The notes beneath the pieces were generated by a model. The model was not told the DNA's origin. It ran no database searches and saw only the letters and a program-made list of their open reading frames with translations. From Pirellulaceae bacterium (GTDB lineage Bacteria; Planctomycetota; Planctomycetia; Pirellulales; Pirellulaceae): 64,000 nt of DNA. The stretch spans positions 310,001 to 374,000 of the forward strand of contig JAHBXT010000004.1 of the NCBI GenBank assembly GCA_019636385.1, given 5' to 3'. Numbering within the stretch: position 1 is the stretch's first letter; each line of letters starts with the position of its first letter. Below are positions 1-64,000 of the stretch, one piece after another. A program made the position numbers and the translations under genes.

Positions 1-644
1 GTTACGACCAACAGGTCCAGGCTCACACCGGCCACAATGCGATTGTGCAACATGGCTGGGGTCAATTCAATCACGGCAGCAGGCGCACCTGTACGTTCGG
101 CGCGTTCCAGCCAATTGGCCAACTTGGCTGCACCGGGAGCGCGGGTGGCGGTACGATCACAGGTCGTCGAATCGCTGGCACCTAACGATGTGTAATAGGC
201 TGCGGCACCGGCTAATCGTTTGAGCATCGCAGCGATGAACAATCCGGCGGTTGTCTTGCCGTGTGAACCGACGACACCTACTGTTAGCATTCTTTCGGAC
301 GGTGAACCGGACAAGGCATGGCACAACCGCGCGTAGACTTCTCGATTGTCTTCTACCAAGCATTGCGGAACCGAGACGGGCAAGAGTCGTTCACAGACTA
401 CAGCCACAGCTCCACGGCGAATTGCCTCGTCAGCTCGATCGGCTTCGTCGTGACTGGGCGAATGGGTGGGCACGAATACGTCGCCCGGCTGGCAGCGATC
501 TGCGCGATGGGCACATCGCCGAACCTCGATATCGCGTGCACCAACAAATGCGGCTTCTTTCAAGAACTGCCGCAAGCTGATCAGCCGCTGGGCGGATCGA
601 GCGGGTTGATCGGCACCACCAGAATCTGGAACAGACGTAGACAT
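1..644 (-). CDS. Mur ligase family protein, MurE-type (partial, 3' end outside window)
   Basis: N-terminal about 214 residues of a Mur ligase; the gene runs leftwards out of the window. The substrate-binding N domain is recognisable around residues 45-95 (CQPGDVFVPTHS followed by an A-rich helix and GAVAVVCE), matching the MurE layout in which a PGD-LFVA motif precedes GA-AVV-E. The ATP-binding P-loop is GSHGKTT at residues 126-132, and WLERAERTGAPAAVIELT corresponds to the following MurE segment. MurE-type enzymes add the third amino acid to UDP-MurNAc-dipeptide in the cytoplasm. The P-loop GSHGKTT is more MurC/Mpl-like than the usual GTNGKT, so a paralogous role is possible. The ATG at 644 is the first start in frame. 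It is divergent from the PtsN-like gene. Confidence 0.8.
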   Translation of the reverse strand, partial: MSTSVPDSGGADQPARSAQRLISLRQFLKEAAFVGARDIEVRRCAHRADRCQPGDVFVPTHSPSHDEADRADEAIRRGAVAVVCERLLPVSVPQCLVEDNREVYARLCHALSGSPSERMLTVGVVGSHGKTTAGLFIAAMLKRLAGAAAYYTSLGASDSTTCDRTATRAPGAAKLANWLERAERTGAPAAVIELTPAMLHNRIVAGVSLDLLVV

Positions 645-1019
645 TGTCGGCCTCCTTGCCGTCAGTGCTAGCGTTACGAGCGAAGATAATCTCTAATACC
701 AAGCCTGGGACAGCGGGTCGGCGATCATGCCTACCGGAACCTGTCCAAACAGCGTCGCCACAAGCCTCCCATGCTTGCAAAGCGGTGCCTATTTCCGGCT
801 TACAGCCAGCGTGCGCGGCAGCAACCGAAAGGTACGTACAAGTTGTTCCGAATTCGCGAATAGGTCAATACGAATATCACAAGATTTTTAGGTTGGCCTG
901 GATGTCGTTGGGAAAATACGTTTGGCGTCATCGCGGCGCCAATGGCTATCAAAAGTGTCCTTCAGCTCCATTTCAAATCACCACGCCGCCGATTTGGGGA
1001 GAGCGAATTCATAATTGCC
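645..1019. other. Intergenic region between divergent genes
   Basis: About 375 bases separating the Mur ligase and PtsN-like starts. It should hold both promoters, but no convincing operator, terminator or RNA gene was seen. The downstream reading frame is open from 942, but that part has no family-like sequence and is treated as untranslated. Confidence 0.4.
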
Positions 1020-1736
1020 ATGTCCTCGACAGATCTGGACGTTCAACAACTCGCTGCGTTTTTGCATCTGACTCCGGACCAAGTCAGCAAGATGGTCGAT
1101 CGCGGACAGTTGCCAGGTCGTCGAGTCGCTGGACAGTGGCGATTTTCGGAAGCAGAGGTCAACGCATGGTTAGAGCAGCAGATCAGCGCCAGCGGCGCGG
1201 ACGAACTGAATAAGGTCCAGCAAGTCGTTGATCGCTGGACCGCGCGCTGCAGCGACGCGGGCGAATTGGCCAGCTTGCTACGACAGGATGCCATTGAAAT
1301 TCCATTAGCAGCTCGAACCAGCGGCTCTGTCGTGCGGCGCATGTGTGCCTTGGCCGAACGCACTGGGTTGCTATGGGACGCGTCGCGCATGGTTCAAGCG
1401 GTGTTAGCACGAGAAAACTTACATCCCACTGCGCTGGACAACGGCGTCGCCCTGCTGCACCCCCGCCGGCCTCAAACCAGTATTCTCGCCGAGCCCTTAT
1501 TGGCACTGGGAATTTCTTCACAGGCGTTGCCGTTCGGCAATACCAGCGGACATTTGACCGATGTGTTTTTTTTAGTCTGTTCCACCGATGATCGCGTCCA
1601 CCTGCAGATCTTAGCCAAACTTTCGCGACTACTGGCTAGCCCTGGCTTCTTAGCTGAACTGCGTACCAGCGACTCCGCCCGCAGCGTCTACGACACTGTG
1701 GTTCGTTACGAATCAGCGCTCGATGCTCAGGAGTAA
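1020..1736 (+). CDS. PTS EIIA (PtsN-like) domain protein with N-terminal excisionase-type HTH
   Basis: 238 residues. Residues about 7-52 form a MerR/excisionase-like DNA-binding helix-turn-helix (VQQLAAFLHLTPDQVSKM, then GRRVAGQWRFSEAEVNAWL). After a linker, residues about 88-235 resemble the EIIA-Ntr/fructose domain: RENLHPTALDNGVALLHPR aligns with the family segment containing the phosphorylated histidine, here His147. EIIA-Ntr proteins are phosphorylated by NPr and act mainly as regulators. Fusion to a DNA-binding domain suggests a phosphorylation-controlled regulator, which is inference. The ATG at 1020 was chosen because it starts directly before the HTH; an upstream ATG at 942 adds 26 non-family residues. 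No sugar permease gene is adjacent. Confidence 0.8.
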   Translation: MSSTDLDVQQLAAFLHLTPDQVSKMVDRGQLPGRRVAGQWRFSEAEVNAWLEQQISASGADELNKVQQVVDRWTARCSDAGELASLLRQDAIEIPLAARTSGSVVRRMCALAERTGLLWDASRMVQAVLARENLHPTALDNGVALLHPRRPQTSILAEPLLALGISSQALPFGNTSGHLTDVFFLVCSTDDRVHLQILAKLSRLLASPGFLAELRTSDSARSVYDTVVRYESALDAQE

Positions 1737-1893
1737 CTATGGACTCAGTGATGAGCACTGCGCGGCCTGATTTTGACACTGCAAGAAGCTTAGCCCTGTC
1801 ATTGCGCTTTCGCTGACTCGATGTGTCCGAAATCCATCGACAATGAATCACTTACGTCTTAAAATGCAGGCACTTTTACTCAAAGGATGCGAC

Positions 1894-3561
1894 GTGAGCC
1901 TTAAGCAAAATGAAATCCATCAGGGAGACTGCATTGCGTTACTCAAACAGGTCAAAGCCGGTACAGTAGACCTAGTTTTTGCCGATCCTCCTTTCAATAT
2001 TGGATACGAGTACGATGTCTACGACGACCGTCGAGTCTCCAGTGATTTTATCAAATGGTGTAAGCAATGGATCCAAGGCGTCTATCGAGCTTTAAAGCCC
2101 ACTGGCACATTCTGGTTGGCGATTGGTGATGAGTACGCGGCAGAATTGAAAATAGAAGCTCAGAAAGCTGGGTTCTACTGTCGAAGCTGGGTGATTTGGT
2201 ATTACACATTTGGGGTCAATTGTGTTAACGGATTTAGCCGCTCGCACACCCACTTGTTTCACTTTGTGAAAGACCCTTCGCGGTTCACTTTTAATCGCCC
2301 GAACCCCCAGATTCGAGTTAAGTCAGCCCGACAGCTCGTTTATGCCGACAACCGCGCCAACCCGAACGGACGCCTCCCGGACAACACCTGGATTACTCGC
2401 CCACAGGATGCCCCAGACTCCTTTAGCCCCCAGCATGATACTTGGTATTTCGCGCGTGTTGCGGGCACGTTTAAGGAACGCGAGGGCTTTCACGGTTGTC
2501 AAATGCCGGAGCAACTGTTGGCCAGAATTATTATGGCATCAAGCCGACCTCAGGATCTGGTGCTCGATCCATTCGGAGGAAGTGGGACCACACTTTGTGT
2601 TGCCAAAAAGCTCGGACGCCGCTGGATGGGATTCGAGCTGTCCGAAGATTACGTCAAATACATTAAGCAGCGTCTGGATAACACTGCTCTCGGGGATGCG
2701 GTAGACGGCCCCGTAGACCCAATTGAAAGTTCTCCAAGCACCGCCCAGGGCAAGCAGAGAAAGAAGCCGTTTGGTGAAGACACCGAAAAAGCGGTCTGCG
2801 AAGCCTATCGCAGCTTGGGATATCCTGCAGATTACTTAATCTGTCACAAGGAACTGAACAGAGATTTCATTGGCAAGTGCTTAAAGAAAGGCATTGGAGG
2901 AAACGCCTATCTGTGGAATCGCTACTTACTGACCTTGCGAAAAGCCGGCAAGTTACCGCCGGCGACCAATCGCCCAAATCAACTTGCAGCAGACAAACTC
3001 AGCCTGTACAGCTTTGCGAGCGAAGTGGCCTGGCGGTTGTTGGCGATCGACTATCAAAAGACGCTTGATGACATTCTCTGCTCTCCAGAGTTTGCCGAAG
3101 AATTTGATCGACTTGCGCGTGAGTTTGGTCCAACAGATGTCGATGTTTCATCGCTAGAGTATCGACTTGCAGCACTCTCCATCCGCAAGCGATCACATGC
3201 TGCGAGAGAGTCTGCCGTCCAAAAATTCAGTAACTGGATATCACACAGACGGTCACTGGAGGAGACGAAACTTGGTACCAATTCGTTAGGGGTGCTAGAG
3301 CAGCCTGGTGTTTTCTTGCTGTGCGCTGACGACATCGGATTCTTTGCTGGTGAGAGTGACAATATGCGCGTGCAAATTGAACGCGTATTGGAAAACGAAA
3401 AGTGGGCAAGCCTTGAGGCAAGTTCGGTCAAGTATGTACCGCTCGACGAAAGCCTGAGCCAACAATACGCCTTGAAGTCAGCTCTGGCCATTCGTGAACA
3501 CCCGCTGCTGAATTGTAGACTTTTGATGCAGAATACTGAACTTGCCAGAAAGTCGAAATGA
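1894..3561 (+). CDS. Site-specific DNA methyltransferase, beta-class amino-MTase, with unknown C-terminal domain
   Basis: 555 residues from a GTG start. The catalytic motif DPPF is at residues 31-34 and the AdoMet-binding motif FGGSGTT at about 227-233; this order (IV before I) is that of beta-class N6-adenine/N4-cytosine methyltransferases such as CcrM and HinfI. DPP-[YF] favours adenine. The methyltransferase part ends near residue 260; the remaining 295 residues match nothing I recognise and may include the target recognition region or an extra function. GTG at 1894 is preceded by AAAGGA with a 6-nt spacer, whereas ATGs at 1843 and 1864 lack a ribosome binding site. No restriction endonuclease is adjacent, so it appears to be an orphan methyltransferase. 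Confidence 0.85.
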   Translation: MSLKQNEIHQGDCIALLKQVKAGTVDLVFADPPFNIGYEYDVYDDRRVSSDFIKWCKQWIQGVYRALKPTGTFWLAIGDEYAAELKIEAQKAGFYCRSWVIWYYTFGVNCVNGFSRSHTHLFHFVKDPSRFTFNRPNPQIRVKSARQLVYADNRANPNGRLPDNTWITRPQDAPDSFSPQHDTWYFARVAGTFKEREGFHGCQMPEQLLARIIMASSRPQDLVLDPFGGSGTTLCVAKKLGRRWMGFELSEDYVKYIKQRLDNTALGDAVDGPVDPIESSPSTAQGKQRKKPFGEDTEKAVCEAYRSLGYPADYLICHKELNRDFIGKCLKKGIGGNAYLWNRYLLTLRKAGKLPPATNRPNQLAADKLSLYSFASEVAWRLLAIDYQKTLDDILCSPEFAEEFDRLAREFGPTDVDVSSLEYRLAALSIRKRSHAARESAVQKFSNWISHRRSLEETKLGTNSLGVLEQPGVFLLCADDIGFFAGESDNMRVQIERVLENEKWASLEASSVKYVPLDESLSQQYALKSALAIREHPLLNCRLLMQNTELARKSK

Positions 3562-3641
3562 CGCGCACAATAACGCGAAGCACCACCTTTTGTGTTCCTG
3601 CAAGCTAGCTTACCGGATCAACGCCACCTTCGAAAACTTCT

Positions 3642-4565
3642 ATGCCCGGTTCGTTTAGTAGTTCGATAATTGCAGCCGATGCGATTGCTCGGCGGTGCAG
3701 ACGAGTCGCTTGGGTGGGACCGAGCGATGGTGCGTTTGGGTGGCTGACTGGCCGTATAGCGAATTATCATTCGCCATTGGTTCCCCACACTAAGCTAATT
3801 TCTTTGGGCGCATCATCAAGCAAGGAATTGTTGGCGACGTTATCAGAACAACCCTGCGACCGGATAATCGTGGCCTGCGAGAATCGTTGGCACTACCCGC
3901 GACAAGTGCTGGAGGAGCTGCTGGCCGTATTTCCCGAAGTGCCAGTAGCGCTGGCGATGTCGGATTGGTGGTTGGGTTCGCGGAGAACCGGTGCCCGGCA
4001 TTTGTCGGAGCTGGGGCACCTTTGCTTGCCGTGGTTTCGCTGGTGGGATGCTTGGACCAGTTGGCTCGACGGCAATTACCCCTGGATGTTCGGTCCGTTT
4101 CCAAGCGAGTTTTCACGATCGGAACTGCTGTCGGGCCAAAAACGTAGAGCTACGGAAATTGCCAACGAACCCCACACGCAGACCAGTGGCCTGATCGTTG
4201 CGGGTACGGCTCAAGCAGCTCAAGCGTGGCGATTGAGCATGGCTGATGCCGGGCGTGTCGAATGCTATTTCAGTTCGTTGAAACTGGAACACTCCTTGAA
4301 GGAAGTTCCCCACCAACAGCCAGCCTGGGTATTGTGGGACGATAGTCGCTTGTCAACAGTGATTGACTGGCGATTGGCAATTGACAGCGCGGCCGCTGAA
4401 CTGAAATTGCTGCGTAAGCCGTTCCCGACGGCCAGGCTGTGGGTCGCATGGACTCAGCCAACGTGGGATGCGGTCCAGCGGCTGAACCCCTCTGAGCTGG
4501 GCTTTGAACTTTTGGCCAAACCCAATTATCGAACCTTCTCTTCGGCTGCGCTAGCCCGCACATAG
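3642..4565 (+). CDS. Hypothetical protein, possibly two degenerate receiver-like domains
   Basis: 307 residues, cytoplasmic-looking, no signal peptide or membrane segment. I do not recognise the family. Two alternating alpha/beta halves can be seen: residues about 20-115 (ending in CDRIIVACENRW and PEVPVALAMSDWW) and about 180-300 (PAWVLWDDSR, ARLWVAWTQPTW, ending ELLAKPN). The periodicity and the final LLAKP recall response-regulator receiver domains, but no acidic pocket or phospho-acceptor is evident, so this is a guess. It is rich in tryptophan. Its last 40 bases overlap the convergent tsaB gene. Confidence 0.6.
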   Translation: MPGSFSSSIIAADAIARRCRRVAWVGPSDGAFGWLTGRIANYHSPLVPHTKLISLGASSSKELLATLSEQPCDRIIVACENRWHYPRQVLEELLAVFPEVPVALAMSDWWLGSRRTGARHLSELGHLCLPWFRWWDAWTSWLDGNYPWMFGPFPSEFSRSELLSGQKRRATEIANEPHTQTSGLIVAGTAQAAQAWRLSMADAGRVECYFSSLKLEHSLKEVPHQQPAWVLWDDSRLSTVIDWRLAIDSAAAELKLLRKPFPTARLWVAWTQPTWDAVQRLNPSELGFELLAKPNYRTFSSAALART

Positions 4566-5263
4566 CAAGCGGTTACCTCTGCCGGGCTGACATGCAGGCC
4601 AGCCTGAAACATTTGCCAGCCAACCTGAGCTACCCAGCGCGCGCTGGGGGCGAGCGGGTCGAGTACCACCACTCGCCCTCTGCCCTGCTCTGGCCGCGTA
4701 TGAGGAACATAACTGTGCAGACCAGGACCGGCAACGACGATTTGATCCGTTTGCAGGCCCCTGCGCTCAGCAGCCCCATTTTCAAAAGCTTGACTGGCCA
4801 AAGGCTCCACCACCCAGCGTTCTGCGTCTACAACTTGAGCTGGCGCGAGCCTTACAATCGCTCCAAACGCTCCAGTATTCCAAGCTGCGGTAAACACTTG
4901 CTTTCGAAAGGCATTTATCACCGGCACAATGATTGCCTGTGCAGTACTGTCCAACCGATGTTGGATTTGATTAGCTAACACTTCCAAGGTATCCACTGGA
5001 GCAACTGGTATGCGCCACGCCATAGCCAACATTTTGGCGGTGGCCAGTCCCACGCGGAGCCCCGTGAATGAACCTGGCCCCGAAGTAACGCTGATTAAGG
5101 CGGGACGCCTGCCGATTGCCTCCACCATGTGACCAATCGTAGATGCTAGACTTTGAATACTGCTGATATGTACCGGCAAGTCCTGGAATTCCAGAACTTG
5201 ATGGTCTTCAGCGATTGCAACGCTGCCGTGTTGACCGGAACATTCGATGGCTAGATTCAACAT
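4526..5263 (-). CDS. tsaB: tRNA threonylcarbamoyladenosine biosynthesis protein TsaB
   Basis: 245 residues. TsaB (YeaZ) is the ASKHA-fold partner of TsaD and TsaE in making the t6A37 modification of ANN-decoding tRNAs. The start MLNLAIECSGQHGSVAIA fits the N-terminal phosphate-1-like strand, and SGPGSFTGLRVGLATAK at about residues 61-77 is the family hallmark. Length agrees with bacterial TsaB (about 220-250). It is convergent with and overlaps the 3' end of the preceding hypothetical gene by 40 bases, and is divergent from the metallophosphoesterase pair. No tsaD or tsaE is seen in the window. Confidence 0.93.
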   Translation of the reverse strand: MLNLAIECSGQHGSVAIAEDHQVLEFQDLPVHISSIQSLASTIGHMVEAIGRRPALISVTSGPGSFTGLRVGLATAKMLAMAWRIPVAPVDTLEVLANQIQHRLDSTAQAIIVPVINAFRKQVFTAAWNTGAFGAIVRLAPAQVVDAERWVVEPLASQAFENGAAERRGLQTDQIVVAGPGLHSYVPHTRPEQGRGRVVVLDPLAPSARWVAQVGWQMFQAGLHVSPAEVTACYVRASAAEEKVR

Positions 5264-5449
5264 TTTGACCGGTAATATTTAAGGCGGGGCAGAATGTCTG
5301 TATACCTAGGCCCGAACCCAATGGCGAGGACATCACGCTTGTGGTTCAATTCTGGCGTCAAACAGGGTTCCGGCAGTTTCGCCAGCCATTTACAATGCCT
5401 CCAACTATACTGCGATGCCAGTTAACTAAAACTGTCTGTGGAGTCCCTC

Positions 5450-6208
5450 TTGCGACAAGCCCTGATTAGCGACATTCATGGAAACCTGGAGGCTCTGTCA
5501 GCGGTCATGGCTGACATGGCGCATCGTAACGTCGATAGCATTGCCTGTCTGGGGGATATTGTGGGCTATGGTCCCAATCCCTGCCAGTGTCTGGACATCG
5601 TGATGCACAAAAGCTCGCTGACAATTCTGGGCAATCACGACCAAGCAGCACTGTTTGACCCCGACAGCTTTAATCCGGTGGCTCTCCGCGCCGTGTACTG
5701 GACGCGCGACGAATTGGACCGTGGACCTGGCTTAGCTTCGGTTATCAACGGCCGCTGGGATTTTTTGAGCGAGTTGCCTAAGTTTCATCGCAGTGGCAAT
5801 GTGATGTATGTGCATGGGTCGCCGCGTGACCCCACCGATGAATACGTGTTTCCAGAAACCATTTACGACGAAAATCGCATCCGGCTGTTGTTTGAGCGCG
5901 TCCAGGGTGTGTGCTTTCAGGGACACACGCACATGCCAGGCGTATTCACGACAAAGCTAGAGTTTATCACGCCAGAAGACTGTGACTATCGATACCCAGT
6001 GGGCGATGAAAAGCTGATGATCAATGTCGGCTCGGTTGGTCAGCCTCGCGATGAAGACAATCGCGCCTGCTATACCATCTATGACAACAGTCGCAAGATG
6101 ATCGAATTTTATCGTGTGCCCTATGATTTTGAGACTACTGCCACCAAGATTTATGGTATTCCCGATCTAGACAACATGTTAGGCGATCGTTTGAGAACCG
6201 GCCGGTAA
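5450..6208 (+). CDS. Metallophosphoesterase, YfcE/ApaH-like fold, copy 1
   Basis: 252 residues with a full calcineurin-like metal site: SDIHGNLEAL, GDIVGYGPNP, GNHDQAAL, VHGSPRDPTDEYVF and FQGHTHMPGV. Such proteins hydrolyse phosphomonoesters or phosphodiesters using two metals; the substrate cannot be told. TTG at 5450 is chosen: GGAG lies 6 nt upstream, and it makes the protein begin RQALISDIHGN, parallel to RRAIVSDIHGN in the adjacent paralogue. A GTG at 5438 would add four residues. The paralogue begins 39 nt downstream, so the two form an operon that arose by tandem duplication. Confidence 0.88.
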   Translation: MRQALISDIHGNLEALSAVMADMAHRNVDSIACLGDIVGYGPNPCQCLDIVMHKSSLTILGNHDQAALFDPDSFNPVALRAVYWTRDELDRGPGLASVINGRWDFLSELPKFHRSGNVMYVHGSPRDPTDEYVFPETIYDENRIRLLFERVQGVCFQGHTHMPGVFTTKLEFITPEDCDYRYPVGDEKLMINVGSVGQPRDEDNRACYTIYDNSRKMIEFYRVPYDFETTATKIYGIPDLDNMLGDRLRTGR

Positions 6209-6247
6209 GTCGGTTGGCCACTAGGTATACGCCGGAGGATTGCATCG

Positions 6248-6994
6248 GTGCGACGCGCCATCGTCAGTGACATCCATGGCAATTTGGAAGCCCTTCAAGC
6301 TGTGCTGGCTGATGCTCGGGCCCAGGGTTGCACGCAGATTTTGTGTTTAGGTGACATCGTCGGCTATGGTCCACAGCCTGCTGCCTGCGTGGACTTGGTT
6401 CGCGCATTTGATGCAACCATCTTAGGAAATCATGATCTGGCGGCGCTGTTTGATCCCGAAGGCTTTAGCAGCACCGCTGAACAGGCCATTCTGTGGACTC
6501 GACGGCAATTGGAATCGGCCGACACGCCTGAAAAATGTATTCAGCGTTTGGATTTTCTAGCCAACCTGCCGCGTACACGTCGTGAGGGCTCGCTGCTGTT
6601 TGTGCATGGATCGGTGCGCAATCCCCTCAACGAATACGTGTTTCCCGAAGATGTTTACAACAGTCGCAAAATTGAAAAATTATTCTCCATGATCCAGCGA
6701 GTTTGCTTTCAGGGGCACACTCACGTTGCCGGTGTCTTTACCGATGATCTTAACTTTCGGCGCCCGGAGGAGATCGGCTATCGCTACGAACTCGGGCAGG
6801 ACAAGGCGATGATCAATGTGGGCTCCGTCGGCCAACCGCGCGATGGCGACTGGCGCAGTTGTTACGCCATTTTGGAGGACAACACCGTGCATTTTCGTCG
6901 CGTGGATTACGACGTGGAGGCCACCATCGACAGGATTTATCAGACTCCAGAACTGGACAATTCGCTGGGCGATCGTCTGCGCGATGGCCGGTAG
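6248..6994 (+). CDS. Metallophosphoesterase, YfcE/ApaH-like fold, copy 2
   Basis: 248 residues, GTG start behind GGAGGA with an 8-nt spacer. It retains every metal-binding motif of copy 1 (DIHGNLEAL, GDIVGYGPQP, GNHDLAAL, VHGSVRNPLNEYVF, FQGHTHVAGV) and ends in the same LGDRLR-x-GR tail. The two copies are collinear but clearly diverged, so the duplication is old and both are probably functional. Substrate unknown. Confidence 0.9.
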   Translation: MRRAIVSDIHGNLEALQAVLADARAQGCTQILCLGDIVGYGPQPAACVDLVRAFDATILGNHDLAALFDPEGFSSTAEQAILWTRRQLESADTPEKCIQRLDFLANLPRTRREGSLLFVHGSVRNPLNEYVFPEDVYNSRKIEKLFSMIQRVCFQGHTHVAGVFTDDLNFRRPEEIGYRYELGQDKAMINVGSVGQPRDGDWRSCYAILEDNTVHFRRVDYDVEATIDRIYQTPELDNSLGDRLRDGR

Positions 6995-7229
6995 CTCGGC
7001 AATCATGTATGCAGTTGTCGTGCGACCAGTTGTGTCGCCCCGCGCAAAAGGCTGATTCGCCCTGAGGCGACTCGCGACCCTTGGTGGCTTCCACAGCAAT
7101 TTCCCGAGTCGTTTGCGAAATTGTGTGGGTTTCATAGTTGCTTCCGGGGCGTGGATGTTTCAGAATAGAGCGTCCAGGCGGATACTGCTGTTCGTTCGCC
7201 ACTGGCCTCTTGGAATCGTCACCTGCATC

Positions 7230-7835
7230 ATGTCTCAGACTCTTTCCTTGCGCGTGCTGCAAGGCGCAGATCGAGGGCGTGTGTTCCACAACCTGGTACC
7301 ACCCATCACCATTGGTCGCGAGGAGGGGAATTTAGTTCAATTGAATGATGAACGCGTCAGCCGTTTTCATATCAAAATTCAAGAAGACGACGGTCGCGTG
7401 GTAGTGACCGATTTGGACAGCACCAACGGAACTCGTGTCAACGGCCAGGTATGCAATCTGAAAATCTTGCGCAGCGGTGATACGATTTCGGTAGGGCGTA
7501 CAGTGTTGTTGGTGCGCAAAGATGCAGTACCTGCCGAATCTGTGGATCCGCAATCTGAATTGGCAGTTGAGGCAACTTACCAAGATCCCGAAGATCTGAA
7601 GATTTGTACGCCCAATCTTCCACACGGCATGAGACCTGGCCAGGCAGCCGAGCTGCGCGAATTGCTGGATCACATTCATGCAGCTATGCGGCAGATTCTG
7701 GAAAATAGTTTCGTAGACGAGAAAGAGCAGAAAGTGATCATTGACCAGTCCGCTTGGGAAAAGTTGCTGTCGATCCAAGGTGATATTTCAACTTGGATTC
7801 GAACTATCGAAGATCCGCAAACCAGCCAGTCGTAG
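7230..7835 (+). CDS. FHA domain protein
   Basis: 201 residues. Residues about 5-95 form a forkhead-associated phosphothreonine-binding domain: ITIGREEGNLVQLNDERVSR carries the GR and SR-H signature residues, followed by LDSTNGTRVNG. The C-terminal half (about 135-200) is predicted helical (ELRELLDHIHAAMRQILENS) without a recognised domain. FHA proteins read Ser/Thr-kinase phosphorylation, which is abundant in planctomycetes; the partner kinase is not in this window. ATG at 7230 was chosen because it begins directly before the FHA strand; the in-frame extension to 7113 lacks family resemblance. The gene reads into the 5' region of dnaE. Confidence 0.85.
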   Translation: MSQTLSLRVLQGADRGRVFHNLVPPITIGREEGNLVQLNDERVSRFHIKIQEDDGRVVVTDLDSTNGTRVNGQVCNLKILRSGDTISVGRTVLLVRKDAVPAESVDPQSELAVEATYQDPEDLKICTPNLPHGMRPGQAAELRELLDHIHAAMRQILENSFVDEKEQKVIIDQSAWEKLLSIQGDISTWIRTIEDPQTSQS

Positions 7836-7966
7836 CCACTCTATCGGCTGCACTCGAGTGTGATATGCTAGGCGACTTAGGGTCTGCGCCTGGGTGCTGG
7901 ATGAAGTACCTTGGGCCGCCGAACGTCCGAGGTTCAGTTCGGGTATTTCATTTGGAACGGTGGTTG

Positions 7967-10900
7967 ATGAGTCGTCGATTTGTTCATCTGCATTGCCATA
8001 GCCACTACAGCCTGTTGGATGGCGCCAGTTCGATCGACAAGCTGATTGCCAAGGCCAAAGCCAATGGCATGAATGCCTTGGCATTGACGGACCATGGCAA
8101 TTTGCACGGGGCGCTGGAGTTTTATCAGAAGGCCAAGAAGGCCGACATCAATCCAATCATCGGTTACGAGGCGTACGTGGCCCCTGAATCGCGCTGGTCG
8201 CGCGGTAATGCGACATCGTCCAAAGAAGCCGCCTTTCACTTGACACTGTTAGCCCAAAATCGCGTCGGCTTTCAGAACCTTATCAAATTAGCCTCCAAGG
8301 CTTCGCTGGAAGGCTTCTATTTCAAACCACGAATCGATCGCGAACTGCTGGCGGATTTGAATGAAGGCATTATCTGCCTGAGCGGCTGTGTGTCGAGTGA
8401 ATTTTCGCGAGCCATCTTGAACAATGGCAACACGGCGCAGGGGCGGCGACAAGCCAGCGAGGTTGCCAAGTGGTTTCACCAGGTTTTCGGCAATCGTTAT
8501 TACGTCGAAGTCATGAACAACCACCTTGAAATCCAGCGGCTACAGATGGAAGGCGCATTGAGCATTGCCGACGAACTGGGCCTGCCGGTGGTTGCCACCA
8601 GCGATGCGCATTACGCCAATCGCGAAGATGCAGAGATTCAGGATGTACTGTTGTGCATCAACACGGGCAAATTCCGCACCGACTCGGCGCGGCTAAAAAT
8701 GGAAGGCAACGAATTCTATCTGCGCAGTGCCGAGGAGATGTACGCCTGCTTCCCGGGCCGTGAAGATATCGTGGCACGCAGCCAAGAGATCGCCGACACG
8801 GTCGATATCGACCTACAGCTTGGCAAACGACACTTCCCGACCTATCCGCTGCCCGTGGAGAAAAAGCCTGACGATTATCTGCGCGAGATTTGCGAGGCAG
8901 GGTTACGAGAGCGCTATCGCAATCTCCCCGATATGTGCGTCGACGGCCAGTTGAGCCAGACGGTGCGCGAGCGTTTAGACCGTGAGTTGTTGGTGATTCA
9001 GAAGTTAGGCTTTGCCAATTACTTTTTGATCGTGTGGGATTTTGTCCGCTATGCTCGGCAGCAGAAGGTTCCGGCCACAGCCCGTGGCAGCGGCGTGGGA
9101 GCGCTGGTCTGTTACGCGCTCTACCTGAGTCACGTATGTCCCATCAAGTACGACCTGCTGTTTGAGCGGTTTTTGGACGAGAATCGCTTGGAAGCACCCG
9201 ATATCGACATCGACTTTTGCAAGGATCGCCGCGCGGACATCATTCAATACGTGCGTGACAAGTACGGTGAAGAAAACGTAGCTCAGATCGGTACTTTTGG
9301 AACAATGGCGGCCAAGGCCGCTATCAAAGACGTTGGTCGGGCACTGGGAATTCCACTGGCACGCGTTAATCAGATTACTGAGCTGGTGCCGGAAGAATTG
9401 AAAATCACCATCAGCAAGGCACTCGACAAAAAAGATAGCGAACTGCAGGCTCTCTACCAGAGCGACCACGAAGTTCGTGAGCTGCTGGACATCGCCATGC
9501 AGCTCGAGGGCAATGCCCGCAACGTTGGTACTCACGCAGCCGCCGTGGTCATTGGCGATAAACCCTTGACCGAATACGTGCCATTGGGCCGCGTGTCGGG
9601 TAAGACGGATATCATCACGCAATGGTCGATGAGTGATGTGGAAGCTGCCGGCTTGCTGAAGATGGATTTCTTGGGTCTGCGCAACCTGACCATTCTGACC
9701 AAATCGCTGGAAATCATTCAACAGACCACCGGCCACGAAGTTGACTTGTTGAATCTACCGCTGGATGACCAGAAGTCGTTCGCCTTGCTGCAGCGCGGCG
9801 AGACCAAGGGCGTATTCCAGTTGGAAAGCGGCGGTATTCGCGATCTGCTGCAGCGGATGAAGCCTGACCACTTCAGCGACATCATCGCCACCAATGCGCT
9901 CTACCGCCCAGGCCCACTGGAAGGCGGTATGGTCGATGACTATGTAGCCGTCAAACACGGTCGCAAGCAGGCCGAGTACCTGCATCCGGTGCTCAAAGAG
10001 ATACTCCAGGAAACCAACGGTGTGATGGTCTATCAGGAGCAGGTCATGCGAATCCTGAATCGACTGGGGGGCATCGAGTTGGCCAATGCCTATACGTGCA
10101 TCAAAGCCATCAGCAAAAAGAAAGAATCCATCATCGCGGCCAACGAAGAGCAGTTTCTTCGCGGAGCTACCGAGAAAGGCTTGAAACAGTCTCAAGCCCG
10201 CGAAATGTGGGGCATGATACTCAAGTTCGCCGGCTATGGTTTCAACAAGAGCCACTCCACGGCCTACGCACTGATCGCCTACCAAACCGCCTTCCTGAAA
10301 GCTCACTATCCTGTGGAATTCATGGCGGCGCTGCTGTCGGGCGACATCCCCGGCCGCAATTTCAAGCACAAGGACTCGTTAGTCGAACACCTGGAAGATT
10401 GCCGGCGAATGAACATCCATGTGGTGCCGCCAGACGTCAATCGTTCGCATGTTGACTTTACAGTTCACGACAGCCAAATCGTGTTCGGCTTAGCTGCGAT
10501 CAAAGGCTGTGGCGGAGCGGCTGGCGATTCAATTGTGAAAGCCCGCCAGCAGGCCGGCCCTTTCCAGAGCATTTTTGATTTCTGCGAGCGCGTCGATCCG
10601 ACCGAATGCAATCGAGCCACAATTGAAACTTTGATCAAGGCAGGTGCGTTCGATTCTACAGGGGCCGAGCGCGGTCAATTGCTGGCGGTGGTAGAAAAAG
10701 CCTTGCAGGCCGGCGCTGCCAAGCTGGCAGATCGACGCAGTGGCCAGATGAGCTTTTTTGATGAACTCGATGATGAGGCTGCCAACGCCCCCCAATCGCA
10801 ACCGCTACCAAGCCTACCTCCCCTGCCAGAACGAACGAAATTGGCCATGGAACGCGAGGTCTTAGGGATGTACCTGTCGGCGCACCCACTAGACGAATAT

Positions 10901-11539
10901 CAAGGGCAACTGAGCCAACTGTGCTCTCATACCAGCTCGCAGCTAGGCACCGTCAAGGATCGCTCGGAGGTTTTGGTGGGCGGTATGATCTCGTCAATCA
11001 AGTTGGCCAACACTCGCAACCCGAAGCCGGGGGCTCCTTCGCGGTATGCCAACTTCGATTTGGAAGATTGGGATGGCATTGTCCGCTGCATCTGCTGGCC
11101 CGACGGTTACCAAGAATACGGTCATTTGATTCAACCCGAATCCATCGTTATCATGCGCGCCACGTTGGATAAACGCGGCGGCAGTGACGTCAATTTGCTG
11201 GCCAACGAAATCATTCCCATCGAGGATGCTGACCAGCATTTTTCGGCGGGGCTGAGAATTCATTTACACGAGCAGGTCCATTCTGAGGCGACCGTGCGAG
11301 CCCTAAATGAGATACTTCGCGGCTACCCGGGGAATTTGGAAATATCGCTGATGGTGACTCTGGCTAGTGGCGAAGCGGTCCAAATGGCCGCTCGCAAACA
11401 TCGGGTCCGCATATCCCCCGAATTAAGGGAACGGTTAAGCGATTTGCTGGGACCGGAGAATCATCGCTTGTTGGTTGCTCCACCCAAACCAAAATCGCCT
11501 GGCACGAACGGTCGCAGCCGCCCGTATAATCGACAATAG
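7967..11539 (+). CDS. dnaE: DNA polymerase III alpha subunit
   Basis: 1190 residues, standard DnaE length. The N-terminal PHP domain starts FVHLHCHSHYSLLDGASS, with ALTDHGNLHG and ATSDAHY following, so the metal ligands look intact, as in Thermus rather than the degenerate E. coli domain. The palm carries APDIDIDFCKDRR with the catalytic aspartates, and the fingers and tandem helix-hairpin-helix region follow (GYGFNKSHSTAYALIAY). The C-terminal OB fold is at about residues 1010-1100 (VLVGGMISSIKLANTRNPK). ATG at 7967 begins the PHP domain directly; the frame is open upstream to 7793 but that part overlaps the FHA gene. This is the replicative polymerase; no PolC or separate DnaQ is seen here. 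Confidence 0.97.
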   Translation: MSRRFVHLHCHSHYSLLDGASSIDKLIAKAKANGMNALALTDHGNLHGALEFYQKAKKADINPIIGYEAYVAPESRWSRGNATSSKEAAFHLTLLAQNRVGFQNLIKLASKASLEGFYFKPRIDRELLADLNEGIICLSGCVSSEFSRAILNNGNTAQGRRQASEVAKWFHQVFGNRYYVEVMNNHLEIQRLQMEGALSIADELGLPVVATSDAHYANREDAEIQDVLLCINTGKFRTDSARLKMEGNEFYLRSAEEMYACFPGREDIVARSQEIADTVDIDLQLGKRHFPTYPLPVEKKPDDYLREICEAGLRERYRNLPDMCVDGQLSQTVRERLDRELLVIQKLGFANYFLIVWDFVRYARQQKVPATARGSGVGALVCYALYLSHVCPIKYDLLFERFLDENRLEAPDIDIDFCKDRRADIIQYVRDKYGEENVAQIGTFGTMAAKAAIKDVGRALGIPLARVNQITELVPEELKITISKALDKKDSELQALYQSDHEVRELLDIAMQLEGNARNVGTHAAAVVIGDKPLTEYVPLGRVSGKTDIITQWSMSDVEAAGLLKMDFLGLRNLTILTKSLEIIQQTTGHEVDLLNLPLDDQKSFALLQRGETKGVFQLESGGIRDLLQRMKPDHFSDIIATNALYRPGPLEGGMVDDYVAVKHGRKQAEYLHPVLKEILQETNGVMVYQEQVMRILNRLGGIELANAYTCIKAISKKKESIIAANEEQFLRGATEKGLKQSQAREMWGMILKFAGYGFNKSHSTAYALIAYQTAFLKAHYPVEFMAALLSGDIPGRNFKHKDSLVEHLEDCRRMNIHVVPPDVNRSHVDFTVHDSQIVFGLAAIKGCGGAAGDSIVKARQQAGPFQSIFDFCERVDPTECNRATIETLIKAGAFDSTGAERGQLLAVVEKALQAGAAKLADRRSGQMSFFDELDDEAANAPQSQPLPSLPPLPERTKLAMEREVLGMYLSAHPLDEYQGQLSQLCSHTSSQLGTVKDRSEVLVGGMISSIKLANTRNPKPGAPSRYANFDLEDWDGIVRCICWPDGYQEYGHLIQPESIVIMRATLDKRGGSDVNLLANEIIPIEDADQHFSAGLRIHLHEQVHSEATVRALNEILRGYPGNLEISLMVTLASGEAVQMAARKHRVRISPELRERLSDLLGPENHRLLVAPPKPKSPGTNGRSRPYNRQ

Positions 11540-11762
11540 TGGTCCAATCGTAGCGACAACGCACGAGACATTAGACCTTGGACCTAGGCAATTGCTGCCG
11601 CACGACGGAGGGCTTGCCAACTGCGGCTAACGTCAGCTAACCCTAGTTTTGCCTGTTGAACTCGGCAATTCGGGCTCTAATACGGCTCGAATACAATTGC
11701 AACTGCCCACGATTCTGTGGCTCTTCCGCCTACGCCGACGAGTTGCCTTTATCATGTTCAGC

Positions 11763-11779
11763 AATTACTCTGAGTAATT
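11763..11779. promoter_or_regulatory. Perfect palindrome upstream of the secreted DUF1598-like gene
   Basis: AATTACTCTGAGTAATT has 8-base arms around a single central T, 65 bases before the ATG at 11845. Size and placement are those of a dimeric repressor or activator site. No regulator can be assigned. Confidence 0.35.
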
Positions 11780-11844
11780 CCAGTCACCATGTTTTCGATT
11801 CGGGTTTGATCCCCGAACATCACAGTCCTCGGACGATTCGACCC

Positions 11845-13248
11845 ATGTTAGAACGACATATTCTGCTTCGTTGGCCCAGTTTATTGACGCTGCTAATGAC
11901 CGTGTGGCTGTGGTGCCCATCCGTTTATGGACAGGGAGGGGGTGGCGACGACGACGATCAGAATAACAATGGTGTCGCCGGTGTCGAAATTGACCCAATT
12001 GGCGTTCTGCGCATGAAGCAGAACAATCCGCTGGTCACTCGCCAACAACTTATGGCCGCCAAGCAATCGTTGTCACCGCAACTGGCGCGCACGAGCCAGC
12101 TCCGCAAGATCTCGCTGAATCGACTTGAAAAGGCGGTGGCTTCACGCATTGCTTCTGGCAAGTCGCCCACAGCCGAAATGGTGGCTATGGCGGGCATGAC
12201 GCGACTGCAGTATGTGTTTTTCTATCCTGACTCGGGCGATATTGTGCTGGCCGGTCCAGCCGAAGGGTTTGGCCGCGATTCTGTGGGCCGCTTGGTGGGC
12301 GTAGAAACACAGCAGCCATGCCTGCAACTGGATGATGTCATCGTCGCGCTGCGAGCATTCGGTCCTGGTGGCGAGAAGGCCAATACGATCAGCGTGTCGA
12401 TCGACCCGACCGAAGAAGGCCTAGCACGCATGCAACAAGTATTACAGCAACTCGGCGGGCAACTTGGTTCTGCCAATCAAATTCCGGTAATCGTCAATAG
12501 TTTGCAGCAGGCCCTAGGACTGAACACAGTCACCATCAAGGGCGTACCGGCGGGAACACATTTTGCGCATGTTCTGACCGAAGCCGACTACCGCATGAAG
12601 CTGATCGGCATTGGACTTGAGCCAACTCCGGTCGCCATGACCAACTACGTTGATCGGCTGACTGGCGGCACAGGATCGACCACCGCGCTGACTCGCTGGT
12701 TTTTCGTCCCCGACTATCAATCGGTTTCGGTTAGCTCCGATGGCCTGTCGCTGCAATTGGTTGGCAATGGCGTCAAGTTAGTGGATGAAGGCGAAATTGT
12801 ACGAAAGTCTGGCGAGCGGAAGACCACCGGTCGCGCCAACGCAGCCAGTCGTGGCTACACGGCTGAATTTACAAAGAAATTTCCACAGATCGCCAAGTCG
12901 CACGCCGTGTACGCTCAGCTTCGCAATCTTATCGACTTGACCATTGCCGCGGCGTTCATTCAACAAAAAGAGATGTACTCGCAGTGCGGCTGGGATTTGG
13001 GCGTGTTTGCTAACGAAGATGGGCTGGCCGTCGAATTGTTACCCCCACCACGACAGGCGGCCACTGCCATCAATGCGGTCATGCGCGGCGGAACATTGAT
13101 CACCCCCATCGGTGGTGGAGTCGCCATTCAGGCACGCAAAGCGCTCAGTCAGGAGAATCTGCGCACCGATCAAGATGGCACCATCGCTCAGACTCGCTCG
13201 GCGGTCAGCGTCGATGGTCTGTCAGCTGGTCAGTGGTGGTGGGACTGA
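11845..13248 (+). CDS. Secreted planctomycete protein, DUF1598-like
   Basis: 467 residues. A signal peptide (LLRWPSLLTLLMTVWLWCPS, cleaved near VYGQ) is followed by a G/D/N-rich linker. Residues about 115-170 (TRLQYVFFYPDSGDIVLAG, then PAEGFGRDSVGRLVG and LQLDDVIVALR) resemble the DUF1598 proteins I know from Rhodopirellula-type planctomycetes. A long alpha/beta region to about residue 400 follows. No catalytic motif is visible and the function is unknown. ATG at 11845 is selected because it starts the signal peptide; the upstream open frame from 11656 lacks one. A palindrome lies 65 bases upstream. It is convergent with the NarL-type regulator. Confidence 0.75.
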   Translation: MLERHILLRWPSLLTLLMTVWLWCPSVYGQGGGGDDDDQNNNGVAGVEIDPIGVLRMKQNNPLVTRQQLMAAKQSLSPQLARTSQLRKISLNRLEKAVASRIASGKSPTAEMVAMAGMTRLQYVFFYPDSGDIVLAGPAEGFGRDSVGRLVGVETQQPCLQLDDVIVALRAFGPGGEKANTISVSIDPTEEGLARMQQVLQQLGGQLGSANQIPVIVNSLQQALGLNTVTIKGVPAGTHFAHVLTEADYRMKLIGIGLEPTPVAMTNYVDRLTGGTGSTTALTRWFFVPDYQSVSVSSDGLSLQLVGNGVKLVDEGEIVRKSGERKTTGRANAASRGYTAEFTKKFPQIAKSHAVYAQLRNLIDLTIAAAFIQQKEMYSQCGWDLGVFANEDGLAVELLPPPRQAATAINAVMRGGTLITPIGGGVAIQARKALSQENLRTDQDGTIAQTRSAVSVDGLSAGQWWWD

Positions 13249-13275
13249 GATCAATTCGAAAGAATTCCCAAATCT

Positions 13276-13917
13276 CTAGCCGCCAGTTAAGCCACTCTTG
13301 ACGGCCCAAACGGCAGCTGCAGTGCGATCGGCCGAGTCCAGCTTGCGGAGGATATTCTGCACATGCTCCTTGACCGTCTCGACGCTGATCGCTAGCGACG
13401 TGCCGATCTCCTTGTTGCTTAACCCCAGCGCGATGTGGCGCAGCACCTGCAACTCGCGATTGGTCAGCGGAACCTCTTTTGAGTCGACGCGATCCTTGCG
13501 TTTCTGCATCGTGTACTGAACTTGTTTGAGCAAACTAGATTCCAGTGGCGGCTCATTGGCAACCGCCAGCTTGATTGCATTTAGGATCTCATCCCGGGAG
13601 GCGTCCTTCAATAGGTAGTCTCTAGCCCCCAGCGCGATCGACCGAGCCACATAGGTCGGGTTGTCGTAGGTCGACAGAACGATCACGGCCGTATCCGGTG
13701 AGCCCTCTAAGAGTTCCTCAACCGCATCGAGGCCATCTTCATCAGCCAAACGCACATCCAACAAGACCACATCCGGCTTTTTGGCCTTGGCCAGCGACAA
13801 CAGCTGGGACACATTGGCGGCAGCTCCCACAACCTCGATGTCGGCTCCCTCCAACAGGCTACCAAGCCCGCTGCGAACCACCTCGTGATCGTCACAGATC
13901 AAAACGCGAATTCTCAC
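13276..13917 (-). CDS. Response regulator, NarL/FixJ-type, with LuxR HTH
   Basis: 213 residues. The receiver domain (1-120) starts RIRVLICDDHEVVRSGL, has the acidic pair at residues 9-10, the phospho-acceptor Asp54 in VVLLDVRLADEDG and the conserved Lys in YLLKDAS. The LuxR-type DNA-binding domain is at about 145-205 (LTNRELQVLRHIALGLSNKE, then TVKEHVQNILRKL). A GTG at 13917 with GGAGAG 5 nt upstream is preferred over the GTG at 13944. No histidine kinase is adjacent, so the partner is unknown. It is divergent from the NtrC-type regulator. Confidence 0.9.
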   Translation of the reverse strand: MRIRVLICDDHEVVRSGLGSLLEGADIEVVGAAANVSQLLSLAKAKKPDVVLLDVRLADEDGLDAVEELLEGSPDTAVIVLSTYDNPTYVARSIALGARDYLLKDASRDEILNAIKLAVANEPPLESSLLKQVQYTMQKRKDRVDSKEVPLTNRELQVLRHIALGLSNKEIGTSLAISVETVKEHVQNILRKLDSADRTAAAVWAVKSGLTGG

Positions 13918-14140
13918 TACGACTCTCCGGCTTGTCTGGGGCACTGGTCAACCGCTGGAAAAACACCACCGATGACTACTCGGCCACCCACAAAAAGGTT
14001 AATCGAAGGTTCTTGGAAGTCGATTCCCCCCCAATAGAAGATTCCTTAGATTTGGCAAAATCCGATTTGTGCGCACTTTTTCGTCTGTGCTGCCTGGAAC
14101 TGGCTCATTGAACTAGAAGTCGCCATTTTGGAGTGGAAAT

Positions 14141-14156
14141 GTTGCGAATTTGCAAC
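14141..14156. promoter_or_regulatory. Near-palindrome between divergent regulator genes
   Basis: GTTGCGAATTTGCAAC is symmetric except at one base pair and lies 86 bases upstream of the NtrC-type gene, inside the 325-base divergent spacer. It is a plausible operator for either regulator; nothing further supports it. Confidence 0.3.
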
Positions 14157-14242
14157 CATTGGCTTGCTTGGTGGTGATTCGCAAACTAGATATCTGGGGG
14201 ACCTAGGAAGCATAGGGCAAGCGGGCAGCAAGAGAGTCGTCC

Positions 14243-15634
14243 ATGGCAAGTGAAAGACTGTTGTTGGTAGATGATGACAACTGGCTATTGGAGTCGATGA
14301 GTCAGTGGCTGACCGAACAAGGTTATCGGGTAACTACGGCTCGCACAGTGGCTCAAGCCCGCAAGCTGGCTGGCCAAGCCGCCTTTGATGTCTGCCTAGC
14401 CGACATATGCCTTGAGGGCGAGGACGGGTTTGGCTTGCTCCAATGGTCGCGTCAGCACCAGCCGGAGTTGCCGGTGGTAATGATGACCGGCTACGGCGGG
14501 CCCGACAGTGGTGCCGAGGCGGTGGCTGCCGGAGCCTTCGACCTGCTGACCAAGCCCATAATCGACCAGGAGCTGCTAACGACTCTCCGCCGGGCCATGG
14601 ATCAAAAGCGAGTCGTGGCCGAAAACCGGCAGCTCAAAGAACAGCTCGATCGCCGCAGCGGATTAGAAAACATCCTCAGCCACGACCCGAGGATGTTGGA
14701 AATATTCGACATCATCGACAGTGTGGCGGACACGAAAGCCACAATCTTGATCACCGGCGAAAACGGCACCGGCAAGTCGATGATCGCTCGCTCGATCCAT
14801 CGCCGTAGCAGTCGCCGCGCGCGGCCTTTCGTCGAAGTAGCTTGTGGCGCGCTCCCCGACAATCTGCTGGAGAGCGAGTTGTTCGGACACACCGAGGGCG
14901 CGTTTACTGGTGCCACGCAGTCCAAGGCCGGTAAATTCGAGCACGCTCACACGGGCACGATTTTCTTAGACGAAATCGGCACCGCCTCGATGTCGCTGCA
15001 AATCAAATTGCTGCGTGTCCTGCAAGAGTTTGAGTTCGAACCCGTCGGTGGCAATAAGACCATCTCTGTCGACACGCGCTGCATCCTGGCTACCAACGAA
15101 GACCTGTCGGCTGCTGTCGAAACCGGCAAATTCCGTCAGGATCTGTACTATCGCGTTAACGTCATTCACTTTGAATTGCCCGCTCTACGACAGCGCGCCG
15201 GCGATATCCCGGTATTGATCGAGCACTTTTTGCAGAAGAACTTGGCGGAATTGCCCAAGGAGATTCAAGGGTTTTCAGCCGAGGCTCTGGAAATCTTGCT
15301 CAACTATGCCTGGCCCGGCAACATTCGTGAACTGGAAAACATCGTTCAGCGCGCCGTGCTGTTATCAAAACGCCCGGTGATCGGACCGGAATTACTGCCC
15401 AATAACGTGTTAGCCTCAGTTGGAGACAGGGGAACTCGTGTGCACTGTGGCCTCGTGGCTGGGCAATCGCTTCGCCAAGCCTTGGAAGGCCCCGAGCGTG
15501 CCATCATCCTGGAAGTGCTCCGCGCCAACGCCTTCAGTCGATCGCTAACCGCAGATCAACTGGGCATCAATCGCACCACGCTCTACAAAAAGATGAAGCG
15601 CCTCGGAATTGACGATCTGAGCTGCAAGGATTAG
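14243..15634 (+). CDS. Sigma-54-dependent response regulator (NtrC family)
   Basis: 463 residues with the complete three-domain plan. Receiver: LLLVDDDNWLLESM, phospho-acceptor Asp54 in LADICLEGEDG, and LLTKP. AAA+ domain: Walker A GENGTGKS at 172-179, the sigma-54 contact loop GAFTGA at 219-224, FLDEIG as Walker B, and the arginine-finger region FRQDLYYRVNV. A Fis-type helix-turn-helix ends the protein (LTADQLGINRTTLYKKMKRL). It should activate RNA polymerase-sigma54 promoters when phosphorylated. No histidine kinase gene is adjacent. Confidence 0.95.
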   Translation: MASERLLLVDDDNWLLESMSQWLTEQGYRVTTARTVAQARKLAGQAAFDVCLADICLEGEDGFGLLQWSRQHQPELPVVMMTGYGGPDSGAEAVAAGAFDLLTKPIIDQELLTTLRRAMDQKRVVAENRQLKEQLDRRSGLENILSHDPRMLEIFDIIDSVADTKATILITGENGTGKSMIARSIHRRSSRRARPFVEVACGALPDNLLESELFGHTEGAFTGATQSKAGKFEHAHTGTIFLDEIGTASMSLQIKLLRVLQEFEFEPVGGNKTISVDTRCILATNEDLSAAVETGKFRQDLYYRVNVIHFELPALRQRAGDIPVLIEHFLQKNLAELPKEIQGFSAEALEILLNYAWPGNIRELENIVQRAVLLSKRPVIGPELLPNNVLASVGDRGTRVHCGLVAGQSLRQALEGPERAIILEVLRANAFSRSLTADQLGINRTTLYKKMKRLGIDDLSCKD

Positions 15635-15711
15635 GGCTCCGCGTCTCATCCATCAGGAAGTACGCGCCCGCGCATCATGTCGCATCGAATCGCGTGGACC
15701 AGCCCGGCAAC

Positions 15712-15724
15712 GAGGCGGAGCCTC
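15712..15724. repeat. Small intergenic palindrome
   Basis: GAGGCGGAGCCTC forms a 5-bp stem with a GGA loop. GCGGAGCC within it is also the exact reverse complement of GGCTCCGC at 15635-15642, just after the NtrC-type stop codon. It lies in the otherwise featureless 328-base gap before sucC and may be a remnant of a dispersed REP-like element or part of a terminator. Confidence 0.4.
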
Positions 15725-15962
15725 AAAGAGATGTCTCACCGTGCAGGAGCTGGCCCACGAGTGTTGAATGCACTCCGCTGGCTGGAGCGTAGGGCGACTA
15801 TCTTATAAAACTACATGGCCCCAGGGGTGGTGGACACCTTTTGAGCTATCCGGGTCATCTTTATAATCCCCCACCTACGACGGATTGCCGTATGTGAACA
15901 TTTTGTCACCGGCTTCGTCACCTGCACATCTTTTGTTGACTTCCAGGCGTTCGGATTTGATC

Positions 15963-17153
15963 ATGAAAATACATGAGTTCCAAGGTAAAGAGCTGTTTCG
16001 TCGAGCCGGGGTACCGGTGTTGTCTAGCGATGTGGCCAGAACACCCGAAGAGGCCGCCGCCGCGTTCAGTCGACTGGGGGGTCGTGTGGCCGTAGTCAAG
16101 GCACAAGTTCATGCCGGTGGTCGCGGCAAGGGAACCGTATCCGAGGTGCCTTCCCAGCGCGGAGTGCAATTGGTTCGTTCGGCGGAGGAAGCTGCCGAAG
16201 TGGCCAAAAACCTGCTGGGCAATCATCTGGTAACTATCCAAACTGGAACCTCAGGTGCCAAGATCAATCAAGTACTGGTCGAAGCTGGTTGCGACATCCA
16301 GCGTGAGTTGTATCTGGGTATCGTGCTGGATCGCGCTCGGGCGATGCCAGTGTTGATGATGAGCAGCGAGGGAGGAGTGGAAATCGAAAAGGTGGCTGAA
16401 GAATCGCCCGAGAAAATCTTTCGCGAGCATTTCCATCCATCCATTGGTCTACATGGATTCCAGGTCCGCAAGCTATGCAAGAAACTGGGCATCACCGGCC
16501 CAACCTCGCGCGCAGCCGACAATTTTTTGAAGCGACTGTGCAAGTTGTACGCCGACCTAGATTGTTCGCTGGTCGAGGTCAATCCGCTAGTCATCACCGG
16601 TGGCGGCGACATGATCGCGCTGGATGCCAAGGTAACCTTCGATGACAATGCTCTCATGCGTCACCCTGATTTGAAGCAACTTCGTGATCTGAGCGAAGAG
16701 GAACCGGCTGAGGTACGAGCTGGCAATGCTGGATTGTCGTATGTAAAACTGGACGGCAATATTGGCTGCCTGGTCAACGGTGCAGGACTGGCAATGTCCA
16801 CGATGGATATCATCAAATACCACGGCGGCCAGCCTGCTAACTTTCTAGATGTCGGTGGAGGAGCAACCACTGAACAAGTCGTGGAGGCCTTTAACATCAT
16901 CCTGTCCGACGCCAACGTCAAGGCGGTGCTGGTAAACATCTTTGGTGGGATCGCGCGCTGTACAACGATTGCCAAGGCGGTCATCGAGGCTTCTAAACAA
17001 ATTGGCATCAAGGTTCCGCTGGTAGTGCGTTTGGAAGGCACTGAAGTTGAAGAAGGCAAAAAAATGCTGCGCGAGAGCGGTTTGGCGATGATCGCTGCCG
17101 ATGATCTTACCGACGCAGCCAAGAAGGTCGTTCAGTCCGTTTCTGCAGCTTAG
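15963..17153 (+). CDS. sucC: Succinyl-CoA synthetase beta subunit (ADP-forming)
   Basis: 396 residues. It opens [20 protein letters not shown], the ATP-grasp start typical of SucC, and contains [16 protein letters not shown] (nucleotide site), [20 protein letters not shown] and the C-terminal ligase domain [18 protein letters not shown] with NFLDVGGGA. With SucD it makes or uses succinate + CoA + ATP in the TCA cycle. ATG at 15963 matches the family start; an in-frame open stretch from 15885 is ignored. sucD follows after 57 nt. Confidence 0.97.
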
Positions 17154-17210
17154 TCCATCCCGCTCTCCCAGCGTACATCATTTCATTCTCTATAGCGCAC
17201 ACAATAAATC

Positions 17211-18089
17211 ATGAGTATCTTGATCGACAAGAACACGCGAGTCATATGCCAGGGCATCACCGGTAGTTCGGGGCTGTTTCACACCACCGGCTGCGCGGAA
17301 TACGGCACGAAGATGGTCGGCGGAGTGACTCCCGGTAAAGGCGGACAGACCGCAGCTGGCCTGCCTGTATTTGACACGGTAGAAGAAGCGGTTCAGCAAA
17401 CCGGCGCAAACGCTACGATGATCTTCGTACCGCCGCCGCTTGCCGCTGACGCCATTCTGGAAGCGCTGGATGCTGGGATCAAAGTCATCGCGGCGATTAC
17501 CGAAGGTGTTCCCGTGTTGGATATGGTGGAGGTCTATCATCGAGTGCGTGCCAGCGACTCAGTTTTGATTGGCCCCAATTGCCCAGGCCTGATAACGCCT
17601 GGTCAGTGCAAGATCGGCATCATGCCTGGATACATCCACAAACCAGGCAAGATTGGTATCATCAGCCGCTCCGGCACATTAACCTACGAAGCGGTTTGGC
17701 AGACTAGCCGGCTCGGACTAGGTCAGTCCACCTGTATTGGGCTTGGCGGTGATCCCATTGTAGGTACATCGTACATTGACCTGCTGAGCCGTTTTCAAGA
17801 AGATGATCAGACCGAAGCCATTTTGATGATTGGCGAAATTGGTGGCAATGCCGAAGAGGACGCAGCTGCGTTCATCGGCCAGCACGTGACCAAGCCCGTG
17901 GCAGCCTTCATTGCTGGCGCGACGGCGCCTCCCGGCAAGCGAATGGGCCATGCCGGCGCAATTATCTCGGGCGGCAAAGGCACGGCGGCTGAGAAGCGCG
18001 CCGCGCTGGAAGCGGCTGGAATCACCGTCGCCGCCTCGCCGGCCGATATGGGGCAAGCTATCCAGCAGGCAATCACCAATGCGGCCTAA
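17211..18089 (+). CDS. sucD: Succinyl-CoA synthetase alpha subunit
   Basis: 292 residues. The CoA-binding Rossmann domain starts [17 protein letters not shown]; the phosphorylated catalytic histidine is His247 in [36 protein letters not shown] is the family signature. Length is standard. It is transcribed with sucC, and the operon is probably closed by the hairpin at 18139-18157. Confidence 0.97.
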
Positions 18090-18138
18090 CGCAGCCAAGT
18101 AGCTGCGTATCCCAGAACCTGGTCGGACGCTCTTGCGT

Positions 18139-18157
18139 CACGTTCTTGGCGAACGTG
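18139..18157. terminator. Hairpin between convergent sucD and ferritin-like genes
   Basis: CACGTTC-TTGGC-GAACGTG forms a perfect 7-bp stem in the 77-base gap between two convergent stop codons. There is no T tract, so it may be a weak bidirectional terminator or an mRNA-end stabiliser. Confidence 0.45.
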
Positions 18158-18166
18158 GCTAGCAGA

Positions 18167-18631
18167 CTAGGCCTTTTCGTACTCCATCAGAAACCCGCGG
18201 AATTCTCGGCGGTGCTGCTCTTCGTCTCCCAACAATGTGACGCACAGATCTTGGGTGACATAGTCGTGGCCATCGCACAGCCTGATAATTTTGTTGTATT
18301 GCTCGCAGGCTTTGTCTTCAGCGTCGATCACGCCTTTGATCACGCTGATGACGTCGGTCGTATCGCTCGATGGCTGTAGTGACGCCTGAGTAGGCTTGAA
18401 TTGAAAGCTGCCAGGAATCCGCCCACCAATGGTTTTAATGCGATCGGCCAATTGTTGGGCGTGCCCGACTTCAGCCGTGATATCTGCCGCCAGGCTCTTC
18501 TTGATCTCTTCGGCGCGCACGCCGTCCAAGTTAGTGCTGTGCGCAATGTAGTTCATCACCGCCTCCAACTCCATGAAGTAGGCCGTCACCATCTCATCAA
18601 TAATCTTCTGTGTTTGGGCATCAAGACTCAT
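18167..18631 (-). CDS. Ferritin-like / bacterioferritin-family protein
   Basis: 154 residues, a four-helix bundle with ferritin-type iron ligands: YFMELEAVMNYIAHS (first Glu), ITAEVGHAQQLADRI (E-x-x-H), then VIDAEDKACEQYNK and LLGDEEQHRREFRGFL (second E-x-x-H). It probably stores iron or protects against peroxide in the cytoplasm. No heme-ligand methionine can be assigned with confidence. Its 3' end converges on sucD. Confidence 0.85.
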   Translation of the reverse strand: MSLDAQTQKIIDEMVTAYFMELEAVMNYIAHSTNLDGVRAEEIKKSLAADITAEVGHAQQLADRIKTIGGRIPGSFQFKPTQASLQPSSDTTDVISVIKGVIDAEDKACEQYNKIIRLCDGHDYVTQDLCVTLLGDEEQHRREFRGFLMEYEKA

Positions 18632-18817
18632 TGCCTGTGTCTCCTGAAAGCAAGCGTACGGTTTATGTGTGTCACGTGACTATCGTACCCGCAAGACCCG
18701 CCCGCGACCAGGGCTGGATAGCGCAGCAAGTGAAGTACTGATGTTAGCCCCTGGCTATCGCAATGGGCTGTGATTTAGGTCATGGAAGACGACGCCGCAC
18801 AGATCTATTCTTCTCAG

Positions 18818-19228
18818 TTAGACTGAGGCTGACTCGCGAATCGCGGCTTGTATCGTTTGAAATTGAGAACGCATTAGAGCAATGGCTGTGTCATGCATCA
18901 TTTGGTTCTTGCTGATTTCGGTAATCTGCTGTTCCAGACTGATGTCGTTGCCATCGTGATATAAAACTTGATGCTGCACATCGCGCAGCTTGTCGACTGC
19001 AGCCTGCGACGAGGCCAAGCCGGGCGAATGAATTGCGGAGGAACCGCTGGGTTGGATACTTTCTTTGAGAGCTGTCTGAAAATCATCTACCGACAAATCT
19101 CGCGTGCGATAATCGGGAACGTCCAAGTTGGCGATGTTGCCCGCTAGCAAGGTATGGCGACGCTGTGCAAAACTTGCAGTCTGCTCCAGAGCTGGCAGCG
19201 TTGTCTGATTAAGCCAGGTGGACCACAT
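18818..19228 (-). CDS. flgB: Flagellar basal-body rod protein FlgB
   Basis: 136 residues, typical FlgB size. It contains the rod-protein N-terminal motif HTLLAGNIANLDVPDYRTRD and a C-terminal helix with ISLEQQITEISKNQMMHDTA, both characteristic of FlgB/FlgC-type rod proteins. FlgB is secreted by the flagellar type III apparatus and forms the proximal rod in the periplasm. It is the last gene of a three-gene leftward cluster (FlgN-like, HATPase-like, flgB). The next leftward gene is a ferritin-like protein, so the usual flgC neighbour is absent. Confidence 0.9.
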   Translation of the reverse strand: MWSTWLNQTTLPALEQTASFAQRRHTLLAGNIANLDVPDYRTRDLSVDDFQTALKESIQPSGSSAIHSPGLASSQAAVDKLRDVQHQVLYHDGNDISLEQQITEISKNQMMHDTAIALMRSQFQTIQAAIRESASV

Positions 19229-19261
19229 AGATTCTTCCTTTTTGACTTTAATCCAGGATCA

Positions 19262-19699
19262 TCAAGCGGTCATGCGCAACCGGGCGAAATGAGTTTGCAC
19301 GACAATCCAGGCAACGCCACCATCAGGGCAGCGAGCTTTGTATGTGGTCAAGCAGCAACCATTGCTGACTCCGGTCGATTCACGGCGAAATGAGCTGAGC
19401 GATTCGTGAACCGACGACTGTCCATCTGTAGACACTTCGACCTCCAATCCACGCCGCGTCAAATACACGGCTATTTCCACCGTGGAGTCCGGTGATGCCG
19501 TTTGAGCGGCTTGCTGCAAGACATCGTCCAATCTGGACAATAAAGCTGGGCTGTAAGCCACAAATTCTAATCCCGGCTGCCATTGGCTTTCGAAACTGAG
19601 TGAGTAGCAGCCGCTCAGCTCTTGGCAACGCGCAGCAATCCAGGCTCGTAGCGTTGTCTGTGTACCGGCCTGCGAGCGGGAATTGGTAAAACCGACCAT
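19262..19699 (-). CDS. Small protein with degenerate histidine-kinase-type ATPase (HATPase_c-like) fold, flagellar cluster
   Basis: 145 residues. Residues about 48-135 follow the HATPase_c pattern: YSPALLSRLDDVLQQAAQTA in place of the N-box helix, then STVEIAVYLTRRGLEVEVST, a D-G-Q where the DxGxG loop should be, and CPDGGVAWIVVQTHF as the final strand pair. The N-box asparagine and the glycine loops that bind ATP are missing, so ATP binding is unlikely. There is no membrane segment or phospho-acceptor His domain. It sits 33 nt upstream of flgB and 36 nt downstream of the FlgN-like gene, so a role in flagellar assembly or its regulation is inferred. The fold assignment is by pattern only. Confidence 0.6.
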   Translation of the reverse strand: MVGFTNSRSQAGTQTTLRAWIAARCQELSGCYSLSFESQWQPGLEFVAYSPALLSRLDDVLQQAAQTASPDSTVEIAVYLTRRGLEVEVSTDGQSSVHESLSSFRRESTGVSNGCCLTTYKARCPDGGVAWIVVQTHFARLRMTA

Positions 19700-19735
19700 C
19701 GGGAGAACTTTCTAGTGTGAGGCTGATGGGAGTGG

Positions 19736-20227
19736 CTACAAGTCAGCAATATCTAGCGTACTATGGGCCAATAAATCTGCTGTTGAGTAGGCGTGCTCTG
19801 CCAATCGGGTATCCTGGCCATGTTTGAGCTGTGCGGCCAACGCATCCCGTTGTTGGCTCATCCACTGCAGCGTTTGACCGTCCAGCTCCAGCACTTCCTT
19901 TAGTCGCTGATTGGTCTGCTGCAAGAGTTGGTCGCAGCTCTGTCGCAGTTGTGGATTCGCCCAGACTCGGTGCTGTGGGTCATCCTGGCGATAAATGTGA
20001 AGCTGATCGTCCAACCGCAAAAGCTGATCAATCAAGGACTCCTTTTGAGCCAATAAGCGAAGGGTGGCTGATAGTTCCTGCCCGGAATGCGATTGGCTTT
20101 GTGCCTGCGTGACTGTCAGCAGGTCCTGAGCGATGGTAAGACGCTGCTGAACCAGCTCCCATAGCCGCTGGGTATATGCCGTTGAAGAACGATCGACCGT
20201 CGTTGTTATCGTTTGCAGGCCGTCCAT
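19736..20227 (-). CDS. FlgN-like flagellar export chaperone
   Basis: 163 residues, nearly all helical and glutamine/leucine-rich. QRLTIAQDLLTVTQAQSQS and LLAQKESLIDQLLRLDDQL reproduce the FlgN pattern of a long amphipathic helix with a K-E-x-L-x-x-x-L core, and a C-terminal helix follows (LELDGQTLQWMSQQRDALAA). FlgN binds hook-junction proteins FlgK/FlgL in the cytoplasm. Assignment rests on helix pattern, size and its place upstream of flgB; sequence identity is too low to be sure. Confidence 0.6.
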   Translation of the reverse strand: MDGLQTITTTVDRSSTAYTQRLWELVQQRLTIAQDLLTVTQAQSQSHSGQELSATLRLLAQKESLIDQLLRLDDQLHIYRQDDPQHRVWANPQLRQSCDQLLQQTNQRLKEVLELDGQTLQWMSQQRDALAAQLKHGQDTRLAEHAYSTADLLAHSTLDIADL

Positions 20228-20411
20228 GACCTTCTCTTCCTTGCTGGCTAGCTGTCCGTGCTTAGATAATCCATGCGTCCAGCTTTGCTAGGACTACCCA
20301 CACTCTGGCAAGCTTAGCTACGGGGTGGCTTCTTGACTGGCTTTTAGCACAAACAGCCGGACTGGAGCGAGAGAGAATTCTCAAGCATGATGGTGGGACA
20401 TGCTAGCAACT

Positions 20412-22823
20412 CTAATGCCATTCGCGGAGACACCCTAGCAATTGCTGCCAGTGCGGCCGATCACCGCGAGTGCAAGAGACAAAAATAGCGTCATATTCTG
20501 CCGGAATGCGCTGCAAAACTAGCTCTGCCTGTCGAATTGTTTTCTGCGCGTCGTCATCTCGACCTAGCTTTCGCTGGCACTGCGCAATCTGCACTAGAGC
20601 TTCTAAGGCTTCGGGTTGATTGGCGTAGTGCCCTGCGGCAGTCTTCAGCGACTCGATAGCCAGCTCGTATCGTCCCAATTCCTGCAACACGTCCGCAGCG
20701 CCAAAGTACGCGCTGCGTAGCAGCGATTGGTCCAACGGCTGTTGTTGCGCGGCCTCACGCTGTGCCTGGATAGTACGCTGCAGCTCTTGATACTCTCCTA
20801 CCGCCTTCTCCAGCAACTCTGTGCGTTGTTGTCGATAACGTCGTTTGGCGGCGGCAGTGACAGCCGAACTGAATTTTAAGACTTGTTCTGGATAATGCGC
20901 TGCCAATTGATAACTGCGAGCCAGTTGATATCGTACTTGGCAGTAGCGCGCATCATCCGGATATCGACCAGCCGCTTCCGACAATTGGTTGATGGCCAAC
21001 ACTAACTCTTGGTGCGTAGCTGCATGCTGCGACTCGAGTTCACTCCAGTCCGATTTGGCGTCTGAGTTTAGGGTTTCTAGCATCCGTTGCCCGCGTTTAT
21101 ACAGCAGATTACCCAACTCAAAAAAACTGTCTCGCCACACGGAGCTGTCGGGATGGAGGTCGTAGTCCCATAGGTTCGCCTCAAGTAATTCGATGGCCTG
21201 TTGGCTGTGGCCCATTTCGCTCAGTGCTCGAGCTGCCAAGAAGCGTGCCTCGTAACTGCTAGGGCTCAACGGATACTCGCCCAAGCATCGCTGCAACGGC
21301 TCCAATCCAGCCGACCATTGACTGGCTGCAATCAGGTTGCGACCCAGCGCTAACAAACCTCGGGCTCGTCGCGAGCGCTGCTCGAATTTCAGGTAGGTGT
21401 TGAGCATACGGTTGGCAGAGTCCAACTGTTGAGCCTTGCGATAATTCTCGGCCGCGTTCCAAACGCTGGTCAGGTAATCTTTCGAGCGCAGCTCCAGTGT
21501 CGCCAGTTGTTCATATTTCTCTCCGGCTTGACCGAATAGTTGCTGCATTCGTTGGCGTGACTCGGGATCATTAGCTTTTCGATCGCGCTCGACGGTGCTT
21601 GCCCAGTTCGCCAATGAATTGGCTTGCAGCCGCACTGAATCGATGATTGGAAAGGCAAGACCAAGCTGGTTGGCGAGTTCGATGGCCAAATCGAATTTCT
21701 CCTTGATGCGCAGTTTGTCTCCCAACTCGGCCAGTCGCACTCTTAACTCATCGACCGATAGCCAATACGCGTTGAACAATTGAATATCGCTAATTCCGCG
21801 CAATAGTTGTCGGGTGGCAGTCAAAATTTCGACGTCTCGATCCAGCTCCTGAAGCACTTCGGCCTCTTCCAGTCCAGCGGCAATGGCTTCAGCAGAGAAC
21901 GGGCTGAACTGGCGAACCGCGCTGAATGTGCCTATACACTCTCGTAACAACCCTTGGCTGCGCTGTACTCGCCCCATCAGGTAATAGGCCTGTCGGCGAA
22001 CTTCATTGGGTGTGTCACTGATCTTCAAGAGCTTCTGAAGGATGCCATAAGACTCGTCGAGCAGTTTCCGTTGGCTCTCGGGCTCTAGATTAGGCAGCAT
22101 CGACTCGTGCAGCCGCGCCAAGGCTTGTAACTTCAGCGCATGATAATGTTCGGGAATACCGGCAGGGACTTGCGCCAGTGCTTGATAGACTGCGGGCATA
22201 TCACCGCGTTTGAGTGCGATTTGGGCTTCGGCTAGATCGGAGTTCGTCACTTCTCGCGCCGAAATGCCAGGTAGTCTGCGCCATTGTTGTAGGACCTTGT
22301 TCGCTGCCTCTAGATCAGGCACGGGCAGCCGTAGATGTGCAGCCACCATCATTTGCAGGGCTTGACTGCGAACTTCAGGATACTCTTTCAAGGATTCGTT
22401 CAGTGGCCCAATCGCCTCTTGCCATCGGTAGGTATTGTACAAACAGACACCTAGACAGAAGTTGCCCTTGGCGCGGTAGCCAACCGGAAAGCCCAGCTCT
22501 CGACTTTTCTCCAAACACTTTGTGGCTTCAAACAGAATACGTCGGTGTTGATAGTTATCGAAATCGTCGGCGACCCGCGCTAGTAGCGCTGCACCTTTGA
22601 CGTATTGCCAAGTGGCATGGTTATCGACATCCGCCAACTCCCCTTCCAAGTCTTGAACTAGGCGATTGGCCAGATCCCAGCGCCCATCATCGACCCACCG
22701 ACAGGCCAGTTTTAGACGTTCTTCATTGTCAAAATCGGGCTTAACGATAGCCGAGAAGACCAGCCCGAAAACGACGGCGGCCGCGACAGAGGCCACCACG
22801 ATCACCGGCAACTTTTTAGACAT
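20412..22823 (-). CDS. Membrane-anchored TPR protein
   Basis: 803 residues. A single N-terminal signal anchor (LPVIVVASVAAAVVFGLVFS) is followed by about 750 residues of tetratricopeptide-like helices, for example AKGNFCLGVCLYNTYRWQEA, YYLMGRVQRSQGLLRECIGT and ARALSEMGHSQQAIELLEAN. It should expose a long superhelical scaffold on the periplasmic side. No enzyme domain is visible. It starts 184 nt upstream of the FlgN-like gene on the same strand, but a flagellar role is not evident. Confidence 0.8.
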   Translation of the reverse strand: MSKKLPVIVVASVAAAVVFGLVFSAIVKPDFDNEERLKLACRWVDDGRWDLANRLVQDLEGELADVDNHATWQYVKGAALLARVADDFDNYQHRRILFEATKCLEKSRELGFPVGYRAKGNFCLGVCLYNTYRWQEAIGPLNESLKEYPEVRSQALQMMVAAHLRLPVPDLEAANKVLQQWRRLPGISAREVTNSDLAEAQIALKRGDMPAVYQALAQVPAGIPEHYHALKLQALARLHESMLPNLEPESQRKLLDESYGILQKLLKISDTPNEVRRQAYYLMGRVQRSQGLLRECIGTFSAVRQFSPFSAEAIAAGLEEAEVLQELDRDVEILTATRQLLRGISDIQLFNAYWLSVDELRVRLAELGDKLRIKEKFDLAIELANQLGLAFPIIDSVRLQANSLANWASTVERDRKANDPESRQRMQQLFGQAGEKYEQLATLELRSKDYLTSVWNAAENYRKAQQLDSANRMLNTYLKFEQRSRRARGLLALGRNLIAASQWSAGLEPLQRCLGEYPLSPSSYEARFLAARALSEMGHSQQAIELLEANLWDYDLHPDSSVWRDSFFELGNLLYKRGQRMLETLNSDAKSDWSELESQHAATHQELVLAINQLSEAAGRYPDDARYCQVRYQLARSYQLAAHYPEQVLKFSSAVTAAAKRRYRQQRTELLEKAVGEYQELQRTIQAQREAAQQQPLDQSLLRSAYFGAADVLQELGRYELAIESLKTAAGHYANQPEALEALVQIAQCQRKLGRDDDAQKTIRQAELVLQRIPAEYDAIFVSCTRGDRPHWQQLLGCLREWH

Positions 22824-23094
22824 CCTGATCCTTCTGCGCTGCTGGAAACAAGAAATCCGGCTGCACGCCTAGCCAGTCAGGGCGCCCATCCATCAAGGCA
22901 CCTACCAGAGTCTGCCACCAAAGCAGCCGCAAGCAAAACTCAGAATGCTTACCAGGTTCAACACCACCCGCCTCCAGGTCTGGATGTGCGGTTTAGCACG
23001 ATGGTATCGACCGAGCTGCAGGAACAACCGGCAGTCGGATCAAGTTAGATTGGCCGCTTGGCACTCTACCGGGCAGCGGAAACGGTCCCTGGGG

Positions 23095-23991
23095 TTAATT
23101 CCTGGAGAACGTCGCAGCCTGTTCATCAGAACGAGCCATAGGCTGATTGGTGACATGTTGCATCAACCACAGATTGGTATCGCTAAGCATATTGCTGAGC
23201 AATTCGTCCCCGCACGGATATTGGCGAATGTCCAACGCCAAACCGGCGGCGTGCAACACCGGCAAAGATTCGCAAATGTGGCTCACACTACACTGAGTTG
23301 AATGCTCACCGTACAGCCACAGAATCGGTAACGTTCTGGCCTGGGGCAAATTACTCAGCGCACACTGTTCATTGGGGAATTTGCAGCCAACAGCGACGAC
23401 GCCCGCAAACAGATGGGCATAGCGAAGGCCAATACGCAGGGCCATCGTTCCACCCGATCCGAAACCGGCCAAAAATATGCGGCGACGATTAATTGAAAAC
23501 TGCTCGGCGGCGACGCCTAAGCTCTCAAATACAATCTCTTCTGCCACTCCGGTGGCTGTGGGCGATTTTCCCCACACAAACCGGCCCGATCCACGATCGC
23601 TGGATATCGGTCCGCGCGGAGCGCAACCCACATAGTTCTGCAAACTCAAGGCCGGCATGACACCTTCCAGTTCGCCCTCACTACTGTGGCAGCTATGCAA
23701 CCACACCAGCAACGGGTACTCATAGCGCGGTTCATAACGCTCTGGGCCAAACAGCGCCAGCTGGTGCTCCGTCAGAACGTAATCGCTTTGAATGGCACAG
23801 GATGTTCCAGAAACTTGATGAACCAAATCAAAACCAGCACCATCGATCGAAGAAACGATTCGGTTTCGCATTGCTCGATAGTCTCGTTGGCGTATGAACG
23901 AACTGAGCAGCAGACGGCTAGCCATCTTCAAGTGCTCAGCAGTAAGATTAACAAAACTTGCCGTTGTGTACACCCTTTGGACGATGCACAA
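23095..23991 (-). CDS. Alpha/beta-hydrolase (carboxylesterase-type) protein with degenerate catalytic triad
   Basis: 298 residues with the phospholipase/carboxylesterase plan: YPLLVWLHSCHSSEGELEG (oxyanion strand), INRRRIFLAGFGSGGTMALR (nucleophile elbow), LPILWLYGEHSTQCSV (acid strand) and IRQYPCGDELLSN (histidine loop). The canonical elbow is GFSxGG; here it reads GFGSGG, putting Gly178 at the nucleophile position and moving Ser to the next site. The canonical G-x-x-D-x-V-V-P acid loop and G-H-E histidine are replaced by GEHSTQCS and GDE. It is therefore probably a non-catalytic paralogue or has altered chemistry. The start is uncertain: ATG 23991 or ATG 23925. Confidence 0.75.
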   Translation of the reverse strand: MCIVQRVYTTASFVNLTAEHLKMASRLLLSSFIRQRDYRAMRNRIVSSIDGAGFDLVHQVSGTSCAIQSDYVLTEHQLALFGPERYEPRYEYPLLVWLHSCHSSEGELEGVMPALSLQNYVGCAPRGPISSDRGSGRFVWGKSPTATGVAEEIVFESLGVAAEQFSINRRRIFLAGFGSGGTMALRIGLRYAHLFAGVVAVGCKFPNEQCALSNLPQARTLPILWLYGEHSTQCSVSHICESLPVLHAAGLALDIRQYPCGDELLSNMLSDTNLWLMQHVTNQPMARSDEQAATFSRN

Positions 23992-24081
23992 ACAGTACGA
24001 GTGTTTTTATGCGCCTGCACATGGCGCGTCAACCGCATCTCTACCACAAAATATGGTTGGCCCAAATGCCACCAGCCCCAT

Positions 24082-24120
24082 GCGTCCCAGAAAACATCTA
24101 AGCGCGTCCCAGAAAACATC
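24082..24120. repeat. Two 17-base direct repeats, 22-base period
   Basis: GCGTCCCAGAAAACATC occurs at 24082-24098 and exactly again at 24104-24120. They lie between the mdh stop and the start of the esterase-like gene, both read leftwards. One helical turn-like spacing (two turns) suits a tandem protein binding site, but a slippage duplication is equally possible. Confidence 0.6.
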
Positions 24121-24141
24121 AAAGCCGATTGATAGCAATCG

Positions 24142-25089
<948 letters not shown>

Positions 25090-25143
25090 TTATCTCCTGA
25101 TTAGACTGGTTAGTGTTGTCGAGTACAAAACAAGATGGTAGCG

Positions 25144-25159
25144 ACCGTCGCCAGACGGT
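25144..25159. repeat. Small palindrome upstream of mdh
   Basis: ACCGTCGCCAGACGGT forms a 6-bp stem with a GCCA loop. A second, less perfect hairpin (GTCACC-AGGC-GGTG) follows at 25178-25191. The same CCGTCGCCA-GACGG core recurs at 49670-49684, so it may be a dispersed intergenic repeat; it could also shape the mdh leader. Confidence 0.5.
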
Positions 25160-25363
25160 GAAAGTGGCGCAGCGAGCGTCACCAGGCGGTGGACATGGAC
25201 AGTGAAACCGACAATACCTTCACGATCCGCTACATGGCGAACGAGTATCGGACTTCGTCGCGAAAGGTCAAGACGGGGCCATTCGCAACTCTGCAGAACA
25301 GCACCTATGTCCGTAGGCTTTCTGGTCCAGAAGGCAGCCGCCAGCAAGCAGTTGCTTCGCAGG

Positions 25364-28081
25364 CTATTTTCTCTGCATATTGCGTTGAGCAATCGCTAAA
25401 ATCCCTAGCATCGTGACCACAACCGCTGCGCACAGCGCCGCGCTGAACCAACCCACGAACTGGTGGGAGGAAACCTGTGGTTGATACGACTGGAGGGAAG
25501 CTACCACAACCAGCGGAGCAATTTGCCGCACCTCTTGTGAAGCCGTTGATAATCGCTGGCTGTGATAGGACCACAGACGATAGAATCTGCCAACAGCTCG
25601 CGCATGCTTACCGACTGTCCAGGACCCGCTGCCGCCCGATTCGAGCTGCTGTGGCACAAACTCGCTTTCACCCAGCATGACGAGCGTTACTGGAAACTCA
25701 CCGTCAAACGAAATGCTGTCCGTCAAGTCCACATCTCCAAACTCGATCCGCTGTCCTGGCATTTTCAGAAATCCATCGAACTGATAATAGCGCAGCGGCG
25801 GATTTCCGACTGGTTGGTCGATTTGGACGAGCGTGCCGCTGACCAGGCGCACTGGCCAGTCGATGGCAGCACCCAAATGATCCAGCGGATGTTGCAAGGC
25901 ACTCAACGGAGAGACGCGCTGCTCGTCGCTGGCAACACCACTTTGCTTGACTGTCCTTAACAGTTTAACAAACGGTTCCGATTCGGCGCTAGACAGTCGC
26001 TTTCGATTGTTCTCTGCCATGACATCCAACCAAGACAAATCGAACTCGGCAGAGGCAAGTGCCGTCCACGACGGTTTGAGCTTAGGCACCAACTGAGACA
26101 TCCAGGCGTCTGGCGAATGACTGCTCAGCTCCAAGTTCACTTGCGCTGCTAGGTTGACTCTAGAACTGGCGTGAATGGCATCGAATGTCCAGTTAGGCCC
26201 ATCGACCAAGATCACAGGTCTGGCACTCGGGTGGGATTGAGCCCGCAGCGCCAACCCCTGAATGCGGACGGGTTGAAACAACTGCAACTGATTCTGCCAG
26301 ACGGTTGGTATGTGCAAACTAAAGACAATTGCCTCTTGCGAAGGATCGCGCGCCGCATCCGCATCGTGACTTCCGCTGCTGACACTCATCCGGTAAAGCT
26401 GCTGTTTTGCCGAGCCAGAAAACCACGCGTGCTGCGAATCGCTCAATTGCATAGCGTGGCAATCGCGTACCCAACCGACCAGGTCGAACGATGCCAATTG
26501 ACAATCCACTCCAACCGGAATCGCATTTTCAACTTGCCGCAGTCTTCGCCAGCCAATTTGATTGATTGCGAATAGCGTTCGCAACAGTTCATCTGCAACT
26601 GTCAACGATTCACCCTGCCTCGGCGACGCCCAGCGTTGTATCAGTTCTGGTGTCACAACACCTTGCAATCGCTGCTGAATAATTGCTTGTGCAGTGGCCT
26701 TGGAATCCGAAGTCGCCGCCCATGGAGGAAGCTGCTCCTGGGCGGCACACCGCCAGGAACTTATGCTCGGCGCGAAAATCAACAGCGCCAGTTGAGCCAA
26801 ACGGTTGGGGCTCGATCGCCACCGTCGCCTCAGCCAGGGCGCCAGTCGCATCCACAACCAAGCCAGACTTGACAATATCAACAGTCCGGTCCCAAGGCGG
26901 ATCAGGCCCGATGGACCGAGCCCTACCTTATCAGATTGGGTCGGCTGCCCAGTCACGCCGCCAACCCCTGCGTTTGAATAGAGTAGCTTGATGTGACCGG
27001 CAAATAGCGTGGTCACAACCTGAACACCCGCCGGTGCGCTATAGGCCAAACGTTTACCAACCAATCCGACAACTTCAATGTCAGGTGTGCCTCCCGCCAG
27101 AACGTCGTCAGCCAACTTCTCGACCTCTTTCTGAACTGCATAGACAGGAACCGGTTGATTGGATCCATCTTCACCACGGAGCCACAGCACTCGGTACCTA
27201 TCTATTCTCGTTGCCGCATCTGAACGATCAACCACCTCGACGCGGCGCACCGATCCGCGCAGTACAACCCAGCGACCGCGATATCGTGCGTGATCTCCAG
27301 CAAGCTGCCGGGTAGCAACTCTTTCCAAAGGTGTCGAACCAGCCTGATAATCGCGGCCGCGCTGCAATAGCCTCCAAAACGCCCGACTCTCCAACGGCGT
27401 CCACGGTGCACCATCACGTAGCGATTCCACGAGGCGCCTATCCAGATAGTCGCCAATGGTGGTTCTGAAATATGGATCCAGCGGTGAACTCCTTCCAGTG
27501 AACTCTGCTGCCGCGTAGCCTGAAAATGCCGACTGCAGGAGCTGCCATTGTTGCCGATAGCGCTCCAGCTGTTCATCCCATTGGTGGGTAGCGCTGGCAG
27601 ACTCTGGTAACTGCTGACGTAGCCTGTCCAATTCTATTTCGACCATCTGGCCCAACTCACTCAACGACTGGGCCTGACTGGTGCCACCGGTAAACGGCTG
27701 TGCGGCGAACCAGAATTCAGCTAATGCCAACACTTGCGGAACATCGGCACCGCTTAACAATCGGGGGGCCAGATCGCGACAGGTTGCGCCCCACAGACTT
27801 GATTCGTCGTTCTGGTCGCTTGAACCTTGTGCCTGGTGCGCGATGTCGGTGCTGGTCGGTTCAAGTTTATTCTGTGCTTGATCCAGGGGAACGCCCAACG
27901 CCTGAAAGGCGCGCTGAACATTGTGTGGATCGCTGGCCTGGCGCATCAACAACAACACCAGACCGAGCAAAAATACCAGAGAAATTAAACGCCGAGTGCC
28001 CGATGTGGCCTGATGAGCCGCCCGACCTCGCCTCTGCTGACCATCCGATGAGTACCAACGATCGCTACGCAGTCGAACCAT
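25364..28081 (-). CDS. Large hypothetical membrane protein
   Basis: 905 residues, family not recognised. Membrane segments: near residues 32-47 (LISLVFLLGLVLLLM), about 395-415 (LIRLGTGLLILSSLAWLWM), a hydrophobic stretch near 430-445, and a C-terminal one (FSAALCAAVVVTMLGILAIA). Two extracytoplasmic parts can be seen: an N-terminal helical then beta-rich region (YRGRWVVLRGSVRRVEVV, IEVVGLVGKRLAYSAPAG) and a C-terminal region with a similar strand pattern (FDGFLKMPGQRIEFGDVDL), so an internal duplication is possible. No catalytic motif is apparent. It is upstream of mdh on the same strand with a 280-base gap. Confidence 0.7.
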   Translation of the reverse strand: MVRLRSDRWYSSDGQQRRGRAAHQATSGTRRLISLVFLLGLVLLLMRQASDPHNVQRAFQALGVPLDQAQNKLEPTSTDIAHQAQGSSDQNDESSLWGATCRDLAPRLLSGADVPQVLALAEFWFAAQPFTGGTSQAQSLSELGQMVEIELDRLRQQLPESASATHQWDEQLERYRQQWQLLQSAFSGYAAAEFTGRSSPLDPYFRTTIGDYLDRRLVESLRDGAPWTPLESRAFWRLLQRGRDYQAGSTPLERVATRQLAGDHARYRGRWVVLRGSVRRVEVVDRSDAATRIDRYRVLWLRGEDGSNQPVPVYAVQKEVEKLADDVLAGGTPDIEVVGLVGKRLAYSAPAGVQVVTTLFAGHIKLLYSNAGVGGVTGQPTQSDKVGLGPSGLIRLGTGLLILSSLAWLWMRLAPWLRRRWRSSPNRLAQLALLIFAPSISSWRCAAQEQLPPWAATSDSKATAQAIIQQRLQGVVTPELIQRWASPRQGESLTVADELLRTLFAINQIGWRRLRQVENAIPVGVDCQLASFDLVGWVRDCHAMQLSDSQHAWFSGSAKQQLYRMSVSSGSHDADAARDPSQEAIVFSLHIPTVWQNQLQLFQPVRIQGLALRAQSHPSARPVILVDGPNWTFDAIHASSRVNLAAQVNLELSSHSPDAWMSQLVPKLKPSWTALASAEFDLSWLDVMAENNRKRLSSAESEPFVKLLRTVKQSGVASDEQRVSPLSALQHPLDHLGAAIDWPVRLVSGTLVQIDQPVGNPPLRYYQFDGFLKMPGQRIEFGDVDLTDSISFDGEFPVTLVMLGESEFVPQQLESGGSGSWTVGKHARAVGRFYRLWSYHSQRLSTASQEVRQIAPLVVVASLQSYQPQVSSHQFVGWFSAALCAAVVVTMLGILAIAQRNMQRK

Positions 28082-28347
28082 GCTTTGGACTAGCTAACGC
28101 AATTTGAGAACGGCAAAAACCAAGCAGCGGCCGTTATTCGCTTGACTGTCTCCATTATAGAACGAAGTCTCACCCCGGTGCTGCGTCCGCACAGTCCACC
28201 CTGCCCTGATTCCTATTGCAGCCGTCAGTGTATAATGCAGCTACTTTTCGATTCGCGATCCTTGGTGACGCACAGGACAGATAGCCAAGCTATCCTAAAA
28301 TGCGTCAACTAACCTCCTCAGTACCCTGATTGAGCTGCCAGCGATTC

Positions 28348-31300
28348 ATGAATCCTCTTACCTTCGCTCGCACTACGGTCGATTCGTCACCAGCGCGGTG
28401 GCTGCGCTGCGCGCCGTGGGGAGTGCTGGTGGTCATTGGCGGATTGTTGATGTATCCTCAGTTCGCGTACGCGGTGGAGCCGTATGAGCGATTTGTTCAA
28501 CGCCTGCGCGAAGAGCGTTACTTCGACCTGGCGTTAATTTATTTGGACGATTTGACAACTCGCTCCAATGTGCCGGATGATTTTAAACAGACCATCGACT
28601 TGGAGCGCGCCCTGATCTACTTCCAAGCCGCAAGCCAGTTGGCAGCAAACGCCCCGCAGCGAACCCAGCGGTTGTCTCTAGCGGAAGAGTCGCTCAAAAA
28701 GTTCCTGCAAGACAATCCCCATCACCAGCGGCGCGGCGAGGCGCGTCTGAAACTGGGCGGCTTGCTGCGGCTCCGAGCTGAAGAGGCACGGGCTGCCGCT
28801 GGTCCCGATCCAGCGGAGGATATCGTATTGGCGATTGAGTATTTCGACGAGGCTCACAAGCTGTTTGAAAGCACGATTGCTGAACTGGCAGAGATCGAAT
28901 CGAAACTTAAAGGTGGCCGAGTTGATCCCAGCGACGCCCAACAGATCGACTATCGCGATCGAGTGCGCTCAGAATTGCGTGAAGCTCAATTGCTATCGGC
29001 CAAAGCCGTGGAGGATCGCGGGCGCAGTCAAGCTGCCGGCAGCGACAAACGGCAAGCGGACCTGAAACAAGCTCTGCGAATGTTTGCCGAACTGTATTCC
29101 AAGGAGCAACGCATGATCGGCATTCGCAACTACGCGCTGTATTATCGGAGTAACCTGCAACGAGAGTTGGGGCAGATCGAAGACGCTATCGACGGCTTTC
29201 AGCGAATCGTTGATCTGGAAGGTATCGACGTACTGAAGCCACTGCAGACACAAGCCATGACCGAATTGATCCGCGCGTGGGCAGCAAGCGCGCGATTCGA
29301 ATTGGCCAGCAGCCGCGCAGACAAGTGGCTAAAATCCCTGTCGACTGACGAGCAGAATTCACCCGAATCGCTGGCGCTGCGTGTGGAGTATGCGCAGTTG
29401 CGCGTCGATTGGTATCTACAACTCAAAGCTAAAGATGGTTCCGCACGGCTTCAAGCCAACCTACAGCGCGAGACACGTAGCGACCTTCGCACCTTGCTGC
29501 GCATTGCAGGCAGCCATCAAGAGCGTGCGCGCTCTCTGTTGGCCGCTTTAGGGGTTGATGTGGCTGAAACTGCGGATGTCGAAAAAGTACCATCGATCAA
29601 AGATATGCAGCAGGCACTGGAGCTGGCACAATCTCGGGTCGATCGAGCGGATTCCAGCGGCCTGGAGCTGACCGCATTGGCCGAAAGAATACAGGACACA
29701 AATCTAACCGACAGCGAACGTCAGACATTGCAATCACAGCAATCTCAGTTGCAATCCAGTATCGATAAACAATATCGTCAGGTGCAGGAGATACTTCATC
29801 AAGGACTAGCTCTGTATGACTCGAAAAACGCTGAGCGCTCGCAACTCTATAACGCGCGCTACTACTTGGCTTACTCACTACTGAAGTTAAATGAATTTCC
29901 AGAGGCCATCGCGGTTGGTGAGTTTCTGAGCCGTTCGGCACCTGGCACCAGCCAAGGTCTCAATGCAGCTTCGATTGTGCTGCGGGCGTTCGGGCAGTTA
30001 CTACGTGCTCCCGATGCCGACCAGTCGGCGTTGATGACTCAATTGTCATCCTTCGCTGAGTATCTTGTGGCAACTTGGCCACAGTCAGCCGAAGCGACTG
30101 CGGCAGCCGGTGTGTTGACTCAAATGGCTATCTCGGCCAAAGATTGGCAGCGAGCCGAACGGTATTTGCAATCTACAGCGGACTCCGGCGCTGCCAGTGC
30201 TACTCAGTATTATGAACTGGGTGTGGCCCTGTATGCACATTATCAGCAAATTGCTCAGGCCCATGGCCAGCAAGCGCCGGAGGCCGCAGAGCTTAAGGCT
30301 CGCGCCGAGCGATGGCTGGAACTGGCTTCCCAGCGCATCGATGCCAAAGACCCACTGCGTCGCTTAAGTGTTCGCAGTGCGTTGGCGCAGCTCCAGCTCT
30401 CCGACAATCAAGTTGACCAGGCCGCCTCACTGATGATAGCTGGTGAGGATGCGCCCATGAATTGGCTGGAACACAATCAAGCGCAAGTGCCGATTGAAGT
30501 TGCCTGTGACGCCTACCGGACCGCCCTGAGAATCGTAGCCGGACAATTCTTGGCCGGAACACTCGAGGCGGATGCTGCGGCAGCGGCCGTGCGCACCTAT
30601 GTTGATCGCTTACAGAAAGTTGCCGAAGATAAGGTTGATGCCAAAGCCCGATTGCAAGCGACCCTAGCGCTGGTGGCTCGCGATATGAAGGACCAGTTGG
30701 GACAAGTTCAGCACCCCAACCAGCGCCGAGAATTTGCCGAAATGGTCTTGCTGATAGTCGGTCAAGCGTCAGGCAACGAGGCCTTCAGCACGCAGTTCTG
30801 GGCCGCCAGCACGGCTCTGTCAATTGCCGACGAACTTGCAGCTCAAGATGCCAGTAGGACTAGCTCACAAACCGCTTATGCACAAGCATCGCAAATGCTC
30901 CAGCAGATGCTGACCAAAGCTAAGCAGCAGCCCGACTGGATTCAAGCGCCTGAGGTTCACACTCAGCTCAAAGTATGGTACGCCAAAGCCGCAGAGGGTG
31001 CCGAGGATTTCCGCGCAGCCATTCAAGCTTATGGTGAGATACTAGATGAGAATGAAAACCTGCTGGATGTGCAGATCTGTGTGGCGCGAGCCTTGCAAAA
31101 GTCGGCAGTTGCCAATCCAGCGCGCTACGAAAGCGCTTTAAAAGGAGCGCGACCGCATCCACAGACGAAACAGAACATATTTTGGGGCTGGGGCAAGATC
31201 AGCCAAATTACCGCCAAAAAACTGGACCAGTACGCCGTCCAGTTTTTTGAGTCGCGATATCAATTGGCAAACTGTCGGATGCAATGGGCACTCAGCCATT

Positions 31301-31488
31301 CGGACTCGGCCGCGCGAACAGCGGAGCTGGTACGCGCCGAACGAGCCATTATTGAGACACACAGCCTATACCCGGAGCTTGGCGGCAACGCTAATCAGCA
31401 ACGATTTGATGTGTTAGTCAAACAGATTCGACAGCATCTGGGCAAGCCACCAACCGGACTGACGACCGTAACCTCGACAGCACGATAG
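28348..31488 (+). CDS. Large secreted TPR protein, first gene of TPR/ExbBD operon
   Basis: 1046 residues. A signal sequence (GVLVVIGGLLMYPQFAYAVE) precedes an almost purely helical protein with TPR-like units (FVQRLREERYFDLALIYLDD, YNARYYLAYSLLKLNEFPEA, TQYYELGVALYAHYQQIAQA). It should be a periplasmic scaffold. It leads a rightward set of five genes: this protein, a second TPR protein, ExbB-like, ExbD-like and ExbD-like. Such a layout suggests the TPR proteins work with a proton-driven energiser of Ton/Tol type. ATG 28348 preferred over TTG 28330. Confidence 0.8.
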   Translation: MNPLTFARTTVDSSPARWLRCAPWGVLVVIGGLLMYPQFAYAVEPYERFVQRLREERYFDLALIYLDDLTTRSNVPDDFKQTIDLERALIYFQAASQLAANAPQRTQRLSLAEESLKKFLQDNPHHQRRGEARLKLGGLLRLRAEEARAAAGPDPAEDIVLAIEYFDEAHKLFESTIAELAEIESKLKGGRVDPSDAQQIDYRDRVRSELREAQLLSAKAVEDRGRSQAAGSDKRQADLKQALRMFAELYSKEQRMIGIRNYALYYRSNLQRELGQIEDAIDGFQRIVDLEGIDVLKPLQTQAMTELIRAWAASARFELASSRADKWLKSLSTDEQNSPESLALRVEYAQLRVDWYLQLKAKDGSARLQANLQRETRSDLRTLLRIAGSHQERARSLLAALGVDVAETADVEKVPSIKDMQQALELAQSRVDRADSSGLELTALAERIQDTNLTDSERQTLQSQQSQLQSSIDKQYRQVQEILHQGLALYDSKNAERSQLYNARYYLAYSLLKLNEFPEAIAVGEFLSRSAPGTSQGLNAASIVLRAFGQLLRAPDADQSALMTQLSSFAEYLVATWPQSAEATAAAGVLTQMAISAKDWQRAERYLQSTADSGAASATQYYELGVALYAHYQQIAQAHGQQAPEAAELKARAERWLELASQRIDAKDPLRRLSVRSALAQLQLSDNQVDQAASLMIAGEDAPMNWLEHNQAQVPIEVACDAYRTALRIVAGQFLAGTLEADAAAAAVRTYVDRLQKVAEDKVDAKARLQATLALVARDMKDQLGQVQHPNQRREFAEMVLLIVGQASGNEAFSTQFWAASTALSIADELAAQDASRTSSQTAYAQASQMLQQMLTKAKQQPDWIQAPEVHTQLKVWYAKAAEGAEDFRAAIQAYGEILDENENLLDVQICVARALQKSAVANPARYESALKGARPHPQTKQNIFWGWGKISQITAKKLDQYAVQFFESRYQLANCRMQWALSHSDSAARTAELVRAERAIIETHSLYPELGGNANQQRFDVLVKQIRQHLGKPPTGLTTVTSTAR

Positions 31489-31570
31489 TAGCACTTGTCC
31501 CCCAAGCCCCCAAATATCCATGTACCCAAATCCGCTCGTCAGACGTGCGAACATAATAAAGGCAGATCCC

Positions 31571-32635
31571 ATGTTTTCAAGCTGTGTCAGTCGGCAATCC
31601 GTTCTACGCTCAGCCAAGCGTTGCATGATGTGCGCGGTGGTTAGCTACTCCGCATTGGCTTACGCAGATGACCGTGTGCAGCTCAAGCAGGGTCAGGCTC
31701 TGCAAGGTAGTCTGGTCAAAATTACTCCCAATGAAGTCACCATCACCGTACGCGGCAAAGAGCAGACTCATGCATTAAAAGATGTTCGCAAGATTTCATT
31801 CGATAAGGAGCCGACGGGGTTGGATCGCGCTCGAGACCTGTTGATTGACGGCAAATATCAACAAGCTCTCGACCAGCTACGGACAGTACCGCGTGACAGT
31901 TTGCCCGACAATCCACTGTTGCAATTGGACTACGACTTCTGTCAATGGTTCTCTGAAGGCATGCGCAGTTTGTCTGGCAGTGGCGATCCAACCGCAGCCA
32001 TCAAAGGACTGATGAGTTTGGACAAGGCGCAGCCCAACTCTCAGCATCGTTGGTCAATCAAGCTGTTGTTGGGTCGTTTGGCATTGTTCAAGAATGCGCA
32101 CGCCAAAGCGACGGAGTATTTCACTGAACTTGCCAAATCACCAGATGACATTCACAGGGCCGCCGCCCAGTATTTTTTAGCGCGCACTCTGCTGGAACAA
32201 GGCAAAGCGACTGAAGCTCGTGCTCAACTCAAGGGACTCTTAGCTGCCAGTGCAAGTTCCCCAGAAATGGGCCGTTACAAGAGCTTAGGCAACGTCTTGC
32301 AAGCCCGCTGTGATCTGTTGGAAGGCAAAGCCCAGGAGGCCTTGCAATCACTGGACGGTTTGGCCGAGCGTGAAGACAATAGCGATTTGCAGTTGTTCGC
32401 TGAAATCAGCAACGCCCGCGGTGCCTGCTACCAACAACTCAATCAACCCCAGCGCGCTGCCTACAGTTATCTGCAGACCGACCTGTTGTTTTTTACCGAT
32501 GCGCAAGCGCACGCCGAAGCCTTATACCATTTGAAAAATCTATTGACAGCCGTAGGCCAACCAGCCAAAGCCGCGCAGGCTAGCCAGCGACTTTCCAGTC
32601 AATATACCTCCAGCGTGTGGGCGAACAAACCATAG
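31571..32635 (+). CDS. Secreted TPR protein
   Basis: 354 residues. A signal peptide (MMCAVVSYSALAYA, cut before DDRVQL) is followed by a short beta-rich unit (LKQGQALQGSLVKITPNEVT, then VRKISFDKEP) resembling an SH3-like fold, and then TPR helices (ALDQLRTVPRDSLPDNPLLQ, AAAQYFLARTLLEQGKATEA). It is 82 nt after the large TPR gene and 86 nt before the ExbB-like gene, consistent with one transcription unit. Start ATG 31571 gives the compact signal peptide; ATG 31520 adds 17 residues. Confidence 0.8.
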   Translation: MFSSCVSRQSVLRSAKRCMMCAVVSYSALAYADDRVQLKQGQALQGSLVKITPNEVTITVRGKEQTHALKDVRKISFDKEPTGLDRARDLLIDGKYQQALDQLRTVPRDSLPDNPLLQLDYDFCQWFSEGMRSLSGSGDPTAAIKGLMSLDKAQPNSQHRWSIKLLLGRLALFKNAHAKATEYFTELAKSPDDIHRAAAQYFLARTLLEQGKATEARAQLKGLLAASASSPEMGRYKSLGNVLQARCDLLEGKAQEALQSLDGLAEREDNSDLQLFAEISNARGACYQQLNQPQRAAYSYLQTDLLFFTDAQAHAEALYHLKNLLTAVGQPAKAAQASQRLSSQYTSSVWANKP

Positions 32636-32721
32636 CAGCGCTCCGCCCGCGCATACCTTGGATAACATCTATTGGATATACTAGGGACTAAACTCATCGT
32701 TTCGACTGGGAGAATCTGTTT

Positions 32722-33543
32722 ATGAAGGACTTGCTGAACCTAGTTCGGCCGTGGCTGCTGCCATTCATGCTAGTCGGTGTGCTCGTGGGTGCACCATCCG
32801 CTTCCGCGCAACAAGACGACATGGACGACCTGCTTGGTACGCCGGCCGCCACCGAGCCACCGTCGGCTGGGGACAACACCGCTGTGGCAGCTGCAGCATC
32901 CGCGCCAGCCACCGAAGGCCCGGCATCTACCAACATGCTGGTATGGACGTTTCAGGCTTTGGGCTGGATGTACACCATTATTTTCTTGGCGCTGTCGATC
33001 ACGCTCGTCTTCTTGATTGTCATGAATCTGATTTCATCGCGGCGCGATAACATTTGCCCTGCCGATCTGGTGGAAGGCGTGGAACAACACCTCGCCAGTG
33101 GCAAGTCCGATTTGGCGACCGAATTGATTCGTAGCGATGGGTCGTTTTTGGGTCAGGTAGTATCGGCCGGTCTGTCGCGTTTGGACCGAGGTCACGCGGC
33201 GGCCATCGAAGCCATGCAGGAAGTCGGCGAAGAAGAGACGATGAAGCTGGAACACAACCTGGGCTACATGGCACTGATCGGTAACATTAGTCCAATGATT
33301 GGACTGTTTGGCACGGTCCAAGGAATGATTTCGGCCTTTCGCACCATCGCCGTTTCCGGGTCGACGCCAGCCGCCGGAGATTTGGCGATGGATATTTCCA
33401 CCGCTCTGTTCACTACCTTGGCTGGCCTAGCCGTGGCCATTCCAGCTATTGCTATCTACAACATCCTGCGCAATCGAGTGCAACGCATGACGCTACAGGT
33501 CGGCGTGACCAGCGAAGGCATGCTACAACGATTCATCAACTGA
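32722..33543 (+). CDS. MotA/TolQ/ExbB-type proton channel protein
   Basis: 273 residues. A cleavable signal peptide (LLPFMLVGVLVGAPSASAQ) and an A/P/T-rich linker precede three membrane helices: about 72-98 (LGWMYTIIFLALSITLVFLI), and a C-terminal pair in the TolQ/ExbB signature region (LEHNLGYMALIGNISPMIGL, then GTVQGMISAF and ISTALFTTLAGLAVAIPAIA). These proteins form the stator pentamer that uses the proton gradient to move a periplasmic partner. Two ExbD-type genes follow directly, supplying the matching partner. An ExbB with a signal peptide and periplasmic N-terminal extension is common in planctomycetes and related phyla. Confidence 0.92.
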   Translation: MKDLLNLVRPWLLPFMLVGVLVGAPSASAQQDDMDDLLGTPAATEPPSAGDNTAVAAAASAPATEGPASTNMLVWTFQALGWMYTIIFLALSITLVFLIVMNLISSRRDNICPADLVEGVEQHLASGKSDLATELIRSDGSFLGQVVSAGLSRLDRGHAAAIEAMQEVGEEETMKLEHNLGYMALIGNISPMIGLFGTVQGMISAFRTIAVSGSTPAAGDLAMDISTALFTTLAGLAVAIPAIAIYNILRNRVQRMTLQVGVTSEGMLQRFIN

Positions 33544-33592
33544 CAACGTTCCCGGTCTCATTCGATTTGCGTATGGTTAGGAGCTGACTGCG

Positions 33593-34033
33593 ATGCGCCT
33601 TGGAAAACGCAATCACGAACCGCCGGCCGAAGCGGACTGGACGCCGATGATCGACATGACGTTCCAGTTGATCGCTTTTTTCATGGTGCTGATCAATTTT
33701 TCGCAAAGCGAACAGAATGATCGCGTCACTTTACCGGCCAGCGAGCTAGCCAAGCCAGCCGAGACCCCGCTCGAATTCCCAATCGTGGTTCACTTAACCA
33801 GTGCCGACACGGTGGAAATTGGCGGAAGCGTGGTCAACTTGGACGCACTCCGCAGTCAACTGTCAGCGGAATTAGCGCTGCTGAACTTAGAGGGCAAAAC
33901 CGCGGCTGATGCCAATGTCGTGTTACGGGGTCACGCCACCATTCCAGGTGGGCGCGTACAGGAGGTTATCAAGCGGTTTCAGGATATCGGCTTCCAACGA
34001 TTTGCGCTGCGAGCCAAGGAGGAGCTGCCATGA
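33593..34033 (+). CDS. ExbD/TolR-type biopolymer transport protein, copy 1
   Basis: 146 residues. One N-terminal membrane helix with the essential aspartate (PMIDMTFQLIAFFMVLINFS) and a periplasmic ExbD domain (VVHLTSADTVEIGGSVVNLD, then VVLRGHATIPGGRVQEVI). It should pair with the ExbB-like channel. Its stop overlaps the next gene's start as ATGA, so the two are translationally coupled. Confidence 0.92.
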   Translation: MRLGKRNHEPPAEADWTPMIDMTFQLIAFFMVLINFSQSEQNDRVTLPASELAKPAETPLEFPIVVHLTSADTVEIGGSVVNLDALRSQLSAELALLNLEGKTAADANVVLRGHATIPGGRVQEVIKRFQDIGFQRFALRAKEELP

Positions 34034-34506
34034 AGTTTCGAAATCGAGAACATAAAGAGAACACCCAGCTTTCGATGACGGCCATGATCGACATTGTGTT
34101 CTTGTTGCTGGTGTTTTTCGTGATGACCTTTAAGATCAGCGCTCAAGAGGGAGATTTCAATATCCGCATGCCCACGCCCGGCTCCGGCGCGGCCATGGAT
34201 TCAACTCAGTTAATCATCAAACTGCGACTCAAGTCCGACGAGCACGGCCAGTTACAGGAGATCATCCTGAACGATCAGATGAGTTTCGGTACCAATTGGC
34301 AATCGCTGCGGGCCAAGATGATTGAATTGGTCGGTGATCCTAGCGGTCCGACCGCCGAGGAAGGTCCTGAAGTAGAGATCGACTTGGATTATGACCTGCA
34401 TTACGTTCACGTAATCCAAGCCATCACCAGCGTAACCGGTTATCGCTCGGGTGATGACATTGTGCGCCTGGTCCAGCGAATCAAATTTGCTCCGGTGCGT
34501 CGCTAG
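34030..34506 (+). CDS. ExbD/TolR-type biopolymer transport protein, copy 2
   Basis: 158 residues. Membrane helix with catalytic aspartate (SMTAMIDIVFLLLVFFVMTF) and a periplasmic part (LIIKLRLKSDEHGQLQEIIL; VEIDLDYDLHYVHVIQAI). It overlaps copy 1 by 4 bases. Two non-identical ExbD proteins for one ExbB suggest a heterodimeric partner, as in several Ton-like systems lacking TonB nearby; this is inference. Confidence 0.92.
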   Translation: MKFRNREHKENTQLSMTAMIDIVFLLLVFFVMTFKISAQEGDFNIRMPTPGSGAAMDSTQLIIKLRLKSDEHGQLQEIILNDQMSFGTNWQSLRAKMIELVGDPSGPTAEEGPEVEIDLDYDLHYVHVIQAITSVTGYRSGDDIVRLVQRIKFAPVRR

Positions 34507-34627
34507 TCCCGCCTGTCGACTGTTGATAAATTCGACCGGACCTGTTGCACCACCATCAGCGGACTCGATGCAATTACAACTCGCGGGACAGGCAGTCACA
34601 TGAAACTAGGTTTCACCGTCATACCGT

Positions 34628-35587
34628 CTAAGCGCGGGGGTGAAACTGTCGATGTACGCGTTTAAGGCGTGACGCGTCGACTTGTGTGTAGATCTGTGTG
34701 GTTTGTATGCTGGCGTGACCGAGCAGCACTTGGATTTGCCTGAGGTCGGCCCCGCCGCCCAGCAGATGCGTTGCAAAGCTATGACGCAGCGTGTGCGGAC
34801 TGACTTGCCGATGATCGATGTCCGCCCGCAACGCATACCGCTTGACCAATTCCCAAATTGCTTCACGTCGCAAGCTCCGACCGCTGCGCGACAGCAGCAG
34901 CCAAGGACAGGCATCGGCGGGACGTGCCCCCATCAATTGAGGACGTTGTTCGTTCATGTACTGCTCGATCGCAGCCCGTGCCCTGGAGCCGATGGGCACC
35001 ATCCGCTGCTTGGATCCCTTGCCCTCTACCAAACAATAACCTTCCTTCAGATGAACATTGGCCAGCAGTAACCCAGAGACTTCCGATACACGGCAACCCG
35101 TAGCGTACAGCAGCTCCAGGATGCAGCGATCGCGTTGCCACAACGCATCTTGCCCACAAGGTGCGGTCAAAAAATTGTCGATGGTCGCTGCCGACAGGAC
35201 TTTAGGAATTCGCTGCCACACTGTTTGGGTGTGTAGCAGTTCTGCAGGATTATCCTGAATGGCTCCTTCTAACTGAAGATATTTGTAGAAAATGCGCGTG
35301 GCTACAACACATCGCGAGATGCTGGTGGGGGCCAACTTTTGACGATGCAGCGCGGCGATGAATTGGCTGAGATCGTCCAACTGCATGCCGACCAACGAGC
35401 GGCGGGCGGACCAATCAACTAATCGCTGAATATCGCGACCATAGGCAACAACGGTGTTTTCTGCCAGATGGCACTCGCTGCGTAAGTAATGCGTAAAACG
35501 ACCGGCCCAGTCGCCAGCGGCGGCGATCGGCAGGCTGGGCTTGCCTTCGGCAGCGCCGCTTCTGAGCCGCTTGAGTTTGCTAGTCAT
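34628..35587 (-). CDS. Tyrosine recombinase, XerC/XerD-type
   Basis: 319 residues. The N-terminal SAM-like core-binding domain (FTHYLRSECHLAENTVVAYG) is followed by the catalytic domain with all six expected residues: Arg166 (GCRVSE), Lys190 (EGKGSKQR), His265 and Arg268 (HTLRHSFATH), His291 (LLGHASI) and Tyr300 (TQIYTQV). It is the chromosome-dimer type by length and motif order. There is a basic 24-residue N-terminal extension. No dif-like site was identified by eye. Confidence 0.9.
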   Translation of the reverse strand: MTSKLKRLRSGAAEGKPSLPIAAAGDWAGRFTHYLRSECHLAENTVVAYGRDIQRLVDWSARRSLVGMQLDDLSQFIAALHRQKLAPTSISRCVVATRIFYKYLQLEGAIQDNPAELLHTQTVWQRIPKVLSAATIDNFLTAPCGQDALWQRDRCILELLYATGCRVSEVSGLLLANVHLKEGYCLVEGKGSKQRMVPIGSRARAAIEQYMNEQRPQLMGARPADACPWLLLSRSGRSLRREAIWELVKRYALRADIDHRQVSPHTLRHSFATHLLGGGADLRQIQVLLGHASIQTTQIYTQVDASRLKRVHRQFHPRA

Positions 35588-35828
35588 TAGGTGCGACCCT
35601 CACAGCCGATGTAACAATATGCCCCACTAGTCCGTTACCTCTGATTTCGACCAAGGACGGGCGTGGGCACGCAATTTCAGGACGCAAGTGGCCGATTAGA
35701 ACTGGATGGGCTGCCAGCGTGCGGATTGAAGCGGCGGCAGACGTGATTTCGATCTTGCGGGTTATAGTGTTTCGCGCGACAGGCGTGCTTGAGCTGTACC
35801 GGCAACAGTTTTCAGAGGTGCACAAGCT

Positions 35829-36851
35829 GTGAGAATCTTGGTGATTGGCGGCGCCGGCTATGTTGGCTCGCATACCGTGCGCAAGCTGCTGCGAAGCGGC
35901 CATGAAGTATGGGTTTACGACAATCTTTCGCGCGGACATGCTGCCAGCATCCCCGCCGAATGTTTGATCGTCGGCGAACTAGCGGATCGGCGGTTGTTAC
36001 AGCAAACCATGAGCGATTATGGTATCGAAGCGGTCATGCACTTTGCGGCTTACACCTTGGTAGGCGAGTCGGTTACACAACCCGCCATGTACTACCAAAA
36101 CAATGTGGTAGCTTCGTTGGAGTTACTGGAAGCCATGCGCGCCAGCGGTGTGTGGCGCATTGTGTTCTCCAGTACGACGGCAACCTATGGACAACCGGAG
36201 CGCATTCCCATCTCAGAATCCACACCACAGTTGCCGATTAACCCCTACGGCTTTACCAAACTGGTGATGGAACGTGCACTCACCGACTATACGACGGCCT
36301 ACGGATTAGGGGTTGCCATTCTGCGGTACTTCAACGCGGCTGGTGCCAGTCCCGACGGGGACATTGGCGAAGACCATCAACCTGAAAGCCATCTGATCCC
36401 ACTGGTATTGCAAACCGCCCTGGGACAACGCGAAAACATTGCCATCTTCGGTACCGACTACCCAACTCCCGATGGCACTTGCATTCGCGACTATATCCAT
36501 GTGGAAGATTTGGCCGACGCGCATTTGCGAGCCCTGGGACTACTGGAACCTGGTAGTCATTTGCAGTTAAACTTGGGAACAGGACTCGGCCACAGCGTGT
36601 TGGAAGTTGTTCAGGCTTGTCGCCGCATAACGGGTCATCCGATCCCAACGGTGGTGCAAGCTCGACGCCCCGGCGACTCGGCCAAGCTGGTTGCGGATAG
36701 CAGTCTAGCGCAGCGCGTGCTCGGGTGGACCCCGCATTATGTCTCGATCGAGTCCATTGTGGAAACGGCATGGCGCTGGCACCGCCAGTTTCCCAGAGGA
36801 TATAACGGAGAGCGAAGCCGTCAACAGTCATCGTGGGTGGCGACGCGCTAA
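35829..36851 (+). CDS. galE: UDP-glucose 4-epimerase
   Basis: 340 residues from a GTG start. NAD-binding MRILVIGGAGYVGSHTV, the FSSTTATYG serine strand, the catalytic Tyr140-x-x-x-Lys144 (NPYGFTK), and the C-terminal RDYIHVEDLADAHLRAL typical of GalE in the extended SDR family. It interconverts UDP-glucose and UDP-galactose for cell-envelope polysaccharides. The acyltransferase gene follows after 23 nt, or overlaps by 19 nt if its upstream GTG start is used. Confidence 0.93.
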   Translation: MRILVIGGAGYVGSHTVRKLLRSGHEVWVYDNLSRGHAASIPAECLIVGELADRRLLQQTMSDYGIEAVMHFAAYTLVGESVTQPAMYYQNNVVASLELLEAMRASGVWRIVFSSTTATYGQPERIPISESTPQLPINPYGFTKLVMERALTDYTTAYGLGVAILRYFNAAGASPDGDIGEDHQPESHLIPLVLQTALGQRENIAIFGTDYPTPDGTCIRDYIHVEDLADAHLRALGLLEPGSHLQLNLGTGLGHSVLEVVQACRRITGHPIPTVVQARRPGDSAKLVADSSLAQRVLGWTPHYVSIESIVETAWRWHRQFPRGYNGERSRQQSSWVATR

Positions 36852-36874
36852 ACTCGCTGTGGCTTGGCGGTATC

Positions 36875-38101
36875 ATGCAAGAGATCATTATCGAGAAGCC
36901 GTATCAGTTCGTGCCGCCCCATCGCGGCAATCTGATACCTTTTTTGCTACAGAGATTCCGCATCGTTGACTTCTATCTCCAGCGCTATGAAGGCATCTGC
37001 TCCTACGAGGTTCGCGGCATCGACCATTTGAAGGAATCGCTGCGCCAACAGTCGGGCATTCTGCTGACTCCCAATCATTGTCGATACGCCGATCCGTTGG
37101 CGATGGCCTGGGTGCTGCGTCCACTAGGCGTTTATCCGTTTGCGATGGCCAGTTGGCACCTGTTCAATCAAAAGTGGTGGCAGTCGTTGGCTATTCGGCT
37201 GTGCGGTGGCTTCAGTGTCAATCGCGAAGGCATCGACCGACAAGCGTTGGACATGGCGATTAATACAATCGTCGATGGCCAGCGACCTCTGGTGCTGTTC
37301 CCGGAAGGAACCGTATTTCGCAGCAATGATCGCCTGCAGCCTTTGTTGGACGGCGTGACTTTTATCGCCCGCACGGCAGCAAAACGCCGAGCCAAGTTGA
37401 GCAAACCACCCACACTCATACATCCGATTGCCATTAAGTACCTGTTCCGTGGCGATGTCATCGAGTCGATCACGCCTGTGGTCGAGGAAATCGAAAGCCG
37501 GTTTGGATGGTACCTTCCAGGGTGTCGTCAGTCGTCGATGGTCCAACGCGTTCGCAAGCTGAGCGATGCGTTCCTGGCGACCAAGGAATTAGAACACCTC
37601 GGTCAGGTGTATCCGGGCGATGTCGCTCAACGACGCCAACATTTGATCGAGCACTTGTTGGGATCTGTCGAACGTCGCTGGTTGCGACGCGAGGTACTTG
37701 AACAAGAGATTATCCCGCGCATTAAAACTTTGCGGTTGATCATGGTCCCGGAACTGTTGGAGGCGCGTAGTGACCTCCGAAAACAGACAATTCGTGACGA
37801 CCTGAATCGGATTTACGTGGCGCAGCAAATCGCATCGTATCCCGCAGACTACTTAGACGCGCCCGTCACGAATACTCGTTTACTGGAAACGGTCGAGCAA
37901 TTGGAAGAAGATTTGTGGGACAAAGCTCGCATTCACCGGCCACTTCACGCCATTTTGCAGATTGGCCAAGCTATTGAGGTGCCGCCCAGTCGAGAGCCTA
38001 AGGAAGCTGGCGACCCGCTGCTGCAGCAGCTGGACCTCCAATTGCGCAGCCTGCTTGGCCAATTGGCCGACGAATCTCAGACATTAGATACTGGAATTTG
38101 A
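36875..38101 (+). CDS. PlsC-type acyltransferase (1-acyl-glycerol-3-phosphate acyltransferase-like)
   Basis: 408 residues. The acyltransferase motif H-x4-D is His68-CRYA-Asp73 in LLTPNHCRYADPLAMAWVL; motif III FPEGTVFRSND is present. The N-terminal 240 residues are the PlsC domain and about 170 further residues are helical and unassigned. It probably acylates lysophosphatidate or a related glycerolipid at the membrane. ATG 36875 is preferred; GTG 36833 would overlap galE. Its 3' end overlaps the convergent HAMP-like gene by 25 bases. Confidence 0.82.
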   Translation: MQEIIIEKPYQFVPPHRGNLIPFLLQRFRIVDFYLQRYEGICSYEVRGIDHLKESLRQQSGILLTPNHCRYADPLAMAWVLRPLGVYPFAMASWHLFNQKWWQSLAIRLCGGFSVNREGIDRQALDMAINTIVDGQRPLVLFPEGTVFRSNDRLQPLLDGVTFIARTAAKRRAKLSKPPTLIHPIAIKYLFRGDVIESITPVVEEIESRFGWYLPGCRQSSMVQRVRKLSDAFLATKELEHLGQVYPGDVAQRRQHLIEHLLGSVERRWLRREVLEQEIIPRIKTLRLIMVPELLEARSDLRKQTIRDDLNRIYVAQQIASYPADYLDAPVTNTRLLETVEQLEEDLWDKARIHRPLHAILQIGQAIEVPPSREPKEAGDPLLQQLDLQLRSLLGQLADESQTLDTGI

Positions 38102-38628
38102 ATGACTGGGCAGGTCTCGATTTCAGCGGCAGAATTTGTGACCATCGCTTCTTCTGCAGAAGCTGGCGGCAGTGACGGATTGGTATCCGGCCCGGTTATT
38201 ATTTCATGGGCCTTCTGCAAAGCCAATTGCAGCGACAAGAGCTGATTCTGCAGCGTGTTGGTGGGAGCGATCAGGTCATGCCAATAATCATCGGTGCGCA
38301 AGACCATAGGTGTACAATTGGGCACTTCGATCAACCGCGTTAACTGCTGACGAAGCCGATAGACGGGGCCCACAAACTGATTGCTCAAGCGGACCACATC
38401 GAATAGCACCAATGGCAGCAGCAACACCACACTAGGCAGCCATACACCTACCGAAGAAACCCAAGCTCCCAGATGTTGCACATAGCTCCAATCGGGATGA
38501 TCGAAGTACTGCGACACCGCGATGGCTACGCCAAAATAGAGCGTTGTTGCGAACCAGTAGATGAGCACGCGTCCGACCAAAACGCCTTGAACGCGGTTGT
38601 CAATCCACAGGATACGTCGATAGGCCAT
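38077..38628 (-). CDS. Two-TM membrane protein with HAMP-like region
   Basis: 183 residues. Two membrane helices (about 17-37, VLVGRVLIYWFATTLYFGVA; about 62-80, VWLPSVVLLLPLVLFDVVRL) are followed directly by a HAMP-like segment (LSNQFVGPVYRLRQQLTRL then a coiled helix near 130-145, TLQNQLLSLQLALQKAHEII). It ends in a low-complexity tail. It lacks a kinase, MCP or GGDEF output domain, so it may be a truncated sensor or a HAMP-only scaffold. It lies upstream of nothing obvious; the Flp pilin gene is 72 bases to its right on the same strand. Confidence 0.7.
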   Translation of the reverse strand: MAYRRILWIDNRVQGVLVGRVLIYWFATTLYFGVAIAVSQYFDHPDWSYVQHLGAWVSSVGVWLPSVVLLLPLVLFDVVRLSNQFVGPVYRLRQQLTRLIEVPNCTPMVLRTDDYWHDLIAPTNTLQNQLLSLQLALQKAHEIITGPDTNPSLPPASAEEAMVTNSAAEIETCPVIQIPVSNV

Positions 38629-38700
38629 GGTGCATTATCCCTATCGGTTCAGGTCGTCAGCATGAGAAGGAAGCTGTGGCTTGAAGTCGGTTACTCGGTA

Positions 38701-38895
38701 TTAGTTGCCCATCGCACCGTCAATGGCTTCACGAGTTCGTTGGAAGCTTTGTTCGGTGGCCTGTGTCATGGTTTGAACCGAAGCTATGCAGACTGCGACG
38801 ATCAAGGCCAGCATGATGGCGTACTCGACGGTCGTTGGACCGTCTTCATCGCGCCAAAGTCGAATTAGTCCCTGACTGTACTTCACGATCATCAC
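38701..38895 (-). CDS. Flp/Fap-type IVb pilin
   Basis: 64 residues. A short leader ends in DEDG and the prepilin-like motif follows: G-PTTVEYAIMLALIVAVCIA, with the processed N-terminus rich in T/E-Y and a hydrophobic helix. This is the hallmark of the small tad-locus Flp pilins. No TadA, TadB, TadC, prepilin peptidase or RcpA gene is in the window, so the assembly machinery must be elsewhere. Confidence 0.85.
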   Translation of the reverse strand: MMIVKYSQGLIRLWRDEDGPTTVEYAIMLALIVAVCIASVQTMTQATEQSFQRTREAIDGAMGN

Positions 38896-39121
38896 CCTAG
38901 TTTGTCGACACCAGAATTTGAACTATTTGCATGAGGTTGTCTGTTCGCTGGAGACCAACGCAAACCTCGTATAAAGGCTAGCTCGCTCCTCGGCCAATGC
39001 TGAGTCGATGGTCAAAATTTGTAATCTGGCGCGTCTAAGCTGCCATAGGAGTCGCTATAATCTGTGCCACCGCTACGACCCTAACCCACTCAGCGGCTCC
39101 CATCACCCGTGGGGACCGACC

Positions 39122-40945
39122 ATGATCACTTTTTCTCAAATTGGACGGCGCACGGCAATGTTTGGACCCATCCTAGCCCGCGAGTGGCTAGTTGCACCGC
39201 GCCGTCTAAGGTTTTACGTGCAGCGTGTTGTCTTTATCTGGGCGCTCTTTAGTATTGTCTGCACCACTTGGGCACTACTGGCCGGGATGCAATCGGTACA
39301 GGATGTGGGAGATATGGCTCGCTTTGGGGTATTAGTCGTTCAGATTGTGGTGCCCATCGAATTGGCTGTGGCCATGTTCTTAACGGCGGTTGCTGCCGTC
39401 AGCAATGTAGCCCAGGAAAAGGACCGGCGGACGCTAGTGCTGTTACTGTTAACGCGACTGTCCAATGCGCAGGTCGTTTTGGGTAAACTTACGGCTAGCC
39501 TGTTGAGCCCTATCAGCTTGATCTTCTGCTCGGTGCCGTTGTTATTGATGGTTACTTTGATGGGTGGGTTGAGCCCACAGCAAGTAGGCTTGGCCACCGC
39601 TGTTATGGTCGTCAGTAGCCTGTGGTGCGGAGCGCTGGCCAATTTAATTGCCTTTTGGCGAGATAAGACGTTTCAGAGTTTAGCCATCGCTGTGCTGGCT
39701 GTTGCCGGCTGGCTGGTGTTGTGCGAAGTTCTGGCTGCAGGTGCTATCCCGGCCGTCGATTCTAGATGGGCCGAGTTGCTCAGCCCGTTCCGCAGCCTGC
39801 GGAGTGTCTGTCAACCGATTAGCGACTACGATTGGCTACAAATTCCCGGTGGAGTCGCGGCAGGCTATTGCCTACTGGGAATGACGGCCGCAGGTTTGTT
39901 TAGTTTGACGGCAATCGCCAGGCTCCGAGCCTGGAATCCGTCGGACCAAGTTCGCCCGCGACAGCCGGACCCAGACGACGACCTGACTGTGGATCGCGCA
40001 CAACTCGGCACGTCTGTGGTGACTTGGAAGGCGCGAGCTCCGCGACCGATGTGGCATAACCCAATCTTATGGCGCGAGACGCGCACCTGGGCCTACGGTC
40101 GCAAACTGGTCCTGATTCGATTGGCTTATCTCGCTGGATTTGCAATAGCGCTAGTGGCCATCTCCTGGTCTGTCACCAGCGGGTTGGCCCTGCAGCGAAG
40201 TCGTTTGGCCGAAGAACTGCTGCCCGTGGCAGCCAAGATATTAGTACCATTTTTTGTGGTCTCACTGGTGATGCTCAACGCACTAGCGGTCAACTCGATC
40301 ACCAACGAGCGCGATGGTCAGGCGCTGGACCTGCTGCTGACAACCAATATCACTCCTGCGCAGTTCATGACCGGCAAGATATTGGGGGTGCTATACGTCG
40401 GCAAAGAAATGGTACTGCTGCCGGGAGCGTTAGCCTGTTACTTGTGGTGGCAGGCTGGCATCAGTACTTCAAATCTTAGCCTAACACTGACTGGCGGATT
40501 TATACTGAATATATTTGCGGTCATGCTGGGAATTCATTGTGGCATGATCTATGCTCGCTCGCGAACGGCCATTGGTACCAGCCTTGGTACGCTGTTCTTT
40601 CTCTTTCTTGGCATTGCCACCTGCATGATGATCATGATGAGTTTTCGTGGTTCCTTTGCCCGGCAATTGCCGCCTTTCTTGGCGATCATTGTCGGCGGTG
40701 GTACCGGTTTATTCGTGGCTATGGGCAGCCGTAATCCAAGCCCCGCCATCGCGCTGGCTGCATTTGCTTTGCCGTTCTTGACTTTTTTTGCGATCACCAG
40801 TTTTATACTGCGTGGCCAGGAACTGACGGTGTTCTTGGTACTGGCTGCGGCATACGGATTTGCTACGCTGGCCATGCTAGTTCCAGCCCTTAGCGAGTTT
40901 GATTTTGCAATGGGTCGCTCGCGTTCGGTTGACGACGAGGAATAA
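39122..40945 (+). CDS. ABC-2 type transporter permease
   Basis: 607 residues with about 12 membrane helices in two halves (for example FYVQRVVFIWALFSIVCTTW; ILVPFFVVSLVMLNALAVNS; TLFFLFLGIATCMMIMM). TNERDGQALDLLLTTNITPA is the cytoplasmic coupling-type signature seen in ABC-2 permeases, and VAQEKDRRTLVLLLLTRLSN is its counterpart in the first half. No ATP-binding cassette gene is adjacent, which is unusual. ATG 39122 was chosen over an upstream start at 39008 because the preceding residues are hydrophilic and non-family. It is followed by two DUF21 genes with very short spacing, so one operon is likely. Confidence 0.82.
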   Translation: MITFSQIGRRTAMFGPILAREWLVAPRRLRFYVQRVVFIWALFSIVCTTWALLAGMQSVQDVGDMARFGVLVVQIVVPIELAVAMFLTAVAAVSNVAQEKDRRTLVLLLLTRLSNAQVVLGKLTASLLSPISLIFCSVPLLLMVTLMGGLSPQQVGLATAVMVVSSLWCGALANLIAFWRDKTFQSLAIAVLAVAGWLVLCEVLAAGAIPAVDSRWAELLSPFRSLRSVCQPISDYDWLQIPGGVAAGYCLLGMTAAGLFSLTAIARLRAWNPSDQVRPRQPDPDDDLTVDRAQLGTSVVTWKARAPRPMWHNPILWRETRTWAYGRKLVLIRLAYLAGFAIALVAISWSVTSGLALQRSRLAEELLPVAAKILVPFFVVSLVMLNALAVNSITNERDGQALDLLLTTNITPAQFMTGKILGVLYVGKEMVLLPGALACYLWWQAGISTSNLSLTLTGGFILNIFAVMLGIHCGMIYARSRTAIGTSLGTLFFLFLGIATCMMIMMSFRGSFARQLPPFLAIIVGGGTGLFVAMGSRNPSPAIALAAFALPFLTFFAITSFILRGQELTVFLVLAAAYGFATLAMLVPALSEFDFAMGRSRSVDDEE

Positions 40946-40951
40946 GGCTCG

Positions 40952-42217
40952 ATGCCACTCGAGAACATTTTCTATCTTGGTGCGGCCCTGATTTTGGTCA
41001 TGGTCAGCGGCTTTTTTTCTGGCTCGGAAGCCGCTTACTTTTCCCTGACGGCCTCCCAGCGCCATGGTTTGGCCAAGAGTAAGGTTGCCACAGATCGACT
41101 GGCCTTCAGTTTAGTATCCCAATCCGAACGACTATTGATGACGATATTGTTCTGGAATCTGGTCATCAACGTCACCTACTTCTCGATGGTCTCAAAGTTT
41201 ACTTTGTCGTTGGATCAACATGATTCAGACAGCAGTTCGCACATTGCCCTGATTACATTTGGAGCATTGTTGTTCGTCATTTTGTTCGGCGAATTCTTCC
41301 CCAAAAGCATCGGGTTGATGTACCCGCTACGACTGGTTCGGCTAGCTGCGATACCGCTGGCCATAGCCGTCCGCACCATCGCTTGGTTGTTGCCGGTCAT
41401 GGAGTTTATTACTGAATTCTCACGGCGTCTGGTATGGCCCGGGATGCAGCCCGAACCCTACTTATCGGCTGCCGACTTGACACGCGTGGTGGAACTGTCG
41501 GCCAGCGAGGATGAATTGGTTGAGGCCGAGAGCCAAGTCTTGCAAAATATCATTCAGCTGAACGAGGTTCGAGTCGAGGAGTGGATGCGGCCGCGGGCTG
41601 AATTTTCAGCGCATACTTCGCATCTGACGTGGCAGCAACTCACCCCACAATCTGCCAGCGGGGGATATCTACTAATTACTAAAGACCATGGACAGATCAT
41701 GGGTTACATCGATCTGCGTCAGGTGCCTCCCCGCGATTTTTCGAATCTGGCTGCCCAGCAAAAGGCGGTGGTTGTAGTGCCCTGGTGCGCGACGATTGCC
41801 GACGCGCTACAGCGATTGTGCGACACCAACCGTCGTGTGGCTGCGGTCGTAAACGAATATGGGGAGTCGGTGGGCGTCTTGACCTGGGAGGACATTTTCG
41901 ATGCTATCCTGCAATTACAACGCGGGCGCTCGCATCGCGAGCTGGCTCGAGCAGAAATCCGCAAGCTAGCTGACGACCGCTGGTTAGCAACCGGCCTGAC
42001 CAAAGTGCGGCGACTGGAACGTGCGATGGGACAGCCGATCCCAGATACAGACAACCTGACAGTGGGCGGCATTGTGCAACAACATCTGCGTCGCTTACCA
42101 GAAGTTGGCGACGTATGCCAAGTCGGCGCGCTGCGGTTGGAAGTCATCGAAGCCGGCATGCGCGGTGAGCTGCTGATTGCAATTAACGTCGTCGCCGACC
42201 AGGAGACGCCGCCATGA
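40952..42217 (+). CDS. CNNM/CorC-type protein: DUF21 membrane domain with CBS pair
   Basis: 421 residues. The DUF21 domain begins VMVSGFFSGSEAAYFSLTA, with further membrane helices to about residue 150. A CBS pair spans about 205-330 (VEEWMRPRAEFSAHTS; DALQRLCDTNRRVAAVVNEY, EDIFDAILQL), and the C-terminal CorC/HlyC domain follows (DNLTVGGIVQQHLRRLPEVG). Such proteins are linked to Mg2+ or Co2+ export or resistance. It begins 6 nt after the permease stop and overlaps the next DUF21 gene by 4 bases. Confidence 0.9.
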   Translation: MPLENIFYLGAALILVMVSGFFSGSEAAYFSLTASQRHGLAKSKVATDRLAFSLVSQSERLLMTILFWNLVINVTYFSMVSKFTLSLDQHDSDSSSHIALITFGALLFVILFGEFFPKSIGLMYPLRLVRLAAIPLAIAVRTIAWLLPVMEFITEFSRRLVWPGMQPEPYLSAADLTRVVELSASEDELVEAESQVLQNIIQLNEVRVEEWMRPRAEFSAHTSHLTWQQLTPQSASGGYLLITKDHGQIMGYIDLRQVPPRDFSNLAAQQKAVVVVPWCATIADALQRLCDTNRRVAAVVNEYGESVGVLTWEDIFDAILQLQRGRSHRELARAEIRKLADDRWLATGLTKVRRLERAMGQPIPDTDNLTVGGIVQQHLRRLPEVGDVCQVGALRLEVIEAGMRGELLIAINVVADQETPP

Positions 42218-43161
42218 TGATCGTTTTGTTGTTATTATTCGGTCTAGCACTGAGCGCGTTTTTTAGTGGCAGCGAAACCGGGTTCTTTCGTGTTACTCGC
42301 GTGCGGCTGGTGATGGATGCGCTGGACGGCAATTGGATTTCGCGGGTTCTGTTGTGGCTGGCAAATCATACCACCGTCGTTGTAGCTACGGTGCTGATCG
42401 GTAACAACCTGGCTAATTATTCACTGTCGTTGGGATTGGTAATCCTCGGAGGTCAACTGTTTACTGAACAGCCCTCGCTCCAAGCCATTGTGCCGGTGCT
42501 GGCCGCGCCGGTGATCTTTGCGTATGGCGAACTGCTCCCCAAATACCTATTCTACCAAGCGCCCTATCGACTGCTGCGGTTCGGTGCACCACTCATGCTG
42601 CTGTGTTCCATCCTGTTCTTGCCGATGTCGATCTTTGTGTTCGCCTACGAGGCCATTTGGCGACGCTTTGCTGGTCAGTCCGTAACCAAAGCCGATCTCG
42701 CTCTCCGGCGTCAAGACATTCAGAGAACCTTGGCCGAGAGCCAGGATGCGGGAGTGGTGGCGGCAATTCAGCGCGAATTGAGCCAGAATCTGTTCACCTT
42801 CGGTTCACGTCCAGTAAGACAGTACACCATTCCCCTGCGAGCCATCCCGCTGATGGAAACCACGACTACGCGGCCACAAGCCTTGGCGGCAGCCGTCAGA
42901 ACCAACAGTCCCATCGTCGGCATCACACGCGAAGGCAATTTAGTGGGCTGCTGTCTGGCCGCCGAAGTGCGCGCCGATTTGAATAACTCCAGCCTGCCGT
43001 TGCTGCCGATCTGTCAAGTTCGCGCTACGGATTCTAGCATTCTGGTGCTCACTCGCCTGCAAGCCATGCACGCACCCCTGGCTCAAGTAATCGACCCCAC
43101 CGGTCGCGCAATCGGCGTAGTCCTGCGAGAAAGGCTAACGTCGCTGCTGGTCAGCGATTAG
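42214..43161 (+). CDS. DUF21 membrane protein, short paralogue
   Basis: 315 residues. LALSAFFSGSETGFFRVTRV is the DUF21 start; four or five membrane helices follow, then a degenerate CBS-like region (IPLMETTTTRPQALAAAVRT, VGITREGNLVGCCLAAEVRA) but no C-terminal CorC domain. It overlaps the larger paralogue by 4 bases (ATGA). The pair may form a heterodimer, as CNNM-type channels are dimeric; this is inference. Confidence 0.88.
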   Translation: MMIVLLLLFGLALSAFFSGSETGFFRVTRVRLVMDALDGNWISRVLLWLANHTTVVVATVLIGNNLANYSLSLGLVILGGQLFTEQPSLQAIVPVLAAPVIFAYGELLPKYLFYQAPYRLLRFGAPLMLLCSILFLPMSIFVFAYEAIWRRFAGQSVTKADLALRRQDIQRTLAESQDAGVVAAIQRELSQNLFTFGSRPVRQYTIPLRAIPLMETTTTRPQALAAAVRTNSPIVGITREGNLVGCCLAAEVRADLNNSSLPLLPICQVRATDSSILVLTRLQAMHAPLAQVIDPTGRAIGVVLRERLTSLLVSD

Positions 43162-43279
43162 CGCATTTTCGCTGTCGTGGCTAGAGGCTGTCCGGTATGG
43201 GGATGCGTGTGGGCATTGGCAGTATATTTTGGAAAAAAATCGCCTTGAATAACCGTACACTGATTTCGTAGGGTGGGGC

Positions 43280-43492
43280 ATGCGGGGCCAGTGCTATTGG
43301 TTACTGCAACTGGACAACCTATTTACAAACGACAGCACGTTGGCGAAAGAACTTGGACTCAAGGCAAGAGCCAAGGCAGCCGATCTGGCATCACCATCAA
43401 ATTGGACGGCTAACCCAGTTCCGCATATTCATATTGCTGATGCGGGCAGAGGTGGCCATATTCCTGTAATGATTGGAGTGCTGCCGCGATGA
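43280..43492 (+). CDS. Toxin-tip-like fragment (small hypothetical protein)
   Basis: 70 residues. The end, NWTANPVPHIHIADAGRG then GHIPVMIGVLPR, has the P-V-P-H-I-H-x and G-H-I-P-V ending that I associate with nuclease-type tips of bacterial polymorphic toxins; no stronger assignment is possible. The frame is blocked by a stop at 43250, so it is an orphan tip rather than the end of a large protein. Its stop overlaps the start of the next small gene (ATGA), the usual toxin-immunity coupling. The IS4-type element begins about 20 bases after the pair. Confidence 0.45.
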   Translation: MRGQCYWLLQLDNLFTNDSTLAKELGLKARAKAADLASPSNWTANPVPHIHIADAGRGGHIPVMIGVLPR

Positions 43493-43644
43493 GTGAAGAA
43501 AATTTGGAATTGATTGTCGAGTCCCTTAAAAAGCACTCCAGCGGAACAGTCGATGGAAAGTGCATGTCTAATTTCGCTCACGTGTGCCTGCAATTGCGAA
43601 ATGGAGTACAAGTCAATTTAGATTCCAGTTTCGGAGATTACTAA
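43489..43644 (+). CDS. Small protein overlapping the toxin-tip-like gene
   Basis: 51 residues (MSEENLELIVESLKKHSSGT, then SNFAHVCLQLRNGVQVNLDS). Acidic, no known family. It overlaps the upstream gene by 4 bases and could be its immunity partner, or a truncated relic of one. The IS-like left terminal repeat starts 18 bases after its stop codon. Confidence 0.4.
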   Translation: MSEENLELIVESLKKHSSGTVDGKCMSNFAHVCLQLRNGVQVNLDSSFGDY

Positions 43645-43661
43645 TCCATTCGAGCAATTGA

Positions 43662-45221
43662 ACCACCCCTTTCAAGCTGTCATTAGCGAGAACTGGGGTT
43701 GGAGAGATTACCGCAACACTGTCAAAATGCCCAGAGTGTTGCAGGTTGGGATGAATGCTCGGTGATTAAGATTTAAAAGAACAGAATCCAACGGCAACAT
43801 GTAGAGTGACTGCGGAAGCACTGCGTACCAAGGAGGAACTAGCCATGTCGTTCGATAGCGTGTTGTCACGGTTTGCAGACCAAGCGCCTGTGGCCACGAT
43901 GGTTCGGGCTGCAATGGCCAACATATTATCGCCACGGGAACTGGATAAGATTTTTGAAGAGAGCCGGCAGCGGCAATATGAAGACAGGCTGCTATTTTCC
44001 AGTGTGGTTGGCCTGCTGACACTGGCGGTAACTAAAACGCAGCCATCGCTGCATGCGGCATATCAATCACAGCGAGAAGAGCTGGGGGTATCGGTAGCCG
44101 CGTTGTATGACAAGCTGTCGGGAGTGGAGCTTACAGTAACACGTGAATTGGTAAGGCGCACGGCCCAGCGGATGTCAGCGGTCATCGACGCGTTGGGCGA
44201 GACCAGAAGACCGGTGCTCCAGGGGTATAGCACATTGTATCTGGATGGCAGCCATCTAGGGGCTACCGAGCACCGGCTCAAACCGACGCGGAGCGTGCGT
44301 GGCGGACCGCTGCCGGGATTAGGCTTAGTCGTACTGGATGGAGACCGAAGGATCATCAGCGATTTCTTGCCATGCGTCGACGGACAGGCACAAGAGCGCA
44401 GCCTGATGTTGGACTGGATCGACCTGCTGGCCGAAGACCAGTTGTGGATAGCCGACCGTAATTTCTGTACCAAACAGATGATCTTCGAGTGCCATAGAAA
44501 CAAAGCCAGTTTTTTGTTGCGGCATCACGGAGGATTAGCCTGCCGAGCTGAAGGGCCAGAGTGCGAGATAGCCAGATGCGCAACTGGCACGGTACAGGAG
44601 CAAACGGTCAGCGTGGAGGGAGACACGCTAGGTGCGGTCACGCTACGGCGGATTACGATCAAGCTAGACAAGCCGACAACCGATGGCACCCAGGAGATTT
44701 GTCTACTGACGAATCTGCCTACGGAGGTTTCAGCGTCCAAGTGCGCAGACCTGTATCATACCCGGTGGGACATCGAAGCGGCCTTCGGAGAGATTGCTTC
44801 ATCGCTACGCGGGGAGATCGACACGCTGTGCTATCCGGCGGCCGCGTTGTTGGGTTACGCCATAGGACTGGTAACGTACAACTTGCTGGCCGTGGCCCAA
44901 GCAGCCATGAGTGTGGTGCATGGTCGCCAGATGGTTGAGGAGAATGTATCGAGTTACCATATGGCCAACGAAGTGGCCACGACCTGGACGGGATTAGAGA
45001 TAGCGATACCAGACAGCCAATGGCAAGCTCGCTTTGCGAAACTTGATGCAGCTCAGTTGGCGCACAAGCTACTTGCACTTGCGCACAAGACACAGCTGCG
45101 TCGGTATCAGAAGCATCGACGGGGACCAAAGAAACCTACCCCCAAACGCCAAGGCACTCAGCCCCATGTCAGTACCGCTCGACTGCTTGCTCAACAGAAC
45201 TAACACCTTGAAAGGGATGGT
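43662..45221 (+). mobile_element. IS4-family-like insertion sequence, about 1560 bp
   Basis: A DDE transposase gene is flanked by near-perfect inverted repeats: ACCACCCCTTTCAAGCTGT at 43662-43680 and its counterpart ACCATCCCTTTCAAGGTGT (reverse complement of 45203-45221), matching at 17 of 19 bases. The transposase stop codon lies at the start of the right repeat. Clear target-site duplication was not found around either end, so the exact termini could shift by a few bases or an older rearrangement may have occurred. The element sits between the small toxin-tip pair and a membrane protein gene. Confidence 0.8.
43845..45203 (+). CDS. IS4-type DDE transposase
   Basis: 452 residues with the complete catalytic triad in IS4-type context: Asp134 (STLYLDGSHLGATE), Asp204 (QLWIADRNFCTKQM) and Glu311 in the Y-x2-R-W-x-I-E motif (YHTRWDIEAAFGEIASSLRG). 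The basic C-terminus (RRYQKHRRGPKKPTPKRQ) is DNA-binding-like. AAGGAGG lies just upstream of ATG 43845, so this start is preferred to GTG 43806. The frame is intact, so the element may still be active. Confidence 0.92.
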   Translation: MSFDSVLSRFADQAPVATMVRAAMANILSPRELDKIFEESRQRQYEDRLLFSSVVGLLTLAVTKTQPSLHAAYQSQREELGVSVAALYDKLSGVELTVTRELVRRTAQRMSAVIDALGETRRPVLQGYSTLYLDGSHLGATEHRLKPTRSVRGGPLPGLGLVVLDGDRRIISDFLPCVDGQAQERSLMLDWIDLLAEDQLWIADRNFCTKQMIFECHRNKASFLLRHHGGLACRAEGPECEIARCATGTVQEQTVSVEGDTLGAVTLRRITIKLDKPTTDGTQEICLLTNLPTEVSASKCADLYHTRWDIEAAFGEIASSLRGEIDTLCYPAAALLGYAIGLVTYNLLAVAQAAMSVVHGRQMVEENVSSYHMANEVATTWTGLEIAIPDSQWQARFAKLDAAQLAHKLLALAHKTQLRRYQKHRRGPKKPTPKRQGTQPHVSTARLLAQQN

Positions 45222-45226
45222 GTAGT

Positions 45227-46273
45227 ATGTCTATGGCTATGCAAGGTCAACGTCTAAGAAGCATCCTTTCTAACTTTCTCAGTGTTTCAGTTATATTCTT
45301 GCTTTTTGCTATGCTGCCGACCGATCGGCTATTGAGCCAGGAGGGGATGGTAAATGCGCAACAACAAGCTCGTCTAATTGAGGCAATGAAGCAATTAGAG
45401 AAAATGTCGCGAGTAACGTCAGGTCGTGGGAAGTTTCGGTTCGAGAATCGTTTTTCCAACCCGAAGCGTGAGGAGCTACTAAGACTCTACGAAATTGCGG
45501 TGCTAGGCGGTAGTCACATAAAGTCGCTCGAACAGTCTGTGGAAAAGTCAGCAGTAACGGGCGTTGAGACGCTGAGAGTCATGAATCCGGATTATTGCTT
45601 TGTACTCACGCGTGCTAATGGTGGTCCATACTCAATAATGGATGTCCAAAAATACGGTCGAAGTGAATTAGATGACCGAGAGATCGCGATTCGTAAAGCT
45701 GAGGCCAGTACTATTTTTTGGGCTTATGTGTTCTATGGTAGGCCTGTTTGGGAGTTGTTGAGGCATCCGGACTGCAAGTTGTTGAGCATTGAGTCGTCGT
45801 TAACCACGACAGGGCAGGAAATGGTGCGCGTCGATTTTGAATTTGCGCCTCAAGAAAAGAAATTTCTAGCTGTAGACTTTGGGATTAAGGATGGTTACAT
45901 CGTTTTCTCTCCAGATGATGGTTGGAAGATGGTAAGGTATTGCAGAGGTTATTGTCACGGACAGGATCCGAATACTCCAACTGACCCTAGAGTAACAAAA
46001 GCGACGGCTGAAGATTCCCCTTCAGATCAATTGGCGTTTTGCAAATTAGGTGTTATCGAGTGCCCTGCTGCCAAGCCTCCGAATGAGGGCGAAAACCACT
46101 TGATTTGCACCCAATCAAGCTATACCCCTGTACCAAAAGAGGAGTTTTATCTTAGCCACTACGGGTTTCCCGAGCCAAACTTTGGATCGAAGCGATACTG
46201 GCTGTGGATGTTGGGAGGATTGATTGGTGGAATTGCGTGCATCGTCGCGTCAAGGCGGTTGTTGAAACGGTAG
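45227..46273 (+). CDS. Signal-peptide and C-terminal-TM hypothetical protein
   Basis: 348 residues. A signal peptide (FLSVSVIFLLFAMLPTDRLL) is followed by an extracytoplasmic part with no known family; the last 30 residues hold a membrane helix (WMLGGLIGGIACIVASRRLL). The soluble part (KLLSIESSLTTTGQEMVRVD, DFGIKDGYIVFSPDDGWKMV) has the alternating-strand look of a lipoprotein-sorting-type beta fold and contains several cysteines (YCRGYCHG). The start codon lies 5 nt after the IS right repeat, whose AAAGGGATGG supplies the only ribosome-binding-site-like sequence. The base composition is visibly more AT-rich than the surrounding core genes. Confidence 0.65.
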   Translation: MSMAMQGQRLRSILSNFLSVSVIFLLFAMLPTDRLLSQEGMVNAQQQARLIEAMKQLEKMSRVTSGRGKFRFENRFSNPKREELLRLYEIAVLGGSHIKSLEQSVEKSAVTGVETLRVMNPDYCFVLTRANGGPYSIMDVQKYGRSELDDREIAIRKAEASTIFWAYVFYGRPVWELLRHPDCKLLSIESSLTTTGQEMVRVDFEFAPQEKKFLAVDFGIKDGYIVFSPDDGWKMVRYCRGYCHGQDPNTPTDPRVTKATAEDSPSDQLAFCKLGVIECPAAKPPNEGENHLICTQSSYTPVPKEEFYLSHYGFPEPNFGSKRYWLWMLGGLIGGIACIVASRRLLKR

Positions 46274-46295
46274 AGGGACATGTCTGAATCTGCGA

Positions 46296-47273
46296 ATGAA
46301 TGGTGCCACCCATATACTGTTGTTCCTGGCCGATCTGACGCGCAGCCAGAGCTGGTCGCGGGATGCACAGGGCAATTGGACCGCGTTAACCAATGAAGAT
46401 GGCGACGCGCAGAGTCGCACACACAACGCGCAGAACCAGATAACGCAGGTTGGCTCGGCAACGCTCAGCTACGATGCTGCTGGCAACATGACTACCGACG
46501 AGCAAGGTCGAACGCTGGTGTATGACGCCTGGAATCGCTTGGCGCGCGTGCAGAACGGCTCTACCACTGTTTCACAGTACCAATATGACGGACTGAAGCG
46601 ACGGATTGTCGAGCAGCAGGGCGCGCAGACGCCGCGCGTGCTGTACTACTCGGCCAACTGGCAAGTGCTTGAAGAGCGCCAAAGCGGCCCTGCGGTGGCC
46701 TCGCATGTCTGGAGCCCCGTCTACGTCGATGCACTGGTCGCCAGCGACCGCGACGCCGACGGCAACACTGGCAATGGCCTGGAGCAGCGACTCTACGCGC
46801 TGCACGACGCCAACTTCAATGTCACGGCGCTGTTGGGCACCGCTGGAGCCATTGTCGAACGTTATTATTATGAAGCCTACGGCCGCGCCACCGCCCTGAG
46901 CCCCGACTTCGTGCCGCTGGCTACTGGCCAGAGTGCCTACAACTGGCGCTACCTGCATCAAGGCGGGCAGCTCGACGCAGCCACCGGCCTGTACCACTTC
47001 CGCCACCGCGACCTCTCCACATCCCTCGGCCGCTGGCTGAACCTCGATCCGATCGGGTACCAGGGGAGTAAGTGGAACTTGTATGAGTATGTGGAGGGGA
47101 GACCGACTCGTTCGCTTGATCCAACTGGCGAATCCTCGATCCTATTCCCGCCGTTGATTCCTGATGATCCACCTGGAAAACCGAAGATTCCGTATCTCGA
47201 CATTCTGAAAGATATTATCCCAAACACAAAAAAGAATGGGAGGACGATATCAAAAGGAAGTGGGATGACATAA
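46296..47273 (+). CDS. Rhs/YD-repeat core, 5'-truncated with frameshifted tip (orphan, probably decayed)
   Basis: 325 residues. From about residue 13 it is an Rhs core: YD-type repeats (LSYDAAGNMTTDEQGRTLVY DAWNRLARVQ split over two repeats) and the conserved end of the core, RYLHQGGQLDAATGLYHFRH, LNLDPIGYQGSKWNLYEY and the closing G-x-P-x-x-x-x-D-P-x-G. A full Rhs protein has over a thousand residues before this; here only the last few repeats remain and the first 12 residues are unrelated. After DPTGE a short proline-rich tip begins and stops at TAA 47271. A -1 shift at AAAAAAG 47228-47234 opens another 60 codons, and a +1 shift near 47381 would return to the original frame, ending at TGA 47421. 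Two shifts point to decay. Confidence 0.7.
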   Translation: MNGATHILLFLADLTRSQSWSRDAQGNWTALTNEDGDAQSRTHNAQNQITQVGSATLSYDAAGNMTTDEQGRTLVYDAWNRLARVQNGSTTVSQYQYDGLKRRIVEQQGAQTPRVLYYSANWQVLEERQSGPAVASHVWSPVYVDALVASDRDADGNTGNGLEQRLYALHDANFNVTALLGTAGAIVERYYYEAYGRATALSPDFVPLATGQSAYNWRYLHQGGQLDAATGLYHFRHRDLSTSLGRWLNLDPIGYQGSKWNLYEYVEGRPTRSLDPTGESSILFPPLIPDDPPGKPKIPYLDILKDIIPNTKKNGRTISKGSGMT

Positions 47274-47403
47274 AACCAAAGAACCCGTTCAAGCCACTGC
47301 CTGATCCGAAAACTCCGGACAAGAAAAATCGCTGGATGCCCGACATGGATTTCGATTTCGACCTTGATGGAGACAGCCTTCCGCGATGTAGATTTCGATT
47401 TCA

Positions 47404-47523
47404 ATGGACGATTTAGAGGTTGAAACAGATGAGATGCAAATCCAAATAGACGAGAAAAATCTGCAATTGACTGCACTGTGCGATGCAGTATCGTGCCACG
47501 GTACGTTTATAGATGGCAGGTGA
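47404..47523 (+). CDS. Possible small acidic ORF after the Rhs tip
   Basis: 39 residues (MDDLEVETDEMQIQIDEK, ending CHGTFIDGR). No family and no clear ribosome binding site. It overlaps the end of the frameshifted tip reading. It could be a remnant of an immunity gene; a chance frame is just as likely. Confidence 0.2.
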   Translation: MDDLEVETDEMQIQIDEKNLQLTALCDAVSCHGTFIDGR

Positions 47524-47594
47524 ATGGAGTGCGCGGTGTTGCTGACTGCTACGGTGCAATCGTGCACCACTGAGCGCCTTGTTCTTGGGGACAA

Positions 47595-48791
47595 ATGATG
47601 GAATTGTACAGTGGGATTGGCCACGTTAGACACAATATCTGTGCCGGGATGCTCTTGGTGCTTACCCTTCAGTTAAGCGCGCCGGGACAAGAAGCTACTA
47701 GTCGGCTATCAGTACCTATTTTGCTCCAAGCACAATCTCATAGCTTGGACATGATTCGAGTTTCGGTCAAGGTTGGACCGCTCAGCGGCTATGCGGCAGT
47801 GGATACAGGCTCTAGCCACAACGCATTAGATGAAAGCGTTTTCGCGCTGATGTTGGAGCACTCTGCGAAGGCGAAGCGTCGCTTCGAGCAGACAAGTAGC
47901 CGGGATATCAAAGACATCGTTGTCAAATCGCTTGTGGTGGAGATTGATCAACAGCCACTATCGATAGAGCGGGTTAAGGTTATTGATATATCACGACTAT
48001 CGCGGGTCGTCGGCGGACCTGTTTTAGCAATTCTCGGTATACCATTTCTGCGCGATGGGGTTCTGGAGTATGATTCCGAAACCAAGACTTTTTCGCTTCA
48101 ACCTAACGCAACTCATGAGAGTTATGAGTTCCGGCAATCGTTTGTTTTTGACGCTTATGGCACACCGCAGACAGATGACTCGCCAATCGCGGAGCTCTTG
48201 AATTCCAAGTTTCTTATTGATACTGGTTGTAACACAGCTCTCACACTCACCCCCCAGACGTTTGAATCTGCGATCGCAAGAGGACTGGTCAAGCGCTTCG
48301 CAAAAGATGTAACGGTGGTCTCTGTAGAATCAACGAAAGCAATGCAGAGTGGCTTGCTGTCTACAGCCAGCGTTTGGGGAGCGAAATTTACGGAAGTTCC
48401 CGTAACCGTAAGCGACGAAAATGCGATTGGGCTGGCCTTACTGAGACAATTTGATTTCCAATTAGACTTCCTAAACCAGGTTCTGTACGCCAGGCCCGGT
48501 GCCTCTTGTCCAATTTGTCTTATGGCAGATCGAAGCGGTTTGTCACTCGAAGCAATCAACAGCGGCGTATCTGTTTTAGCCACGCGCGATCTCGATTCAA
48601 CTTCAGAATCAAGGGTAAGATCAAACGATCTACTGTTGAGCGTCGATAATAGGTTGGTAACTGATCGGGACTTGCTCAATTTGAGACAGCTATTCAGGGA
48701 ATCTAGTTGCGACTGGCTTCCAGTTAGGGTAGCACGAAACGGCGTGGAACTGGAGGCTGTTATAAGGCTAGCCAATCCCGACCTTAGATAG
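47595..48791 (+). CDS. Exported protein with two retropepsin-like domains and a PDZ-like domain
   Basis: 398 residues. A signal peptide (NICAGMLLVLTLQLSAPGQE) leads to two aspartic-protease-like halves: Asp70 in YAAVDTGSSHNALDE with LAILGIPFLRDGVLEYDSET, and Asp209 in KFLIDTGCNTALTLTP with GLALLRQFDFQLDFLNQVLY. D-T-G plus a hydrophobic G-I/L-L strand is the retropepsin-like signature; each half could pair with the other to form one active site. Residues about 316-395 resemble PDZ (SGVSVLATRDLD; DLLLSVDNRLVTDRDLLNLR; WLPVRVARNGVELEAVIRL). It is likely a periplasmic protease or a protease-like binding protein. It lies 170 bases after the Rhs remnant and is AT-richer than core genes. Confidence 0.75.
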   Translation: MMELYSGIGHVRHNICAGMLLVLTLQLSAPGQEATSRLSVPILLQAQSHSLDMIRVSVKVGPLSGYAAVDTGSSHNALDESVFALMLEHSAKAKRRFEQTSSRDIKDIVVKSLVVEIDQQPLSIERVKVIDISRLSRVVGGPVLAILGIPFLRDGVLEYDSETKTFSLQPNATHESYEFRQSFVFDAYGTPQTDDSPIAELLNSKFLIDTGCNTALTLTPQTFESAIARGLVKRFAKDVTVVSVESTKAMQSGLLSTASVWGAKFTEVPVTVSDENAIGLALLRQFDFQLDFLNQVLYARPGASCPICLMADRSGLSLEAINSGVSVLATRDLDSTSESRVRSNDLLLSVDNRLVTDRDLLNLRQLFRESSCDWLPVRVARNGVELEAVIRLANPDLR

Positions 48792-49286
48792 ATACCTCGT
48801 GAGGTGCGTACAGGTCATGCGATTTTATAACGCCGGCTCCCCCTGGGGACACAGCAATCTGTCGGGGGGCAGGTGGATTGCGAGAGTGATGTGGTGGGTT
48901 TGGAGGAAAAGGGCAAACGGCCCGATAAATAATCGTTAGTTTGTTCGTTGCTGCTTCGCTGCAACGCAATATTGCCCAAGTACGGCTTCCAGAAATTGGA
49001 ATTCAGCTAAGAGCAAGAAGCCCCAGCGATCCGCCGGGCAAGCCGGGAGCGCGATTTGTTTGCGCCAACAGGAATCTGTGAAGTGAGTCGGCTGTGTAGC
49101 TGGAAGCCGAACGATCCGCTGAGCGTGACAGCGGCGGGATTTTTTTGAACAGGCGGGTTGGGGGTCGACTCCCAAGTGAAGTATTCGAATCGTTGCTGGC
49201 GCGAGGGTGAACATTTGATGGCACTTCCCTGAGCCCTCGAAGGAAGTGCAGGCTGGACTTGGCCAGCCCCCGTATCTGCCTATGCT
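48792..49286. other. 495-base gene-poor stretch
   Basis: No convincing frame on either strand. CCGCT-N9-AGCGG at 49116-49134 is followed by CGGGA and seven T at 49140-49146, which could terminate rightward transcription, though about 330 bases past the protease gene. Two more hairpins lie at 49221-49268. Confidence 0.35.
49221..49268. terminator. Two adjacent hairpins at the end of the leftward small gene
   Basis: GCACTTCC (49221-49228) pairs exactly with GGAAGTGC (49242-49249), and GGCTGG-ACTTGG-CCAGCC follows at 49251-49268. They lie just beyond the stop codon (49287) of the leftward 79-residue gene. No T tract follows, so they may stabilise or end that transcript by another mechanism. Confidence 0.4.
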
Positions 49287-49526
49287 TCAGCTCTTGCTGT
49301 AGCCCAGCGCGTGAATGACATCCAACATCTCTTCAAACGTGATGAAGCGGCGGCGATTTTGGAGTTTGTAACTATCAATGGCTTCTGCCAACTCCCGAGC
49401 TGCGGGCGACAGCCCAATGTGCGAATTGCCAAACTGCCGACGTTCGACTGCGCCAGACGTCGAAGGTCCACTCTGTCGACGATCCGCAAATGGAGCTTGG
49501 GCTCGATCTTCTACCTGTTCAGACAT
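49287..49526 (-). CDS. Small conserved-looking hypothetical protein
   Basis: 79 residues. A charged N-terminus (EQVEDRAQAPFADRRQSG) is followed by GLSPAARELAEAIDSYKLQN and RRFITFEEMLDVIHALGYSK. The C-terminal half looks like a compact helical unit and seems familiar from planctomycete genomes, but no function is known. ATG 49526 follows GGGAGAG with a 6-nt spacer and is preferred over the upstream ATG at 49544. Confidence 0.6.
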   Translation of the reverse strand: MSEQVEDRAQAPFADRRQSGPSTSGAVERRQFGNSHIGLSPAARELAEAIDSYKLQNRRRFITFEEMLDVIHALGYSKS

Positions 49527-49598
49527 CGCACTCTCTCCCATCATAGAAAACGTCTCAGTCAGCCAACCTCAACCTATGACTGGCTGCTCTTGTAGCCA

Positions 49599-49754
49599 CT
49601 GCCGCTAAGGCGGCAGGATGGCAGCTTGGCAAGCTAGCCTGCGGCTCATCTACGCCTTCCCAGTATCAGCCGTCGCCAAGACGGTGGCAAATTGACCGCA
49701 GCAACTGAACTCTAGCTTGCAAATTGCCAGTCGGCAAACCGCCGACCGTTTTTT
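49599..49754. repeat. Cluster of four small palindromes, the last terminator-like
   Basis: Four hairpins in 156 bases of otherwise empty DNA: CTGCCGC-TAAG-GCGGCAG (49599-49616), AGCTTGGCAAGCT (about 49623-49635), CCGTC-GCCAA-GACGG (49670-49684, sharing a core with 25144-25159) and GTCGGC-AAACC-GCCGAC (49730-49746) followed by CG and six T to 49754. The last looks like a rightward intrinsic terminator, but no rightward gene lies upstream within 900 bases. Confidence 0.5.
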
Positions 49755-49802
49755 GTCTCCGACGGATAATCACCGAGCGTCATAGGCACAACTCAAGGTC
49801 TG

Positions 49803-50870
49803 TTAGTCTCTTGAGTCGGTTGACGGCGGCGATTGGCCTCCAGCGGGCTGACCAAAGTTGATCTGCGGCGGCGATAGCGGGCCAGATACACTAATAATTC
49901 CGGTTGTAGCAGGTGGACTTGGCGGCAGTTGACCAGCAACGATCGTACTGAATTGTTGTTCCAGCCGATCTTTCAGTTGCCGCGCCTGCTGATGATCCGG
50001 CTGCAGGTTGAGCGCTCGCCCCAGTGCCACCCGAGCTTCCGCCAACTCACCGCGCTGAGCGTGGATATCAGCCATGTTAAGAAAGAGCTGAAAATCTTGA
50101 GTACCCGCTCGCGAAGCGGCTTCGCGCCAACACAGCTTAGCCGCATCGGATTGACCCAAGCTCGCCAAGGCTTGACCTTTAAGCATCCAGGCTGCAGCCG
50201 ATTGATATTCGGCGGACTGTGCGTCGCTCATGCGTTCCAGCGTCGCTAAGGAGCGCTGAGGCTTTCCCAAGCGCTGATAGACTTCAGCCACTGCCAGTTG
50301 TACCGGGGGATTGTTGGGCTTGGCCATCAAGGCGCGTTGATAACAGTCAATGGCCTGCTGCCACTGCTGGTGATGTTCGGCTACACGACCTCGCAATTGC
50401 CAAGCACCTGCGTGTTGTCGATTGCTGGCCAAAGCCAAATCCGCCTGTTTCAGTGCTTCCTCTGGGCGCCCAGCTTGCAAGTGCATTTCTCCCAGGCGCA
50501 CCAGCAAGTCAGGATTATTGCCGCTCAATTTGACCGCTTGCTGGAGGTGATCGGCAGCTTGTTGGCAATTGCCCTTCTGCCATTGGACCTCGGCCATGCC
50601 CCAGTGCGCACGTTCGTCTGCGGGGCAACGCCGCAAAGCTTCGGCAAACAGCGTTTCGGCATCGGTGTTTTTCTTCAGCTGCAGTGCATCGGCACCTCGA
50701 AGCGAGAATTGCCTGGCTTCAGCCACACTGGCATCGCGTTGATTTCGCCTGAGGCTACTGCATCCCTGGGCGGACACGACGACGAGCACTAGGAATATTG
50801 TTGGCCGACATCGCCATCGGCCGTCTGGCCGAGGCCTGACATTTGACGAATTGCCGGACGCGCATTTCAT
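49803..50870 (-). CDS. TPR lipoprotein
   Basis: 355 residues. A long basic N-region, hydrophobic stretch (TIFLVLVVVSAQGC) and Cys37 form a lipoprotein-type signal. Six or more TPR units follow at about 50-290 (AHWGMAEVQWQKGNCQQAAD, LGEMHLQAGRPEEALKQADL, AVAEVYQRLGKPQRSLATLE), then a Pro/Gln/Ser-rich tail. It should be a membrane-tethered periplasmic scaffold. It is divergent from the small gene at 51107. Confidence 0.85.
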   Translation of the reverse strand: MKCASGNSSNVRPRPDGRWRCRPTIFLVLVVVSAQGCSSLRRNQRDASVAEARQFSLRGADALQLKKNTDAETLFAEALRRCPADERAHWGMAEVQWQKGNCQQAADHLQQAVKLSGNNPDLLVRLGEMHLQAGRPEEALKQADLALASNRQHAGAWQLRGRVAEHHQQWQQAIDCYQRALMAKPNNPPVQLAVAEVYQRLGKPQRSLATLERMSDAQSAEYQSAAAWMLKGQALASLGQSDAAKLCWREAASRAGTQDFQLFLNMADIHAQRGELAEARVALGRALNLQPDHQQARQLKDRLEQQFSTIVAGQLPPSPPATTGIISVSGPLSPPQINFGQPAGGQSPPSTDSRD

Positions 50871-51106
50871 GATTCTTACCTGAGACGATCAGTTCGAGCA
50901 GTCTCAGCCGACCGGCGGCTGACGAGTGCACGGGGCTGGAGGGCACGGGGCTGGCTGGACTTTGTAGACGACAGTACCATAGTGACAATCGACAACGGAA
51001 TAGCTATTACCTGGCTAGCATTGCCTAGGGCTCGGTTGACGGCCGGAATACTCCTGGCGATTTGGGAATCTCTAACCTTTTTCAGTGCCATTTTGGCTCG
51101 CGTGTC

Positions 51107-51547
51107 ATGCCTGGTAGCTATCGCTGGAACAGCTTGAATGTCCGGTATCCAGAGAATTGGACGCTCGAGGAAGACGAAGATTCGGGCAGCCTGACGATTC
51201 ACAGCCCGTCCGGGGCGTTCCTCAGCCTGTCGCAACCGACGGACATCCAATCGGCCCTGGATACCGCGCGCCACAGTATGGAAGGCGAATATGATGAGGT
51301 CGAAACGGAAAACGTCTCGCGTATCGTGGGCCAAGCCTTGTTAGAAGGCGTCACTCAGCGGTTTTTCTACCTGGACCTGATTATCGTTTGCCATCTGCTC
51401 AAGCTGGAATGTGAAGAGCCGGATTTTCGCCCGTTGTTGGTGCAAATTCAGGGGGAAGATCGTGACTTAGAACGTCAACTCAATGTATTTGACGCAATCT
51501 TGATTGGCCTGACCCAGGACGCTTGCCCGTCGCCATCGAATCAGTAA
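51107..51547 (+). CDS. Hypothetical protein
   Basis: 146 residues, cytoplasmic-looking and acidic. The first half is strand-rich (SLNVRYPENWTLEEDEDSGS, GAFLSLSQPTDIQSAL), the second ends in RFFYLDLIIVCHLLKLECEE. It resembles small planctomycete proteins of unknown function; the alternating pattern is reminiscent of PsbP/Mog1-type folds, where a peptide sequence such as YPENWT occurs, but this is a weak guess. ATG 51107 preferred over TTG 51062. dapA follows after 92 bases. Confidence 0.6.
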   Translation: MPGSYRWNSLNVRYPENWTLEEDEDSGSLTIHSPSGAFLSLSQPTDIQSALDTARHSMEGEYDEVETENVSRIVGQALLEGVTQRFFYLDLIIVCHLLKLECEEPDFRPLLVQIQGEDRDLERQLNVFDAILIGLTQDACPSPSNQ

Positions 51548-51639
51548 ACTTCCTCACCGCACCCTAACCAACATCACTCAGCTCCCAAATCTCATGGGTT
51601 GCACGAAATTCAGCAACCAAATCCATTGACGAGGCAACT

Positions 51640-52533
51640 ATGAATCCACAACGCAAGGGCTCCGATTACGCCGGGCTGTCAGTCGCCATCATTACTCCGC
51701 TCAAGGACAACGTGCTGGATGTGGCCCGGCTGCGCGAACAAGTCGAATTCCAGATTCAAGCCGGGACCACCTGCCTAGTTCCTGTGGGAACGACGGGCGA
51801 ATCGCCCACGTTGTCCCACGAAGAACATGAGCGGGTTATCAGCGAGGTCGTTCAAATCGCCGCTGGTCGGGTGAAAGTCATGGCTGGCACCGGCAGCAAT
51901 TCGACCGCTGAGGCTCTACGGCTAACTCGCTGGGCGGCCAAGGAAGGCGCAGACGCTTCACTGCAGGTAGCTCCCTACTACAACAAGCCGACACAGGAGG
52001 GTTTCTACCAGCACTTCAAGGCGATAGCCGAAGATGTCGATCTGCCGATCTGCGTGTACAACATCCCCGGCAGGACCGGCAAGAATATTGAACCTGAAAC
52101 GATCGCGCGCTTAGCGCAATTGGCCAACATCACCATGGTCAAAGAGGCCACCGGGTCGCTCGATCAATGCTCACAGATTTTGAACACGACCAATCTGACA
52201 GTGCTGAGCGGCGATGATAGTTTGACTCTGCCAATGATGAGTGTGGGAGCTGAGGGCGCGATTTCGGTAGTTGGCAACATTGTTCCTGAAGATGTCATCG
52301 CCATGATCGGTGCTGCCCTGGCCAACGATCTGGCCGAAGCCCGCCGCTGGCATCATAAACTGTTTCCGCTGTGCCGCGATATGCTGGGGCTCAGCACCAA
52401 TCCCATCCCAGTCAAATCGGCCATGCGCTTGCTGGGTCGCGACACAGGACAACTTCGCCTACCCATGACGCAGCTCAATCAAGCTGAAGAAGGTCGACTG
52501 CGGACGACACTTTCTGAATACGGCTTGCTGTAG
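51640..52533 (+). CDS. dapA: 4-hydroxy-tetrahydrodipicolinate synthase
   Basis: 297 residues, a class I aldolase TIM barrel. [17 protein letters not shown] (pyruvate pocket), catalytic Tyr140 and Arg145 ([13 protein letters not shown]) and the Schiff-base Lys168 ([10 protein letters not shown]) are all present. It condenses pyruvate with aspartate semialdehyde on the route to lysine and diaminopimelate, which fits the Mur ligase at the left edge. dapB is not adjacent. Confidence 0.93.
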
Positions 52534-52813
52534 GCTCTTGACCGATTGCTGTAAGGTGGCCGCCACTGGGAAATACCTGTGGTCACCAACACGCCGATTT
52601 TTCCTGTCTCAGCGCTCCAGGCAAGCGCAGCCAAAGAGCCCAGTGTATTGCCAGCATTAACCTAATTGATGCCCGGTTGGCAAAAGATTTTCCTATTAAG
52701 TGAACTTTACGCTTGAGCCTGTCCGAATGATTCAGATATAAGCCGGGAGCGCCATTAAAGGCGGTCAAACGTGTGCATGCGGTGGAGTGCGTTTTCGTCA
52801 AAGGATTGATGAA

Positions 52814-53764
52814 ATGAGTTCGCGTCATAACCAATTCAGTGTGGGAATGATTCTGCTGCTGTGCAGCATACAGGTCTGCTCTGTCGGATGCCGCAGCGGT
52901 GCATCATGGAGGTCGCCTTCAACTTGGTTTGCCAGTCGGGCGCCTGATCCGACGGTAATTGCCGGACGCACAGATGCTCCGCAGTTGCCTACCAGCCCTG
53001 CTGAAAAATATACGCCAATGGCCATCATGGGCAGCGGTTCATCAGCGACCGCATCGACGGCGTCTCAGGCAACCACCGCGTATCCCGCCGCAACCGGCGG
53101 ACTGGCCGCGCAGGCTAACGGCTACCAAACCGGTCCTTACAGCCTGACGAATACGCCTGCCAACCCTTCGCAGCCAGTGGGCGGATTTGGCGCTCCGCTC
53201 AACGCAACTCTAGCCTCCAATCCAACCAACACACCCGTCCAGCCGGCCAACACGAGCACTAGCGGATCGTTTCCCAGCCCCTACGGCGGAAGCTACTCCG
53301 GCGTAAGTCATGCGCAAACTGCGCTGCCCAATACATCTGCAGTCGGCAACGCACAATCGGCCCCGTACAGCACATCGCCGACCAACCTGCCGCAGAACAG
53401 TCCTATTGGCTACCCCGCCCTTTCAGGCAGCGGCAGCATGGCAGCTGCCGCCAGCACCGTCAGTGGGCCGGTCAGCCCTTCGTCAGGAAACGTGCCAGCT
53501 GTGTCCTATCCGAACGCCAGCTCAACCGGCAATGGTTATCCGTACACTTCGCCAAATTCGAATACCCTAAATGGAGGAGTGGTTCCTGCTGCTAGCGCCT
53601 ATCAATCGGGAACCCCCACCGGTACTTTCGCTCCCGGCACGACTGGACGGACCACTTCTTATAATTTTGCGCCGGGTGCAACAACCGGAACGAGCGCTCC
53701 TGCTCAATCTGGAATCAATTTGCCGCCCAATACAGCTACTGGCAATGGACAGTTGATGCGCTAG
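52814..53764 (+). CDS. Low-complexity Ser/Thr/Asn/Pro-rich lipoprotein
   Basis: 316 residues. A lipoprotein-type signal (GMILLLCSIQVCSVGC) is followed by about 280 residues of very low complexity, dominated by Ser, Thr, Gly, Ala, Pro, Asn and Tyr, with almost no charged residues (for example SPYGGSYSGVSHAQTALPNT). No domain is visible. It may be a surface-exposed, disordered protein. ATG 52814, with AAAGGA 8 nt upstream, is preferred over GTG 52787. Confidence 0.7.
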   Translation: MSSRHNQFSVGMILLLCSIQVCSVGCRSGASWRSPSTWFASRAPDPTVIAGRTDAPQLPTSPAEKYTPMAIMGSGSSATASTASQATTAYPAATGGLAAQANGYQTGPYSLTNTPANPSQPVGGFGAPLNATLASNPTNTPVQPANTSTSGSFPSPYGGSYSGVSHAQTALPNTSAVGNAQSAPYSTSPTNLPQNSPIGYPALSGSGSMAAAASTVSGPVSPSSGNVPAVSYPNASSTGNGYPYTSPNSNTLNGGVVPAASAYQSGTPTGTFAPGTTGRTTSYNFAPGATTGTSAPAQSGINLPPNTATGNGQLMR

Positions 53765-53793
53765 GCTCGTTGGCCAGCAACACGCCCCTACTT

Positions 53794-53817
53794 GCAGTGA
53801 GAATCTTCACTCGCTGC
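53794..53817. terminator. Hairpin between convergent genes
   Basis: GCAGTGAG-AATCTTCA-CTCGCTGC forms an 8-bp stem with one wobble in the 83-base gap between the low-complexity lipoprotein and the convergent pyrK-like gene. No T tract; likely a shared transcript end. Confidence 0.45.
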
Positions 53818-53847
53818 ATGGCGATGACGGATTTCGACCGACGCTAG

Positions 53848-54699
53848 TTACTCGGCGTCATCCCACACGATCATGGCTGCGTCAAACACCGGACCTTCGA
53901 CGCAAGTGCGCTGATAGTCCCACTGGCTCGGCGAGCCGACTTTGGCAACACAAGTAAAGCAGATGCCAATTCCACAAGCCATGGGGGTCTCCAGCGAAAC
54001 CTGGCAGTCCGCTCCCCGCTGACTGGCGATCCGCGCTACGGCTTGCATCATCGGTTCCGGACCGCAACACACCAAGCGCGTGCGACTGAGGTCCGAGGTC
54101 TGGTCGAGCAGGCCAGTCAGCACTTCGGTTACGCGCTGCGGCCGTCCGATCGAACCATCTTCTGTGGCCACATGGATTTCCGCGCCGGCTGCTTGAAAAG
54201 CGTCTAGGCCTGCCAGATAGTGGCTACTTCTGACTCCGTAGCACAGACTGACGCGCTGCGCATATCCGCAGTTCCGATTGCCGAATGCTTGGCGACCAGT
54301 AGCTTCTCGAGCTAAGCTGAGAAACGGGGTCTGACCGATACCGCCTGCCACCATGATCAAGTGCTCGGTGGGACGATCATCAAATCCATTACCCAGCGGC
54401 CCCCACAGACACAAATGGTCGCCGGGCCGTTTGTCGACGATGCTGCTGGTCAACTTGCCTTTGACCAGATACACCAAGTCGATCCAGCCTGCCTGGGGAT
54501 CGACGTCGTACATCGCAAATGCGCGACCGATCAGCGGATCGCTACTTCGCGCGTCGCGCAGCATGAAAAACTGCCCCGGTATGGCTGCGCACAGGGCATC
54601 GGGTACGGCCAACCGGACGAGCCTTGTGTCAGTAGCCAATTGCCGGTGATCCAGGATTTCGACTTCGGCGGATATCGCCAGATCTGCGTAGTGAGTCAT
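53848..54699 (-). CDS. Dihydroorotate dehydrogenase electron transfer subunit, PyrK-like
   Basis: 283 residues. An FAD-binding barrel (PGQFFMLRDARSSDPLIGRA with R-A-F-A-M-Y), an NAD-binding domain (IMVAGGIGQTPFLSLA) and a C-terminal 2Fe-2S cysteine cluster (ACGIGICFTC, then the last cysteine in YQRTCVEGPVFDA) match PyrK. It passes electrons from dihydroorotate dehydrogenase B to NAD in pyrimidine synthesis. pyrD is not adjacent, so an isolated ferredoxin-reductase-type role cannot be excluded. Confidence 0.85.
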   Translation of the reverse strand: MTHYADLAISAEVEILDHRQLATDTRLVRLAVPDALCAAIPGQFFMLRDARSSDPLIGRAFAMYDVDPQAGWIDLVYLVKGKLTSSIVDKRPGDHLCLWGPLGNGFDDRPTEHLIMVAGGIGQTPFLSLAREATGRQAFGNRNCGYAQRVSLCYGVRSSHYLAGLDAFQAAGAEIHVATEDGSIGRPQRVTEVLTGLLDQTSDLSRTRLVCCGPEPMMQAVARIASQRGADCQVSLETPMACGIGICFTCVAKVGSPSQWDYQRTCVEGPVFDAAMIVWDDAE

Positions 54700-54846
54700 G
54701 ATGTCAACGATCTCTGAGCTTCAGTGCTGGAATCGAGTACCATCCCTAGTTTTACCGCCGGCAACGCAGCTACGCTCGCCAAGAGCGTGATGCACGATAG
54801 TGACTGGATTCGGTCCGTAGTTCCATGGCTTGCACATGCAGACAGC

Positions 54847-56253
54847 TTACCGACCTGAGCCACCGGAACTACCGCCTGGGCGACGACCCGGTTTTCCACC
54901 TGGCCCACCGCCTCGACTCTTGCTGGGTTTTCTACCACTTAGTCCCTTTGTCGAGTGTCCTCGACTGGCCTGACCGGAACTGCGACCCTTGTTCGAGCTG
55001 CCTTTTTTCGTAGAGCGGCCACCAGAATCCCTTCCTTGAATGCTGTGACTCCCGCTCTTCCCCCTGCTTCCCCCGCTTCCTCGACTGCCGGGCCCGCGAC
55101 TACCCTTAATTCGGGCAGCACTTCCGGAACGCCTCGACTGCCCCGCCTGCTTAGACCTTTGCTGCCCACTGGACTGGTCGTAGTCCAACACACTGCCTGA
55201 GCGCCGCGCGACGCTGGCGTCAAACGCGAAGTCATCATCCCAGTCGCTGTCCTCCCCACCGCTCAGCAGCAGAGCATCATCGCCCACCTGCAATTGCGAG
55301 TCGTCGTACTGATAGTCCGCCTCGAGTCCCAATCCAAAATCATCCTCAGCCATGGGTTCCAGTGGAACCGACCTGAGCGCCGTAGGCTGATCGTCAGCCA
55401 CAACCTTCGGCGGCTTCTTGGATCTTGCTGCAGCATTTTCGACCTGTGGCTTGCTGGTGGATTTTGCAGCCATCGTACAGGCATACAGGGCTTTGACTTC
55501 AGCCGCCGTCAAATCGCGAGCCGCCCCGACGGGCAATTCAGCCAGCCGCAATGGGCCAATGGCTATGCGCCGTAGCAACAAAACCTTGTGACCAGCTCGA
55601 GCCAGGATGCGCCGAATCTCGCGATTTTTTCCTTCAGAAAGTTGAATTTCCAACTCGGTATAGGTCTTTCGCGTTTTGCGGATTCGGGCTCCATCAATTC
55701 TCGCCATGCCTTCGGCCAGGTAGACGCCTTTCTTGAGCTTGGCCAATTCGTCGGTGGTCAGAACGCCGGCTACCACTACAAAGTAGGTCTTCTGTATGCG
55801 AAATCGCGGATGGGCCAAACGCTGAGCCAACAATCCGTCGTTGGTCATCAGCATCAATCCCTCGCTATGTTGATCCAACCGACCGACCGAGAAGACACGA
55901 TCTCGGTCTGGCACAAAATCAATCACACGAGCCCGGCCACTAGGATCGCGATTGGTGGATAATACGCCTTTGGGCTTGTTCAGCGCATAGTAAACCAGCC
56001 GCCGTCGCTTGAGCACCTGACCGTCCACCTTGATCTTGGATTGTTCCGGATCAACGCGCGTGCTCAGCTTGGTGATCGTCTGATCGTCGATCTCCACGCG
56101 TCCCTGTAGAACCAATTGTTCCACTTCGCGACGACTGCCAAGCCCGGCGGCGGCTAGTACCTGATTGATGCGTTGCAGTCCTTCAGGACCGCGTTGTGGC
56201 GACTGTTTGGGGGCGGCATGAGTCGCGGACGATGGCCGCTTATTTCGTTTCAC
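54847..56253 (-). CDS. RluB-type 23S rRNA pseudouridine synthase with long disordered tail
   Basis: 468 residues. S4 RNA-binding domain at about 26-75 (RINQVLAAAGLGSRREVEQL), catalytic Asp127 in VFSVGRLDQHSEGLMLMTND, and LNKPKGVLSTNRD and SEGKNREIRRILARAGHKVL typical of the RluB/RluE/RsuA group. The enzyme part ends near residue 260. Then comes an acidic linker (EPMAEDDFGLGLEADYQYDD) and, from about 345, a basic Gly/Ser/Arg/Lys-rich tail of about 120 residues resembling RGG-type disorder. The tail could bind rRNA; this is inference. Confidence 0.88.
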   Translation of the reverse strand: MKRNKRPSSATHAAPKQSPQRGPEGLQRINQVLAAAGLGSRREVEQLVLQGRVEIDDQTITKLSTRVDPEQSKIKVDGQVLKRRRLVYYALNKPKGVLSTNRDPSGRARVIDFVPDRDRVFSVGRLDQHSEGLMLMTNDGLLAQRLAHPRFRIQKTYFVVVAGVLTTDELAKLKKGVYLAEGMARIDGARIRKTRKTYTELEIQLSEGKNREIRRILARAGHKVLLLRRIAIGPLRLAELPVGAARDLTAAEVKALYACTMAAKSTSKPQVENAAARSKKPPKVVADDQPTALRSVPLEPMAEDDFGLGLEADYQYDDSQLQVGDDALLLSGGEDSDWDDDFAFDASVARRSGSVLDYDQSSGQQRSKQAGQSRRSGSAARIKGSRGPGSRGSGGSRGKSGSHSIQGRDSGGRSTKKGSSNKGRSSGQASRGHSTKGLSGRKPSKSRGGGPGGKPGRRPGGSSGGSGR

Positions 56254-56361
56254 TGTCGGTATTTCTTTTGTTCGAGTTGGCTCGTCGGTCCTATCCTACT
56301 TGTCGCCCTCCAGATGTCCAGCCGCAGACTGGCCAAAGCGGTGTCCCGGCTCCCGACTCTG

Positions 56362-57708
56362 CTAACGCAACTCAGTTACGCGCAGCCGATGAAAAGTCGC
56401 TTTGGTAGTCGCGTCATGCCCTTGTAAGGCGATACTGCCGGGCTCGACACGGCTCCCTCGACGCGGATTTTCATCCTCCGGCCGATCATCGTAGAATTCA
56501 GCAGTCAACAAGCCGTTGACCCAGGTGACCATCTGGCGACCGCTGGCCAGTAAAGTCAGATAGGTGGGCGCAGTCCCCTGGCCTACCACAATCCGAGCTG
56601 GTCGGCGGCGAAAGATGGCGCCCGGACCTGCATCTAGCGGATTTAATGGATCGCCATCAACCACGGCATGATTGAGCTGGCACTCGTAGCCGTCCAACAT
56701 ACTCTCAGGCACACAGCGAAAGAAAATGCCCGAATTCACGTCAGGGCGTGCCAAGCTGTATTTGGCCTGAAGCGCGAAATCACCAAAGCTTTCCCGCGTC
56801 TCGACCTTGCCCAATCCGCCTTGGATCGTCAATCCATCGGCTGATGAGCTAACCTTGAGCGTATCCGGTTCCTTCTGGCCAGTTGTCCAATCCTGCTCCC
56901 AATCTGCACCCAGCTTCAAATCGCGGCCGCTCAATGGGCGCATCAGGATGTTGCGGAACTCGACGATGCCTTCGTTGTGCTGCAAACTGATGTGCCCACG
57001 GCGCGACGACGTATCATCGACCAACTCAACCAGTACCTGACCATCCAGCCGAATCGTGACCTGCTCGCCATCCATGCGAATGTGGTACGTGTGCCACGTT
57101 GTCGGATCAAACTGACCGAGCTGACTCGGCTCGACTCGCTGCCGCCCTACGACGCTGCCAGTGGGAAACGGGTTCTCAGGCGGTGCGATATTGACCTCCA
57201 AACAGTCCAGGCTGACATCCCCCGGCTCGGGCATCGTCCGCAGAAAGATACCGCTGTTGGTCTGCGGTGCCGCGCGAAATTCGACCTGCAATTCGCAATC
57301 CGCGATCTCGAAGCTGGTACACAGAAAGCTCTTATCGCCTCGCGTTACCCGCAACACGCCGTCGCGACATTGCCAGTCGGCCTGACCGACAATACTCCAA
57401 CCAGCCAGCGTGTAACCATCAAACAGCCGCACCCAGCCATCTTCCAGTTGCTGTTCAGACAGCGCTGACGACAGTAGTTTATCAGCCTCGATCTCGTACG
57501 CTGCCAGCTCAATTGCGCCTTGTTCGACTGTCAGGTCCAAAGGCTGCTCGGCCACCGATGGCTCGGTTGCCTCTTGAGCCGAAGATACCTGTGAGTGCTC
57601 AGGTGATGAGCTTCGACAACCGATGCCTGCTGCACAAGCGATCAGCACTACCAAGAACACAGCGCCAGCAGGACTTTTCGATCGGATGTACACGGCATGC
57701 TCCAGCAT
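56362..57708 (-). CDS. Tandem DUF1080 lipoprotein (3-keto-disaccharide hydrolase family)
   Basis: 448 residues. A lipobox (LVVLIACAAGIGC) gives an N-terminal lipid anchor. Two DUF1080 concanavalin-like sandwiches follow: about 92-260 (VRLFDGYTLAGWSIVGQADW; FRAAPQTNSGIFLRTMPEPG; CLEVNIAP) and about 280-445 (RPDVNSGIFFRCVPESMLDG; GYECQLNH). The family is known to cleave 3-keto-glycosides and is greatly expanded in planctomycetes, fitting carbohydrate degradation outside the cytoplasm. The preceding small gene ends 69 bases upstream on the same strand. Confidence 0.88.
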   Translation of the reverse strand: MLEHAVYIRSKSPAGAVFLVVLIACAAGIGCRSSSPEHSQVSSAQEATEPSVAEQPLDLTVEQGAIELAAYEIEADKLLSSALSEQQLEDGWVRLFDGYTLAGWSIVGQADWQCRDGVLRVTRGDKSFLCTSFEIADCELQVEFRAAPQTNSGIFLRTMPEPGDVSLDCLEVNIAPPENPFPTGSVVGRQRVEPSQLGQFDPTTWHTYHIRMDGEQVTIRLDGQVLVELVDDTSSRRGHISLQHNEGIVEFRNILMRPLSGRDLKLGADWEQDWTTGQKEPDTLKVSSSADGLTIQGGLGKVETRESFGDFALQAKYSLARPDVNSGIFFRCVPESMLDGYECQLNHAVVDGDPLNPLDAGPGAIFRRRPARIVVGQGTAPTYLTLLASGRQMVTWVNGLLTAEFYDDRPEDENPRRGSRVEPGSIALQGHDATTKATFHRLRVTELR

Positions 57709-57777
57709 TCAAGAACAGTTTGAATAACAGTGTACAACCTTAAGAGTGCCGCTTACAGATTACTTTGGCGCGAACCG

Positions 57778-58197
57778 TCATGCCGTGGCCTCGATCTCCA
57801 GTTTCACTTCTGCCCAGGCAGAAACGTCTACTCTCGGGTGCGGATGCCCTGTACGGACTTCTGTTGAACTCAACTGCGTTTGGTTCACGGCTGGCTGCTG
57901 AGCCGGAATCGACAGTGAAATCTCAAGCAGGTTACGATCCTGCAACAGTTGTTCTATACGCCACCGAAGCTGCTCAGTTGCATCACCCTCCATGGGATAC
58001 TGCTGGCCGTTTAACTGGACTCTGGCCAGTCGGCAACCATTCTGGCACTCAACAGCCAACCACACCGGCTGGCCAAGAATCAGGCCGCTCGGACGATGAA
58101 AGTGTCTGTGGGCGGTCAGCAAAAGGCTGTTCTCTGCGGAAGACTCGCCCCCCCAAGTCCAGGGGTGAGCCAGTCGAATGTTGTGAGGCCGATTCAT
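57778..58197 (-). CDS. Hypothetical protein
   Basis: 139 residues, no signal peptide. A strand-rich middle (GQPVWLAVECQNGCRLARVQ, LNGQQYPM) followed by RWRIEQLLQDRNLLEISLSI recalls the galactose-binding-like jelly roll, in which an LNG turn is followed by an N-x-L-x-I strand. This is only a pattern impression. It is probably cotranscribed with the DUF1080 gene. An overlapping frame on the other strand was judged a shadow. Confidence 0.6.
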   Translation of the reverse strand: MNRPHNIRLAHPWTWGGESSAENSLLLTAHRHFHRPSGLILGQPVWLAVECQNGCRLARVQLNGQQYPMEGDATEQLRWRIEQLLQDRNLLEISLSIPAQQPAVNQTQLSSTEVRTGHPHPRVDVSAWAEVKLEIEATA

Positions 58198-58432
58198 GAG
58201 CTGAGTCTAATTGAAATAAATCTTGGCCGCGATGAGTCCTAGATGATTGATTCCGCCGTAGCTTCTGCTACTCTCCACAGCGCGTACACAAGTTCAACCT
58301 CGTGGACAACGCTGCGGGCGCATAGTCAAGCTCCCAGGGTAATGCCTCGGATGATCTAGCTTCGGGACCGTGACCTGCGGCGCGTACCACAAGTGTTTGT
58401 TGTCTGGCAGGTCGATTGTTTCGTGGAGCAGT

Positions 58433-59335
58433 ATGATGTCAAGAATGAAAATTGGTTTATCGTTGACCGTGGGCATGATTGCATATCTTTTCTTCACCAG
58501 CGCCGCCTCGGCGCAGGTGATTACCCGCATTGGCTCGGGCGTCGAAGCCATGTTCGCATCGCAGAGTGAAGTCTTTTCCGACTCTGATCCGACGGGCATC
58601 CTCTGGGGGTTATCCGCAGGTTCGGGCTTATACCCGTCGGGTGCCATTATCCCAAGCTTGCCGGCCTCGCCTACGCCTTCGCTAACAACGGCCCCTGGCA
58701 ACGCCTTTGCTGGCGGCAGCTACACCGCTTCATTTATTGATAATCTAGGTGGCTCGCTGTCGTTCACCGCTGCCCAAGCAACGATCGATGATTCGATTTC
58801 GGCAACGCCTGCGATCACGTCCGACGTTCAGATACTTTTCCCAGCTTGGCGAGTGGCGCAAGGACCACTGGCACCTGGGTATGCTTACAATCAACTCAAT
58901 TTCGGATCGAACTATCTGTTCACCTTCAACCCAGGATTGGGTGCCGCAGTTGCACCAGGGATTCCACTGCTGCTGAACGGTGGTACGTCAGGTCTGACTT
59001 CGTACGCTCAATTCGATGCAGTGATCAATTACGACTGGACACCCGTAACCGTCAACACAGCGGGCATCGTCGGAGCGTCCGGGCCGACATTGTCGCTGGG
59101 CTCTCTGTCGTATGCATGGTCCGTGTCTGGCCCCGGACCGATCTTCTTGACGTTACCCAGTGTCGGTTCGCTGGCAGCCACCCCAGCCGGTGACGGCGTG
59201 TTATCGCTGACTGGACATGCCTGGGTCGCCGGCGATCCGTTCGAGTTGAACGTTACCTCAAACGTTCCCGAACCATCCGCGTTTGCGCTGCTTCTGCTAG
59301 CCTCTGGCCTGGGGCTTGTCCGACGCCGCCGCTAG
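58433..59335 (+). CDS. PEP-CTERM sorting-domain protein
   Basis: 300 residues. An N-terminal signal peptide (IGLSLTVGMIAYLFFTSAAS) and a C-terminal PEP-CTERM tail (VPEPSAFALLLLASGLGL followed by five basic residues) show export and processing by an exosortase. The middle is a strand-rich, Gly/Ser/Ala-rich region with no known domain. Exosortase and EPS genes are not in the window. ATG 58433 and 58436 are both possible. Confidence 0.85.
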   Translation: MMSRMKIGLSLTVGMIAYLFFTSAASAQVITRIGSGVEAMFASQSEVFSDSDPTGILWGLSAGSGLYPSGAIIPSLPASPTPSLTTAPGNAFAGGSYTASFIDNLGGSLSFTAAQATIDDSISATPAITSDVQILFPAWRVAQGPLAPGYAYNQLNFGSNYLFTFNPGLGAAVAPGIPLLLNGGTSGLTSYAQFDAVINYDWTPVTVNTAGIVGASGPTLSLGSLSYAWSVSGPGPIFLTLPSVGSLAATPAGDGVLSLTGHAWVAGDPFELNVTSNVPEPSAFALLLLASGLGLVRRRR

Positions 59336-59440
59336 CCAGTATTTACTTCGTCAGATCGTGGATGGTAGCCACGTTGCAATTGTCTGGCGAGGGAGATTAC
59401 GCGTCGTCACCGACTGGGCACGGTGGCGACGCGGGTGCGC

Positions 59441-61384
59441 CTAATATGAGACAAACTCCTTGACGGTGGACATTTGCTTGAACTGCTTGCTGGCGCGATC
59501 TTCCAAGCGCACCGAGATTTGCAGTCCTCGCAAGTCCACCGGAAACGGAGGACTGGTTTCGTTGAGCGTAGGGTCGTTGTCGGCTACACCCGCATCGACA
59601 ACCGTTCCAATCGGGGGATTTAGATCCTGAATTCGACCGTGGTTAAAAATTAGTTCCCTTTGGTGGACCCCGTCGTTTTCGAACCAATCCGTGAATGTAT
59701 CCACAGCAATCTGGTAGAACAACAATGGTGAAGTGCTTGTCGGTAACAATACTGCTCCCGACTTAAGAAGTGAATCCGACGGGAAAAGAGCGTCTGGCGG
59801 ATTCGCAGTTTTTTGCTCCTGAACCCCGCTAAATTCGCTAATGAGTACATTCTTGCGGGCTGTAGCGTTGCTGACCAATGCTGTGAATTCTGCCTCATAA
59901 TGGTTAAGTAACATTCCCCCCCAGTTGGCGTCAACAAATTCTCCACGCGACTCTACTCGAGACAAAGGCTCTGTCGAATTACTCAGGAGCCCAGGTGACA
60001 TTGCCATTGCGAATCCGGGATCGCTAGGCCGTAACGATAATTGTTCATTGTCAACAGTTCTATGAAAAACAATTGGTGCGCTACTGTCGAATACCTTGAT
60101 GTCAAAGGCCAGCACATCATCTGCCAATACATCCTCGCCGGTTCGGTCTCCGAACAACACAAAGGCTGGATGTAGAAATCCTCCACCTACGCTGTTATTA
60201 GCAGGAGCAATTGGACTTGGGCTTAATTCGGAGCTGAGCCTTCTATCTTCGGGAACGTAAAACTTTATTTTCTGGAACGGCATCGTCTGCCCTAAAGCTA
60301 GTGCTGGCATGCTGATGATGTTGTTGCTCACTGGATAGACGACATGCGCAAACCGATTAACAGGATTGCTTGTCAAGTCTTGCAAATCATTGGCGGCAAC
60401 GTAATCCCAGCCGGCGGCAAGTCCATCATTGGTGTCGTAGATTCGCCTGATCGACAAATCGCAATATTGATGGATGAGGTACATATCACAGGTGGGACTT
60501 GGCAGAGTCTGCCCATTCAAAGCCTGAGGTCTAGCCACCATGACATCAGCATTTGGGAGCGCAGGTAACCGAGCAGGGGTAACCGACGGTACACTCGGCA
60601 AATTGAGATCTGGTCGAATTAGCAATACGCGATAGTGCAAACGATAACCTGCAGGTGGCTGCTCGATCAAATTTGGGAGGCTCATCCTCTCGAAGTGATT
60701 TGGATGTGACGCTAAGAAACTTGGATCACGATCTAGCAGTGACTGAGGTCCCGTATAATCCACTGGACTACCTGCCGCTACCAGCGGCTGGGCAAAGATG
60801 ACGACCTCGGCATACTGCGAAGCGATCGTAACCAAATCTTGCAGTTCAGCAGCGCTGGTAGGCGCACGCTTCTCAGCAATGAACCTGGGTACCTTGCCGG
60901 TAAACCAGGCGTCCTTGGCTTTGACTGTGGCCATGAAGATGTCGTCCATGTCTCCAAAGCGATTCAGTCGCGGCTCGCTGGCAAAGGTGTAGTCGCTGCA
61001 AGGGCCTTCATAGTATTTCAAGTAGCCTTGCGCGGTACCGAACTTCAGCGGCAAGTTGCGGGGTGTGACAGTGACGTTGTCCAGGTCGGTGCGAATGCGA
61101 TGCACGACGCTCCGCAGCCGATTGTTCAGCTCCAGCGCCGAGCGTCCCTGACTCATGCTTTCACCCAGCACGCGAAATATCTGCGCCAGCCCCAACATCA
61201 TCAGCAACGTGACGGCGGTGGCAATCATCACTTCGATCAAAGAAAAAGCCCTTCGACTGGGCCGCAAGTGTTGTGCCCGAAAGCCCCGAAAGCATTGTGC
61301 CGGAAAGCGGTGTGCCTGAGCGGCCTTGGTCACTCGAGAGGCGAGCCCAGAAACTGGCTGAAAGCGCGATGAAACATCGTTCAT
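59441..61384 (-). CDS. Prepilin-type protein, pseudopilin-like N-terminus
   Basis: 647 residues. After a long basic N-terminus the type III prepilin signal appears near residue 47: RRAF-SLIEVMIATAVTLLMM, with the F at the mature N-terminus and the conserved Glu at +5. A hydrophobic helix (LGLAQIFRVLGESM) completes the pilin spine. The rest is a large beta-rich domain without a recognised family; such oversized pseudopilins are common in planctomycetes. It should be cleaved by a prepilin peptidase and assembled by a type II secretion or type IV pilus system not seen here. ATG 61384 preferred over 61450. Confidence 0.8.
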   Translation of the reverse strand: MNDVSSRFQPVSGLASRVTKAAQAHRFPAQCFRGFRAQHLRPSRRAFSLIEVMIATAVTLLMMLGLAQIFRVLGESMSQGRSALELNNRLRSVVHRIRTDLDNVTVTPRNLPLKFGTAQGYLKYYEGPCSDYTFASEPRLNRFGDMDDIFMATVKAKDAWFTGKVPRFIAEKRAPTSAAELQDLVTIASQYAEVVIFAQPLVAAGSPVDYTGPQSLLDRDPSFLASHPNHFERMSLPNLIEQPPAGYRLHYRVLLIRPDLNLPSVPSVTPARLPALPNADVMVARPQALNGQTLPSPTCDMYLIHQYCDLSIRRIYDTNDGLAAGWDYVAANDLQDLTSNPVNRFAHVVYPVSNNIISMPALALGQTMPFQKIKFYVPEDRRLSSELSPSPIAPANNSVGGGFLHPAFVLFGDRTGEDVLADDVLAFDIKVFDSSAPIVFHRTVDNEQLSLRPSDPGFAMAMSPGLLSNSTEPLSRVESRGEFVDANWGGMLLNHYEAEFTALVSNATARKNVLISEFSGVQEQKTANPPDALFPSDSLLKSGAVLLPTSTSPLLFYQIAVDTFTDWFENDGVHQRELIFNHGRIQDLNPPIGTVVDAGVADNDPTLNETSPPFPVDLRGLQISVRLEDRASKQFKQMSTVKEFVSY

Positions 61385-61531
61385 GGGGGGAGCAATCCTA
61401 CAACCGGGCGTAGCGGTCGGCTGGTAAATCAGTGGACGATCAAAGCCCACCGTCGAATTCTGGCCAGCCGAAAAGCCGCTGGCACCTGAAAATTCGCAGT
61501 TGGACCGGCAAGCCGACTCTGAGCGGTTGGT

Positions 61532-63265
61532 ATGATTACCAGAATTGCCGTCCCGAGCCGAACTCTATTTTACTCCCCAATAGTTCTATTGCACTACGAC
61601 AACGATTCCCAGTCAAGAGACAACCGCCCCCAGCCCGGTGTTTTTCCGATCCGGTGGGTGCTGCTCGCTGCGCTGTTGGCGCTTGTCTGGTCCTGGCTGG
61701 CCGTCGGCGAACCGCTGTGGGTCGATGAATTGCATACCAGTTGGGTACTGGCCGATGGCTGGTCCCCGATCGCCGCCCGCGCCGCTGCGGGCAATCAATC
61801 GCCTTGGTACTTTTACATTGTGGCTGCCCTGGGCTGGACAGTTGGGTTGGCTCAGCAGCCACTTGGCCCTACAACCCTGGCCAATACGGATATACTGCTA
61901 TCGTCGCCCTGGCTGCTGCGGTTACCGTCGATGTTGGCATGGAGCCTAACACTGGCTACAGTGGCTGGGCTCATGTGGCGATACAGCGCTGCGGCACAAA
62001 CCCGCGCGAATCATGGTTGGACAACCGCCGGCTGGTGCCTGTGCATCGCCCTGGACCGCATGCAGTTGTTCTACGCAACGGAAGCTCGCGTCTACAGCAT
62101 GCTTCAACTGCTGAGTCTGGTGGGCTGGCTGCTAGTCGCGCACAGCATCACCTCTGTTGGCTTGCGTCATCGGCAACTCGTTTGCTTGACTGCATGGACC
62201 GTCATCGCTACGCTGCTGATCCACTTGCATGTCACCAGTTCGCTGGTCGTACTATGTCAATGGTTGTTGGCGGCGGTGACTGCAATCCGACTGCGCGGGG
62301 CCGGACGTTTGTGGCTGACAAGTGCCGTCTGGCTGGGTATCAACGGCTGGTGGATTGCGGGCAGCGTGCACCCGGTCTGGCAGCGGCGACAACTGTGGTC
62401 CGCATTTGCCGGACAAGCCGACTTAAGCGAACTGCTCGCTGTCTTTCCGTTACTGGCCATTCTGATGCCGCTGCTGGTTGCCTGGCTGATCGCTCGGCTA
62501 CTGCATCGCCCTGCGGAACGTAGTCCCAGCGACTGTAGCATGAAGCATCATGTCTGGATGTGGGGATTTGCCGCGGCTGGTCCAACACTATTGGCATGGC
62601 TCATTACCAGCTCTGGTATCGCGCCGCTGTTTCACTATCGCTTCATCATTGGCGGTGCGTTACCGCTGTATCTGCTCTCTGGCTACTGGCTGGTACGATT
62701 GCCTGCCGGCCCGCTACGGTGGTCGGTTGTGCTAGCCACGTTGACTTGGCTGGTTGTCTCCCAAGGCACGTTCGGTCACTGGCTGCGCGGCCAGCCCATT
62801 GGTATGTTGCGCGGCGAAGATTGGCGGCAGGCAGCCGCACTGGTTTCGCAGCGTTTCGAATCGCAGACACATCAACTGTGGTGCTACGCTGGCTTGATCG
62901 AAGGCCACTGGGTCGAGCCGCCGTTGGCCGACCAGCAGAACCAGTATTTGAGTCTACCACTGCGTGGCTGCTACCGAGTGCAATCTTGTACACAAACGAT
63001 TGAGCCATCAGCACTAGTGGGCTCCAGTCGTTGGTGGGCAAGCCAATTGCATAGCGCCCAGCCACGCGGTGATACCGGCCAGCCACCATTGGCCCACTGG
63101 ATTGTGGCTCGCTGTCCAGCGGCAGCACTAGAACAACGCTTGCAGGCGGCTGGGCTTCACCATCAACCTCGATTACAACCAATCACCCAATTGGGGCGTA
63201 TCAGCGTCGTCTGCCTGCGATTGGCCAAGCAGGAGGAAGCGATCCCCGACGACGGCCAACCTTAA
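61532..63265 (+). CDS. Membrane glycosyltransferase, GT39/PMT-like
   Basis: 577 residues with about 10-12 membrane helices (for example WVLLAALLALVWSWLAVGEP; LLAVFPLLAILMPLLVAWLI). The first periplasmic loop carries the acidic pair of GT-C transferases, PLWVDELHTSWVLADGWSP, followed by NQSPWYFYIVAALGW, matching the D-E-x(n)-P pattern of PMT_2/ArnT relatives that use polyprenyl-phosphate sugars. The C-terminal 200 residues are soluble and unassigned. Acceptor unknown. It is divergent from the prepilin-like gene. Confidence 0.75.
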   Translation: MITRIAVPSRTLFYSPIVLLHYDNDSQSRDNRPQPGVFPIRWVLLAALLALVWSWLAVGEPLWVDELHTSWVLADGWSPIAARAAAGNQSPWYFYIVAALGWTVGLAQQPLGPTTLANTDILLSSPWLLRLPSMLAWSLTLATVAGLMWRYSAAAQTRANHGWTTAGWCLCIALDRMQLFYATEARVYSMLQLLSLVGWLLVAHSITSVGLRHRQLVCLTAWTVIATLLIHLHVTSSLVVLCQWLLAAVTAIRLRGAGRLWLTSAVWLGINGWWIAGSVHPVWQRRQLWSAFAGQADLSELLAVFPLLAILMPLLVAWLIARLLHRPAERSPSDCSMKHHVWMWGFAAAGPTLLAWLITSSGIAPLFHYRFIIGGALPLYLLSGYWLVRLPAGPLRWSVVLATLTWLVVSQGTFGHWLRGQPIGMLRGEDWRQAAALVSQRFESQTHQLWCYAGLIEGHWVEPPLADQQNQYLSLPLRGCYRVQSCTQTIEPSALVGSSRWWASQLHSAQPRGDTGQPPLAHWIVARCPAAALEQRLQAAGLHHQPRLQPITQLGRISVVCLRLAKQEEAIPDDGQP

Positions 63266-63404
63266 TTCAGGTGCCTAAGCAAGCACCCAATGAGACTACT
63301 ACACTAGCCACCACGTGTAGACGATGAAAATCATTCTCGCCAACCTGAACGCCCCGCTATAGCTACAGCAACCCTCTGGCGACACTAGCTACGGATTCGA
63401 TCGC

Positions 63405-63992
63405 TTACGGATCGCTCAGGACATCGACCATCAAACGGCGGAGTCGCGCGCATCGTTCCAGCATAGCTTGGCTCTCCGCCACCTGACTCAATTCGTGATA
63501 GCGGGCAGCAAGCTGTGTTAATTGTTGAGCTGCTTGACTCAACTGATCCACCAGCTCCAGTTTCGCATGCAATAATTTGAACTCGGCGCTGGCAGCTGGT
63601 CGGTCTACAGTTGGTGTTGCTTTGTTCGTTTCAACCAACTTTGGGCCAGGTTCAGCCAGCTTCTCAGAAGACGCCACCGAGTGATTGGATTGCAGATTCA
63701 AGTCGTCGGCGCTGGATGGGAACTCATTGGACAGATGCTGTCGAATATGCTGCATCAGAGGATCGTCGGTGGGAACTGCAGTGGCTGACCGATTTTCCAA
63801 TGGTGGCGCTGCGAGCCGCTTTAATTGCTGTTCGGGACTGAGGATGTTACTCTTCGCAGGCGGCTCGGCCGCGATGCTATGTCGGGCGGCCACAGACCAG
63901 GTGACCCAAGTTGCGTTAAGCAACACCACCAGCGCGATCGCTCTGAGCCAGGCAGGCATCAACTGAAACTTTTCTATCAGCGAAGTACTCAT
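63405..63992 (-). CDS. Membrane-anchored hypothetical protein
   Basis: 195 residues. A signal anchor (AWLRAIALVVLLNATWVTWS) precedes a disordered linker (to about 130) and a C-terminal helical hairpin (LLHAKLELVDQLSQAAQQLT; LAARYHELSQVAESQAMLER) with a coiled-coil character. Family not recognised. ATG 63992 or 63995; the gene lies at the right edge of the window and seems complete. Confidence 0.55.
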   Translation of the reverse strand: MSTSLIEKFQLMPAWLRAIALVVLLNATWVTWSVAARHSIAAEPPAKSNILSPEQQLKRLAAPPLENRSATAVPTDDPLMQHIRQHLSNEFPSSADDLNLQSNHSVASSEKLAEPGPKLVETNKATPTVDRPAASAEFKLLHAKLELVDQLSQAAQQLTQLAARYHELSQVAESQAMLERCARLRRLMVDVLSDP

Positions 63993-64000
63993 CATTATTA

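Follow-up and report, generated by a model that had tools for sequence, protein, structure and literature searches.

The gene at positions 19262–19699 (minus strand) of the analysed window, a stretch of 64,000 nucleotides from a Pirellulaceae bacterium, very probably encodes the relic of a flagellar sensor kinase. Since the N-terminal part, the DHp domain and the partner regulator have been lost and a degraded histidine-kinase ATPase (CA) domain is retained, the product, a CA-only pseudo-kinase here termed HATP, is best understood as the remnant of the FlrB/FlgS-like sensor kinase of its own operon, a descent that sequence comparison makes highly credible. Orthology of this operon kinase to FlgS or FlrB is putative. 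In HATP a signalling enzyme has been strikingly pared down to a remainder without catalysis, which is kept beside fliF in many lineages. The best explanation for the whole, that the relic is retained as a partner of the FliF/FliG base without catalytic activity, is proposed here with evenly divided confidence.

The open reading frame comprises 145 codons and lies 36 nt from the FlgN-like chaperone gene directly upstream (19736–20227, minus strand) and 33 nt from flgB directly downstream (18818–19228, minus strand), the last gene of the cluster at this place. An earlier note on this DNA had located a gene between these two neighbours, and the frame, its position and both neighbours are confirmed. 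The proximal rod protein FlgB is clearly identified by NCBIfam TIGR01396 (E 1.2e-15), with 57.9 bits just under the cut-off of 59.05. For the FlgN-like protein the Pfam FliT match is weak when taken alone (E 0.0043, below the cut-off), whereas the assignment is clear with an iterated FlgN profile (1e-35). Further upstream on the same strand are a TPR protein gene (20412–22823; Pfam TPR_6, 1.7e-12), which forms the head of the ancestral flagellar operon and also precedes FlgN in loci with a full kinase, and two genes that serve as anchors of the locus. These encode an esterase/PHA-depolymerase-like protein (23095–23991, minus strand; NCBIfam NF050058, 1.8e-10, below the cut-off) and a protein that we take to be malate/lactate dehydrogenase-like (MDH; 24142–25083, minus strand); both have phmmer matches in related loci. 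By gene content the genome belongs to a flagellated organism, with FlhA, FliP, four flagellin matches and FlgC-FliE-FliF. The FlgN-HATP-FlgB unit is detached in this genome, FlgC-FliE-FliF being found on another contig.

Searched singly against Pfam and NCBIfam, the window protein gives no HATPase match. The Pfam search yielded only CGLA_C (E 0.006, below the cut-off, residues 126–144), NCBIfam gave no match at all, and a scan of viral contigs found nothing. The assignment becomes accessible through its relatives. A profile built from 25 of them retrieved histidine-kinase CA domains first when compared with the PDB (PhoR 2.1e-8, ZraS 1.6e-7, followed by CovS, DivL and FixL), and in Pfam, with models considered up to E 10, HATPase_c was matched by 17 of the 25 members (best 1.4e-4). 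An AlphaFold2 model of the window protein, computed from a 41-row alignment, adopts the CA fold with a pLDDT of 79.3 and a pTM of 0.75. In Foldseek its best match is MprB (8.1e-6), but with modest TM-scores (0.46–0.62 of the query) and an rmsd of about 5–8 Å; superposition onto the CA domain of VanSA with VIA-align gave a Z-score of 12.8 and 3.3 Å over 121 residues. The model of a relative (L047) is of higher confidence (pLDDT 86.7, pTM 0.81) and likewise matches CA domains, with PhoQ as the best (TM 0.71/0.75, 2.7 Å). The predicted fold of the 145-residue protein is that of a CA domain, in line with the HATPase fold proposed in the earlier note, for which the suggested profile and structure comparisons both place CA domains at the top.

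The slot in which HATP resides was originally occupied by a complete two-component system. The ancestral operon has the order TPR-FlgN-sensor kinase-NtrC-type regulator-FlgB-FlgC-FliE-FliF, which is found in many genomes of the window's family with a full kinase and also in other families of the order. In a class-wide search of 248 genomes, 40 proved to have the flagellar NtrC-type regulator, 13 from the window's family and 27 from other families of the order. Eleven loci were picked from these 27 regulator-bearing genomes, representing eight families (f2, f7, f9, f10, f13, f16, f17 and f20), and all of them show TPR-FlgN-kinase-regulator-FlgB-FlgC-FliE; FliF is the next gene in ten and is not within the stretch in the eleventh (L246). 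Ten of these 11 kinases show the H-box pattern. In some genomes of the window's family, a HATP of about 140 residues is located where kinase and regulator stood. HATP and the operon kinase share the same chromosomal slot, with matches to the MDH and esterase genes within related loci.

The profile of the 25 relatives (A1) was also run against 149 genomes of the family, 42 of which carry HATP (112–192 bits), usually in the kinase slot. Among the next 56 matches, with 94 to 49.6 bits, the 52 that were fetched proved to be operon kinases or short kinase-derived proteins, and 13 other kinases, hand-picked for comparison among the weaker matches, reached 36–44 bits. Exceptions to this ranking are an unfetched frame with 47.5 bits (G107) and a relocated operon kinase with only 25 bits (L219); as an indication of kinship the ranking is therefore strong but not perfect. 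The partner regulator follows a sharp distribution. Orthologs occur in 43 of the 149 genomes (at least 586 bits, all other matches being at or below 483), and none of these 43 is among the 42 genomes with HATP. The best match of the regulator profile in the window genome (5.4e-130) is at background level. An NtrC-type regulator (14243–15634) and a NarL-type regulator (13276–13944) are encoded near the flagellar genes of the window. The former was considered as a relocated partner of HATP and rejected, because even the best match of the genome is only background. One locus (L220, genome G062) encodes a full flagellar kinase with intact motifs in a genome that has no regulator ortholog and only a fragment of FlgC, which suggests that the regulator can be lost before the kinase.

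The earlier note had described the N-box asparagine and the glycine loops as missing, and mapping onto the kinase alignment bears this out. In the N-box remnant of the window copy (residues 59–63, D-V-L-Q-Q; 19511–19525, minus strand) Gln63 occupies the column of the Mg-binding asparagine. The strand E-V-E-V-S-T-D-G (residues 86–93; 19421–19444, minus strand) combines a conserved E-x-E with a ruined G1 box, in which Thr91 is found at the aspartate column and Gly93 is the sole glycine left, and the lid and the G2 loop are deleted. The 66 core HATPs are similarly affected. The N-box asparagine is present in none and is replaced by glutamine in 55; the second glycine of G1 is kept in 4, and nearly all have lost both the lid and G2. 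The G1 aspartate is kept in 64 of the 66, so the window copy with its threonine is more decayed than the core. Among 15 diverged copies, 7 have an asparagine at the N-box column. The H-box is present in all 40 operon kinases of the family and absent from all 66 core HATPs, all 15 diverged copies and all three intermediates, and G1 and G2 are likewise kept in 40 of 40 operon kinases, 38 of them aligned and two (L109 and L122) falling below the profile cut-off and thus lying outside the alignment. Since the Mg-binding asparagine, the lid and the G2 loop are lost, HATP should be incapable of kinase activity, and binding of ATP is very improbable; that the CA domain is a dead enzyme is to be considered highly likely from its residues.

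While the catalytic residues decayed, two other motifs persisted. The tail motif C-P-x-G-G (C-P-D-G-G in the window copy, residues 124–128; 19316–19330, minus strand) is common to most of the flagellar-operon kinases. Its cysteine is found in 65 of 66 core HATPs, 15 of 15 diverged copies and 37 of 40 operon kinases (missing in L219, L109 and L122), compared with none of the 13 other kinases. The second glutamate of E-x-E is conserved in all 66 core HATPs, all 15 diverged copies, 36 of the 38 aligned operon kinases and 7 of the 13 other kinases. In three of the 11 operon kinases from other families neither the tail pattern nor the E-x-E pattern was found. The window copy retains both motifs, but Ser-Thr replaces Ala-Asp of the longer pattern E-x-E-x-A-D.

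Intermediate states between the full kinase and HATP can be observed. In L187 the DHp domain and the F-box phenylalanine are lost, but N, G1 and the greater part of G2 persist; only N and G1 are left in L202 and L205, and in L253, from another family, N, G1 and G2 are still present. From the CA-domain alignment of 135 rows, 16 were dropped at 93% identity or more and 119 were used for a tree, in which the flagellar kinases together with HATP are weakly separated from the other kinases, with an SH-aLRT of 77 that comes from a quick tree with long branches. Within the family, the domain tree requires a minimum of three transitions from full to reduced forms or back, with weak support. With 41% identity to its nearest relative in the tree, the window copy belongs to the most diverged, and HATP diverges rapidly in the genus of the window.

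Reduced forms are not confined to the window's family. An order-wide search of 196 genomes yielded short frames in other families, and 19 of the corresponding loci were fetched. In 18 of these, distributed over four families (f3, f8, f17 and f18), a CA-like protein of 154–188 residues without an H-box is present and FliF is the next recognised gene; the remaining locus (L263) is truncated where its contig ends, and a regulator is found next to it. All 19 copies keep C-P/A-x-G-G. Relatives of both the MDH and the esterase gene occur within the fetched stretch of 15 of the 19 loci, which places most of them at the same chromosomal position; the esterase alone is found in L254, and neither gene in L255, L263 and L264. 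Full and reduced forms coexist in f17 as well as in the window's family, which points to more than one independent reduction. As to conservation between flagellar genes of other planctomycetes, which the earlier note had named as a check, HATP is located in flagellar clusters of relatives at the level of both family and order.

The reduced gene is under purifying selection in all 16 close pairs of relatives examined, with dN/dS values of 0.041–0.207, similar to FlgN and mostly above FlgC. Selection on the window copy itself is unmeasurable, since dS of its pair is saturated. No internal stop was found in any of the 42 HATP matches. For 84 distinct reduced sequences, the same strand was searched downstream for five flagellar genes, and the nearest was FliF in 38, FlgB in 34, FlgC in 7 and none in 5; flgB/flgC or fliF are thus located downstream in 79 of 84. 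The five exceptions comprise two loci with FliF in an overlapping frame (L069 and L072), one followed by an ORF that resembles FliF by its end (L191) and two in which the gene stands alone (L004 and L005), although FliF is present in both genomes with 30% and 35% identity to FliF of the window genome. A match to the rod/hook model Flg_bbr_C exists in 35 of the 42 HATP genomes and was not found in the other seven, which are 89–99% complete. Five of these seven loci were examined, and in each FliF follows HATP, overlapping in two and after FliE in one (L165). In the genus of the window, HATP is located beside flgB and away from fliF. Two further members of this genus (G009 and G012) possess FliF and FlgN-FlgB but no HATP, which demonstrates that the protein is dispensable.

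The conserved motifs, the lost residues and the company of FliF fit a binding role for HATP. According to excerpts of PMC7064773, the cytoplasmic kinase FlgS of C. jejuni makes physical contact with FliF and FliG once the MS ring and rotor have formed around the export core. The same excerpts describe the contact surface of FlgS on FliF/FliG as unknown and state that for FlrB and FleS no contact of this kind was detected. By analogy, the CA domain may have been the part with which the full operon kinase recognised the assembled FliF/FliG base. Once the regulator was lost, this domain would then have been free to be retained as a binding surface, and HATP could today represent a small non-catalytic adaptor at the FliF/FliG base, which helps or gates basal-body assembly without reporting to a regulator. 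The E-x-E strand together with the Cys-Pro-x-Gly-Gly hairpin is a candidate for the contact surface. That the CA domain was kept because it bore the surface recognising the FliF/FliG base of the export apparatus after assembly seems plausible, although we place it slightly below an even balance; FliF/FliG as partner is suggested by gene neighbourhood, which is weak evidence for a partner. More tentative still is the combined proposal that the CA domain, and not the N-terminal sensor region, recognises FliF/FliG, that the deletion ran more than once in the order and each time kept this domain, and that the domain became a new small non-catalytic element of the basal body or export base, also where rod, hook and filament have been lost. 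For the question of how flagellar sensor kinases sense a complete MS ring and rotor, the series from full kinase to dead CA domain points to one domain and two short motifs as the likely contact.

Among the alternatives, it is rather unlikely that the dead CA domain is still regulatory, binding a response regulator or the DHp domain of another kinase and thereby tuning late flagellar transcription. Such a role would be favoured by the origin of HATP from a kinase whose partner was an NtrC-type regulator, and precedents exist in a Caulobacter kinase that uses its output domain to read the state of a regulator (excerpts of PMC4211667) and in inactive ChrS, which heterodimerises with HrrS (excerpts of PMC9491836). 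Moreover, a sigma-54-like site with one mismatch is located at 20405–20420 (minus strand), where it overlaps the end of the TPR gene and precedes the FlgN-like gene by about 180 nt. However, sigma-54-like sites across the window are not above chance (45 with at most two mismatches against 47.65 expected, four of them with one mismatch), none of the 42 HATP genomes has the cognate regulator, HATP has no DHp domain, and the gene persists in the seven genomes without a Flg_bbr_C match. A partnership with the direct neighbours, HATP acting as a co-chaperone of FlgN or as an assembly factor of FlgB, would account for the arrangement in the window genome, where FlgN-HATP-FlgB is set apart from FlgC-FliE-FliF, and for the same triplet in G004, G007, G008, G011 and G013. 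It is nevertheless unlikely, given that in G006 and G014 neither FlgN nor FlgB is found beside HATP (stretches of at least 1.3 kb on each side), that many loci consist of HATP-FliF and that FlgN-FlgB persists without HATP in G009 and G012.

Similarly improbable is a functionless relic heading for loss. The absence of HATP from some members of the genus and its rapid divergence there would agree with decay, but the low dN/dS values, the uninterrupted reading frames, the retention of C-P-x-G-G and E-x-E in very diverged copies and the presence of the domain in other families argue against it. Stand-alone HATPase proteins are often of the SpoIIAB/RsbW kind, and the earlier note had pointed to this lineage, suggesting that a dead version could be a checkpoint or anti-sigma-binding factor. 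HATPase_c_2 is indeed matched by 2 of the 25 members (best E 0.0026), yet HATPase_c is matched by far more, the best PDB profile matches are histidine kinases, and slot and tail motif tie HATP to the operon kinase. An anti-sigma or anti-anti-sigma factor acting on FliA or FlgM is consequently very unlikely; the checkpoint part of the suggestion may still stand if the checkpoint is sought in the remnant of a flagellar sensor kinase. A nucleotide-sensing switch operating through the altered site could draw on the G1 aspartate of the core HATPs, but is highly improbable with the asparagine gone from all 66, with lid, second G1 glycine and G2 gone from most and with the aspartate itself missing in the window copy. 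Phosphotransfer of the ChpT type was considered on account of weak matches to HPTransfase in 4 of the 25 members and rejected, because HATP has no DHp domain.

Several known systems can be compared with the proposed partner of the FliF/FliG base. As in FlgSR, FlrBC and FleSR, the full kinase that occupied the ancestral slot has an NtrC-type regulator as its partner within a flagellar operon. In contrast to FlgS, FlrB and FleS, HATP is devoid of the sensor part, the DHp domain, the phosphoacceptor histidine, the ATP site and the regulator partner. DivL, a Caulobacter pseudo-kinase reading the state of a regulator, RocA and inactive ChrS have likewise kept the kinase fold after loss of activity and all retain the DHp domain. 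Pseudo-histidine kinases are known from excerpts of PMC4211667 and PMC5361649. These three act on other two-component proteins, whereas HATP consists of the CA domain alone. A different link is provided by FliX-FlbD of Caulobacter, in which a non-kinase protein connects basal-body assembly to a flagellar regulator (excerpts of PMC7064773); genomes with HATP, however, have no regulator ortholog. HATP shares with SpoIIAB and RsbW the single-domain HATPase fold, but is kinase-derived and has no ATP site. SpoIIAB and RsbW, members of HATPase_c_2 with about 140–160 residues, bind both ATP and sigma factors. ChpT likewise has a degenerate CA-like domain, but its DHp domain and the phosphoacceptor histidine carried there are both missing in HATP. 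A search of the open-licence literature did not turn up any account of a CA-only relic in a flagellar operon, and the excerpts of PMC12199754 and PMC12316311 contain nothing on this gene.

Some observations concern the flagellar apparatus of these genomes as such. Many of them have retained the flagellar export gate but show no rod or hook proteins; FlhA was detected in all 107 good genomes and Flg_bbr_C in 80. Of 44 genomes without Flg_bbr_C, 27 were tested; all 27 have FliP, one has a weak flagellin match, and some keep FliE. Judged from loci L187–L205 and L249–L267 and from the genomes of the family, a rod-less and filament-less secretion apparatus of the flagellar type seems to be widespread. 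A second, distant flagellar set (FlgB-FlgC-FliE-FliF, with FlgB about 30% identical) is present at L045, L179, L182, L185 and L186. Several genomes with this set have two FlhA matches, and in some the original locus has shrunk to HATP-FliF. In five loci (L065, L067, L068, L069 and L073) a gene that by eye is CsrA-like is located on the opposite strand, about 3–4 kb upstream of HATP.

What the first reader, a model, noticed from the sequence alone, without database searches (positions are those of the whole stretch)
46296..47423. Orphan Rhs core whose tip needs two compensating frameshifts
Seen: the Rhs core is intact to its closing DPTGE, but the tip stops at 47271. A -1 move at the A-AAA-AAG heptamer (47228-47234) opens 60 codons encoding DIKPKNPFKPLPDPKTPD and a DMDFDFDLDGD motif. 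A +1 move near 47381 returns to the first frame and encodes a second such motif (RDVDFDFNGRF) before TGA 47421. The heptamer in zero frame is exactly the dnaX slippery site. Two shifts favour decay, but programmed -1 shifting alone is possible.
Basis: partly seen in the sequence, partly recalled or inferred. Interest (0 to 1): 0.6.

Follow-up and report, generated by a model that had tools for sequence, protein, structure and literature searches.

The report
Decaying 3' remnant of Rhs gene
This is a leftover tail end of a polymorphic-toxin-type (Rhs) gene, lying beside a transposase gene in a planctomycete genome; it has lost its front and its reading frame, and the 'slippery' A6G run is more likely where it broke than a working frameshift switch.

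Summary
A Rhs core closes at DPTGE, frame 0 stops at TAA 47271-47273, an in-phase A-AAA-AAG lies at 47228-47234, the -1 frame is open 47168-47413, and a second D-x-DFDF motif lies in frame 0. Codon usage and GC phase also suggest a frame change near the heptamer, and probably one back near 47375. Programmed frameshifting is poorly supported. There is no Shine-Dalgarno-like stimulator upstream, the downstream RNA folds no better than shuffles (z=0.07), and no homologous tip was found in 241 family genomes or in samples of the order and class. The gene also lacks its 5' part. It begins mid-core with no good start site, inside a ~6.1-kb insertion absent from same-genus relatives. Its 46-residue frame-0 tip is shorter than all 33 relative tips in hand (70-329, median 175). 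The best explanation is a displaced or truncated Rhs 3' fragment in decay, the state Jackson et al. 2009 (PMC2935791) describe in Serratia. A base-calling indel cannot be excluded without reads, but about 20 kb of neighbouring orthologous genes shows no frameshift. Ordinary.

The parts
43662..45221 (+). Insertion-sequence-like unit: transposase ORF 43806-45203 (IS4 group, DDE) between imperfect 19-bp inverted repeats 43662-43680 / 45203-45221
   Evidence: PF01609 E 5.5e-9; NF033592 E 1.7e-31, just under its cut-off; inverted repeat I4; no obvious target duplication
45227..46273 (+). 348-aa hypothetical protein, AT-rich (46.8% GC); apparent N-terminal signal/TM segment and C-terminal TM segment (read by eye)
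   Evidence: no family; paralogue in the same genome (45%) and relatives in a few others, none with an Rhs core within the ~1.5 kb flanks
46296..47273 (+). Truncated Rhs ORF, 325 aa: homology to other Rhs proteins begins at about residue 15 and the long N-terminal part is missing
46326..47130 (+). 3' part of the Rhs core up to DPTG, 62.1% GC, strong codon signal in frame 0 (+67 bits)
47131..47423 (+). Variable tip region, 44.8% GC, with reading-frame changes
47228..47234 (+). A-AAA-AAG in phase with frame 0; probable place of the first frame change
   Evidence: no stimulator
47234..47416 (+). -1 frame continuation, open to TAG 47414; no homologue or domain found
47341..47402 (+). 19-nt imperfect direct repeat (47341-47359, 47384-47402), 43 nt apart, giving D-x-DFDF in two different frames

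Best explanation
A non-functional, decaying 3' fragment of an Rhs gene: a dissociated tip with partial core. Shown: it lacks the Rhs N-terminal part, starts mid-core with no good start site, lies next to a transposase gene inside a ~6-kb insertion absent from same-genus relatives, and its tip frame is broken. Inferred: recombination or transposition brought the fragment here without its 5' part. With no constraint left, indels accumulated, one at the A6 run (a usual place for polymerase slippage) and a second about 150 nt on.
For: Homology begins at query residue ~15 in relatives whose reading frames continue far upstream (open frames up to ~2,500 aa). Upstream of ATG 46296 there is no clear RBS, and the RBS-like AGGGA precedes an ATG in another frame at 46280. 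The nearest resident Rhs genes share only 29-38% identity, and there is no DNA copy elsewhere. In four same-genus genomes the flanking genes (CNNM pair, then the orf49287/TPR/orf51062 group) sit next to each other without these 6.1 kb. The frame-0 tip of 46 residues is below the minimum (70) of 33 relatives. The codon signal moves from frame 0 to -1 and probably back to 0. High-GC core with low-GC tip (62 versus 45%), and silent fragments with frameshifts, match Jackson et al. 2009, PMC2935791.
Against: No intact homologue of this tip was found, so the original frame is unknown. The codon signal over ~50 codons is modest. The core part itself keeps an undamaged frame of 278 codons, so either the decay is recent or the ORF is still expressed.
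Confidence: 0.75

Rival explanations
1. One or both frame changes are base-calling or assembly indels in an otherwise open truncated Rhs tip.
For: A6 runs are classic indel sites, the genome is in 8 contigs and 97% complete, and reads are not available. PMC3711429 treats unclustered frameshifts as often errors.
Against: About 20 kb of orthologous neighbouring genes shows no frameshift, although the window holds 37 homopolymer runs of 6 or more. The second change is not at a homopolymer. The 5' truncation would remain.
Confidence: 0.13
2. Programmed -1 ribosomal frameshifting at A-AAA-AAG yields a second, longer tip.
For: The heptamer is exact and in phase, and A6G is among the strongest motifs in E. 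coli when stimulators are present (PMC4066793). The -1 frame has coding-like codon use.
Against: No SD-like sequence in the 30 nt upstream. The downstream fold is no better than shuffles (z 0.07). No homologous tip keeps the site. The chance of such a heptamer here is about 1%, and a decay indel would itself favour an A-run. The -1 product would still be a fragment without the N-terminal part.
Confidence: 0.05
3. Frame 0 is the native short end of a small working protein and the -1 open frame is coincidence.
For: Other short tips exist (70-85 aa), and the open -1 frame alone has a 3.8% chance.
Against: Frame-0 codon score falls to -5.5 bits after the heptamer, and the tip is shorter than all 33 relatives.
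Confidence: 0.07

Closest known systems
Dissociated (orphan) rhs core fragments with tips, Jackson et al. 2009, PMC2935791
   Same: Partial high-GC core of arbitrary length followed by a low-GC unique tip, usually without a start site, some with frameshifts or premature stops
   Different: Here it is not downstream of an intact rhs gene of near-identical core; it lies alone beside an IS-like unit
Planctomycete Rhs-core ORFs in the same family (L009, L028, L031) and in other planctomycetes (L053)
   Same: Same core type (33-54% identity) and often also short on the 5' side (9 of 34 have a stop within 125 codons upstream of the match)
   Different: Their tips are longer (155-224 residues in these four) and open in one frame
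dnaX-type and IS-type programmed -1 frameshift sites (A-AAA-AAG)
   Same: The same heptamer in the same phase
   Different: No SD stimulator, no downstream structure, no conservation shown

Membership tests
Rhs / YD-repeat protein | Rhs-associated core closing in DPxG with YD repeats | tested here: met
   TIGR03696 58 bits (cut-off 32.5), PF05593 39.7 bits (cut-off 22)
Rhs / YD-repeat protein | Full-length gene with N-terminal region and repeat shell | tested here: not met
   Only 325 aa; homology starts mid-core
Dissociated rhs fragment | Partial core plus dissimilar tip, GC drop from core to tip, poor start site | tested here: met
   62.1% versus 44.8% GC; no clear RBS for ATG 46296
Dissociated rhs fragment | Lies downstream of an intact rhs with near-identical core | tested here: not met
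   No copy in the genome; resident Rhs 29-38% identical, none adjacent
Programmed -1 frameshift gene | In-phase X-XXZ-ZZN heptamer in the overlap of the two frames | tested here: met
   A-AAA-AAG 47228-47234; overlap 47168-47270
Programmed -1 frameshift gene | Upstream SD-like or downstream structural stimulator | tested here: not met
   (nested structures only; pseudoknots not modelled)
Programmed -1 frameshift gene | Site and both frames conserved in homologues | tested here: inconclusive
   No homologous tip found in 241 family genomes or in samples of ~400 genomes each of order and class

The most novel reading that the evidence does not exclude
An orphan Rhs tip uses the A-AAA-AAG site to make two alternative C-termini, which would be a case of recoding used for tip variation.
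Probability: 0.03. Interest if true: 0.6.

Novelty: already known. Interest (0 to 1): 0.1.

Why it matters
As a decaying Rhs remnant it matters little. It extends the pattern of dissociated, degenerating Rhs tips from enterobacteria to a planctomycete, and shows that an exact slippery heptamer in a broken gene should not be read as recoding without a stimulator and conservation.

Tried and rejected
Homologues of the -1 frame tip: none convincing. The best hit in the family, at E 0.001, lies in a different, DPF-rich context with no Rhs core, and weak hits at E ~0.008 in the class were not followed. Pfam, PHROGs and PDB gave nothing significant for the tip. Relatives of the two neighbouring ORFs as partners of Rhs: no Rhs core within their ~1.5 kb flanks. 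Genome-contig scan for close relatives: 8 loci, best 54% identity in the core, no tip match. The one frameshift flagged in the survey is an antisense ORF spanning two genes and was judged an artefact. Promoter and terminator scan: at chance level.

Full report
Observation. Frame 0 runs from ATG 46296 to TAA 47271-47273. The in-phase A-AAA-AAG is at 47228-47234. The -1 frame is open 47168-47413 and frame 0 reopens from 47274 to TGA 47421. The two D-x-DFDF motifs are one 19-nt imperfect repeat, 43 nt apart, hence in different frames; a 12-nt repeat so close is unlikely by chance (0.07%). A codon model trained on 35 long ORFs of the window (46.6 kb, island excluded) follows frame 0 through the core (+67 bits). 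It then prefers the -1 frame over 47234-47380 (+6.4 against -14.6 for frame 0; the +1 frame scores +4.9 but has three stops), and frame 0 over 47375-47420 (+1.5 against -9.6). GC by codon position in 47234-47380 fits only the -1 frame. So the frame changes are probably real, with modest statistics.

What the gene is. Residues 192-278 are the Rhs-associated core (TIGR03696, E 1e-15), with YD repeats before it. Homologues in 64 of 241 family genomes match from about residue 15 on, many within far longer open frames, and in those inspected with a long frame the homologue carries on upstream with Rhs-type sequence while the window does not. The 5' part is therefore missing. No clear ribosome-binding site precedes ATG 46296; the AGGGA upstream precedes an ATG in another frame at 46280. 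There is no DNA copy elsewhere in the genome, and the resident Rhs genes are only 29-38% identical. The frame-0 tip, 46 residues past the core, is shorter than all 33 comparable tips in hand (70-329, median 175).

Setting. In four same-genus genomes (L074, L076, L077, L078) the two CNNM-type genes are followed directly by the relatives of orf49287, the TPR gene and orf51062; the other three regions fetched show the CNNM pair but not the downstream group. In the window 6.1 kb lies between them: an IS4-group transposase ORF with imperfect 19-bp inverted repeats, a hypothetical ORF, the Rhs remnant, and an aspartyl-protease-like ORF. The core is 62.1% GC and the tip 44.8%.

Programmed frameshifting. 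The motif is right (A-AAA-AAG is among the strongest in E. coli with stimulators, PMC4066793), but no SD-like element lies in the 30 nt upstream and the downstream 76 nt fold no better than shuffles (z 0.07). No homologous tip was found in 241 family genomes or in order and class samples, so conservation cannot be shown. An in-phase heptamer in the overlap has about 1% chance in local composition, but indels concentrate at A-runs, so decay predicts it too.

Sequencing error. Orthologues from same-genus genomes were compared with the window; about 20 kb (23.1-43.1 kb) plus 49.9-51.5 kb is covered, with no real frameshift, though the window has 37 runs of six or more identical bases. This does not exclude an error here; reads are needed.

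Conclusion. The features match dissociated rhs fragments as described by Jackson et al. 2009 (PMC2935791): partial core, unique low-GC tip, poor start, and in Serratia two of three fragments degenerated by frameshifts or stops. One feature differs: there is no intact parent rhs with near-identical core upstream. The best account is an acquired, truncated Rhs 3' end in decay.

Noticed in passing
43662-45221: IS-like unit: IS4-group transposase (NF033592 just below its cut-off) between imperfect 19-bp inverted repeats, without an obvious target duplication.
   Followed up: partly
43162-49286: Insertion of about 6.1 kb between genes that are adjacent in four same-genus genomes.
   Followed up: partly
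47404-47523: Short ORF (39 codons, + strand, frame +1) overlapping the tip end with strongly gene-like codon use over 47400-47490 (+10.9 bits); no homologue in Pfam or PHROGs.
   Followed up: partly
47595-48791: Aspartyl-protease-like (retropepsin-type) ORF with a weak C-terminal PDZ match; related genes in only two other genomes of the family.
   Followed up: partly
45227-46273: Hypothetical protein with a 45% paralogue in the same genome (G000:C4:94683-95651) and four matches in one same-genus genome; function unknown.
   Followed up: partly
L004 886-2637; L005: Resident Rhs ORFs of the same genome (contig C1, ~997-999 kb) with a GHSLGG motif in the tip, typical of class 3 lipases.
   Followed up: no
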